A DNA stretch of 64,000 nt from Cloeon dipterum (taxonomy: Eukaryota; Arthropoda; Insecta; Ephemeroptera; Baetidae). The notes beneath the pieces were generated by a model, which saw only the letters and a program-made list of their open reading frames with translations, was not told the DNA's origin and made no database searches. Below are positions 1 through 64,000 of this stretch, piece after piece; position 1 is the stretch's first letter, and every line of letters begins with the position of its first letter. Position numbers and translations under genes: made by a program. The stretch spans positions 11,966,001 through 12,030,000 of the forward strand of contig NC_088786.1 in the NCBI RefSeq assembly GCF_949628265.1, written 5' to 3'.

Positions 1-1600
1 TCCAGGTTCGTGCCACCGTAGATATAAACAATCTTTATTTCGCCTCCACAAACGAGCCGAGTGGTCAAAGATTCGTATAGTAATCAACGGCGGCGGCTTA
101 CCCGTGGGGGCGGTGACGTCAAAGGGTCGAGAGGGTGTGCATGCAGCAGGAATGCGCGAATTGCACGCGACATCCGCCGGCAGGTCACGGCGTTTGTTTT
201 GCTGGCCCCATTATCGTGCAGATCACGAAACGAGACTCCCTGCGAGACGGTCCGTTGCCTCTTCCTTTCATGCTGCATCATTGTGCAATCTTTTCTGCAT
301 CGATATCAAACACGTTTTTAGGCCAAACAATTTAATCTGATCGTCATTCGATATTTTGCGAAAAATGCTTTTTGAAAAAAATTATTGAATAAACATAATC
401 AAAATCAGGATGGATGACGATAGTAAATGAGTTAAAGATAACAATTTTATCACACGCTCTCGTACTAGACGGCAGTTGTTTCGGTCCCATAGGCCTCATC
501 AGCAGTACTGTACGCGCAAAACAAAATCCATACTGCAGAGGCGTCTAATTCTCTGGTCATTGAAAACGATTGCCTGCACTTATTTTCGAGCGCAAATTAA
601 ATTTTGCCGTTCTGTAAATGCTGCCCCTCGCCCTACTTACGACACGTCTCCCTGAAACGAACATTCACAATCTCCAAAGGTTCCTATTTCAGAGGGAAAT
701 TCAACTTCACAACAGGAAAAATAGTTTAGTATAACTGAAATGAAGGCTGTGGGCTGTAACCCAATTAAAGAAGGCCTTGTATTGAAAGTCATTAACATTT
801 GAGAAACATTTATACTAAAATATTTTCCAACGTTTCCTACTCTGTTCTGTTTTCAGCGCAATAGAATTTAAAGGATAAGAATGTTCTGATTTGTTTTTCC
901 TATTGTTTTTTTTTTTTAACACAGATGGCTGACAAATACTTCTTTGCTAACTAATGGCTCAAACCATTAGTTTTTATCACTATGCAAACGTTATTTATAT
1001 TACATCCATTTTCTTGTCAGTTTCATGGAAGGAAGGCACTACATTTTCGTTAGAGGATTAACGAGAAAATATTTTTCTGACATTGACTGTATTGTAGGAC
1101 TCTTGCCAATTTTCCAACATAAGCTCGCTCTTTCCAGAGGAAATGAATTGAACCATAAATTGCTTTATGTGGTACTCGCACCACAAAGGCTTAATCTTTA
1201 TTTATATAGGCATTTATCTGCGCCTTCACATTTTTTATTCGAATTTCATGCCTCAATACGTCATTTCTTCACACTTTTCGGATGCAAGAAAGGAAGGGCA
1301 ATTACTTAAAAACTACTATCGTTGAGCTTAAAATATAGATCTCTTTTGTCAAAAAATTAATAGCCGAGCTTGAATGCCAAAAAAATCAAATGCCACATTA
1401 ACATGATGATTTAAATAAAACGGCATTTATTTTTATCCAAATAAATCAAACCAAAATTTCCAGGCAATTTTTTTATCATTTGGGGTCATCTATTGTCGCA
1501 TTTCATTCTCAAGAGAGTCTTGGCAGTTACATCAAAATCCCATTTGAACCTCTCAATATTGTTCAATGACGTGGGTCGTTTGGCAATATTTGGTGCTGAG
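1..1600. other. 5' flank of the AREL1 gene, no gene recognised
   Basis: No open frame here resembles a protein family and none is flanked by usable splice sites. A perfect palindromic CRE-type octamer (TGACGTCA) lies at 114-121 in a locally GC-rich patch, which might belong to the promoter of a gene to the left of the window. The remainder to about 1500 is AT-rich spacer that gives way to the GC-rich leader of the AREL1 gene. Confidence 0.5.
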
Positions 1601-2003
1601 CATTGTGTTCCGGGTGGAGATGGTGGCAGCGGTCTTGGCCGTCGTCGGCAGGGCGCAAGATTGGCAGCGGCGGCTGCGCCCCGGGCGGCGCGGCCTGTGC
1701 GGGGCAGCGAGGGAGAAAGAGAGCGACAAAGCGGGCAGTTGGTGCTGAGCGTGCGTGCGAGACACCGCCGCCGACTTCTCCGTCCGCGTCCGTCCGATCG
1801 AGCGAGCGAGAGCAGCCGCCGCCCGCCCGTCCGTCCGGCCGTCGGCCGCACGCATGGCGGCCGCCAGGGGCAGCGTTGTGCTCCGGTGATGCTGGCCGCC
1901 GAGTCGCCCGCCGCCCCCTCCCCGCTCCTTCTTCTCGATCCTTCCGCTCACGCCGAACCCCCTGGACCCCTCCAAACCCCACCGACCCCCCAGCTCCTGC
2001 GCC
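1600..2003 (+). promoter_or_regulatory. GC-rich 5' leader/promoter region of AREL1
   Basis: GC content rises sharply between about 1610 and 2003, in contrast to AT-rich sequence on both sides, as expected for the first exon and core promoter of a broadly expressed gene. It holds a short upstream ORF (ATG at 1854, stop at 1887-1889, 11 codons) and a further ATG at 1889 in a frame that does not continue into the main ORF. The transcription start is not visible, so the left edge is approximate. Confidence 0.45.
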
Positions 2004-5000
2004 ATGCACGCCTCCACTTCTTCCTCAGGTATATATACTGCGCGATTCAAATGCCGCGCTTTTTTATCCTGGTGGACACACGTCGTTTTGGGAAAAAGAT
2101 GATTGATGAATTTTGCAGATCTGGTATAAAAAAATCGCGCTTAGCAAAAAAAAGGATCTGATCCCTTGCCAATGTAATCTTTGAACTCTGGATTTTTTTT
2201 CATAGGCTTTTGAAGAAGTAAAAATTCAAAAATATTTGCTCAAAAGTAAACGCACATTCAAAAATGGAATAATTCAGATTCCACTTAAAACAGGGAGACT
2301 CGAATCTAGACTCGGATTTATTACTCAACACTTGATACCATTCTGTTTTTCTCCCTGAACATAAATTATTAATATTAGAAGAAATTCATTTATGTGAGGG
2401 TGCATGTTGACGTAATTAAGAAACGGACTTCTTCGTTGCAAACAGTCGCGGTCGCGGTTTCGGCTACTTCTGCATTCGAATTCATCTTGCAAAAAATTAC
2501 ATCACGTCAGTTCATAAATTTCTGATGTATAAAATGCTCAATGAAACTTTTTATCCTATAAAAATCCCCCTGAAGTGCTGCAACTGCGGCCGAGATAGAT
2601 GAATCCGTCTGTTTGCAACAAGGAGAAATTTCATAATCTCAATCACACCAACATTAATACTTCCTGCTTACAAGTAGCTCACCATGCAAATCAGTCATCA
2701 AAACAATCACTTGATTTGCTCTTCGGAACCTATAAACTGGAAAGGAAAATAACCTAACATAGCCATTTCCTGCGAACAATATTTTGCCCACGAAAATATT
2801 AATTTCCTAAGAATTCCTTTTTGTTTCGTGTATTCCCCAATCAGTTGGCATTAATGGAAGAAACACTCAAAGGGATTAAAAATGCATTTTTCAAGGAATC
2901 GAGCTTGCGGCGAACGCGAGTTTTACAAGGCACCAAACGTGATGCAGAATTCAACAATTCGGCTCGTGTAGAATTCAGCTTTGGCAAATAACACATGAGA
3001 TTTTCCTTGCGGCGGTGCGTGCTGGAAATTGGCCTCCAACAAGAGCCACCAGGGCTCGTCTGTTCTTGCTTTTCCCCGAGACGCGATATATTATTTAAAT
3101 AGCGTGCGCGTCCCGATTCGTGACGAGAATGTATAAAAGTTTCTGCCGCCGCTCGCCACACCCTTTGCGTTTTCACGATATGCGTGCTATTCTGTCCGCG
3201 GCAGGTATCTCGACGCTGGTGAGCTGCGCGCAGCTGGAGCAGCTGCCCGATCTGCCGAGCGAAGATCAAGAAAGGGTGCGTCGAGCCGCGCGCGTTCTCC
3301 AACAGCGGCTCATCCTCAAGCAATGGCTCACGCACCACAACCTCGCCCAACACTACCAAAGGTATGTTATTCTATAGGGTAAAATTATTAAAGGTAATTG
3401 TGGGTTTTATGTTCGTAATTTCCCCTTTTTATAGTGCTTGCAGAAACTCACTTCGTTTTGCGTCAAAAACGCGTTCAGTATCTACATCCAGTCAATTTTG
3501 AAGCAATTATACACATATGACGTACACACAAATAAAAAATTAACATGAGTTATGACATCGTCTGATTATATGTCAAATTCACACGTTTTAACAAAAAATA
3601 TTATTTACTCATCGGTGCTTCTATTTCAGAATCACATATTGCCAATTTTTATTTTCTTATTGTGCTAGCTATATTTTAAGTGAGCAAACGTGTTTTTAAC
3701 AGGCTAGCGCAGCTGGAGGTGTCCGCCCTGGAAGACGTTTACTGGCTGGAGGACGTGAGGGCAAGGCCCGCGTTGGGCAAAGACTTCACGTCATGGACCA
3801 CTGCCAGACAAGCGCTACCCACTTCCAAAGAGCAGCTCGAAGCGCTGAAGGAAGAGCTCTGGACAGAAGTCGTCAAGACAGACGCTCACACGTTCTGGAG
3901 CTGGGGTTAGAATCCATTTATTCAATACCGTTGTGAGCCGCGATAAAAAATTCTGCAGTAATGCAATTTTTCTCCAGCAAGATCTCTTTTGCATGCCTTG
4001 GTTGTAAGCTAGCAATTTTCCAGGTGGAATGATGGTAGTCTCGCTGAGCGTGGCTGGCCTGGTGACGCTGGCCGCCATGACGCAGCCAGCGTTGGCGCCC
4101 GAGGCCAAGCACACCCTGCTGCAGTATGTGACCGGCAAGTACCTACTACCTGGCAACTGCAGGGTCACCTTCGAGTGGGACGAGCCGCAGGTGGTTGGTG
4201 AAACCATGGCCTTCACCGTCAGGGTAAGCAAACCCGGTTGCCAAATCTTGCAGGATTTAAGCTGCTCAAAATTTATAAATTATGGGAAAGTTGACAAAGG
4301 CAAAAATATTATCTTTTTGTGTAGTTCTATCAACGCAATGGACAGCCGTATCCAATCTGCGATACAGACAACCTGTTTGTTGAGGTGGCCCAAGGAAACC
4401 GAAGAGTGGCTGCCGTGACACAGCTCGGCGGCGCTGATCCTAGCCAGGCGAACGTGGCTGTTGTGAAATTCACCGTGCGTCATTCGGGCCAGTACCGCGT
4501 GTCGGTGCTCATTGGAAATTGCCACGTCAAAGGCAGTCCTTTCCTCAAGTGCTTTTTACCAGGTACTGCAGCGGCCAAATATAAAACTTCCCCTCATTTC
4601 TCCCACTCGAGCGTGATTCTCTGCCATCAAATACAATGTCGTGCAGAAAACAACACCTCTGTTGTTGATGGATTATTTTGTCTCCATTATCTGTATTAAG
4701 ATAATCAAATAGAAGAACTCATCATTTTGAAAGGGATAGTTTTCATAAGAGAAAAAATTTCTAACGAGATAAATTGCCACTTTGTGCAAACGATATGATG
4801 GTCCTTCTCATTTTTCAATATTTTATTTGGTCTCCATAATTGAATCCAATATCTGCACTCGTTGCATGCATTAGGTCCACCTGATCCCAGCAAAACGATC
4901 TTTGTGCGGCACAGCTCAACCGTAGTGTGCACCGCAGATGTGCCTCATGTGCTCACCATAGAGCCACGCGACGAGTTCAACAACATCTGCATGTTCTTGC

Positions 5001-7778
5001 CTGGAGAAGACCCCACAGATGGCTATTCAGTCCACATTGCAGAGGTCAGTGGATCAAAAAGAATAAATACCATGTGCTCTGATAGTTTGATAGTTTTCTG
5101 GATTGGCATAAAATGTAAAAGATATAAGCATTATTATTTTTTCCTTTTTTAGATTGGCTGCAACAAGGCTTTGCCTGAGAACGCTCGGCTTGAATATGAC
5201 ACTTCCAGTCAGAGGATATGCCTTCAGGTTTTGTTTCCTGCTGAAGGATGCTTCCATGCCTCTGTTGCCTACAATGGAGTGGTTTTGAACAATGGCGACT
5301 TTGATATCATTGTGCTAAACAGTCAGTACATCGAAATGTCATAAATTTTCTGGCTAAACCTTACTTTCTGCTTCAGAAGCCGACGCTTCTTTTGTGAACA
5401 AGAACATGGCCACCAAGAATCACAATATTACTTATGAGGCGCGGCTGATTAGCGTACAGGGGGAAAAGCTGACTAAACCGAAGAAGGTGTACTGTTATGT
5501 GTCTCCAAAACAACTGACCATCAAGGAGTTGATTCTCAAATTCATACCAAAGAGACTGGTCACCTTCAGGCTGTGTCCATCCACAAAAGTGAGTTGATCT
5601 AAACCGGCTGGCTGTAGACCTAATGTTTCTCATTTGTGCAGTTTACTTTCCTGAGCAACAACAACCAACTGAACCAGCCTTCATTCATCGTAGACGATGG
5701 TTGCCAGCCAAAAGTGGAGCTAGTCACTAGAGACAGGAACGTGCTAGCAGCCACTTTCACTCATTTCTTGCTCAAGAACATTGGCGGTTCCGAGACGTTC
5801 AAAGACAAGCAGGACTTTTTCTACCACGAAGTCAGAAAGTTCCACCAAAAGCATTACCACGACAAGCTTCCAATGAAAATAAACAGAGAAAAGCTGTTAG
5901 AATCGGTAAATAGTATTTTCATAATTTTGACCTTTTTAATTATCAACTCTAAATGGAGTAGAGATCATGATCGGTTAAATTTGTATGCAAATTATTTGAA
6001 AACGGAGCAAAATCTACAACACGTTTTTATCTTGAGAGTTGTTAAAATGTCAAGAGCGAAAATATACAAGTTAAATAAAATGCAATCTTGCCGTTATTAA
6101 ATTTGTATGCTTCTGAAACATTTGTTGATTTTTGCCAATAGCTTTCATGCCAAAATATTTAAATACATTTCAAAACATTTATTCATGCCTTTGCAAACAA
6201 TTTTTATACACGTAAAAAAATTAATTTCAATCTCTTTTCAAGTCGATGAAGGCGACCAAAGGTTTCTCTGTGGCTGACTGGTGCCGCAACTTTGAGCTGA
6301 CCTTCCAGGGTGAGCAGGGCCTTGACTGGGGCGGCGTGCGCAGAGAGTGGTTTGAGCTGACATGCGCCTCTTTGTTTGACGCCAAGAACCTAATCTTCTG
6401 CGGCTTCTCAGACAACCACCAGGCGCTGGTGCATCCAAACCACCAGCGGCCGGCACATGTCAAGCTTAAGTGCTATGAATTTGCCGGCCGACTGGTCGGC
6501 AAATGTCTGTACGAGTCAGCATTGGGCGGCTCCTACCGCCAGTTGGTGCGCGCCAGGTTCACCAGATCATTCCTTGCTCAAATCATTGGTCTCAGAGTCC
6601 ACTACAAGGTCAGTTTTTTAGCCCAGCTTCAACGACACGTGGACTTAAAAAATTTTGTATTTCAGTATTTTGAACAGGATGACCCTGACTTGTACCTGTC
6701 CAAGGTGAAGTACGTACTGGAAAATGATGTTGATGATATGGACATGTACTTTTATGAGGAGGAATACGACCGCTTTGGCCAACTTATCAAGGTTTGACCC
6801 TCCAGGGAAATTCTGGATATTTAAGGCTAACGATTTTATTCAGGTTGCAGAGTTAGTGCCAGGGGGGACCAAGATTCGCGTGACGAACGCGACCAAACAC
6901 CAGTACCTGGACGCGTTGGCTCAGTACAGGCTGGCCAACAATGTCAAAGAGGAGATGGAGGCTTTCCTCAAGGGCCTAAACGAGCTCATCCCAGACAACC
7001 TGCTCAGCATTTTTGACGAGAACGAATTAGAGGTACAATTTGCTATGCTTGATGATGTTCCTTCTTTTAATATCTGTCAAGTCAATTGACAAATTATTTG
7101 AAATCAGTGCTCCTCCCCGTTTTTACTCCTTTTTTAATCTACCAAAAAAATGGGATTGTAGCTTTTACTGTGTGGTACTGGCGAGTACAGCATCGCAGAC
7201 TTCAGGGCGCATCACATTATAAACGGCAACACTCCAGAATTCAGGCGCATCCTCGGCTGGTTCTGGACTGCTGTGGCCAATTTTACGCAAGAGGAGATGG
7301 CTCGTCTGCTGCAGTTCACCACTGGCTGCTCGCAGCTGCCTCCTGGTGGTTTTGCAGAGCTCAGCCCCCGCTTTCAGATCACTGCGGCGCCAACATTTGG
7401 GAACCTGCCCACCGCCCATACCTGGTTAGTACCTCCATTCTTATATATTTATTCACCTTTCATTTTTAAATGCATGTTCTCTAAGTCACCTATTAGAAAT
7501 TAACCTCTTTTAATATATTTTTGGTTCAAAATAGGTTGAGTTTTTGTCACTGATAAAATTCGTGTGGCATTTTTTGCGTTATCAACAGTATTATTATTTA
7601 CCCATCACTCTCATTTTATCGTAAAACAACTGCATTAGGATGTTTTTTTGAAAAACCATAAAAACTGCTTTGCAGTTTCAACCAACTCTGCCTGCCAGAC
7701 TATGAGAGCTACGAACAATTTGAAAAGGCGCTGCTGCTGGCCATCAGCGAAGGCACTGAGGGTTTCGGAATGATCTGA
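2004..7778 (+). CDS. AREL1: AREL1-type HECT-domain E3 ubiquitin-protein ligase
   Basis: This encodes a membrane-associated HECT E3 that passes ubiquitin from an E2 through a catalytic cysteine; the mammalian relative targets pro-apoptotic IAP antagonists. Coding exons: 2004-2028, 3205-3361, 3703-3905, 4024-4223, 4325-4562, 4875-5044, 5153-5321, 5377-5588, 5642-5905, 6243-6608, 6666-6791, 6844-7032, 7162-7424, 7676-7778; they join to 894 codons plus TGA. In order: a helical, possibly SAM-like region (about 20-125), one hydrophobic segment (about 131-148), an immunoglobulin-like filamin repeat (about 175-270), a conserved linker with the motif KKVYCYVSPKQ, and a HECT domain from about 547 to the end. 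The catalytic Cys861 lies in T-C-F-N-Q-L, 33 residues from the C terminus as in human AREL1, and its codon is split by the last intron. The start is the first ATG that splices in frame; the 25-nt first coding exon is the weakest part. The N-terminal extension is longer than in the human protein. Confidence 0.93.
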
Positions 7779-8202
7779 GCAACGGTTATCTCAAACTTCC
7801 AGCTACATTTTTATCCTACAAGCACCAAACCAGGATAAGGGGTTGGATTAAATTTGCAAATAAGAAATGTTTACCTTTTTAAACCCTTTCCAGGCTAACC
7901 CGTTTGTTGGGTTTCCTCATTAGTCGCTACTTTTAAAAGTCTATTTGCCGTGTCGGATTAACTTTTTGACTATAAATTATATAACTTCCTCCCTCTTGAA
8001 TATCATTGTCATATTGTCGCTTTACGAAAATCTCACTTCATACTCTCGCAATGTTAATTGTCACTCTCAACCACAATTTTTATGCCTGATTTATAGACTG
8101 AGAAGGGAAATAATTAGTGTCCTTTGCCTGTTGGATCATGCTATTCGCAAACATGGCATTTTTTCTCCTTAGTATGTTTCTAAGATTCCGCAACATTTAG
8201 CC

Positions 8203-8208
8203 AATAAA
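8203..8208 (+). terminator. Likely poly(A) signal of AREL1
   Basis: An AATAAA hexamer lies about 425 bases after the AREL1 stop codon on the same strand. It is the first canonical signal downstream. Use of a later site cannot be excluded because the convergent neighbour ends only near 9220. Confidence 0.45.
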
Positions 8209-8209
8209 T

Positions 8210-9220
8210 CCATCCATTAAATTTTGCAACGATGACCTTTGAAATAGAAACTCGCTAGTTTGTACTTGTGTGAGGTGACTTTTGAGACGCAACCTTTCGG
8301 CATCTAATGGCCAAACCGTATTCAAATAATGAAACTTGAAATGGGCCCTTTTATTCTTGTGACAAGCAGAAAAAAAACAGTGCACTCTATGGTGCATGGC
8401 TGACGAATTAATATCAATGAGTAACCCAAAGTGTAAGTAAATTGAAGATTGATCTCTTTGCTTAGTCGTAACGAGAGTCAAATGGAAACTAAATATAAGT
8501 TGTTGTAACACAGAGAAGCTAAAATGTAAGGTTTCAGTGCTCTGCTTCGGAGCTTGTTTAGCTTGTGAGTATAGCTTGAACCACCATAGCAGGTTGCATG
8601 TCAAAATACTTAGCTTACATTTAATAAAATATATTGAAACGAACGTTTTGTAGTCATGCAAAGTTTTAAAAAGAGACGACAATAAAAGCAAAATGGAGAC
8701 AACTTGTGGACACAGTTTCCTGCCTAACAGGTTTTGCTCTGTTGATTGTTCTTTGTGGATAATGAGAAATCGATGAAAAAAATGTCTCCCCAACATCTGT
8801 GCGCGTCTCCCTGCCTGTTTTTCTCAGTTGTAACACACATTGTGAATGAAACGTCTTGACCTCTGTCTGTAGCCCTTGAGAAGAGCTACACCAATGATAG
8901 TTGGGACCATAATCATTGTTGAAATTTAACACAGTTTCCACTCGCTTGATCGATAAGTTTCAATTTTCATTTGGCATTATAATTCCATTGAATCTCACGC
9001 GCTGACGCAGCTTACAGCTAGCCAAAATTGAGAAATGTAGGCCGAGAAGGATTCTTTTAGAGCCAACTTTTAAGTGAACTGTAGTGATCTTATGATGTAA
9101 TAACGCAATTGACAGTTGTTTGTGGATTGCCAAATTTATAGTGATTACGATTAATATAACAAATAGTAGTTATGTTATATTTTGTGAATTAAAACAGCGA
9201 TTGTATTTGTAAACAAATGT
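8210..9220. other. Convergent intergenic region between AREL1 and the NEMO-like gene
   Basis: About 1 kb of AT-rich sequence between two convergent transcription units. The long minus-strand open frame here (8197-8796) has no family resemblance and no splice context. I see no RNA gene or repeat. Confidence 0.5.
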
Positions 9221-9226
9221 TTTATT
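9221..9226 (-). terminator. Poly(A) signal of the diverged NEMO/optineurin-like gene
   Basis: Reading the minus strand, AATAAA occurs about 95 bases after the stop codon at 9321, which implies a short 3' UTR. Confidence 0.6.
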
Positions 9227-9320
9227 GCCCCATCGCCAAGAAAAAGTATTCGTTTTAATTAATTAATGAAAATGAAAACCATTATAATATTATTGCAAAT
9301 TAACATGAAAAAAATCAACA

Positions 9321-12300
9321 TCACGCAATAGAATCGTAGTCGTCACCAACAAAATTGTAGCAGTTATCAACGTGGTCTTGCAAATCACATTGGAGGAAAG
9401 AAACAAAACACATTGGGCATTCAACAATCAACTCATCCTGCAAAATATTCTACATTGAATTAACACGTCAACTGAAAAAAATTTACTTTCACACAAATCT
9501 CTCATTACCTGTGGCAGTTGTTGTCTGACAATATCTTCAAGTAGCTGTTGTTGGATACCCATTTCCATATCGTTTTCCTCTTCATTGACCTGAGCGATTT
9601 CCATGTTTGGATTTATTCTCCTTGGCTAAAATTTTGGTAGTTAATAATAAATATTTATTTTTTTGTGAATGCGCGGGTAGTACCACTGGCACTGGATGGT
9701 TATTGTCTCTGCTCAATGGAACTTCCTGGGCATCTTCGTAAACCTAGTGCATTTTTATACAATTTTCTATCATTTAAAGTTAGATGATTATTTACCTCTG
9801 GGTCCCCATTTTCTTCTTGACTGACACGAGCGCTAAAAAATTGTTCCTCAGCAATTACTTGAAGGAGGTGCAGCACATCATGGTTGTTTTCCTGATTTCT
9901 GCAGAAATAGTATTATTAATAATGTTAATATCTCCCCAAAAATACAGCACATCGAATCCGGTACGCCTTGCTTCAGCAAAGTGTCAGCTTCTTCAATCAG
10001 GCACTGATGTTCTGTCATGACGGCTCTCAATTTTTCTTCAAGCGCCTCCTTATTGCTCACTCCTGTGTTCTTGTCTAGTTCAGCCCTGTAGGCCTCGACC
10101 TTTAAGCCACACCATATCTGAAACATATTATAATCATAATAAAATAGCATTAAAACCAGCACAAACATATATATCATACCTGTTTCTCAAGGGTTCCGAC
10201 GCGCATCTCTTCTTGTTCTATCTTTTTCTCCGCATCATTTAATTTCAATTTTAGCTGGAAAAAGTGTTGTTTTTAAACATGAGCAAAATAATTTATAAAT
10301 CTTATTTTGTACTTCTTGTATGGTTGCTTCCATTTGTTTCAGCACAGAGCTCCCTTTCTGCTCAGTCTTTTCTCTAGATGCCAACAGCCCTGTCAGCTTT
10401 GCGTTTTCGTTCTCTGCGTCGGTCAATTTACTCTTTTCAAGAGTCAATGAAGTGTCCTTTTCCTCCAGATTTTTCTGCATCTATTTTGTTTTCAAATTTG
10501 CATCTTGTTTAGCATTTACTAAAAATTTAAATGTTACTTCATTGATGGAATCATGCAGAATTTTCATTTCCTCGTCTTTGTGCTGCATGCTTCTTGTTTT
10601 ATCATCAAGCTCCATTTTCTTCTGCTTATTTTTTTCAACCAGCTGCAGAAGTATTTTTTACTAAACCACTTAAATTTTATAGTTATAATAACAAGGACAA
10701 GTTCGTTTAATTCTCACTCTGCTATAAAATATGCACCTAAATATTATATTAGTTCTCTTACTTGACTGACAAGTTCTTTCTCTAGTATTTTCTGTTGGCT
10801 GAGGTTGAACTCAAGTCCCTCAACTTGGCTCATCAGCTATAGAAAAAATCAGAAGTTTTTTTAAATAGATAATTGGAATATTTTTTTGAAGATTTTACTT
10901 TCAATTTGTCCGACTCCAATTCTTGAATTTTTTCACTCTCCCTGTCCAACTGCTGGTTGAACTTAGACTCTGCCTCAGATAATTTTTGTTTTAATGTCTC
11001 GTCCTCTTGTGTCTTCTGTTGGTTGAGGTTTGACTCCAGTTCATCGACTTGGCTCATCAGCTAGGAAAAATCATACATAGGCTCATTAAATAAATAATTG
11101 GAATATTTTTTTTGAACATTTTACTTTCAATTTGTCCGACTCCAATTCTTGAATTTTTTCATTCTCCTTGACCATCTGCTGGTTGAACTTAGACTCTGCC
11201 TCAGACATATCTTTTTTCAATATCTCCAGCTGCATGAGCATTATGTAAAAATAATATTTTGCTTAGCTTGATACTTTCCCCCAAATGTGTATTTTGTTTA
11301 CCTGGCTCAAGTCAGACCGAGCCGCAGACAGTTCGACCTCCAAAATTTCATTTTTGGCACAAAGCTGAAAGTCAATATATTTATTATATGTAGTTTTTTC
11401 ATGTTTTATTATTAATTTAATATATAATATAGTGATTTTATTTCCGCTACTTTTGATTGTTCCTGTCAGCCACCTGTTAATTCTTTAAATTTAATTTTTG
11501 CTTCAATGTGTCTCGTTTTCACTTTTCAACTGAAAAACAAATTATTAAACGATAGCTTTGAGACAAAAGGGATCAACATTTTCTATGCTGTGGAGAGATG
11601 TTAATGCCAATAATATATAAGCAGAAGAATTTATATAATTATCTTAATTTCAACTGAAATTTTCCTATATCCTATTTAACGAGAAGTCATCTATACTTCT
11701 TTGATGTTGGATTCCAGTCTGTCAACTTGTTCTTTCTCCTTGTTCTCCTGCTTGCTGATTTTTGCCTCTGCCTCAATCACTTCTCTTTTCAATGCCTCAT
11801 TTTCGCCCTTCAACTGTAAATTTTTCATGGTATTACTGTAAATAAATATTTTATCATTCATTTTTTTTATAATTTACATTCATCATCTCCTCGTTTATTC
11901 TTGTCCAATTCTGACCGTTCGCCTTGAATGCAGGGGCGAGTTCCTGGTAAGAATACTCTAGAAATTTTCTTTGATCCTCAAGGAGCTGCTGCATAGAGTC
12001 TGAAATTTGGCAATCTTTCTGATTAAAATCATAAAAATATAAGGATAGTATCGACACGGAATTTTTTTCTGGCTTCTATAATTCATCACCTCTCATTTTA
12101 ATATCTTTTTCCACGATGACCTTGTGGAGCTGCTCGCGAATCTCACTCCCGCCATGTCCCATCATTTCATCCATATCAATGAAGTCATCTAGGTGGTCAT
12201 AGTCGGGATCCTGACGGCAAGATAAATGCCATAATTATTTTCTCTCGTTCTCTTTTTTTTACTTTTGTCACAAATTTATTTCTAACCTCTTCTAAAATAC

Positions 12301-12436
12301 CAATGGAAGCTGAATCTTCGTTCTGGGAATCAGGAGGATACGAAGGGTATTGTTCATCAATGCCCACATCCTGATCGCTGTTGTTGCTGTCCATCATTCT
12401 CGATTCACTTTCTACAAATCCATTGATTTCCTCCAT
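9321..12436 (-). CDS. Diverged NEMO/optineurin (kenny)-family coiled-coil protein, tandem paralogue
   Basis: Predicted 608-aa, largely coiled-coil protein with a C-terminal CCHC zinc finger. Exons in transcript order: 12436-12287, 12210-12090, 11999-11878, 11813-11697, 11364-11302, 11229-11125, 11060-10899, 10836-10762, 10642-10538, 10480-10313, 10254-10180, 10117-9951, 9898-9796, 9743-9684, 9625-9509, 9437-9321. Nearly all introns are phase 0. The acidic N-terminal 90 residues differ from the neighbour. Heptad-rich exons fill residues 130-420. A UBAN-like segment (from about 427) starts V-E-A-Y but has E434-L435 where UBAN proteins have the ubiquitin-contacting Asp-Phe, plus a short insertion. 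The zinc finger is C577-x2-C580-x11-H592-x3-C596. The domain order and its place directly behind a canonical family member identify it as a tandem duplicate. Ubiquitin binding is doubtful and its function is unknown. The 9951 donor and some small exons are less certain. Confidence 0.75.
10780..11229 (-). repeat. Tandem exon-intron duplication inside the diverged NEMO-like gene
   Basis: Two copies of a roughly 225-bp unit are visible. Exons ending at 11125 and 10899 both encode SEAESKFNQQ and then EKIQELESDKLK with almost identical bases. The introns that follow match closely, including the donor GTAAAAT and the stretch read as ATATTCCAATTAT. The next exons (from 11060 and 10836) both begin LMSQV. 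Intron identity points to a recent duplication. Confidence 0.8.
11474..11529 (-). pseudogene. Degenerate coiled-coil exon in an intron of the diverged NEMO-like gene
   Basis: Between the exons at 11813-11697 and 11364-11302 lies a 56-base block with an acceptor (CAG at 11532-11530) and a donor-like GTGGCT. In the expected phase it reads LKSENETH and then a stop. Shifting frame restores LKQKL, which resembles the neighbouring exons' ETLKQKLSEAESK. Its length is not a multiple of three, so inclusion would break the frame. It looks like a decayed duplicate exon. Confidence 0.55.
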
Positions 12437-13849
12437 TTTTTCAAATGGGTTCTATAAGTTTGTGAAAAACGGGAGACGAAATTCTTTTATGCCAATTTTT
12501 CCTTTTGTTTTCTCAGCGCCCAGTGACAAATATGCCAAAGGAAATAACAAATAATAATAAAAAGTATACATTTCTTGCAAAAGTGATATAGCAATAAAAC
12601 TCAGATAAAGCCTCTCTATTTGCGAGAAATTTAGTTTCCTTTTCTAGTACAAAGTTTTCGAAAATTTCTCTTATGTTATTTGTTTATTTTGAAATATATA
12701 TATTTTTATCCAAATTAAAATACACATACCTCGACCCAGCTTGGTTAAATTCGTCTTTTTTAACTGAAAATTAATTGCTCAACCCACACGACACCTCATT
12801 TGTAGATAGACTTTTTGATATATGCGAAGTCAAATGTGAAGTCCTATTTTCTTTTTTCTATCTTATCTTTGTTTTATAAAGATCACTTCAGACCAGATAT
12901 GTGTGTAACATTTTTAAAAGTAAATAAATATATTTTTTTAAATATTGAAAACATATATATGTATGTTAGTTCTATAGGGAGTTGTTTCCGCAGAGGAAAA
13001 TACATATTAAAATAAGGTTTTTCTTACTTGTGCAATGCAATAAGTGAACAAACGCAACCGATGTTCCACTATTGTTTTAGACAGTACGAAGCCCTAAAAG
13101 TTTTACCCAATAATTTTGACTGACACAGAGTGTTCAAGTGCTGGCGATCAAGATAACTCTCCTTATTGCTCCAAGATAAGAACGTCACACATAATTCCAA
13201 GATAATTTAACCTAGATTAAATGCGCAATTTTATAGAAGTAATTCAGAGGGCGTAGAAATTCATTTACGATATATTTAAAACTTTTTCTGTTATAAATGT
13301 AATATAAATATTATATCTTCAGCATGAATTGGGTGTAGCTTTGAGAGTTGAGTCGAGTAAAAACAAGTCACATACAGATCTCATAAATGAAATCTGTCAA
13401 TGCTGAAGACCTCATCAAATTATAATACTACGTAGTCTGCCTGCAATTTTTTACTTGGTTTTCTTCAGGCTGATCCATAAGCTATAGTTTATTTCTAGAA
13501 GCCACCTGCAGCACCCCAAATAAAATAAAAGAACCACTCGCGCTGATACGCCGCCAAATGACGTATTGTATTAAGCCTATCAGAGCACTAAAAGCTTTTA
13601 TGGTATCCCAGTTCTATCACTCTAAAATAAAGTTGATTATCTAAAAGAAGTTTCCTCGTCCCAAAATCACGACCAGCGCCAGGTCCCCTACCAGTAAGTA
13701 TTTCAATGCATGATTTGGCAATGCAGCAACCTCATACAAATAATAATGAATTGATTTTTTTTAACCGTTGTAACTTTTACACATGGGAACCTGGACTTCA
13801 TAATAAATAAAATTAGAACATCACTTTCAAAGTATATAGAGATTCATTA
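12437..13849. other. Spacer between the two NEMO/optineurin-like genes
   Basis: About 1.4 kb of AT-rich sequence separating the tandem paralogues. It must hold the promoter of the downstream copy; a 5' UTR splice acceptor (TTATAG) lies 14 bases before that copy's ATG, so at least one upstream non-coding exon is probable. I see no conserved coding sequence. Confidence 0.45.
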
Positions 13850-13855
13850 TTTATT
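13850..13855 (-). terminator. Poly(A) signal downstream of both zinc-finger exons of the kenny-like gene
   Basis: Minus-strand AATAAA lies about 200 bases after the stop of the spare zinc-finger exon (14058). No AATAAA or ATTAAA is seen on the minus strand between the two zinc-finger exons (14151-14377), so this signal may serve both terminal exons. Confidence 0.5.
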
Positions 13856-14057
13856 ACATTATTATCAATCACAATCGCAAGTAAAAATAGTCAAACATCG
13901 ATAATAGTAACAAATAATATAATTAATTCTATCAGGTTACTAATAAGCAGGGAACTAGAAAAGGTGTCATTCTGAAATCAGTATTGTGTGTCTCTGTACT
14001 TTATGGCACCACTTTAGCAGGAACTAATTTAAGCTCACGTCAGTCATAGTTATCTGT

Positions 14058-14150
14058 CTATGGATACATGTCCTGATCCAAGCAGAGGTTAACATGGTTT
14101 TCCAGAGGTTGCAAACTGTTGAACACAAAGTAGCACTTGGGACACTCATA
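14058..14150 (-). CDS. Spare terminal CCHC zinc-finger exon (alternative last exon of kenny-like gene)
   Basis: A 93-base block directly after a polypyrimidine tract and CAG acceptor encodes 30 residues and a TAG. It begins Y-E-C-P-K-C and has the pattern C-x2-C-x12-H-x3-C, the same spacing as the annotated terminal exon of the upstream gene 230 bases away. The phase is 0, as required to replace the exon 14491-14378. It is intact: no stop, and all four metal ligands are present. The likely role is a mutually exclusive last exon giving a protein with a different zinc finger and a tail ending D-M-Y-P. A relic of a further gene duplication is the alternative. Confidence 0.7.
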   Translation of the reverse strand, partial: YECPKCYFVFNSLQPLENHVNLCLDQDMYP

Positions 14151-14377
14151 CTGGAAAATATTAGATTGTATTAATGCAACAAGAAGTTAATCTTTTTAGG
14201 TTAAGGAATTTTGGATTTAGTTAAATGCTGATTAACGAGACGGTAACCATTATCGGTACGAGTGTTTCCATCGGTGAATGAACAATAACAAACTAACACA
14301 CACAGCAAAGGATTAGTAAAAATGAAAGCGATTAGACGTTAATGATGTTAGAATGAGCATTGATGAATGCTTATGCA

Positions 14378-17300
14378 TTAAAGCTCCAAGCAAGTCTCAA
14401 CGTGATATTGAAGTGGCTCGACTTCTCGAAATGCAGCATTGCACTTTGGACAGAAGAACCGTTTTGGCTCTGGAACTTCTTCCTCAAAAGGCTGTGACAA
14501 AGGTTAGAGTTTGAGCTGAACTTCAGAAAACTGCTATGTCATAAGTATGATTTAAACAATTTGTGAATGAATTGAAAAATAAGGCAAAGCTAATGAAAAT
14601 TTATTTGAAGCACCTTTGATCTTATATGAAAGGAAATTAATATTGAAAATACTACCTTTGGTTGTTCTCGCGGTTGCTCGAGAGCATCACTCAACCAATG
14701 ACTTCTTGGTCTTCCTATTGCTGCGATTGTGTTGTAGTTGGTGTGCTGAGTTTTGGGGTTGACGCTGATGGATAAAAAGTGTTAATTTTACCCCTGACGG
14801 CAGAAATGGGTATTAAATACTTTGACGCTGATGCGGTAGGAGGGAGCTGAGTTGGTTGTCTCTTCAGAGCCTCCAGTTCAGCAGCCAAATGCTCCTTTTC
14901 CTGTTGAACAGCCAGCAACTCATCGGCCAACTTCTCCTTGTCTGCGGCCAGCTTCTCCCGCGACTCCCGCTCCTCGTTGAAGTCCATTTTGTACACTTCA
15001 GCCTAGGAAAATAAATAATTGCCAAATTTATAGATCAGATCAAGATTGCCTCTCAGTTAAGCCCAGATTTCTGGCAGTGTTTTATTATCTGCATACCAAT
15101 CTATAAGGACAATTAAAAATCCTTCGCATCAATTGTTCATTTTAATTTTTCAACAGTTTGTTTGGTCGGCTATGACGAGGGCTATTAATAAATCGAGGGC
15201 AGAACAATGGAACCAGGTTACATGGAAGAAAAGAGCGCACGGCGTCATAAAGGTGTCCAGAAAAAATCAATTAATTTTTTTTAGTGTTCGGAACGTTACA
15301 AGTCAAGCCAGAAGAGAATTATCAGCTGGTGCTTTATTATAATTACATCATAAATATAAATAACACATAAAAATTTCATGATAATATGGAAGAGAATTAT
15401 AAAAAGTAATAATATGAATTAGCAGTAGTTTTTTCTTATATGAGAGAAGCAGAGCAGGAGACTCTTCAACAGATACCATAATATATTAAACGTTTTAAAT
15501 TAATTGATCTAATAAACACCTCTCTAAAAACATCTCTATCAAACCAATTACTGGTTAATTTTAAGAGGAAAGATGCTGAAAGCGTAGTTATTAATGAACC
15601 CTGATTTCATTTTTTAAAAGAGCAAGGAAAAAAGGCGTGTAAACTAACACAAATTTTATTTCAAAGTAAAATGAATAAAATATTTTTGATTATAACCATA
15701 ACCTCTCATACAATTCAGACGAATTCATCTTTGGTTCAAATTGTACCTGTGCTTGCAGAGCGTCAACACTCTGTTCTAGGGTTTTCATTCGCTGCAGCAT
15801 GGTCGCAGCTTCAGCCTCTTTCTGGTTGGACTTGGTCTCCGCCTGCGACACCCTCAGTTCCATTTGCGCGAGTTGCGAGTCCTTCTGTGCAATCAAGCTA
15901 TTTTTCTTCTCAAGGGTTCTCTCCTTTTCCTCCAGTACATCTTTCATTTGCAGAATTTCCGCAATCTTATGATCAAGCTGCTCTTTGAACTCTTTGCTCT
16001 GCTCACTCTTCTGTTGTGCAGCCAACTCAGCAATTTCATTTTCATTCTCTCTCAGTCGGGCATGCAACTGTGATACAATCCGATCCTTCACGTTCAGCCT
16101 GCCCTCCATCTCCTGGAGCTGCTCTTTAGCCCCTTCCAACTGTTTTTCAAGCTCCATAAATGAAGCTGACGAAGGAGCAGGAGCTGCAGGTTGTTCTGGT
16201 TCAGGCTTCTTCTGCAAGATATTGCGGTAAGTAAATTAATTCCTTATAAAAAAAAAATTGGAGGCTCACGTTTTTCACATCATTACTGAGAGACATGAAT
16301 TCCTCAAGCAGGGTTTGGAAATCACTGCCAAGTCTGCCTAACTGCTGACTTGCTTCCTCCATCTGCTGCCTGTAAAAATTGATTGATTTAATTGAAAATT
16401 TTATATATTATAATCTATATTTTAATTTAATTATATTTCTTTCATAAGGTCATTGTCAAGAGCAATGTTTTTAAAGTAAAAATACATTCCGATTGATAGA
16501 ACATTGTGTCTCTAAGGCACTTTAGAGCAGAAAATTACCTTTGGCCCGCGCTGCTTTTCTGCGCTTCTCTCAGACTTAAAGAAATCATCTCCAGTAAAGT
16601 TCCCATCTCGGACAATCCTGCTGAAGAGCCTGGCAGTTTTGCTCGTGTCTCATCAAGCCAGTTGTAAACAGTGACAAAGCTGACAAAAAGTCAAGTTTAA
16701 CCATCAATATATTTTGAGATATTAAAAACATACCTTGTAACTTGTTGTTCAAGGACCTTGAAGGAATTCATAATAGACTCATCATATTTGTCAACAGCAG
16801 CGTAAAATTTCTTCAGCTTGTCCTCAGGATGTGGAAGATCCTACACATCAAGCAAGTGAAAACCTTTAAATTGTATTGTAATATTAATTATAACCTTTTC
16901 TTTGTTAGTTGTTGTTTTTGGCACATCATGTGACACCATCACAAAACCATCAGCCTGCATTTCAGCCAGCTCTTGCTGCAGCAAATTCACTCTGTGTTGC
17001 AGCTCTTCCTTCTCCAACATTTCTGACAAGCGCTTGTCAGCCAACTTCTTTATCCTGATCTCCGCCTTTTCCAGGGCTGCATTCACATCTTGCGCTTGGC
17101 AACATTGTTTTTCCAGTTGAGCCACCCTCTGTTTCGACAACTCATTCTCCTATGCCATTCAAAATATTAAGGATTACTCAAACTATGAATTAAAATTTAC
17201 TGCTACCTTCAAAACTTCCTGTTGGCCCTCCAAGATTGCATCAAGCTTCTGCAATTTCGTCTTAAGTTCCTGGTTTTCAGAGAGGATATTTTCTTGGCTC

Positions 17301-17888
17301 TGCAGTTTTTTTAAGAGTCCCTCTTTTTCTGTCTTCAGCTGCGAGTCAAAGGTTGAACTTACTATTGTTGCTAGTTTTTTAAAATCCAAAAAGATCTAAC
17401 CTTCACGATGAGCAACTTCATTTCTTCAAATTTATCTTTATGACTTTTATGAACTTGAAGAACCTCCTCATGCCACTTGGAAAGAGTGTCACACTGCTGC
17501 TTCATGGCCAAATTGTTCTGCTGCAGGACCTCTGCAATTTACACAATTAATTAGAAAGGAACATTGCATATGAATAAATATTTATTCCAAAACCTTTCAG
17601 TTCCGCATTTTCCTTCATTATAACTTCCAACTTTTTCGGCAAATCCTCTGGATCCAGACTCAGAGAGGAGTTCTGAGGGAAAAAATAACATCAGGGCACT
17701 ATATTCCCCTAGAAAAAAATCCGTACTTGTGGTACACTGGTCAAGCTTGACATGTTACTTGTGGTTGGTTCATCCACGATGATGAAAGATGACAGACTGT
17801 CAGAATTATTGCTGTTCATGCTTCCAGCGTTCAGTGATAACTGCTGGTTGCTTTGGCCATTAACCAAAGATGAATTTGGTTTCACCAT
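14378..17888 (-). CDS. key: Kenny/NEMO-optineurin family ubiquitin-binding adaptor (IKK-gamma-like)
   Basis: Family members bind Met1/Lys63 ubiquitin chains and act as IKK scaffolds (Imd/NF-kB signalling) or autophagy receptors. Exons: 17888-17727, 17672-17594, 17531-17401, 17338-17207, 17149-16895, 16840-16734, 16679-16539, 16369-16270, 16211-15747, 15002-14821, 14764-14656, 14491-14378; total 658 aa. The first coding exon follows a spliced leader (acceptor at 17894-17892). An early segment (about residues 55-120: KENAELKEVLQQNN...MKQQC) matches the kinase-binding NEMO N-terminal region. Long coiled coils follow. The UBAN motif starts at about 525 (AEVYKMDFNEERESREKL) with Y528, D531 and F532 conserved. 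The C-terminal zinc finger is C635-x2-C638-x12-H651-x3-C655. Two LIR-like motifs are present: S-S-F-I-I-V (33-38) and D-G-F-V-M-V (235-240). At 658 aa it is longer than Drosophila Kenny. The choice between the NEMO and optineurin names is not settled by sequence alone. Confidence 0.88.
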
Positions 17889-17891
17889 GAC

Positions 17892-20368
17892 CTGAAATGC
17901 AGATCGTATTAAAATGACACAGCTAAGTGTTCTGTTCTGAAGCTTATAATCCCTATTTCAAACTAAAACGAAGAACAACTACTCTATTTTGCGTGTAAGA
18001 AGCATATTTTCAGTTTCATGTCTCTCCATTAGAAAATATATAATGGAAATTAATCTACTTCATAGTACGAAAATATTTTTAAGAAATCCTGTATTATATA
18101 CGTCATTATGTATGTTCTATCACTGCGTGTATACCGATTGAACCATTCGCAAACCTTTTTACACACAAAATGAAGTTCAATCAAGAAATAAAAAGTAATG
18201 CGTATGCGTATTATATTATATAACTGCTACGATTTTGCGATTATAAAATAAAAGTTATAATGTACTTTTCTTCCAACTTTTAATATCTAGGGTACACAAA
18301 TATGTATGAACTATTAAAATGTAATAATAATTCGTATAATTTATCGGCTCAGAAAAAATGTTCAATCACTTTCAAAGTGAGCATTTTTAAAAGGCTTATA
18401 GTTATTAAAGTACATATATTAATGATGGATATGTATCATCAGTATCGGTTATCATAGCTTTGTGCCACATAACGCAATGACATTAAAATATCCTTTACAG
18501 CCCGTTAGGTTATCATACTAAGGCAATCGTTCATTTTTGGTTCAGTTTTACGACTTTTACGGGTGTGTAAAAAATAATACATACACCTTAGTCAAATTTC
18601 CGTTTCCCGAAGACGAATCCTTACGCCATCCAGCAGAAGTATGTACGGTCTACGACTGTTTGCGTGCGATAGTGCTTCTGGACAGTTCAGTTGGACACTT
18701 CTAGCAGGAAGTACGTTGATACTTGACGAAGAGTTAATATTTCTGTCGTTCCTCGTTCCTGTCTTTGTGTCTTTAGAGCCGTAGGCTCGAGGACAGCGAC
18801 AACATGAAAAAGTGAAAACTAAACCATGGAACATCATACCACATGATTAGAGGAGCGAGGAGCATGCGCAACAATCACACCGTGTTTACGAGTTTCGTAG
18901 CCAGTCATAGCAGCAAGCTCCTAGCATTCGAATGATCTTGGTTCTGATTGGAGAGTTTAACTCGGAAAGAGGTCTACCAATCCAGTAACGCAAGCTTGGG
19001 GCAGAGTTTTGAAATTGTATATGCGCAGTATATTAGAGTTAAAATTTCGCGCTTTTATTGTGCCTTCTTCATGGCTCATGCTCTCAGCTGCTTCCAAGCC
19101 TCCTTCCCCTAATACAAGAGCGAAAATTTTTAGTTTGAGTGAGTTCAGCGTTCAGCAAACAACGAGTAAAAGCAGTTTGAGAGTCGCTGTGAAAATCAGT
19201 CATTTCAGGTAAAAATTCCTCTATGTTTAGCTTTCAATATGAATATCTGCCGAGATCATTTTCATTTTGATGCTCTATGAAGCTGAACTCTTTCGCATAC
19301 ATGGGTTTGTGATTAATTTTGCCGACGTAATGTAGCGAGTGTTTGGTTGACGTAGTTCGCCATCTTTTTAATGCTACCGACGGTCGAAAGATATCCACAA
19401 TCATCGGCAAATTCAATCTCATCTCTGGCACTGATGGTTCTCTTTTCACTTAAGTCAGTTACGAAAGAATCCCTTTTACCTTGTAGTTCGACACTGCGTC
19501 GAATTTTAGGCCGTATTTCGGCACACCAGATTGGCCTCCGCGCAAGTATAATGTATAACACCGGGTTATTATTTACACACAAGAGGCCTCGTTTGATATA
19601 ACGGTATGTAGTTCACTTCGCACTAAGCTTTCGCCTCAGACGACCTCCAAAATCAAATCCGATTTGAAACAAATTTTAAACACTTCCAGAGAATTCTATG
19701 CATTCGCTTTTCGGTTTAACTGTTTAGGGTTCGTTTAATACGACCGAGTACTCACAAACATACTCGATTTCTCTTTTTGTTGTGCTTATCAAAATCCTGC
19801 TTCCAATCGCGGAAGTAATTCAATTAATTTATTGCCCCTTCAAATTGAGTTTGAACATTATGATTTGGCTTAATGCCCAGCGTCAAATAAATAGAATTCC
19901 TGGACTCTCTGCAGCAAATCTACAGTCAAAAAAAGTTATATACTTTTATATATACAAATTGTCCGCCATTTTTAAATGGGATGTAAAGAAAAACGGCCCA
20001 GCTGACGCTTGGTAAGCCACAGTATTTGGCGAGATTTCTTCGTTTGACGAATTGCTTGAATTTTTCTGCACTGCCGAGTCTCTTTTCGCATTTTTCGCAG
20101 CATTCTCGGCGCCTTTGTTGCGTTCTTTAAATTTTTGTGTCAGCCACGATGGAAATGCTGGGAATGCACTGAATTTCTTCCCTTGTTCTGCAGGATAATT
20201 CCTTGGATCGGCAGCAGCGGCAGCAGGTTATTGGCCTTTGGATCTTCAAGTTGATGCGCCGCCTCTGGGGGCGCACTAAAATCTTGTTAGCGCGTGTTTC
20301 GCAGCCTCCACAGTTGTTTTCTTTTTCTAACAACCTTATTCGGCTGTGTCCGAGCCACTGTCCTCACC
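17892..20368. other. Divergent promoter region between kenny-like gene and me31B
   Basis: About 2.5 kb separates the divergent ATGs. Likely 5' UTR exons of me31B can be seen: a donor CTTG|GTAAGC at about 20012 and an acceptor CTGCAG at about 20187-20192, leading into the leader that runs to the ATG at 20369. The leader of the minus-strand gene must also start here, since its first coding exon is preceded by a splice acceptor. The region is AT-rich to about 18500 and more mixed afterwards. Confidence 0.5.
19313..19582 (-). other. Possible relic of a reverse-transcriptase fragment
   Basis: An 89-codon open frame contains E-F-A-D-D followed by a spacing and pattern (G-Y-L-S-T-V, then L-A-T-L) loosely like the catalytic [YF]ADD block of non-LTR retrotransposon reverse transcriptases. 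No other RT block, endonuclease or poly(A) tail was recognised. A chance match within the me31B/kenny promoter region is at least as likely. Confidence 0.15.
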
Positions 20369-23360
20369 ATGATGACGGAAACACATTTGAATAGTACAAA
20401 CCACACCATGGGTAGCAAATTGGATTCAGATAAAATGGACGACATTGGATGGAAGTCCAAGCTCAAAATCCCTCCTAAGGATAAAAGGATTAAGACTAGC
20501 GTAAGGAAACTTACTTTGAAATAAATCAGGGTTGCATTTTCTCACCACCTGTTTTTTCCACCACTGGTTTTTAACAATTTCTTGCATAATCTTTGCAAGA
20601 AGTTACTTTTATGGCTTATCACAACATTAATTCTAAATTCTAATGTCCTGCAATAAGATGGATTTTCAACAATATTTTACATGATATTTAACGTTTGACA
20701 GTCAAATGAAATAAACAAATTGGTTTACTCAAAAGTTGCTCTAATTTCAAGCTTTTCAGATTGTTATTATAAAAATTATGGTCTTTACCAGTGCGCTGAA
20801 TTAAAAAAATGCGTCTTATTTGCAACCCTGAGAGAAATGTTTCAAATATTAAAAAATTAAATTTTTGTTTAATTGCAGATTTTTTTAAAGCCTGGATTAA
20901 TAATATCTTTTTTCAACAGGATGTAACCGACACAAGAGGCAACGAGTTTGAAGAGTTCTGCCTGAAGCGCGAGCTGCTGATGGGCATTTTCGAAAAAGGC
21001 TGGGAAAAACCGTCTCCTATTCAAGAGGCCAGCATACCGATTGCATTGACAGGCAAAGATGTGCTCGCCAGGGCCAAAAATGGCACTGGCAAGACAGGAG
21101 CCTACTGCATCCCAGTGCTTGAGAATATCGACTCCAAAAAGGAAACTATTCAAGGTATCACACTTAATTCCTTTAGTGGCCGCAGGGTTTCAACTCATCA
21201 AGGCCTGTTTTTTAACTTTTAAATCGCAATGTTGGTGTTGGCTTAAGAATATCCAGTATTGAAATGGAAAGTCATGTTCATTGTTTGTATGCCTGGGTTG
21301 TGAATGATCTTCATCTGGATTTACTGTGAAATGCACTTGATTTCATTGGGGATTCATTTACAGGAAGAGACTGACACATATCTCTAAAAAATCTATTCAT
21401 AATATCATTTCTGATTTCCCTTTAAAAATAAAAAAATCTGCTTCTTAACCTTAATAATATTTTCTCTTCAAATGGAGGATGGAGTGAAAAGCGCCGGCAC
21501 GATCTTTAATTTTTTTATAACAATGTCTAGGAAGTGGTGATCAGGCTTTTGGTGAACCCTTTGCATGAGCTAATATGATGATATCGATTCCCCCTCATCG
21601 AAAACAGTCGATGACAAATTCGATACTGAAAAATCTAGTCTTTCTTAAACCATTCCTGAGTCCTGCAATATTTGACCAAGCTTATATTTCTGTCCACAGC
21701 TCTTGTGATTGTGCCAACCAGGGAGTTGGCACTGCAGACTAGTCAGATTTGTATTGAGCTTTCTAAGCACATGCACATTAAGGTCATGGTCACGACTGGT
21801 GGTACTAACTTGCGAGACGATATCATGAGAATATTCCAGAAAGGTGAAGTTTCCACCACTTAGTGATGCCGTGTTGCTAATGGTAGATTGTTGAGCAGTA
21901 CAAGTGGTTATTGCCACGCCAGGACGCATTTTGGATCTGATGGAAAAGAAGGTGGCCAACATGGACAACTGCAAAGTGCTTGTGCTTGATGAGGCTGACA
22001 AACTGCTGTCGCAAGACTTCAAAGGAATGCTTGATACCGTCATTGCCAAGCTGCCCAAGGAAAGGCAAATTCTGCTGTATTCTGCCACCTTCCCGCTCAC
22101 GGTGAAGAATTTCATGGACAAACACCTCAAGAGCCCTTACGAGATCAACCTGATGGAAGAGTTGACTCTGAAAGGAGTCACCCAGTACTATGCTTTTGTC
22201 CAAGAAAGACAAAAAGTGCATTGTCTCAACACTCTATTTTCAAAGGTGAGCTCTCATTTTGTCTCTGCGTAACGTTTGCACTGTGAAAAGACAGAATATG
22301 TTCATATGTGTTTTGCCTTTCTTTTAAATTACGGTGCAACAATAAGTATGATTGTCCAAAGTCATAGCAACGTTTTTGCTATGATCATTTCACCTTTCAT
22401 ACAAGTTTTCTGGTGTCGCCTCATTGGTTAGACCCTGTTAAAAACTGACAGGAGCTATTTAAGCATTTTAAGTTGATCGCCTCTTTTTGCAACTTCTACT
22501 GTGAGGCCCACTGTCAGAAGTTAATCCTGATATTATTTTTTTCCTACGCAGATAGATATTGACTTCCGGTTGCGATATTTTTTTCTGATGTTAATTTTTT
22601 CCATAGCTGCAAATCAACCAGAGTATAATCTTCTGCAACTCAACACAACGAGTGGAACTTCTTGCCAAAAAGATAACGGAACTCGGTTATTGTTGTTATT
22701 ACATTCACGCCAAAATGGCGCAGGCACACCGCAACAGAGTGTTCCACGACTTCCGCGCAGGACTGTGCAGGAATCTGGTGTGCTCAGGTAAGATTGAGCC
22801 ATCTACTTTTCACCAAGGCTGCGTCATTTTTTCTCTCAAATAAGTAACAAACTCGCAGCTTTTAAATTTATTATAAATGATGTATTTTAAGCATTTGAAG
22901 TTAATTCTAATGACCTTGTGCTAGATAGTATCTGATTATGCTCTTCCAAAGCACCAAGCTCATTAATTGATTTACTTTGGCTAACTTTTTCCCTTTCTTA
23001 ATGACAGATCTGTTCACTCGCGGTATTGATGTGCAAGCAGTCAACGTCGTGATAAACTTTGATTTCCCCAAGATGGCTGAAACGTATTTGCACAGAATCG
23101 GCCGCTCAGGCAGATTTGGCCACCTTGGTATCGCCATCAATCTGATTACTTACGAAGATCGATTCGCCCTGCACAGGATCGAACAGGAGCTTGGCACTGA
23201 GATCAAGCCCATACCCAAGGTATGTATCAAGTTTGCACCTTCAAGAGTTGATCTTATACCAAGTTTCTTAATATTACAGGTGATTGACCCCTCGCTGTAC
23301 GTGGCCAAGTTCGACGAGCATGGTGACCACGAAGATGGCAACACAAACGTTGGTTCGTAA
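20369..23360 (+). CDS. me31B: ATP-dependent DEAD-box RNA helicase Me31B/DDX6
   Basis: Cytoplasmic P-body helicase that represses translation and promotes decapping together with CCR4-NOT, eIF4E-T/Cup, Edc3 and Pat1. Exons: 20369-20500, 20920-21154, 21700-21843, 21899-22245, 22607-22787, 23008-23219, 23280-23360; total 443 aa. All helicase motifs are visible: Q-motif region P-S-P-I-Q (75-79), motif I A-K-N-G-T-G-K-T (96-103), P-T-R-E-L-A, T-P-G-R (177-180), DEAD (201-204), S-A-T and H-R-I-G-R-S-G-R (375-382). The N-terminal block D-D-I/M-G-W-K-S-K-L before the helicase core is typical of Me31B orthologues. Two ATGs stand in tandem at the start and no upstream in-frame ATG exists in the exon. 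The intron at 21844-21898 is only 55 bases. The protein is very highly conserved, so the identification is firm. Confidence 0.97.
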
Positions 23361-25120
23361 ACGGCAGCTGCAACTTCCACTTTAATCACACTCTGGAACT
23401 TAAAAAGCCATTGTTATTTCTGCGAATCTGGTTGAAAAATTGAAGTAGGTGTACATACAAGACAGTATTTGGCAGAACAAGAGACCCATTAATTAATGAT
23501 ACTTAACCGTACAAGCCACAAAAAAAAAACAACCACACATTGCCATGATAAAATCAGATTAATTTTTATACACGGCTACAGACTCACACTGACACACATT
23601 TAATTTTATACACATCGTCCGCAGAGAGGGCTTAATTGAAGAGAAGAAAAGTTGAGAACATTCAAATTCTAACGTGGCTTGCTAATGGTACAACTTAGAC
23701 TGTCAAGTCATTGCGCCAACTGCAATGGCACGAATGTGAAAGCGCGCGCACCTCCAACACTGCGTCGGTACCAATTTTCGCGATTGACGTTGGTGCAAAG
23801 AATTGTAAAACTGCTAGATATGTAAATTTATTTTTGTATAATCTGGTGAGGAGAGCGACCCCGCTCGGCCTAGGAGTGAACAAAAGCACAATTTGCCCGA
23901 CAGGCGTTTCTCGATCATTTTGTGCAATTTCCGTCGACCATCTCATCAAAGCCCTTGGACCTCGCACCAAATTTTCGACGCGCCTGTCCGCCATCTGAAT
24001 CTGTCAAGCTGGCGTCGCTGGGCCTTTCCTCACCTTGAGAGTGTAATATACAAAGTCTTTCTCCCGTTTGAGTGAACCAACCAGTGGCAAATGCATGATT
24101 TATGTCGGTTGGTCTCTTGACAAGCAACCGAGGGAGACAACTCGATGGAGTTTAAACCGGACTGATTGAAAGGGACTCCTGTTGAACCACAAGATAGAAA
24201 ATGAGTGAAAAAGTGCGTCAAGACTGTTAAATAACTGGACTCCTTTGCGAGAGAAAACTATGAACGGGCGCAAGTGTGGCAGAAGATGCTGAGTGGGAGA
24301 ATGCAAGCGTGAATTTTCTTTGTGATGGAAGAGCTACCATCTTGTGATCTGGGCCCGAAAATTCAATAAGGGCCATCGCCGATTGTTAAAGTATTCCCGT
24401 GGAAAGTAGCGGCCACGGTTGATGGCGATAATGAGGTGCTCTTGTCGGTCGGCGATTTTGAACATCTTAAAAGAGCCGAAAATTTATGATTTACTGGTAA
24501 AAACTGCGATCAGTACCTGTACTCGACCAAGAGGTCCCAAGGCAAATACCTAAAATTTGTTTCTTACAAATTTGAAGCCTTATTTCATTGTCTCGTCGAT
24601 GAAGCGTATTTTTCAACAAAAAATTCAACCAGTCAAAGCAGTGCACTGGAGATAAAGACTCAATCGTGTGTGTGGCCCTATACGATTGAATCAAACTTAA
24701 ATTAATTTTTCCTTAATTATTAAATTGATGTTATTGACAAAATATTCTAAATTAGGGCCACTGGGGTATTTCTCATCCACAATTTGTTAGCAGGAGGGTT
24801 ATCATTTTATTTCCTGAACAATTTGTTTCAAGACTTCAAAATTGTACCATTTTTTGAAAGTTAAAAAAGTTATATTTGGCAACATTCCAACATATTTTTG
24901 CTTCGAAATACCGAAAACAGGAAAAAAAGAAAAAAATTAGCTTCTATGTGAAGAGCAAAATGCTTCACTCATAAAATTATCTTCTATGTTTTACATCAGA
25001 ATATTCGCATGTGATATTTTATGCAAGAAATGTTTATGGTGTCAAGCTGGCCATTACTTCCATGACATCTGAATATTGGCAAGAAAATTAAATTGCTCTT
25101 TACATATAACCTACTCCACT
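23361..25120. other. 3' UTR of me31B and convergent spacer to Vps52
   Basis: About 1.8 kb with no supported gene. The first part must be the me31B 3' UTR, but no clear AATAAA is seen soon after the stop. The second part holds the 3' UTR of the convergent Vps52 gene. Short opposed open frames at 23.7-24.3 kb have no family resemblance. Confidence 0.45.
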
Positions 25121-25123
25121 GTT

Positions 25124-25129
25124 TTTATT
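25124..25129 (-). terminator. Candidate poly(A) signal of Vps52
   Basis: Minus-strand AATAAA about 360 bases after the Vps52 stop codon. Another occurs near 24806, so the true end is uncertain. Confidence 0.4.
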
Positions 25130-25485
25130 CTAATCCTCAGGTAAACATAACTTGTGATAGCAAATTGCTCTATCAACAGCTATGCATATTAATATTGTTA
25201 AAAATACTCTATAAAATGCAACTGTTTAATTTCTATTCAATTTATGTGTAGCCTTTTGATAATCAAAACTCAGAAATCATGGAATAGGGATCAAGTTTAA
25301 TGTTTACATTAGGGAAAGTCCCCATTACAAGCAAAATTTCAATAATATTCACTTCATTCCACTAAACAACTGAAATTGGATTCGCTATCACAGTTAAGTA
25401 TGACAGTCAAGTTCTTTCTATTTGGCCCACAACAATAACAATGATCATAATATCATCAGTGTGCATTTGGAATGGGGATGAAGTT

Positions 25486-26899
25486 TCATGACTTAAGGTT
25501 GTCAGACCAGAAATTAGTTTTATATTTCTTGATCTCGACCATCAGCTGGTGTTTGTTTGCAAGGGTAGCCTGCGCAGAGGGTGGCAGGACTGCATACAGG
25601 CGTTGGTGGTACGTCACCAGGGTGGTCAGCGTAAGCTGAAGCAGTTGCGAACCTGTCAAGAGACTCGGGAAGGAGGACAATACCTGAAAATAAAATGTTT
25701 ACAAATGAAAAGTTATTCTCTTGGAAGTAAAGTGGTGTTCAAACCTCTTGGCTCAGCTTTTCAAGGGCGCCCCGCCAACATACTGAGAACTTGTGAGCAA
25801 TGTCCATGCACTTGGTCTCCTGCTGGCGCAATTGGTCGGCCTGGCCCTTTGCCGCTAACGCTTCTCCCTCCTTCACAAACTGCATCACAGCGCCAAAATG
25901 GGGACGGAGCACCTCTTCCACGTACTCAGCACTTCTCTGACTCAGGTGCTCCTGTGAGATTGAAAACAAATTTTGGCTTTAATTAGTTTTAAAAGAAATG
26001 GCTTGTTTTCAAATTGAGGGAAATATGTTAGGCCTTATTCTCCTAATTAAAGTTTCAGCTGTGTATTCTGATATTTTTTAGGCACTTGGCTCAAATTGAA
26101 AATATAAAATTCTTGCAGAACTACTTTATACTGTAGCAATGAGGGGACATTAAAATGTTTAATCACAGCCACACAAAATTATTTCGAATAATAAATTATT
26201 CTTGGGCTCTATTCTTCTAGAGAAACTGAATTATGAAATTTTTGCTCTCCAAGCCAGCATTTTTAAACTTTTAAGTTTGCGTAGTGAATTAAATTTTAAA
26301 TTGTATTTCAAGACTAAATTTTACATACCTGGAATCCTATGATCTCCCTCTTTGGCTCCTCCCTAGCGGCAGTGTCCTTTGCGGTGGCACCCTGCTCCCT
26401 CGAGTGCTCGGCGTGCACGCTAAGGATGAGGTCCAGGTTATTGATGAGGAAAACGAGCTGCTCCTTGCGCTGCGGAAAGGCAGCCGCGATACGCAGCAGC
26501 ATGCACTCGACCTCTTCAGACAGCTGCGACATGAGCCTATGCACTGACTCCGGAGGCGGCGTTTCACTCATGAACTCCATGGCAGCGCTGAACTCGGCAA
26601 AGCGGCGCGTGATGTAGTGTGGACGCAGCTCGCGGTTGAACTTGCTTGTGTCCAGCTGTTTGACGCTCTGGACGTGCAGACGCAGCACGTGCTCCAGACG
26701 CGGCCAGATGAATGCAAGTAGTGCTGACCAGTGCGTGTCCAATGCAGCGATTGACCTGGGATTTAATATTAGAATGATGTTACATATCTCAAATTCTCGA
26801 TAATCCTTGCTCCATAAATTTTTGAATAGTGACCATTTTTGACATCATTTTCACGTAGGAAAGGATTAATTAATTAGCATTTTTTATTAATATTATTAG

Positions 26900-26931
<32 letters not shown>

Positions 26932-29031
26932 TATATACGTGTGTGTTCAACAGAGGCCCTCAGCATGCCATGATATTTAATTAGACAAGTAGATGTTTTT
27001 CTCCGTGAATAAATATGAGAAATACAGATAACTATTTTCAGATATTTAAAATATAAATAATCCAACAAACGTGTGCATTTCAAATTTATTTTGATGAAAA
27101 TGAGAAGAAATTTTCCAAATGTAAAATATCTGGCCAGCATCATATAGCAAAGTATTTATCAATCCCAGAAACATGCAGAAGAGACTAAAACTCAGGTTTA
27201 TTTTGTGATGGAATTTTTCAAGTTAAAAATACCTTTCTTGGCAGATGCTCTTGTACTTGAGACAAATGTTAGCACACACCATCAGTCCAATGGCGTCATA
27301 TGAGTCGGCCGCGTAGTTGTCCAGGTTCTTCTGCAGCATTCCAAGGGTCATACCAAGCACCTGGTTGAACATGTCGAGCGCAGCGTTGCCCTGCACCACG
27401 AAGAACTCCTTCAGGAAGATGAACTCGCGGCAACCATTTTCTAGCAGCGCGAACTGAACGCTACGGAAGATAATTTCGTATGGCAGTTTGTTGCCAGCCG
27501 CGTGGGGCACAATGATGGGTGCCTTGAGCCCCGCGCCCAGCACCTCGCCGCGCGTCCCCAGACTGAAGACGGCGCCCCTGTTCTTCAGGCTTGTACGACT
27601 TTGGAACAAGCCACCGCGGGCTACGTTTTCTGACACGCCCATCAGATCATCCTGCCCGTAAACAAAAATTACTTTGTGGCCTTTAAAAAGTTCTTAGATT
27701 TATTTACGAAAAAATACAAAAATAAAGTAAGGTTGTGTCATTTTTTTACTTTCTAAGAGAAAATAAAGATATCATAGATCTTACCTATTAGCCTGAAAAT
27801 TTAAGTTTTTGCTAAAATTACCTTGCTAGGGTTGTCGTCATACTGTAGTTTCATTAGTCGTGAAATGTATGCCTTGAAGTAGGAGTAATAAACCTTGCCC
27901 ATAGTTTCTATATACTCGACGCAAACTTCCTGAGCAGCGCTCCTCTCATTAGCCAGCAAAAACTCGTAGAAAATTTTATACTTGCTCAGCAAATTATCCT
28001 GAGGAACCTGCAAACAAAAATTTTGAACAGCATATTTTGTAAGGATTTAAACTATGAAATATTTTAAGTAGATGTACCTGGAAGTTTGCCATGGACTTGC
28101 GTAGTTTGAAGACCTGCTCAAGCAAGAAGACGCGCACCTTAGTCACAGCCTTGACTCTGAGGTGCTCCAAAGGATCCCGAACGTCAAGGACGGAACGGGA
28201 GTCGCGGTAGCTCTGCTCTTTTGCAAAGCTTGTTTTGTGGCCGAGTTCTCGCAGAGCAGATCCGAATTCAGGCTCCGTGACAGATGCATCACAGATGCTG
28301 GATATTAACTGTTCCGAAACGGTGATGTCGTCCACAAACTGGCTGAGGGTTGCCCTGACGGCCAGTCGGTTGCTCAGCTGTTTGGTCATCTCGGCCGATC
28401 GCCGCTGCAGCTGCACCATCTCGGTATTTATGCTGCTCAAGTGAGTTTGGAATCCCTGGAAAATTAATTTATACATTAATCATGGATCTCAAGTAGTATG
28501 AACGATTGCAAAAAATATAATTTTAACAGTCACCTCCAAAATGCCCTCCATTCGCTCAAGAATGTTGTCGCAGTCTGAAATCTGATTATGCAGGCTGGCA
28601 ATATTTGCGCTCTCTTTGATGTAGTCTTCGATTGAATGGTTCTCAGCGCGCAGCAGATCGCCCTCAACCTGTTTGCAGTAACTAAAAAAGGGCAAAAAGT
28701 TAATCTGGAAAAATTCCGGTAGTAGAGGAATAATAATACATACCGGCGAAGATCCATGCCTGATTGCAGGATCTTCTGGAGGACCTCATCGTCCAGGGCA
28801 GAGTGATCTGTCTGTGTTGAATCTTCTTCGACTCTTTCACCGCTTACACTCGTCTCCTATAAGAAAATGTGTGATCAAATTGATAATTACTGACATTCCC
28901 TACAAGAACAATAACACTTTAAAGGCAACACAATATTATATATTATATGTATTATATAAAATAAATGTGTGATGGAAAAATGAAAATATAATACAAGCTA
29001 CTTTTTGAGAAACTAAAACAAAACTCACCAT
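25486..29031 (-). CDS. Vps52: Vps52, subunit of the GARP/EARP tethering complexes
   Basis: Vps52 with Vps51, Vps53 and Vps54 (or Vps50) tethers endosome-derived vesicles at the trans-Golgi network or recycling endosomes. Exons: 29031-29029, 28856-28744, 28681-28534, 28455-28078, 28007-27822, 27651-27233, 26755-26329, 25951-25745, 25683-25486; total 692 aa, close to the usual 700 or so. Recognisable blocks include LLSKYKIFYEFLLANER, SYFKAYISRLMKLQY, GTRG, YDAIGLMVCANI, RPHYITRRFAEFSAA, RKEQLVFLINN, and the C-terminal HHQLMVE-like KHQLMVEIKKYK. The N-terminal half is coiled coil, as in other tethering subunits. The start codon alone forms the first coding exon (ATG|GTGAGT), which makes the start the least certain part; the second exon joined to it reads E-T-S-V in frame. 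It shares a 343-base head-to-head promoter with the BLOC1S1 gene. Confidence 0.93.
26900..26927. repeat. (AT)n microsatellite in a Vps52 intron
   Basis: An uninterrupted TA dinucleotide run of about 28 bases in the intron between the exons at 27651-27233 and 26755-26329. No further significance is visible. Confidence 0.85.
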
Positions 29032-29374
29032 CGCTGATTGGGGTAATTTACAGATTGAGGTGATGATAAATTTCAGAACGAGATAATCATTGTTTTATGA
29101 TTATAATGTTTCTCATCCAGGTTCTCTCCTGGTTCTCTCTTGCCTGCTCTTGAAAAGACTATGGAGCTTTGTTCATGTTTAGTTCATGTCGACGGCTGGC
29201 ATTACTTACAATAAATATCTCTGTCGTGCAAATAAGACGTCTATGTGCACTGAAATCAGATGACGTTGTCGTGCCCCGCCCCTCTTTTCTAAACAGCTGC
29301 TCTTGATTCCGACTCGGAGTCAAGTCAATCGTCGATCTATTTATTTGCACAAATTCTATAGATTTTCCTGAAAA
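29032..29374. promoter_or_regulatory. Shared divergent promoter of Vps52 and BLOC1S1
   Basis: Only 343 bases lie between the two start codons, which face away from each other, so both leaders and the core promoter must fit here. No TATA box is obvious in a convincing position. The arrangement suggests a bidirectional promoter serving two endolysosomal trafficking genes. Confidence 0.6.
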
Positions 29375-30172
29375 ATGCTGTCCGCAGTGCTTAAAGAGCA
29401 CCAAGCGAGGCAACAGGGCCGAAAGGAACAACAAGGTTCTCATTTTTAACTGTATGAATTTGATGCAAATTGCGTTTTTCAAGTTTCATTCCTTTTGAGT
29501 TGATGATTTCATCTTGCTCAAAAACAATGTAAAAATTCTGTTAGTTAGACTTTAGTATTACATATTGCATGAGCAATAATAGTACAAAATATGCAAGTTT
29601 GTATAGTATAAATCTGGTCGCATTATTTGTTTCAGAGCTGAAAAGGAAGGAAGCTATAAAAGCCTCTAATGACCTGACTCAGGCACTTGTCGACCACCTC
29701 AATGTTGGGTAAAATGAAAAATTTCTTGTCATTATTATTTTCATGGAAAAATGAAATAATGTGTCAAGTTTCCGGTTATTGAAATTTCATTTATATCAAT
29801 TGAGATACTTCCTGTGCGATATATATACTGTTAGCATGAAAATAAAAAATAAAAGATTTTTTACTTACAAAAGTCAGAACAACAGATAATTAATTTATTG
29901 AATTAAAATGCGTTGTTAAATAAAAGTTTGCTTCGTTTTGCTTCAGGGTGGCGCAGGCTTACCTGAACCAGAAGAGACTGGACACTGAGGCAAAGCACCT
30001 GCACCACAACGCAACCACCTTTGCCAAGCAGACGCAGCAGTGGTTCCTGCTGGTGCAGAACTTCAGCAGCGCGCTCAAGGAGATTGGAGACGTCGAGAAC
30101 TGGGCAAAGAGCATCGAGGGCGATATGCGACTTGTGTCCAGCTCGGTCGAGTACGCCTACAAGGGTACTTAG
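29375..30172 (+). CDS. Blos1: BLOC1S1/GCN5L1, subunit of BLOC-1 and BORC
   Basis: Small helical subunit shared by BLOC-1 (biogenesis of lysosome-related organelles) and BORC (lysosome positioning). Exons: 29375-29435, 29636-29708, 29947-30172; total 119 aa against about 125 in human. It starts MLSAVLKEHQ and carries the family signatures LVDHLNVGVAQAY, FAKQTQQW and ALKEIGDVENWAKSIE, ending V-E-Y-A-Y-K-G-T. No domain is missing. The start fits the family N terminus exactly. The gene lies head to head with Vps52, and a poly(A) signal (AATAAA, 30555-30560) follows on the same strand. Confidence 0.95.
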
Positions 30173-30554
30173 ATTTCAGAGCGCCGACTGAGAAAAGGAA
30201 ATCCAGGGTTTTCACTTGGGCCTAATGTGTGTTTCGCAGGTGTGTTCGAAGATGAATGAATGGGTGAATCTCCAACCGGATGGGTTGAGTTTTTGTTTGT
30301 TTGGCTGCGAAAAGGCCCACTGTGAATTTTGGCTGTGCCTGATTATTTTTTATTTCAGTTTTTTTCGTGCCCGATCTGAATTTGTGGCTATTTTAATTTT
30401 GCTACATTTATGTTTGATATAACTTTGGAGTTTCAATATTAAGATTAAATTCTGACAAAAATTATTTTTTACTGAAACTGGAGACATTAAAGAAGTAGAA
30501 ACAATAACAATAATTGTTATCTTTCGTTTTTGCTGAAATCTGTGCTAGAAAACG

Positions 30555-30560
30555 AATAAA
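30555..30560 (+). terminator. Poly(A) signal of BLOC1S1
   Basis: AATAAA about 380 bases after the BLOC1S1 stop codon, the first canonical signal on this strand. Confidence 0.5.
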
Positions 30561-30599
30561 AAGATCTCTTGAACTCAAGCAGCAAATGACTTTTCCTTC

Positions 30600-33500
30600 C
30601 CCTGGGGAAATATCCTTGTTCCGTTTGCTATTTCTGCCGAATGCGCGAACGCATTGATCCACATTTGAACTGCACGCCCTGGTGTGTCATTATATTAAAA
30701 TACTGTTGGCGAGCGTACATTAGCGAGCTAGAGCGCTCGTTATCAATCATAATTACAAGTCGCCGGGAACCGCAACTCTCTTGGCGCATGGCGGGGAGTG
30801 ATGCTCTCTCACAACGCGATGCAGCCTGCGCCAGGCCAATCAACAGCACATGGTTCCTGGAATTCCGCTCGTCTGCTTCAATCTGCTCAATTTTCCTCGG
30901 GTAGCGGAAAAATTAGCACCAACGTGAGAAGATGTTTCTGCTGTTTGAAAAACAATTTGAAGAAATTTACAAAAGCCTGAAATTTTGACTTTTTGGAATA
31001 TAAAAACAAGCTGTTTTTGGAGCAAAAAAATTTTTTGGAAATTTCCTTCGATGTGAGAACAATCGTACATAATAATGATAAAAGGAAATTTATATTATAA
31101 CATCCGGTTATTATTTAAAACAACATTTACACTGGCTAAAATTAGTAACTGGAAATTCGATTTCAAATATTCTACTCCCTTCGGTTTATCCAACTTGACA
31201 ACTCTTTTTTCAATATTGAACTCGTTCTTCTTTTTCACTCTCAGCCGTTTTCCTATCTCACAGAACACAAAAAATCCATTCATAATAGGCTAATATGTTT
31301 GCCAGAGCACGCCTTTCGCGAATTCGCGAGAAGGCTGTGATTATCGACGACGGTGATAATAACGTGTTTTGTATGTGCGCAGCGGCAAAAGGGCAATAGC
31401 GCGGAACATCGCCTGCAGCGAGTCGACAAGTTGATTCATTTCATCTGAATTTTTCATTTCATATTATATGGTGCTCTCGCGGTTCTTATTATGCTTATTA
31501 TTATACAGCAGGCGCCGTAGAGATCCAACCGGCAGCTAATCAGCCTATAGACACTCGCTGTGCCGAGCAGGAAAATTGAAAACTACACTGCTGGAAAAAA
31601 CAAAACAACTAATCTCGTTGGAATGCCTACGGAGTGAGGAGAATTATGCTTCATTAATCACCAAATTGCGCACTTTCTTTTAATTAAAAATGGAAAAGGG
31701 AATCACAAGAAAATATTGGAAAACCCGCATTTCACTTTGATCTCTTGCTTGTCGATGAATTAGAAACCAGAGAGGATTTCCAACCATTTAAAATAATAAA
31801 AAAATCTCCTAAATATAATTGGTTCTCAAAATTAATTTAAAGTTCTTCAAGTATCTTGAGAATTTTATTCTTATAAAAATGAGGAATCCACAATTTCAAT
31901 GTTCATAATATTCCTAATATTTATTGTTAACAGTTTTGATTAATTTAAAAATTATATTTTACTTTTCACTTACAAATTCTACTATTTATAACTAATGAAA
32001 CGTTAAATGCCAATACCCAATCGTGGCACTGATAAAATCTAAATAGGAAAACAATAAAACCAAATGCAAAGACAGGGTTGACATGGGACAAGTTCAGTTA
32101 AGCCGATCACGCGTTCACCGACCGCAACTAAGACAATGGAATGTTAAATTTCATTTGAAAAGTAACGCCAGAAGCCTCATTAAAAGTGTTTACACGATTT
32201 TTCGAGGTGTGTGCGTGTGTTTGTCACCGGTTTAGTGATTGGCAGCTATTTTGAAAATTCCCGGCGCTGCCAAGAAAATTTGCATTTGACCCAGTAACGG
32301 TGGCGGGGACGCTCATCGGCGGCGATTGCATCTCCTAAGGCGGACAACACTGACGGCGTTCATCCACAGTCGACCGCACGCGTGCAGACCATTCACACAT
32401 TCTCACTCTCCACGCACCGAGTCAAGTACGACCGTCCACCCCGGAACGGTAAGTTGCATTTCTCACAGCCATTTTCCAGCGAAATTCGTGGTTTTCTGCT
32501 CAGACCCCCTTAATTGTCCAAAGATGAATATTGGCATTAAATGCTAAAATTCTTAAATGGCATAGTTCTCAAATCGGTTTATTGCTCTTGAACTTTCCGG
32601 TCACTAGCGTCTATTGACAAATTGCTGTTTTTATTATATTATAGACAGAAACAAAATAGTTATTAAAACCATGCCATAAAATTTTTATAAGCTGTTTGTT
32701 AAATTAAATCATAACCTCATTTGTATTCGAGTTTTGCAATATTTAATTAAGGTTGTTGCTCTGTAATAATTACGTTTAAGAATATTAGCTTAAGGAAGAT
32801 AGACAAAATTGTAAATTTTCTCATGATTAGGGCAAAAGAGGCAGCCAAAACCAAGTACAGCATAATACGTTTTAATAGCAAAAATGTAAAAATACACTCG
32901 AAGGAAAATTAAAAAGGGCGTGCAGAAAAAAAAGCCTTTTTGTCATATAAATTTTACTTTGCTAGCAATGAAGACAAAGTTGTATAATTTCACCTCCGTT
33001 GGAATAATTTATGTTCATAATAAACTGGAAAGAAAAGTGAAGGTTTTTGAAACAGAAGTGCGGAATTCGAATCGGAATCTCTCAAAAACAACCACGTGAT
33101 TCTGCCCCTTAACGGAACTCTGCGCTGTCTGCTGTTTGTTCCACCTTGCTTGGTGTTAGCACATTAATGGAATAAATTACCATGCCAAAAGCACAACAAA
33201 ACCTTTCCTGCACCCTAAATCTCGGTGCTTGGCACTCTTCGATCATCAGAGGTAAAAGCCGGTCAGGTCATTAGCAATTCTGGGAGCGTTTGGCGCGCAT
33301 TCCTTTTGTCTCGAGACCACCAATTGGCACCTCTAGGTCGTATAGCTTCTATGCAAATTTATGCGTATTATATTGTTTGCGAAAAGAGGGTTTGGTTTCC
33401 ATGCATTATCATCCATTGTGAATTATGTTACGGTTTCAAAGCTAGCAAATCTCTAAATCACACCAAGCTATGCACGTGAATGAATGCAATACTTGAGATA

Positions 33501-36470
33501 CGAACCAGCTCGTTAAGCTGTTATTTATGCAAGTCGCGATTTTAAACAGACACGCGTGCGTGTTTATTTTGGGGATCGCAAATTGCTCGTCTGGACGCGA
33601 TAATTTTCACGCCACGCACCAAAAATAATCAAAATCACCAGCGAAAATAGAAACGACAGCTGCTCATCTCTCGCGAAAATATTAGCAGATTTCATTCACT
33701 TGAATTTCTTTCCTCCTGCTATACCACCGGACCGATTTTCGGTTGAGACCACAAAGGAAAAAAATGTGGATGGCTAGATTTGCGGAGGTCAGCGAGAATT
33801 CTTGATCTTGCGGCCAGCGGAGTCGCAGGCTGGATGGATCCAACGGTATCCAGTTAGCCCCGCCGAGCAAAGCACAGGTCGTTTGATTTTGCTGTCAGAT
33901 TAATCCCAGCCAAACCAGAGGAGGAGAGGTCAGAAATTCGCGCGGATTATTTATGTGTTCATTCCTAGTCAAAATGATGATACAAACAAACAGTCAAATT
34001 GATGGCTAATTCGTTTGCAGTTGGTATTGTCTGTTCAATTCACGCTGACGAAACATGTGTACTTATTAGTAAAAACAAATAAAATTTCTCTTCCTTAACT
34101 TAAGATAATGGTGAGCTTTGTTGTTTGCTTGTGATGAAGAAATCAATTAAGTCGTTAAGGTTTGATTGCAAACAAAGGCGAAGAATTATTGACGCTGCAA
34201 AAAATGCAATAAATCCTCTTCTCCTCTCCACTTGATCATCCATAAATCTTGAAATGTCATATTCTCGTTAGAGGACAAAAGACGGAAAATTTAATAGAAA
34301 AATGCTTTTTGCAAACGAGCGGGCTAATGTCGTGCATAATTCCATTTCAATTATCTGGTTCTCACAGCTCATTTGGCATTAAAAAGTTTTGGCGAGCGTT
34401 TCACGGTCGATTGACCTCGAATTGCAAGCGCCAAGAGGGCGGAAAACGAATTTTCAGCGCTCGATAAGCAGGTGCACCACTTGTGACACGTTGACACTCT
34501 TGCATGCATTAGCCTCGCGGGCGCCCAATATTTACTGATTGGGGCTCTGCATATTTATGGCGCTGAAAGTAGACAAAGAGTCCAATATCGACGCGGCTCA
34601 TTGTTTCTCTCTCTCTCTTTCTCTTGGGCGCTCTCGTTTCTTCTAATTGAAATTCACGGTAGCCGCGCACCGAGAGCAGCAAATTAATCGCGACGCAGGG
34701 GACAATGGCCGCCGAGCCAAATCACGCGCCCATAAGAGATATTTATGTAAATGACAATCAAGCACAATGCCAATTACCTTTGCGTGGCATCTGCTGGCGA
34801 CAAGTATGCGGAAGGCTCTCACGACTTTTCATGTTTTTAAAGTGCAAATTCCCGGCTGAATACTAATGGACGAATAGTCACACGCTGACCGAAAAAGGGC
34901 ACCGATTGCCTTTTTTGAGTCTGGTTAAGCCTGAGAGTTTTAACAAATTCATTTTCAAAGTTGGCTCTCTTCGTCTTAAGTCAAATTATAAATGGTGGAC
35001 ACGTCCTTAGCACAAAGGTCTTGAGTAAAAAAACAGTTCGTTTTCAAGAAGTCCTTTAAAACAAAATCAAAATTTCTGATTGAATGATTTTTTTATGGAA
35101 TTGGCTTTCTCAAATTATGATCGATTGAACTTGCTAGACGGCGTTTCCTCTGGTGGCAGAACTATAGAGAAACAATAGGAAGCCGTAACTTAATTACCAT
35201 TGTGGTTAAATCTCTTTTAATTGGCTGGCAAAATAAAAATAAACATTCGGTCTTGCCATTAGCAAATTCCGCGAATTTCTGCCTTGTATGAAATTACTGT
35301 ATGGCACCCACCATCATTAGAGCCAAGGTCCACGTTTCTATAATGTCACTTTCTGGCCAAATCTGTACCTTCCGCTCATGCATTTCCCGCGGTAGCACTT
35401 TTCTAATCAGCCCAATTTTTTTTTACACATTCCCTAATAACAACTGACATGACAGGGAACGGTATTTTTTACTGTTTGAAACTTTGGCCTGCTCAATCCG
35501 GCCAGGGTTTGTCAGACGCGAAATATACACATACGCGCGCGTGTGTGTCTCTGGGTCAAGAGTGCAGAAGCAGACGAGGCTCGGGAAGACCCCAGGCCCG
35601 CCGGACCGGTAGGACCGGCTTCGTTCAGCTGCTCATTACGAAATCCTCCTTCGGTTACATCACAACCAGTTCGCTCTGCCCACCGATCCTCTGCGTTCGC
35701 ATAATAATCGTCATTAAAGGTCTCATAAACACACGCACGCGGAGACTGAGCCGGCGTTCCGAAATAGCGGGATGCTGCAGGCCGGATTCTTACTTCTTAT
35801 ACCTGCTCAGTCAGTTACTGGGGCAGTCGTATCACAATCGAGAATCTCAACCTGCTAGGCCGAATTATATTTCGCAATGGTGTAATTGTACAGTAAGAGC
35901 TCTGAGTGCGACACGCAATTGGTTATGGAAGGAAAATGCCCTCGCCCATCACTTTGGGCGTCGTAAAAACGATTCAATTTCGGCCAGCAGGAATTTTAAG
36001 CAGGACAGGTTCATTGCTGTATTGCCAAGCAGGTGAAATATTTTGTGACGCAATAGTAGATGCTGAAGCAAAATTTAAAAAAAAAAATAGACGTTTAAGA
36101 TTTGATCCTCAGAAAACTTGTCTTAAATTCAACAAAAAAAGTAAATTTTTATCAGTTAAACCTGATATATTACTACGTCTTTTAAAATGGATTTTGAATA
36201 AAACAAATAACATGTCATTTGATATTGGTGAAGTAAGATTATGCGAGTGCTGATGCTGGATTACATTATTGTTGGGGCTGTGAAAAGATGAGCAGAACCA
36301 CAAAAAATCAAAACTATTAATTTTGCAAGATAAGGTCCACATTCTCATCAAATTCCATTTATCTCGGAAAATGGCACGAGAGCACGCAATTAGAAGCGCT
36401 CGTTTTTAGACAAAAAAAAAAAACAAAAAAAAAATACCCGCAGACCCTGACGACTTTTTAATTTCCTCAG
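30600..36470. other. 5.9-kb spacer without a recognised coding gene
   Basis: I find no open frame with family resemblance in this stretch. One block at about 32330-32448 looks like an untranslated first exon because it is moderately GC-rich and ends in a strong donor (GGAACG|GTAAGT). It could be spliced to the acceptor immediately before the ATG at 36471 and so be the leader of the DM4/DM12 gene. The open frame at 35449-36036 lacks coding features. No tRNA was recognised. A short CT-rich tract lies near 34603-34624. Confidence 0.45.
32330..32448 (+). other. Candidate untranslated first exon of the DM4/DM12 gene
   Basis: A CA- and CC-rich block ends in GGAACG|GTAAGTTG, a near-consensus donor. 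The ATG of the downstream gene at 36471 sits directly after a pyrimidine tract and CTCAG, so a spliced leader is expected. Pairing these two sites would give a 4-kb first intron. The left edge is a guess. Confidence 0.3.
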
Positions 36471-39135
36471 ATGTGGCTGATAACGGTGCTGCTGATCGGC
36501 GTGGCGTCGAGTGCAGCGGCGACGGCGGCCGATCCGTCGGCGACGTCCAACGTGCCGCACTCGCGGCAGAAGCGTCTCCTGTGGTTGACCCCGGACGGAC
36601 GGCTGGCCCTGCCACCCGGCACCTCGCTGGTCATCACGCCGTCGCTGTCGCTGCCCTTCGTCCGCTACCCACCCGAGGGCTTCTTCTCCAACATGACCAT
36701 CAGCCTGCCGTTCACCAGTGAGTTGACGCACGGAAAAGCAATTACTATCCTCTCCCTTTTATTGCGCGGAAAAGCCCCTGACAAGATGGAGAGCGGCAAC
36801 CCGCAAGGCACGCGCGATATGCGGGTCGCTGCCCATCTCCCACATTCTCTTGAGCGCCGTGTTTGCCTTGCTGCGTTTCCAGGACGAGGGAGACGCGCTT
36901 CATTAAATTCCTCTCCTTCTTTTTTGCCATTAAAATTTTTGTCCTCTTGCCAACCTGCTCTTTGCAGCAAGCAGGGAACGCATTCTGACAGTCTCAAAAA
37001 GATTTGTGCCCGCAGAAGTTTATCTTTTTCCCTAATTTATTTATTTTCCACTCGTTTTTGCTCTAGCAATTTGTATGAGTGTCTGACGAAAAACTATTAC
37101 AGAAATTAGTATTCCAAGATTTAAGTGATGATTTTTAAAATTTGTAATTGCTTTTATTACCAAATTAAATAATTCATGTATTTATGACGAATTTTCAATA
37201 AAATTTATATCAGATGGTAGGAAAATGAATATTTCCTTCTCTATTTCCCGCAGTTGACTTTGACACCCTCGGACTGACAGACAACGCCAATCCGTACGGC
37301 GTGTTTCCGCCGCTGCTGGCGCGCAGCATGGGCAGAATGGCCGGCGATGCTTTCTTCTCGTACATCTCGACGCTGCTGACCAACAGGCAGAAGAGGAACA
37401 CTGCCCCGTTGAAAGAGGCACCAGCTTCAAATGTGCGGTCGGCGTTGATGGGCGGCGAACGCGCCCTGCTGTACAAGACGCTCGAGGAGTTCCTCGCCAA
37501 CTTCGGCATGGACGGCAAGGCGTGCGTACTCAGGGCCATCTGCGAGGTGCACGGACACCCGCTGGAAAACTACGGACTCATCGGCGAATTCCTCAGACTC
37601 TTCCTCACGTAAGTCAAATATTTAAATCTTGTTTGAATATTTTTTCCGATGATCAGTTTTAATTTGTTAAATTTTGAGCTCCCCCAGTAAAATTATTCAA
37701 TTAAGAGTTAGTTCAAATTGAAGAGAGTAACAATATTGAGAGGTGTGCCGTGAAATTAGCAAAAAATATCTTCGCACCAGGTGCATTTGAATCCTTGTGC
37801 AACACTACATGTTTAGAAGTTATTTGCAAACATGACGAGGTGAAAGAAAATAATCAAATGCATGAAAGTTATCCAAACACTGAGATCAAAGTCTGAACGC
37901 AAGTTTGCTCAACCAAAAACATTTTTAAGCTTCGCGATTTCAAAATCGGTACTTTATGTGCGTCTATTTCGATCTGTTTTTCTCTGCGGCTCAACCAACA
38001 AACACCAAACAGCAGTTTCCTTTCTCTGTACACACATTGAGCCTGCGTGTAAATTCTGCGAACATCGTTCTCGGTTTCGTGTTTTGAAAACAATGCCAGC
38101 CTCAAATGTGAAACATGGGGCGAAAGCGATATATATGCTCCGCTTTCGAGCCGCGCGGTGGGTCAGCAAGCCAGCACACTTTCGTTTAGCGCGTGCTCGG
38201 CTTACTGTTCCGAAAAATTTGCCATCTCGCTAACGGTCATCGCAGCAACAATGTATCGATTTGGCCGGCTTGATTGATGACATTTTCGTTTTTCGTTATT
38301 GCAGAGCAAGCAAGTCGCCGGTGGCGTCCCTGCTAACCGAGTACGTGGAGGCGGAGAAGCGAGGACAGGGCGACGGCGGCGAGTGCTGGCGCTACCACCG
38401 CGACTGCCCAAAGTCCCTCTTCAGGTGGAAATCAAATTACCAAAGGTATGCGTGTGATAATACCCTTTCCAAAAGCATTTTTAGTAAAAAATTTTACCCA
38501 TAATGAAAACAAAAATTCAAATTGAAAGCGTTGAGTCATAAGTTAGTTTTGTTAAAAGTTAACAAACGTTTGGTCTCAATTAAATTTTTAGTCATGAGAA
38601 GTATAATTCAGTGCTTAAAACTATTTAGTATAAAATTGTCAACTCATAATGCCAGTAAAACTACTAAAATTAAAATAGAAACAGATTTAATATGAAATCG
38701 TCACTGACGCAAAATAGTGCATTAATCCGAAATTTAATTGTTCTTATGCCTGGTCCAAAGTGGGAGAAAACAACAGTTAAAAGTGGTGACTTGATCAAAT
38801 TCTTTTTAATTAATGATCTAATTTTTAGATCTTTGCAAATACCAGAGCGAAAAGATTACGTTTTACAAGTAATAAATTAATTGTTTAAGATTTCTGCTTT
38901 TACCGATTCCAAAAACTGCTGTTAATTTTCCGGGGGAAACCACTGTACAGTTTTTTGTCAATTGTCCACCCTTTTGGCAAACCCTGCCAAAAAGTTCAAC
39001 TATAGATCTGATAAAATATTTAATATTCCTTTTGATGTTTTCATCAGATTACCTGAGGACGAGAATAACAACGAAATCGTCACGGACGAGGTGAACCAAG
39101 TTGTGACTTTGGAGCGCGACAGTCAAATGATGTAG
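36471..39135 (+). CDS. Secreted DM4/DM12-domain protein
   Basis: Arthropod DM4/DM12 family member of unknown biochemical function. Exons: 36471-36717, 37254-37608, 38305-38445, 39048-39135; total 276 aa. It has a signal peptide (hydrophobic residues 3-18) and then R-Q-K-R at 32-35, a furin-type site that in this family directly precedes the conserved block R-L-L-W-L-T-P-D-G-R-L-A-L-P-P-G. A second R-Q-K-R lies at 127-130. The C-terminal domain has the family's four cysteines (173, 179, 228, 235) in the contexts GKACVLRAIC and C-W-R-Y-H-R-D-C-P. The third exon could also end 21 bases earlier (TTCAG|GTGGAA at 38424), which keeps frame and removes seven residues. The ATG is the first base of its exon, so the leader is spliced. 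An acidic tail follows the domain. The ligand or partner is unknown. Confidence 0.88.
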
Positions 39136-40620
39136 ATTGCGTTCTGGTGACGGGCCAAACTCGAAGAATATTTTGCTCAAACGCAGCCAAACCACGGGAT
39201 AACACTTTGCCAGCGAGGAGAATGCGCCGCACTGGTATTTTTGCTGTGGTACTTCCATTGTTGCCAATTACCGCAGCACCAATACCGAATGAGACATGGG
39301 CCGGTTGACCCGCTCTACCATCCCATTCTCCGGCAATCGGAGCTGTTTTTTATTCTGAAAACTACAAGTGCTGCTGTGATTTAGTGTGTGTGAATGTGCT
39401 CAACAATCTTGATGTACCACTTGGAATGGTATACTCATCGCAATTTTTACGCCCGCATTTCCATAGCGGGCTGTGCAATATTCCAAACAAAAACGCATTT
39501 ACTGTACTACGCTTCCTTTTGTAAATAGTAATTTATTTTGTGTGTATGTCACAATATTTATTTATTGCGATAATTTATTGGATAACTCCTGAAGAAGGTC
39601 GGCTGAGACGTCGAAAGCTGTATTTTCCTCCTATTCCCTCTGTCCTGTGTATAAAATAAAGTAAATACGCTCAAAATATGGAATCACCCTCTTTCAAGCG
39701 TTATTTCCTCCGAGTAAACAGAGATACAGATACGGTGATGATTTATGGGATTTATGGCGGCCGGCGCGCTCTGTTCATTCACGGAGAGCTGAAACGCGCT
39801 GGCACGTCCGCCGCTTGACCCGTGAATGGCCTTTTGTGGCCACGAAAAAACACGCGCTGCTGCTGCTGCTGTTGCGAGCACCAGAACATGCAAATATTCT
39901 AGCGTCTCAACAGTCTGGCAAAAAGCAGCACTCTTGGCTCGTAAAATAGACGTGACAAACCTCTAGAGGCAGCAACGAGACAGAAATAAACTTCAATCGC
40001 TTGGAAAATGTTTTAACTTGACAAAGAAAACATTATGTAGTTTTTTGCAAATATTCTCAAGGGAACGATGTTGAATTGAGTTAGTGATGACTGTTTAGTC
40101 TCTGACAGCAAAAAAGCTTTAAATTACTATGTTATTCAATTGGTTTGAGACTCGTCAAGTGTTTAGGTTAAAGTAATTGTTTAGTGTTTACTATCCCTGC
40201 CCTTCGAGAAACGCCTGCAATTACATGCACGAATTGCAAAACAAAACAAAATATTTTAAACTGTTAAAATATGATATATTTCCACTTTCCCTGCAAGAAA
40301 CTGCAAACTTCATGCTGCAAAAGCTTAATCGTTCTCTGCGCGTGGTGCAGCCAGGCGAATGACACACAATTCCTTCCACCCCTTTCCTTTCTAGGTTAAA
40401 ATGGATTTTACTGACAGACTTGCATAGTAGTCGTATGTATAATTCAATCATTTTACTTGCTCACATTATTTTCCAAGCAGAAAAAAGTTATAGTAAATTC
40501 TCATTAATCACGAGCAGTAATAAAAGCATGGCACAAAGGAATTAATGAATATCCGCTAAGTAATTAAAAATTAATTTCAAAGCCCGAGCGGACATACTAT
40601 ACAGCAAACCCAATAAAATT
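39136..40620. other. 3' UTR of the DM4/DM12 gene and spacer
   Basis: A poly(A) signal AATAAA at 39655-39660 ends the likely 3' UTR about 520 bases after the stop. The rest up to the GC-rich block at 40.6 kb contains no recognised gene. Confidence 0.5.
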
Positions 40621-40624
40621 TTAA

Positions 40625-41220
40625 TTACAAGCGCGCCTTGTGCGCGGACCATTCTCGAGGCATGTAAAAGCAAAAGGCAAACACCGACACACGACTCTCG
40701 GCGAAAATTGCGAGCAGGAAAGTATTCGTGTCCTTTTCAGGGCTCTTTCGCTTCGCACTCGACTGCGCGCACTTCTGGTGCTCTTTTCTTCTGGCCTGCT
40801 TTTCATTCCGCACGCGGCGGCCCAGCAGTCGGGCGGAATGCAGCGAGCGGCACACACACACCACTTTTCGCGCAGCCAGCAGCAGGAAATTCAAATGGGG
40901 TGGAAAATTGTAGGGGCGGGGGCCGAGGTGGCGAGTGTGTGCTTCGCGGCCCAATTTGCAGATCGATATAATCTGGCCGCGTGCGGTGCGGGCACGCACG
41001 GAAGCGAAGGCTGGCGCGTTTGCCTCCCCCGTCCCACACCCGGCCGGCCGAGTTAAACAGAGCGATTCACGCGCGCCACCGGGGGCCGCCGCGAACAAAA
41101 CATCCCTTGTGCTCTCTCTCGCGTTCTGACATCAGCCAGCAGCCGTTTGACATACTGCCCCATTCAGCTCCCCTCTCGTGCGCGCAACCACCCATCGCAC
41201 CGCGCACTCCCCATCGACTT
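40625..41220. promoter_or_regulatory. GC-rich island upstream of the sugar-porter gene
   Basis: A roughly 600-base GC- and CpG-rich block stands out from AT-rich flanks and opens long frames on both strands, as GC-rich sequence does. It has no coding similarity. It may be an upstream or alternative promoter/first exon of the transporter gene, whose coding start lies 1.7 kb downstream in a second such block. Confidence 0.35.
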
Positions 41221-42300
41221 CGATATTATTTTACTCCTGTCCAAACGAGTCGGCTGGCAAAATTGATTGCAAAATCAGTATCAAACCTGGTTAACATAAC
41301 AATGATTTGTAGAGTGCGTTTTAGGGAGTCAAAATTAGTGGGGAGTCAATAGTCTACCAAAATTTGCTAATTTCTTAATGAACCAGGCTGTTTTTAATTT
41401 ATTTACTTTCGATTGAAGTAAAAAGTTTTAAACAGGCTATCAGTCAACAAGACTGACTTTCTAATATATTATCCATCCTACACAAATAAAATTATTGCTT
41501 AAAAATCTAAACAGTATCATGTATCGTCCAAAGCGGTGATGGAATTTTTATACTCTGCTGTGGTGTTCTTCCTTAAATATAAAAAGTATGTTATATTTTT
41601 GGTAAGGGTTCATCAATTAATTAATTTAATGGTTATTAAATTATAATGTAATTGATTATTACGATGAACTTGCTGACACGCATAATATGATTAATTCATA
41701 CAGCTCATTCAGCAATTTCACTTTTGAAACCTCTAAAATGGCTAAAATACTAATGCAGCGTTTGCATTTCATCTCGATTTAAAAGGGCAAACAATAGATT
41801 GTTCAGATCCAGTAAGCGATGGTTTGAGTCGTTTTATTACAGTTCATTGGACTCTTGATAAAATAAAACAATCAAAACGGGACCAAGTTAAAAGAAAAAC
41901 CTAGATTTGGTTATTTTATCAAATATTTCAGAAGTAGCTGATTTCAATTCCTTTCAAACGAAATGCATCAAATATTGTTTGCCTCGTGACGGCGGAACTC
42001 GTTGTTTTGAAATTATATAACATATTAAGCCATTTGAAATTGAAAAGAAACAATACTTTGTAGTCTCTTTCTCCAATTTTTGGCTTGAAACGCTTGAAAC
42101 TATATACATAAGAATTGTTTTTTGTTTGCAATGGAAACTAGGATATTTCTCGATATTGAATAAGAAAAGCTGTAGAAACTCGGATTTTTTACGCGAAAAG
42201 GCCGCGATCCCTTTTTGATAGACACCAACTTGTCTTCTCTGTATAGAGGATCTATATAGTGCTTAGGGAGGTCTTTATCCCTTTTTTCCTCGCAGCAGAG
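41221..42300. other. AT-rich spacer between two GC-rich islands
   Basis: About 1.1 kb of AT-rich sequence with no supported feature. Confidence 0.5.
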
Positions 42301-42924
42301 GCGATTGCGCGCACTTTTTCCTCTCTCTACTCGGTCAGTCAGCAAAGGGAGCGCGTCAAGCGGGTTGCATACGACGTCGATTCCTCTGCGACAGCGCTCG
42401 TTGGCGCAGAATGAAAATCAAAAGCAAAAAAGGCCTTCGCGTGTGCGTCCAGCTGGCTGCTGCTAATCCTCTTTAATGAGAATAGAGAAGGATGGTAAAG
42501 CAAAAGCGGCTCTCGACGTTTGTATATCGAGATCGATGCCGGCCCAGAGAGCACGGCGCGCGGCGGCCTCCGTGTAGAGCAAAAGGGACGCACGGTGCTG
42601 GCTGAGGGGAGCAGAGGAGGGAGCGACAGACACACAACGCGATTTCCTTGGTGCTGGGAGCGAGCGGGCTGCTGCTGCTGCTGCTGCATCCATCCGGCCG
42701 CTGGCAGTGCAGCCCCGAGCGCAGGGACGATAAGACGCCCTCCACCGCCGCCGCCACCGCTGCCGCCGCCGCTGCCTCCGCCGCGCGAGTGAGTGAGCGA
42801 GCGCCGTCGCATTGCGCTAAAGACGCCGAGAAGTGCCAGCCAGTGCCCGCGGGCATGAATTTATAGGCGAGACGCAAAGTGACGACGGCACGCACCCCCG
42901 CCCGCCCGCCCACCCCCCGCCCAA
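42300..42924 (+). promoter_or_regulatory. GC-rich promoter/leader of the sugar-porter gene
   Basis: A GC-rich block with runs of CTG and CCG triplets (42669-42686 and 42740-42785) precedes the ATG at 42925. The open frames on both strands here are low-complexity products of the triplet runs. The transcription start is not visible. Confidence 0.45.
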
Positions 42925-43967
42925 ATGACCGCCAGCACCGATTGCCAGGTGAGACCTTGATTGTTGCCGCCGCAATTGTTGTCGCGGCCGAAATTCGCCA
43001 CTCGGTGCCGATCGCCCCCGCGGCCCCGACACGCTCGGTGGTATCGATTCCGAATTCACACCTCTCTGCCTCCCTCGGCTCGTGTCGGCAGGAAATGAAT
43101 TCGCGCGGCTTTCCATAAAATATCCGCTCGGCGAAATTTTCCTGCATTATGCTTATGTCGCGCTAATCGATCGGCCAGACACGGACACACGAGTTTTCGC
43201 TATCGATTGCGCCGCCAGTGCAAAATAAACAAAGCTCGTGTCGCAGCACGACAATTTTCAAGTTTTCTCAGCAAAAGTTGCCAGTCCTTTGTGTGATGCT
43301 GCGAGCTATGTTTAGTAAGTGGGTGGTTCATCATCCGCGGCGCGCGCGGGGTGGAGCTAAATGCATCGACGTTTCCAAAGTACATACACTCTCTCAGGAC
43401 CACGCACGCATACGCTGCCGGAGAGCAGGCCAGCGGGCACTCGCAGCCGCAAATGAATCCGTAACGCGCTCCAATTGATAACTCACTCCGCCGGTGTGCG
43501 TCCGGACACGTGAAATATGGCTTGTCGATGGCCCAAAAATACCCGCACTGCATGCCCATTTATCATTCTGCTCGAAGTATACATATCGGAATTGAGCGTT
43601 TCACGCCGGCCGAAATCGATGCGGCTTTATCATCCCCCAGCGGCCCCTTTAGTGAAGTCGCTCTTTCAAACGGAACAATATTTTCGCAAAGAATTTCATT
43701 CATTTCGAGACCTCTTTGCTGCACAGACTGAAGGAGCGTTCGCGGCGTTTGCAAAGAGATAATTGTGGCGAACAAAGACGCCACTCACTCATCAGGCAGC
43801 GTTTGATGCGATGTGCTTTTCGCTTTATTTCATCCTCTTCAAACACACTTACAATGTGGTTTTCTTTCAAATAATCATTTGTTTGCGTTCCACGACTCCC
43901 GTGAAGGAAGTGACTGTTTGAAGCCGAATTAGCGCAAATAAACCACTTGAGTGCCGTATGTTGATTC

Positions 43968-44036
<69 letters not shown>

Positions 44037-47000
44037 TTCAAAGAATCTTTGTGCTCCCTCTCAAGTCGCAATTTTCGAGAGGAAACTCTAGTAGCTAAAT
44101 GCGACCGATGATACAGCTGTGCGGTAAAATTTCTCGCATACTTAATTAGCAGATTACAGGTCTCAACCGCAGAATCTAACGCTGGCCGAGGCTTAGCTGT
44201 TTACCTTGCTCTTCTTGTTTTCTTCACAACATATAAACGAGCTTTGTCTCCATTCAATATATCAATTACAAAACAAACGTTTTAATTTATTGCCATATAT
44301 AGAAGGAGATGAAATGGATAAAATACAAAGCGAGCTGTTGGAATGATTTCAATCACAAATTCCCGATATTTCCTTTTAATTTATCGTCAGTTTGATTTCT
44401 TTCTGAAAAATATGCATTTCTTTAAAATTGACAAAATTTGTCGCAATAAGCATTTCTGTTCTTACAGTTAGTAGCGATTCTCTGCTAACCATCTTGGATT
44501 GCGTGATGAAATTGAACTTTTATCTTTATTTGTCAGATATTTTATTTTAACTCAGTCTTTTTTGTGAGACCCAGAAAACTTTTTAAAACCGAATTTCGAA
44601 TAACCGTGCATAGCCTCCATTAAAGGAAATGGATTAAAAAGAATATTGAATTTTAATTTTCACGAAAAAATTCTGGTACCCGATTGCCGTTGGAATTTGC
44701 AGGGCGTCACTGCGTTAAAAAATAGACCGGCTAATTTATCTTGCCGTATGAATATTAAACACACCAATAGAGATTAGGATATGACAAAACTAATTCCCTC
44801 ATCGTTCGTTCTTTATGAAGATTTGAATTGTACTTGTAAAAAATCCAACCAGCATGCCAACATATATATGATAAGATTGAAATAATCCTGTTATGCAGCG
44901 ATATATTAACGTCACAATACGTATAATATGTATATATACGCCGCTCTCTTTCGTCCAGCGCTTATTTTTTACGATGGCCAATCGCAAAAATTCCAACGGC
45001 ACTCTGATTTTTTTTTATATTGCGTTTTAATAAAACTAATTTTCGCTTCTGACCTTGTGCAAAGAGAAATATATTTTCAAACGAGCATATAAATTGAAAA
45101 ACTGGAGCAAAAAATCGAAAAATTCAACTCGATCTTAAAATAAATCAAAGTAAATAAACACAATAGTTAGCTGAGTGCGTGGCCAAAAAGTTTAAATTCT
45201 CATTTTAGAACATTTAAAAAAGCTTCGTACTGTTTCAATTCAATACAGTGTGTATAAAAATTCATAATGCACACCTCAAAAGTCGTACGTTGCGAAACGC
45301 AAAAGAGCAGCCCAGTAATTCGTATAGCACGAGTAGGGGTCGATTTGGGAAAACGAATTCGTGATGCTAGGGTGGCACACCATCGTTAGCGGCGGTACCA
45401 GTGGGCGCACAGCTCTAATTATTCTTCCTCCCGCCCGCAGCACCAAAGACGTCATTTTTCCTTTAGAAAATGAACGTCTCCTTTATACACATACTATATT
45501 CAACGGCGCGGAAAGTTAATTTAGCTCTGTAAATAACGAAATGGCGCATTGGTGCGGTCGCAGGTGACCTTGGGGCTGGACTGTCCGCGGCTGCCGCCGC
45601 CGCCGTCGATCAGCCGCAGCAGCTCGAATGTCTCGAGCACCATATCATCGAAGGAAGGCTGCACCAAGTGCAACTTCACCGTCCGCGTGGTCACCAACAC
45701 CAGGCACAAGCACCTCTCGCAGGTGCTCGCGGCGCTAGCAGTCTCTCTCGGGCCACTGGCCGCCGGCCTCGGCAAGGGTTATAGCTCACCGGCCATCGCG
45801 TCGCTGCAGGAGATCCAGGAGAACAGGGCAAACGAGCTGGCGCGCCGCTCCAAGAACGTCGCCTCCATCGCAAATTTGACTTCCTTTCAGTAAGAAAATT
45901 CGATAACTTTAAATATGCTTTTGAACTTCCTTGAAAATTCAAGGCAGTAAAATTAAAGGTACTATACTTTTTTTAACCATTATAGGCCAAAATAATTTCC
46001 TAAAGCATTTTTATGGTTTTAATTATCATAAAAATTGTATTATCATATCTTATTATTTGCTATTCTAAAACGAATATAATCTTTATTCAAAGAAACAGTC
46101 TTGGTATTTGATTTAAGAGGAGTGCTGTAATTTGCTTGAGTTGGGTAAATACTCTTGAACTTTTTTGTTTCTCTCATTCATTTGAATTTACATTTTAGTA
46201 TTTTTTTTCCGATAATATTTTCCTTAGAATATTTTTTCCTTGAAAACCTTTTATTTTTTTAAACAAAGTTTCACATCAAAATGTGGTCTCTTTTTGATAA
46301 ATTTTGAAAAATTCACAATTCGTGGTTTAATAAAATAGATTTAAACCTGAACGAAATTAATATAAATTAGCTATACAATGTTTGTCTTGGTAATTTATCG
46401 TTTGATGGTTTTATTTCCTTTGTGGCAGCGATGGCTTCCCTGTGTCTGCGCAGCAGGCGTCGTGGGTGGCGAGCTTGTCGCTGCTCGGGGCGCTGTTTGG
46501 CGGTGCCATGGCCGGCGTGGCGCTGCGCTACGGTCGACGCCACATCCTGCTGCTATGCGCGTTGCCCTTCTCGGCGTCATGGCTGCTCACCGTCTTCGCC
46601 ACCTCCGTCGAAATGATGTTCGCCACTGCCTTCGCCGGCGGATACTGCTGCGCTCTGGTGCTGCTTGTCACTCAAGTGAGTTTTTACGACAAATATTCAA
46701 AGGAAAATCTAGTGAAAGGAAACAAGTTGTTACACCTTTCCCGACATGAAGCTACAAAAAGCAATCATTGCAGAGAGAGTTTTTCCCGGTCTAAGTACCT
46801 CCTATCCTCTTTTTAAACATTCCTTTTTAAATAATGGTTATCCGTTGTTTGTTTATTTTCACTATCTTATGAAAGGACTGCTCCTTCTAAATGTCCTCTA
46901 AAAAGATTGTATCCGAATTCACCTAATCTTACTTGCCCCCAGCACAGCAGGAAAGTTTGATGTAATTCTTTTTTATTATAGCTGTTTGTCTCACAATTTG

Positions 47001-49277
47001 TCAGTACATTCATGTTATCTGGTTTTTATTCGAGTGCTCTTTTCGTCAGATAATTAATTTCAAAGAATTTAAGGGATTTGGTATTTACTTTTGAGTGAAA
47101 TTTATGTTGATCTTGTATAATAAATTTTTACTTACGTGTTGCCAGGTATACGTGAGCGAGATCGCGTCGCCGGAGGTGCGTGGCGCGCTGTCGGCCCTGC
47201 TGAAGGTTGCCAACCACCTGGGAGTACTGATAAGCTTTGTGCTTGGCGCCTACCTCAACTGGCGCCAACTGGCGTGCGTGCTGGCCGCGGCGCCGCTAAT
47301 GCTGCTCGGTGCCGCCGCCTGGCTACCCGAGTCGCCAAGCTGGCTGCTGGTGCGCGGCCGCGAGCACGAGGCCGCCCAGGCGCTACAGTGGCTCCGCGGG
47401 CCTGGCGCCGATACCAGCGCCGAACTCGCCACTTTGCGCGCCACCGTTTTGCAGTGCCCGTCGTCGCCACCCCGGCTCCGTCTCCGGCGCCGCATGTGCC
47501 GCCCAGTTATTCTCACCTGCGCTCTCATGTTCTTCCAGGTAAAACCTTTGTTTGAATATTTGTAATTAAAATATTTTTAAAACTATATATATAAACACGT
47601 AATTTTAATTCTTAGTTTTCGCTATCAATGAACTAAATTCATTAATAAAAAATGATTTCATTTAATTTTTAATTTATTATTTTAAATTGATTTCAGCGAT
47701 TTTTATGATGGCAACTTAGTTTGAATTTTATTTTAAAGTATGTACAAAGACTACAAAGTTAAATTGATATACAATTACTGCTCAGTGTTAAAAATTCAAA
47801 TAACGTATTTATTCAGCCATGAAATTTAGATTAAATCTTATTTCTTTTAGCTAATCCTATCTGCCAAATATATGCAATTATCAATGATCCTAAAGAATGC
47901 GATTAAAACCCAAAATAAAAAAGAGCTAAGGTTTGCACTTTGGTATTCTACCATACGCTGTCCTTTACTCTAAAGCTGTTGAGAATCAGATACATAGACC
48001 TTATATATGCACTTTATATGTCTAAAGAATTAGACTCTACTTGTGAGTGAGCTTCCAATCATTTACACAATATGACTCTAAAATCTATAAGTAAATTAGC
48101 CCTTATTATTTTATCAGGTCCCTTTGCTGGATTTTATCAACTTATACAAGTTTTTTAACAGCAAATTCTTGATCGTTGCAACATTTCATTCATTATATTT
48201 GAAGCAAATATAGCACAGCAGGAAATTGAGTAGCAAAACTCCTTCCGTATTTTTTTTTAAATAGCCAAGTTTTATTCAATATAAGTTTGTTTGTATATAT
48301 TAAACGTATCAAGATAATTTTATATTTACACTCGTAAGCATCCATTCTCTTCGATCAGTTTATACAAATGTATAACGATAAAATCAAGTCGGCCCATTGC
48401 GGCAGTCGCAACATCTAGACCGTGTATGCAACCTGTGCGACGCCTGTGTCAAGAAATTGCATAGTTGCTAAATCGATAAAGCACAATATGTCGTCAATAT
48501 TGAAAAGGGTTTAGGTCGGCCAAGAACACACGTCTTCCATCCATAATATGTATGATATATCTGATTTCAGCGGTGCACTGGTGCGCACGCGTTTAACTTT
48601 TACGCGGTGCCGATCCTGCGTCAAACGCTGGGCAGCGGCGTCAACGCTCACGCCGGTGCCATCGTGGTTGGTGTCGTCCAGCTGCTGGCCGCATTGGCCT
48701 CCGGCCTGCTGATCGACCGCGTCGGCCGCGTGCCCCTGCTGGCCGCCTCACTCGCCCTAATGGCCGCCTCCCTGGCCGGATTCGGCTCGGCCGCCTCGCA
48801 CGGCGCCGCCTCCGCTTGGCTCCAGCTTGCCTGCGTCCTTCTTTTCACGGTTAGTTTTTTTTTATCAAAAGCTTTTGCTTGCTTTTAATTCAGACTATTC
48901 AGATTCAGATTTAATTTTTAACCCTTTATGGTATCCTGTGAAATAAATTGGGCGAAAAAAATGAATGGTAACTTTTTCAGGTGGCCTTCTCATTGGGAAT
49001 CGCGCCGATCCCGTGGCTGTTGCTGGCCGAGCTGTTCCCGCTGGAGGACCGCGCGGCCGGCGCCGCCATCGGTACTGGCTTCAGCTACATGTGCGCCTTC
49101 GTGGGCGTGAAGACGTTCGTCGACTTCCAGCAGTGGCTGGGCATCGGCGGCGCCTTCTGGCTCTACGCGGCCATCTCGACGGCCGGCCTCTTTTTCGTGC
49201 TGGCATTCGTGCCTGAGACCAAGGGCCGCGACCTCGAGTTGGCCTCGGCCGCCATCGACGAAGACCGGAACGCCTGA
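42925..49277 (+). CDS. Major facilitator superfamily sugar porter (Tret1-like), diverged substrate site
   Basis: Plasma-membrane 12-TM transporter of the sugar porter family. Exons: 42925-42948, 45564-45889, 46429-46675, 47146-47538, 48571-48849, 48981-49277; total 521 aa. The 24-base first coding exon (MTASTDCQ) joins in phase 0 across a 2.6-kb intron. The N-terminal tail of about 58 residues is Ser/Pro-rich with a C-x2-C pair (41-44). Family signatures: G-K-G-Y-S-S-P-A-I (78-86), Y-G-R-R, S-P-E-V-R-G (207-212), W-R, P-E-S-P-S-W-L (260-266), D-R-V-G-R, P-W-L-L-L-A-E-L-F-P, and the C-terminal P-E-T-K-G-R (501-506). In TM7 the sugar-binding QQLSGIN-type motif is replaced by Q330-R-C-T-G-A-H336, so the substrate may not be a classical hexose or trehalose. 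The third codon position in exons 4-6 is very GC-rich compared with neighbouring genes. Confidence 0.9.
43970..44033. repeat. (GA)n microsatellite
   Basis: An unbroken GA run of about 64 bases within the first intron of the sugar-porter gene. Long GA tracts can bind GAGA factor in insects, but nothing here shows that this one does. Confidence 0.95.
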
Positions 49278-51563
49278 TGCCGGCTGGAGCTGGAGGAGGT
49301 GCCCTTTGACCAGGCTAGCTCCTCCGTCTGACCACCTCGTCACATCCTCAAGAATTTACCATCAATTCCTCCTGCAGTCAATATTATAGAGCTTTCTCCT
49401 CATAGACATTTTGTACCAGAGTAATATTTGTAAGGCTTGGGTTGGTGTTAGTGCGTTTTTCTGGCCTTCGAGAGCATTTCCCGTACATACGTTGATAAAA
49501 TTCACGGTAGATGATTTTAATAGATAAAATGATGCAGGGATATTTGAGTTATTTGGCTAATTTTTCAATACATATATCCGAGTTTCTATAGGTTATGAAG
49601 AACACTCTTAAGTATATAAGACTATTAAACCCATTTTTTAAATACATAAAAGTTCAGAGACGTCCATTTGCAATTTTATCGTCAAAAAGGACCGCAAAAG
49701 AATTCAACTGTTTGAGATACAATGAGCCTAAAGTGCCATATTATTCCGAGCTCAATTTCTGCATTTAAATATTTTCTAAAAATTCAACGCTTTTCTGCCA
49801 AGTTTTATTAACAAACGTAAAAAATCCCATGCTCATAATAGCTAGTCTAAATCATTTGAACGCTCTCGAGGTCAATATTAAGCTCAGATACTGGAAAACG
49901 ACTAATATTACTCACTCAGGCCTTGAATGACACACGCACACTCACAAACGTTTTACACCAAAGTCTGACGGATCAAATAATATATCGGAATGGAGAACCA
50001 TATCGAGTATGCGCGTTTTAACGGCCGGTTCGTTTGGTAAAAGCGGCATCTTGCTTACATATGCGGATCTCTAGGCTTGGAAAATTTTAATACGCACAAA
50101 ATAATTTAAAATATTTTTTAGCATTTAGGACATCAGATCACGACGAACCATTTCTCATTGAGCAAGTATATTGCTTTGTTATGAAACGAAATTTCACATT
50201 TTCCCAGCCTTATAGTGATTTCCTCGTCCGGTGCTTTTCTATTTTTACTTCTCATCGTAGATTTTTATGGTAGTAGAGTCGATGCGTATCAAAAATAGAC
50301 TTCTTCTCAATATAAAAATATATCAAAACTTGGAAATCCAAAATGGATGATGATATCAAAAGGTCGAAATTAGAATAATAATATTGATTAAAACTCCTTT
50401 ACACCTTTTTAGCCTACGCGCGCGAGCGGGTGTCAACCTTTAGTCAATTTTTAACCTCGACGCCGTTTCCTTGCTATTTATACACTCTGTGCCAAATTTG
50501 TATAATGATTGTACGTACGTCAATTGTGTAGCCAACTTTGCGCGGCCATTGCCTAGGAATTGTATTGTAATACTTTAAAATGCATGTACTTAAATATGGG
50601 TCAGAGGTTGGAAATCGGAAAGTGCCATTCAACGGTCGCTGCTCTGATAAGAAAATCTCGTCTCAATTTCTACTAAGAGGGGTCGAATCGGCTTTACTCC
50701 AGGAGCCTCTTTCGTCCCTCTAGCAACTTCAACTCGGGAGCCTACACAATTAACGAAAATTGAAAGCTAGGGCAGTGACAAAACGGAGCTAGATAATAAT
50801 GATGATTTGTACCTCTTAGCCTTTTTGCCTAGGCCTACTCACACAAACAATTCATTTTTAAAATGTATCAATAAGAAGCAACAATATGCTGTGTAAATAA
50901 CTGTAACTTATTAGAAAGACTCAAAATCAGAAATACACAGATGGAGAGATAATAAACAATAATTAAGTATAACACTCTCACACTCACAATAATGATATCG
51001 TCATGACAATAATGACAAGTGCTTTAGAAACAGCTCTGATGAGATTAATTTAAGGAAAAAAATGGACGCGAAAATATGGAAAGCAGCAATATCACAAAAC
51101 AAAAAGATGAAAGTGAAATCTCTTTTCGAGAAATTGATCTTATTTATGAATATACTATATATATTTAAGCATTACTTAATAAAGTCTATTGTCTTCAATT
51201 AGGCTTTTTGTTCATTGCGATATATTCCTCTTTGCAGCAACAGTGTGTTCGTCTACATCAAGTTTAAATGGTACAATTGCACGTGTTTTCTATATAGGTT
51301 ATTGTGGATACATTGAGCATCAACTCCTTCTTCTTACCTGCGAACATTTAAATATATGCGACTCTTTCAACTTCAGCTTGGGACTATGTTATTGGATAGA
51401 AAGGCAGTTTCACTTTTTGGGTCTGCACAACCGAGGAAAACAGTTTTATATATATTCTTCTTGCTCTTCTTGTTAACAATCAACATGATTTCTCTCAATA
51501 TATGATTCTCTCTCTTAAAACTTAACAAAAAGGCGGGAATGATTTATCTAGTCGGATGAAGCG
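49278..51563. other. 3' UTR of the sugar porter and convergent end of myosin V
   Basis: AT-rich sequence with no coding signal. Two plus-strand AATAAA signals (50951-50956 and 51178-51183) could end a long transporter 3' UTR. The later one lies only about 380 bases before the myosin V stop on the other strand, so the two 3' ends may overlap. Confidence 0.45.
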
Positions 51564-54500
51564 CTACACTTTGCGCAACATTGGCAAATTCAGCACATCA
51601 GGCACTTCGACGTCTTCCAGCCGGATATTCGACGGGTTGAACGGGAAGCGCACTGGGAAGCTGAACTTTGAGTCCATCAACAATGTGGCCTGTTTGTGAT
51701 GAGAATTGGATAACTGACCAATCTGAACGGCAGGATAAAGGCTCACCTGTCCCTGAGACTCGGCTCGCTCTCCCAGACGTTCTTGGATTTGCCTGATGAA
51801 CGAGGCTGGCACCCTTTCTTCATACTCGTCCGCGGGCGTGTACAAATTCAGGATCTTTATAATCTGTGTATAAAAAAGAACAGGGTAAGGACGTTTTTAA
51901 GATAAGAATAAAGAGAGTTTACCTGGAAAACCGAGAGCTTGTCGCACATTTCGCAAACGGCGACGACGTCATTCTCAGTCTTTCGCGCTTGCAGCAGCTG
52001 CGACGCCTGGATGACGGGCTGCAGGGTGTCCACCACGCTCTTGTCTGTCACCCGGTGGTCTCGCAACCACTGCTCCAAATGGCTAATGTTGTACCTGGGA
52101 ACATTGAAAAAATTGTCTTCTGTTAATATGATAAAAGAAGAATTTATGAATTTTCACAAAAATGTTGTATTTTTTTCAACCTGGGATCTGGGAAACATGT
52201 TTTATTTTAAAATTTTCTTTAATACTTTTAAAAAGGAAAATGATTGAATTCTCGAAAAAATCATGCAATTTTTTATAATTCACTTCTCCAATTGTTGATA
52301 TGTTAGATTTTTATATAACTTCTCAAATAATGTTTTATCACACCTGATTTGCATGCCCTTGGACCAGTGGCAAAGGTCCTTGCGCAGGAGCAGCGTGTTT
52401 AGGGCAGCGGCGCAAATGAAGTAGAAGAGTTGCCTCAAGATCTGGGTGAGCACCTCTGGATCTGCGCCATGCAAAATCAGCGTTCGGTGCACAAAACTCA
52501 GCTCGTCGAGCAGCGAATTGAGGCCCAGGCGGCCGTCGGAAGCTGCTCCTACTGGTGATAGTGGCTCCGAACGGTTACGCATGCCAGCAGGTCGGTTCGC
52601 TGAAAGGCCAGTGATGGCTTCGTGCTCCAAGATACCAGGCTGCACCAGCGGCTGCACACGGCTTTCCAAGTGCTTCATCAGCCCTTGGTAGATGCAGATT
52701 GCTATGTCGCTCAAAACCTACAAGAAATCCCAATTTCAAATATGAAAATATTGCAAAATAAATATAATTAATTTTAACACTATATTTATTATAACAATAT
52801 GTTTTTAAAGGACCGAAAGATTTATTTAAGTAAGAGTGATTTGGATCAGAATAAAGGAGATTAAATATTGATAATTATTTAAATTCATGGTTTTCATACA
52901 TTGAAAAGTATTTGCAATGTAAATTATTTCACTCGCCTGTCTGTATTGCGAGAGGTCAAAGTTGCGGAGACATTGTTCATTCTGCGCCGGTGTGTTTTCC
53001 GCCTGGAACGCCTTGTCACCGCTGTACTGCTTGAGGGTGTGCAGCAAACGCAGCGTGTTGCAAAGCCACAGAACGTGCGTGTCCAAGTCGTCGTTGCGCT
53101 TTTTGATCACTTTGCGCAGGCCGTTGATGGCCGCCGTGAGCAAGGTTCGCACTTTCTCATCGTCGTCAATGTAGTCCGTGTGTCTAATGCACATGAAGAG
53201 AATATAGGCTGGCAGGCCGGGCAAAAGCGTCATCGCCACCTTCGGCTTCAGTTCTGCAAAAGCGGAGACCATTAGCACTGCGGTGATTGTGTAAAATGGT
53301 ATTTGATGTCTCACCATATATAAGTTTCCTGATGACAAGGTTCTCATCTCCTGACTGGTACTCAAACATGCCCATGTATTCACGCTCCTTCTTTCGCATG
53401 ACGGGAACAGGAGGCTGAGGTGACGTTGTTTCTTGCCGCTCCTGCTGCCTCGCGATCGGCAGCGTATCGTCGCGTTTTCGAACTTTGCCTGTCTTTCGCA
53501 GTTTTCTCATTTGATCCATTAAACTGTCGCACTTTTCCTGTAGATCCTGTAGACAAAAATTAAATTTGTGGAAATGACTTTAAATTCATTTAGCATTTCT
53601 GGACTATTTTTTTAAATAAAAAAAGGGTCACAAAGACCTGTGAAAATTAAGCACAATAAATTTTTCTTCAATATTGACCAATAAGAAAAATGTTTGAAGG
53701 TAACAGTAACATGAAAAATTCGACTTTTATAACTCTTGCGATTCTTGCGCAAGAATTTTCTTAAACTTGAAGAGTAAAACTGAATTTTTCTAGTGTAAGA
53801 AATGCACCAACCAAATTCTCTGTTGTGAGTCTCTTGATCTCGTGCTGCATGTACGCTTCAGCCTGCGACTGCGGGCTCTCGCTGAGTCCAAGCGCGAGGA
53901 TGCGTTGCTGGGCAGCGTTCTCCTCTCGCAGCCGCTCCTCCTCGACGCGCCACTCGATTTCGCGCTGCTCGTGCCGTTTCAGCTGAGCTTGCAGCTCATT
54001 TTCCAGCTGCCGGTTGATCTTCTTCTGCGCTTCCAGGGCCATCACCAGCTCGCCATCCTCATTAATCAACTCCTTCTCGTTACCGTATTCAAGGGTCTGC
54101 GTTTGCGAGGCCAGCACGCAGCGCAGCTGGATGCACTCCTCGCGTCGACGCACCAACTCCTCCGTAAGCGCATCTGTTTGCCGCGACAATTCTCGAGCAA
54201 TGCCAGAACCATCCTGTATCCAAAAAATTTTCTTAGTATAGATCCAACTTAATATTTTGACACGTTTTACATATACACGACATACTTGTATGTTGGCATT
54301 TAAAATACATAGAAATTTAATAAAGACATTTAAGAGGTGAAATATTTTTTCCAGAAGTCTGTGGTGGTTGCCTGGTTGGTTGATTGCATTTTTTAAATTA
54401 TTGCTTAAAGGACAAGCGCAGAAATACCAAATTCTAACGAATATTAGAACTTCAGGTATAAGCCTTTAAGACTCAAAAAGATATTTAACAAAAATGTTTG

Positions 54501-57500
54501 ACTAGATTCCGATCACCAAAAAGTTTCATAACGTTTACCTTATCAGCAGCGGCATTTTTCAGGGCTGTCATGTTGGCGCGGATCTTTTCGTTCTCCATCT
54601 CCAGCTCCTGCAGGCGGAACACGTCCTTAGCACGTGTCAACTCGTCCGAGCCATCAAGGCTGGTGGTGATGTCGGCGCCTTTGGACTCGAGCCGCTCAAG
54701 CTGTTGCTGCTGTCTCTCACGCTCCCTCTCTAGCTCACGCACCTTCTGCTGAAGCTTGAGCAAAAGGCCTACGTCCTCATCAGCACCCCACAACCCGGAG
54801 TCTTCCTCGGGAGCGTCGTTGGACAGGCGGCGGCCACGCGGCGCTGGGGTAGGTTTCAGCGCTGCCTCGTACCTGCTCTGTAACTCCTGGTGGTCCGCCA
54901 ACAGCTTCTGGTACGCCATGCGCTCCTCGTCCTGTTCCTGGATCAGCATCGCTTTCTCCTTCTCTGACTGCATCTTCGACTCCTCTGGAAAATTTTATCC
55001 CAGTGATAATGATTCGTAATAGGAAATTTTAGTAATTCTCACCTCTGACAGCTTTCTCTGCAGACTTCAGTCGTTCATTCAGTTGTTCCACAGCCTGTTT
55101 GAGTCCCTGATTGTGTTTGTTTACGTTCTCCAATTGCTGGATATATTCCTTTTCTTTCTTAGCTGCTGCATTAGTGAGATCCACCTGCAAGAATTAACCA
55201 TCGTGAAAAAATACTTAAAAATGAGAAAATTTAGAAGCACGCAAAGATATTTAACAAAAATTAACCCTAGTTTCATTGCCAAGCTAAATAAGTTATAATT
55301 TCCAATCTATAACCTTTAAACCAGCTAAAGTTATTTGACAGCAAGATTAAAGACTTTGCGGTTGAATTTATATAAAGTAGATGATGCAAGAAGGTTATTT
55401 CTATTATAAAATTAAGAGATTTTGTTTGAGATAAATTTCATTAATATGTGATTGGCTAGATTTAAAAAAATAATTAACATTTATTATGGCTACTGCATCA
55501 ACTTGATTTGACGTTTGAAGATTAAGACTTGGGTTTCATGATAAAATATTAGCTCTCTTTGAACCCATCTACCTCACTTTAGTTAAGTTGTTTATTATAG
55601 TTAAATCCGTTATTAACAGCAAAAGAGGACCAGAATACACCAGCATTACACTTCAAAGTAGAAGTTAATAACGGAACTCACCTTATCGTCGATTTCATTC
55701 CTGAGCTGCTCCTTTGCGATGCGCAACTCCTCCTCCAGTTCAGCAACGCGCTCGGTCAGCTTCCTGCCGATCGCCTCGGCTGCCTTGAGCTTCTCCAGCT
55801 GCTGTTTCGTGATGGTGATGTCACTCTCCGCGTTCTTCATCTTCAGGTTAACCTTTTGCAGTTCTTCGATACGCTGCTGCAGCGAGATGATCTTGTTCTC
55901 TAGACCCTTGTTGAGCTTCTTCACATGCTCCACTGAGCGCGCCTCCTGCTTGAGCTTTCGCAGCCGCCTGCGTGCCAGGAAGCGCCTGATGACGCTCTGC
56001 GCCAGCACCAGCCGCTTCTTCTCTTCCTGGTAGCGACGTCTGGCCAGCCAGCCACGCACCCACCGCTGGATGATCACAGCCTTGGCGTTGCGGCGCAGCG
56101 CGGTGTGGCGCCGACGCGCCAGTACTCCGCGGGCACGTGTCTGCAGCCCCAGAGCGGCGTGACGCACGGCCTGGTAGCGCCTACGTGCCGTCCAGCCGCG
56201 TACATGCCGTTGAATGCGGATGGCGGCACGCCGTTCGCGTTCGTTCTGTGTTCGCCTGCGCGCCAGCACGCCCCTGGCGCGCGTCTGCAGGCCAAGCACG
56301 GCGCGGCGGATGACCGTGTACCGTCGACGCTGCAGCCATCCACGCACTGTGCGCTGCATCGTCAGGCAGCACGCACGGAGACGATCGGCACGCAACTTCT
56401 CAAGGTACGCCACCTGGCCAGCACGGAAGAAGATCTTGGTCTTGCCAAAGCAGCAGTGGTCCTCGTCTTTTATCACCTACAAAGACACAATTCACCTGAG
56501 TAAGTGCATTAATACTGCAAGGATTTCATACGATTTGTTAAAAATTATACATAAAAAACATTGACATCACAGCTTTGGTTATTCACTTTCACAATTTTAT
56601 CATATCAATGAAGACTTGATCTTGATTAGTATTTAGTAAAAATATGGAGCTAAAAGTGACTTAAATATCATAACTTAACATTTTAAGTTAATGAAAGAAA
56701 AATAAAGTATTAAATACTTTGATAAATCTAATTGATTCGGAGTAAAAAATACTAAACTAAATCTGAAAAATTCTTAAAAGTAAGGCGTTGACACAAAACC
56801 TCATATCATTTTTCTTCTTATCAATGGCTAAATTTCCAAATTTAACGATCCATTAATCACTTCTACTTGGACTTTCCTTCACCTAAAATAAATCCACGTA
56901 TTTGACATACCCACCTTTAATCACTTTGGATTCTGTTTGGTTTATATTTTATGGGAAATAATTTTTGAATTCACATAGCAAGACAGAAGAATATGTTGGA
57001 ACAAAATCAGTCACCATATAGTAAACAAAAAATGTCTAGCCTTGTTGCTGGAATATACAGTTCCATAGGTTTTTCTTTGGAGCAAATCATCACTATACTT
57101 TAACTGAAGATTCTTAACTTCCTGCTGTGATTAATAAAAAAAAATATTAAATAAATAATTTATGCCCTTAAATATAATATCGGATTATGTACTCACTCTT
57201 TTCAAAATGTGTTCACATGTGCGTTGCATGTTGGCACGGTCTACGTCTGAAGAGCGGCAAAGTACGCGGTAGCGCTGGAAGAACTCAGTGTATGTCCAGC
57301 GTGAGGGGTAACCAGCGGCGCTGATGCGAATTGTCTCGAGCACGCCGCACGCACGTAACTGCTGGACGGCCCGCTTTGGATTGTACTCAAATTGGGTTTT
57401 TGAGTCATTTGGTTTGATGCAGCGAACGTAGTGGGGCGTTGTCTCGTTCAGTGTCGTCATCAGCATATTCAAGGAGTCACGGAATTGCGAGCCCACCTAT

Positions 57501-60500
57501 AATTTTTAGTTTAGTTTTAAATTCGGTTATACCAATCATGGAACTTTGTATACCGTCTTTTTGTGTTGCTTGGTAGCTGTTCCTGTGGTGGGTAAAACTT
57601 TGATTTTTACACCAGGGGTTTTTGAAACAGGCGGTTCATCCAAAAATAGTTTTCTGACCAGCTCATCCTATAATTTGCAATATAAATGTAAGATATTGAA
57701 TTTCAAACTTAACCAATAAATGACTGACTGAGCTTTGGCGTAGAACTTCTATTTGCTCTTCAATCACAGTGTCACGGTTTTTGTCTAGGAATCCTTGGCT
57801 CTGGTACTCGACCTCGTCGGCGAAGTGGTGGATGATGTATGCACGCGTGCCGAAGCGCGGTTTGGCAAAATGCTTACTCTTCGAGCACCGCTCGTACAGT
57901 TTCTCAGCCCAGGAACTATCTGAACCCTTTGGCATCTGAAATATAACTTACATTCAAAAAACAAATCAAGAATTTTGATGAAGTAAACGAATTTGCTTGA
58001 GAGTTGAAAAAATTAACCAAAAGTATTTTTGATATTCTAGTTTGCTAACCAATTTCTTGTAAACAATTACAGTTGCATTCAAGCAATAATAATTGAGGAT
58101 GTTTCTCGTTCTAGAAAGCAACACTACTTTAATTCAGTTTATATATTTTTTGTACAAACTAAAAAATGATTTTTATTTTGCTTGAATCTTGAATTGAAAT
58201 AGATTTTTGGGCAATCAATATTTACTAGTAAATAACAATGCAAATACAAGCTTAAAAATGGGTATTTAACTCTGATTCCCTTACCCTGCACTCCTCGTCA
58301 AGAAGGTCAAGGATGCCAAGTTTTGCCTCAATGAGGTCGATGCACGGCTGGTTGTCGTAAAAGTCAATCAAGTTCCACTGTATCTCCTCCTTGAGATATT
58401 CTTCCTGTTCCAGCTTGAATACGTGCTGGTTGAACTGCTGCTGCAGCTTCTCGTTCGCGTAGTTGATGCAGAATTGCTCAAAAGAATTGATCTCAAAGGT
58501 CTCAAACCCGTAGATGTCGAGCACGCCGATGAAGCGCTGGCCGCGGCCCGTGTTCTCCAACTCGCGGTTGATCTGCCGCACGATCCAGCTAAACAACTGC
58601 GCGTACACGTGCTTGGCCAGGGCGTCCCTGGCGGCAGCTGCCTCCTGCACGGGCATCGCCTTCATGATCTCATCGCGCATGCTGACGATACGCCGAGTAC
58701 ACAGCCATCGCCGCAGCGCTTTGACGTCTACGCTGAGCAGGGCGCACGCCAGCGTAAGGTGGCGGTCATCGTTGGCCACCTTGCTTTCACCCTCGTTCAC
58801 CTCGACGATCCGCACGTTGCCCAGGTGCAGCAGTGCGGCCAGCACGCGGAACATGCGCAACTGCGTCTGCTCCTCAAGACCAAGCAGTGACAGCGCGGTG
58901 CGTGTCTCGTCAAAAGCCTGAGCATCGTCTACACCTTGTATGCGAGGATCTTCTCCCTGTAAAAACCGAAATGAATGCATTGAAACGAGGTTGATTTTGA
59001 TTTTGTTATTTCAATTATTTAGTTTAAATAATTAAAAATCAAGTTCTGGAAAATAATAATAAAATTCCTTGCCTGATTGGTGAATCGAAAGACGTCACAA
59101 TCACCAAGACTCAAATCGGACAGCAATGGACAACTTTTGCGGGCGGCACAGAGCTGGTAGAAAATGTGGTAGTTCCGTTCACCAGGGGCTTGAAAGACAA
59201 CACGCGACTTCTCCAGAAGATAGGTTCGCATACTGGCGCCCTGGATTTGGTGCCTCTTGTCGAAGTGAATCTCAATGAACTTTCCAAAACGACTGCTGTT
59301 GTCATTGCGCGTAGTTTTTGCATTGCCAATCGCCTAGCAGAAACATTTTAAGATTTTCAAAAACACAATTTATAAAGCAATAAAAATGCCAACGTGAGAG
59401 CACAAAAAGAGCCCAGTCGAAAAAATATGACTGCACTACTAAAAGTACTAAAAAAATAATTTCCTTTTACAATTAATCATCAAAGTAAAAAAGAGCCATA
59501 AAAATATTTTTAAGAAATTGAGAAAAAATATTTTGTTCAAACACGAGTTAATTTCAACCGAAGCTGTTTTTTACCTCCATGATGGGGTTGGAAGCAAGCA
59601 CCTTCTTCTCCACTTGGGTCTCGCTGGCGGCGCCGCCAACAGTGGCGAAGTAGCGCATAGCATATTTGGCAGAGACAGTTTTGCCAGCACCTGATTCTCC
59701 AGACACGATGATGGACTGGTCGTGCGATTCGCGTTCAAGCTTTGTGTACGCTTCTTCAGCCACAGCAAAGATGTGCGGGTCAAGGTCGCCAAGCGCCTGT
59801 CCGCGGTACGCCCAGATCGTGTCCGGTCCATAAATTGGCAGCTCGTGGTAAGGGTTGATCGCAACCAGCACAATTCCTGAGACGCGAAACCACAAAATTC
59901 TTTTAATAAGTCATTGATTTAAAGCGCAATCAAACCACTAAATCCAATATCGACAATAATGGGGATTCATTAAAATGATATTTTGATGGACTGATTTTTT
60001 TTTAAAATTAAAAAGTTATCTGGACAAACTTTTCCTTACATTCTGGTGTTTGAAAGCTTACAAGTTATTTTTGGGCATTAGACGTGGAATAAAATCTATT
60101 TATAGAAAAATGCCGCACCTTGAACTGGATAGGCTCGTTTGATAACCTGTTGCCACGGACGCACATTTGTAAGAACCACAAATCTTAGGATTGGCATTTA
60201 TAAGATGCTAAGTGGTGGGGAAAAGCAATTCTCTTCACATAATTCACATTGAAAACGCACGTGACTCCTTCTGATTCACTGACCATACAAGAGAATCAAG
60301 TATTTGACAAATAGCATTAAACGCGTGATTATTTTCCCACGCGATTGACGCGGAAAAATTATGCAAATGCAACTCACCGCAATACGTGTAGATGGCATTT
60401 TGATTGCAAAAGCGGAATTTCAAGTTGTATAGGACAGCCGGCTCATGGAGGTAGGAAAGCGAGGTCAGGTCGTTCTCGCCTATTAGAATATCTGGATTTC

Positions 60501-62481
60501 GCAACGGAGGCAAATCCTTGTCATCCTTGATCGTCAAAACTTGCTCCTGTTAGAAAAATATATTTGTCAACATCCACAGATATTTACGATCTTTATTTTA
60601 GAAGTTCTCAAAGCTTAGCTGGAGATTTTCACGCCTGCAGTTTTGGCGCAGCTGGATTTAAATTGACGAACGAAATTGAAGTTTGGAACTCACTTTTCCC
60701 TGTTCAGTGCGGATGACGAGGGTGCCTCCTTTGTAGTCTTGCTGGACCTCGGCGCCCACCCAGACTTGCTCGGCGCAGGGCACCCACACCCGGGCCCCCT
60801 GTCAACACACATCACATCATAATCAGACATATGTCAAAATGCTCAATTATCGGAATAAAAAGGTGATGCCCTCGCGGCTGGGTGTAGAGTTCCCACAAGC
60901 AAGCAGATGCTTTTCTCCAATTCCCAAGAAGCTATTCAGGCCGCGTCGCGTGATGCGTGACCGCGCCGCGTACATTGTCGATCGCAGTCCAAAATTCGCT
61001 GCCAATTTGTGCCGATTCCCGGCTTACAATTTAAATATAGTCGGGGCAATACTCGAATTTCAAATCTGCTCGAGGACGCGGCCAAGGCTTGTTTCATTCG
61101 TATTCACAAAAAGCGTAAGTATAAGTATACATAATGTGGAGGAAGAGTTGATTTGTAGAGGCGGATAGCGACTATGCGGCTTTACTCCAGAAATCCGATC
61201 CTTGCAGCGGTGCATTTGAAACCATAAAAATGAAGCTTGTTAGTTTTTTCAAACGGACGGCGCGCCGCCGCGCACACGCATTCCTTTATTGCAGACAAAA
61301 CGTAAATAGAAGCACGCGAAATCTTCGTGATTTTTGCGGATTAACTACTCCAATTTAAGGGGAGAAAAATGCAGACAGACAGTCGCAAAATTATCACTTC
61401 ATATATGAATAAAAAAACACATTATCACTTTCTACGAAATAAATGACATTAAAAAGAAGCTATCAATTTTACATAAATTTTATGAGCGCGAGGTTGGTGT
61501 TACAAAGTGCGCATAATAAAATTCACGTGACTGTTTGGCTCTACGACAGATCAGTTGGGAGGAGGAGGAGGAGGAGAGGAAGAAGACATTTGATGAGAAA
61601 ATCGCTAAAGAGCAGCGTAATTCTGTTTTATTTTATATTTGTGAATAAGTCCATCCCCGAGTGAAGTAGCAAAAAACAAAATTATCAAATGTCTTTTAGT
61701 AAACTGATTATATTGTTGCCAAGATAGAGATAGCTTTGCGCTTTTTCAGAATTAAAAGCAGCCAAAAACTCGGCATTTCTTTTGCATCATAACATTTTTG
61801 GTGGAAGAACTGAAGGTTTAATAATTGTTATTTAGATTTTTTTCTCAGTTATTGACTAGATTTCAGAAGTCTCACGAATTTTTGTTTGTGCAATGTGCAC
61901 CGATGAAAAAATAGTTTTGATTAAAATAGATATAAAAAATGAAAATATTTTAAACATTTGAAACATCAGCGGCATTGGAAACCGTGTACTTGCACAAACT
62001 GTCAAAATATAAAGCAACAATGTAGCATAGCTCAGGTGGTGCTGTACCAAAATTTTAAGATAAAAAACAGAAAGGTACTGATGTAAACTAATTATATACA
62101 GATAAAATACCAAGAAGAAGAGTAATGCAAAATAAATAGCCAGAGCAAGACCTAATTGTATGGTATTTAACTAAAACATTTCCTCAATATGCAGAGGAGT
62201 AAACCAGTTTGGCTGAACTGGTCACCTTGACAGCACTTTGACCAAAAGCAACTAAATACCGTCCGTACTTTTTGCTGTCCATATTTTTTGAATCTTAAGT
62301 TACATAATGTCTCATGCATTAATTAGCCCAATACATAATCACGCGTTACCCTATTGTAGAGGTAGGCGAAGTCGGGTGCGGCGTACCAGCGGCCGAAGGG
62401 GGGCCGGGGCCCGGGGTCCGGGGGCGGACGGTCGGCGGACTGGGAGCGCAACCACCGCACCTGCGGCACGGCGCGGATCAT
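51564..62481 (-). CDS. didum: Class V unconventional myosin (dilute/didum)
   Basis: Processive actin motor that carries vesicles, RNPs and pigment or secretory granules. Exons: 62481-62350, 60798-60694, 60546-60378, 59876-59575, 59333-59073, 58956-58285, 57935-57729, 57667-57554, 57496-57197, 56476-55682, 55184-55043, 54984-54539, 54213-53812, 53546-53315, 53253-52937, 52717-52344, 52094-51923, 51863-51747, 51689-51564; total 1794 aa, close to the 1800 of fly Didum. Motor: P-loop GESGAGKT (195-202), switch I N-D-N-S-S-R-F-G (from 246), switch II DIYGFE (470-475). Six IQ motifs for calmodulin-type light chains span about 790-930. Coiled coil runs to about 1350, then a globular cargo-binding DIL domain to the end. 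The N-terminal 44 residues before G-A-R-V-W-V-P are longer and more Pro/Arg-rich than usual; an in-frame stop lies at 62514-62512, so 62481 is the first possible Met. Two introns use GC donors (after 59073 and 52937). Confidence 0.95.
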
Positions 62482-64000
62482 GGCATCGCGTCGTCCGTAT
62501 CGCGACGCACACTACCGACACGACACGACGACGCACAGCTGCGCTGGTTGCTCTATGTGCCAAGGCAGGCGAAACCTGACTCCGCCGCCGCCATTCTCTC
62601 GAGCCGGCAGGCAGCGTGACTCGGCCCCCGTGCCCCAACGGCAGGCAGCGGTCGGTCGACTCGCTAGGCTGCCCTCTCCAATCGCCCGCCCCGTCAATTG
62701 CTAATCATTGATTGTGTCACTTGATTTCTATGACACTCGCTATCCTCCTCCCTCGCCAGGTAGGCGCTGATTGTGCGAACCGCAGTCGCAATTAGTCGGT
62801 GGCGCTGGGACATGGTGTTCCGATACAGCCGACCTTCCGCAAGGCTTGTTTTGTCCCCGAGAATCCCACTTCAGGACGTTAGAGTAGGTCAATTTTGTTT
62901 TTGTTGAACATTATTATCTTTGTATTGTCATGCAAACATTTTTTTATCATAAATTCAGTAAATGCGAAAACAAATTCCTCTATAATTACTGTTTCTTTCG
63001 AATGCTTGAAACACTTTTCTTCGTTATCCTAAGAAAAACAAACTGGAATATTCAAATTATGAAAACATTCACAAATCCAATTATTCAAGTATTCTCAGCA
63101 AGCTTAAGTCATTATTTTAGTGACGATGAGCGCCAGCCTAATTTAGAGTGTTATTATTTAACAGCAATCAATTTTGTGATCAAAAAATGATTGTTGGTAT
63201 AATCAATTGTGTCATTAAAAGACGCACAAATATCTTATTTTAATTCTAAATTAAAGCCAACCAAAACAGATTGGAATGATTACTGCCGAATAAAGTCAAA
63301 AATGGATTAAAAAAATTAACATGAATGAACGCACCTACCGCTTACAACGAATTTAGATTATTTTCTCTAATTTTAACACCCAACAATAGCTAAGGCCATG
63401 TGACATAATCATGTTTTTAAATCTCTATATGCGCTCAATAATACGTTGGGCGTGATTTGTATATTTATCCAGATACAAAGCTATACCAACGCCAACAAAA
63501 CAGTTCACGTGCTACAAATTTATTCCCAGATGAGATATGACTGCGACAGAGTAGTGAAAAAGCGCAAAAGCATCTCTGGTGCCTTGCGATGGTTACTGGC
63601 TTGCCGCCAGCTTTGTCCTTTATTGCGGACGTGGCTGTACGAATCAAAAAGGTGCAATTAGTAATTTTTGCAGCAAAATAATAGAACGAGCATGCTTCAA
63701 CGCTTTGTTTTTAAACTTTGGCAAAACTCGCGTATATTCGTGAGAAATGTTGAATAATCAGATTCAAGAGCTAAAATCACCAGTGAAATCGGAATTAAGT
63801 TTCAGGTTTGATGCTGTTGAAAGTGAATTAGCAGGTCAAAAATTGATTATTTATTAATTTCATTTAATATATAAAATGTTATCACTTCATAAATATTAAA
63901 AAGCTTTAAGTTTGTACCAGACATAATATTTATATTTCTTATAAAATTTGAGTCCTAAGTGGACGAAGTCTATATTGATTCGTAGGTCTATAGGTTGACG
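62482..64000. other. Promoter side of myosin V and right-hand spacer
   Basis: The sequence is GC-rich up to about 62700, consistent with the myosin V leader and promoter. A three-codon upstream ORF (ATG-CCA-TGA) overlaps the main start. Beyond about 62850 the sequence is AT-rich and I recognise nothing. Confidence 0.45.

What the first reader, a model, noticed from the sequence alone, without database searches (positions are those of the whole stretch)
14058..14491. Duplicated terminal zinc-finger exon giving a choice of two CCHC fingers
Two intact last exons, each phase 0, each with its own acceptor and stop and identical C-x2-C-x12-H-x3-C spacing, lie 227 bases apart. The first has no AATAAA or ATTAAA of its own. 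Alternative use would swap the zinc finger and C-terminal tail of the adaptor. The NEMO and optineurin zinc fingers affect ubiquitin or cargo preference, so a splice-controlled switch would be a new regulatory layer.
Basis: partly seen in the sequence, partly recalled or inferred. Interest (0 to 1): 0.7.

Follow-up and report, generated by a model that had tools for sequence, protein, structure and literature searches.

The report
Swappable zinc-finger ends of one gene
An animal gene for a ubiquitin-reading immune or autophagy adaptor appears to carry two diverged copies of its final zinc-finger exon, so cells could finish the protein with either finger; selection seems to have kept both, but no RNA evidence was available to show that the second is used.

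The parts
14656..17891 (-). Gene A: 11 modelled upstream coding exons of a NEMO/optineurin/Kenny-type adaptor (ATG at 17888; any 5' UTR exon not sought), phase-0 donor after 14656
   Evidence: Exon joins, all GT-AG, give one open frame; Pfam CC2-LZ E 1.5e-12 and NEMO E 4.3e-6, both over cut-off
14821..15002 (-). Exon with the UBAN ubiquitin-binding core (FNEERESRE)
   Evidence: F-x3-R-x2-R-E present; the four residues are named for NEMO and Kenny in PMC6462001 (passages)
14378..14491 (-). [not shown]
   Evidence: acceptor scores above 22 of 26 modelled acceptors; NEMO finger 5aay E 0.005, though several ordinary C2H2 proteins rank higher
14151..14377 (-). [not shown]
14058..14150 (-). [not shown]
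   Evidence: acceptor scores above 18 of 26; codon-position constraint
13850..13855 (-). First canonical poly(A) signal (AATAAA) downstream of both exons, probably shared

Best explanation
[not shown]
Confidence: 0.66

Rival explanations
1. [not shown]
Against: Simulated neutral copies of matched identity did not reproduce the open frame, ligands and second-over-third-position excess (0 of 11,580). Acceptor and phase are intact.
Confidence: 0.2
2. [not shown]
For: Gene B starts 1.6 kb downstream on the same strand and ends in a related finger.
Confidence: 0.06
3. [not shown]
For: The donor scores 4.6, inside the range of modelled donors of genes A and B; the 15-nt piece keeps phase 0.
Against: It scores above only 3 of the 26 donors, and direct joining needs no such step.
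Confidence: 0.05

Closest known systems
NEMO/IKK-gamma and its Drosophila homologue Kenny
   Same: N-terminal NEMO domain, CC2-LZ/UBAN with the F-x3-R-x2-R-E core, C-terminal CCHC finger; Kenny also has an N-terminal LIR (PMC5668318, passages), and gene A has three matches to the relaxed LIR pattern (pattern recalled)
   Different: A single finger is the form I know (recalled). [quoted passage not shown] no finger swap is described in those passages
Optineurin
   Different: The UBAN stretch matches NEMO structures better (best E 1.1e-6) than optineurin (best E 6.7e-4)
Broad-Complex/lola-type insect genes
   Different: Those are BTB transcription factors with DNA-binding fingers (recalled); here the finger would read ubiquitin or a protein partner

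Membership tests
NEMO/optineurin/Kenny adaptors | N-terminal NEMO domain (PF11577) | tested here: met
   E 4.3e-6, 27.1 bits against cut-off 23.2 on the joined protein
NEMO/optineurin/Kenny adaptors | CC2-LZ/UBAN (PF16516) with F-x3-R-x2-R-E | tested here: met
   E 1.5e-12, 48.3 bits against cut-off 35.3; motif present
[not shown]
   C-x2-C-x12-H-x3-C; 5aay NEMO E 0.005. Caveat: the Pfam finger model PF18414 stays below its cut-off of 25.6 bits (19.3 bits for the tail alone, 15.3 for the whole protein)
[not shown]
   Spacing and ligands met; optineurin 5aaz E 0.14 and NEMO 5aay E 0.19; PF18414 E 0.045, below cut-off; model finger-like but fold matches not significant
NEMO/optineurin/Kenny adaptors | Binds K63/M1 ubiquitin chains or IKK | not testable with these tools
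   Needs binding assays
Alternative terminal exons | Two acceptors in phase with one donor, mutually exclusive products | tested here: met
Alternative terminal exons | Both junctions present in RNA | not testable with these tools
   No RNA data

The most novel reading that the evidence does not exclude
A regulated 3' splice-site switch gives the sole NEMO/optineurin-type adaptor of this animal either of two ubiquitin-reading fingers on the same UBAN body, so one gene alternates between chain or cargo preferences (for example NF-kappa-B signalling versus autophagy), doing by splicing what vertebrates do with separate NEMO and optineurin genes.
Probability: 0.2. Interest if true: 0.75.

Novelty: new variant of a known kind. 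Interest (0 to 1): 0.5.

Why it matters
NEMO's UBAN and terminal finger are cited as paired ubiquitin-binding domains (PMC7226360, passages). If a cell can exchange that finger by splicing, ubiquitin-signal decoding could be tuned without changing the rest of the scaffold. It would also give a natural pair of fingers on one body for testing what the finger contributes. No description of such a swap appeared in the titles and abstract openings listed by seven searches of the open-access library, which showed 20 of 23, 20 of 42, 3 of 3, 20 of 162, 12 of 87, 10 of 85 and 10 of 45 papers; the library lacks most subscription papers.

Tried and rejected

Gene B as a second NEMO-type gene: not supported. 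It has no Pfam CC2-LZ or NEMO match at E up to 1 and no F-x3-R-x2-R-E. It may still be a much diverged paralogue.

Other NEMO/optineurin-type genes in the genome: none found. CC2-LZ gave 1 match (this gene, over cut-off), NEMO 1 match (this gene, exon fragment, 20.2 bits, below cut-off) and the UBAN exon 1 match at E up to 0.01 (this gene). The search is exon by exon and may miss split domains.

Relatives elsewhere: 41 stretches in genome contigs and 10 in viral contigs matched a pattern, none confirmed.

Full report
What is there. On the minus strand, 11 exons modelled by hand (17891-14656) join into one open frame with GT-AG borders. The protein has the NEMO domain and the CC2-LZ domain over Pfam's cut-offs and the ubiquitin-binding core F-x3-R-x2-R-E, whose residues are named for human NEMO and Drosophila Kenny in PMC6462001 (passages read). 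Exon-by-exon searches of the 190-Mb genome found CC2-LZ only here (1 match, over cut-off), the NEMO domain only here (1 match, below cut-off as an exon fragment) and this UBAN exon only here at E up to 0.01. It is therefore probably this animal's Kenny/NEMO-type adaptor. In PDB sequence searches the UBAN matches NEMO (best E 1.1e-6) better than optineurin (best E 6.7e-4).

What is known. PMC2778955 (2009; [quoted passage not shown] The listings showed no description of a finger swap in this family; most of those listings were partial and the library lacks most subscription papers. Swapping C-terminal zinc fingers by alternative 3' exons is known for insect transcription factors such as Broad (recalled; only a listing seen). 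So this is a new variant of a known kind.

Organism and surroundings. Neighbouring genes encode a HECT ubiquitin ligase, a DEAD-box helicase and Vps52 (Pfam matches).

Noticed in passing
window 12436-9321 (-): Gene B: 16 modelled exons, 608 aa, coiled-coil-like, with its own terminal finger exon 9437-9321 (C-x2-C-x11-H-x3-C) and no Pfam match over cut-off; perhaps a highly diverged tandem paralogue of gene A.
   Followed up: partly
window 11529-11474 (-): Inside gene B an exon-like stretch between a plausible acceptor and donor has an in-frame stop ending at 11503; the open reading leaves it out, so it may be a decayed exon or a regulated poison exon.
   Followed up: no
window 11229-10899 (-): Two gene B exons (11229-11125 and 11060-10899) repeat SEAESKFNQQ...IQELESDKLK, apparently a recent duplication of a coiled-coil exon.
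   Followed up: no
gene A residues 33, 235, 351: Three matches to the relaxed LIR pattern (recalled), against 0.5 expected in shuffles: possible Atg8/LC3 binding, as in Kenny and optineurin.
   Followed up: partly
[not shown]
   Followed up: no
own genome, whole: No exact (TTAGG)6 in 190 Mb on either strand; telomeres may be missing from the assembly or have another repeat.
   Followed up: no
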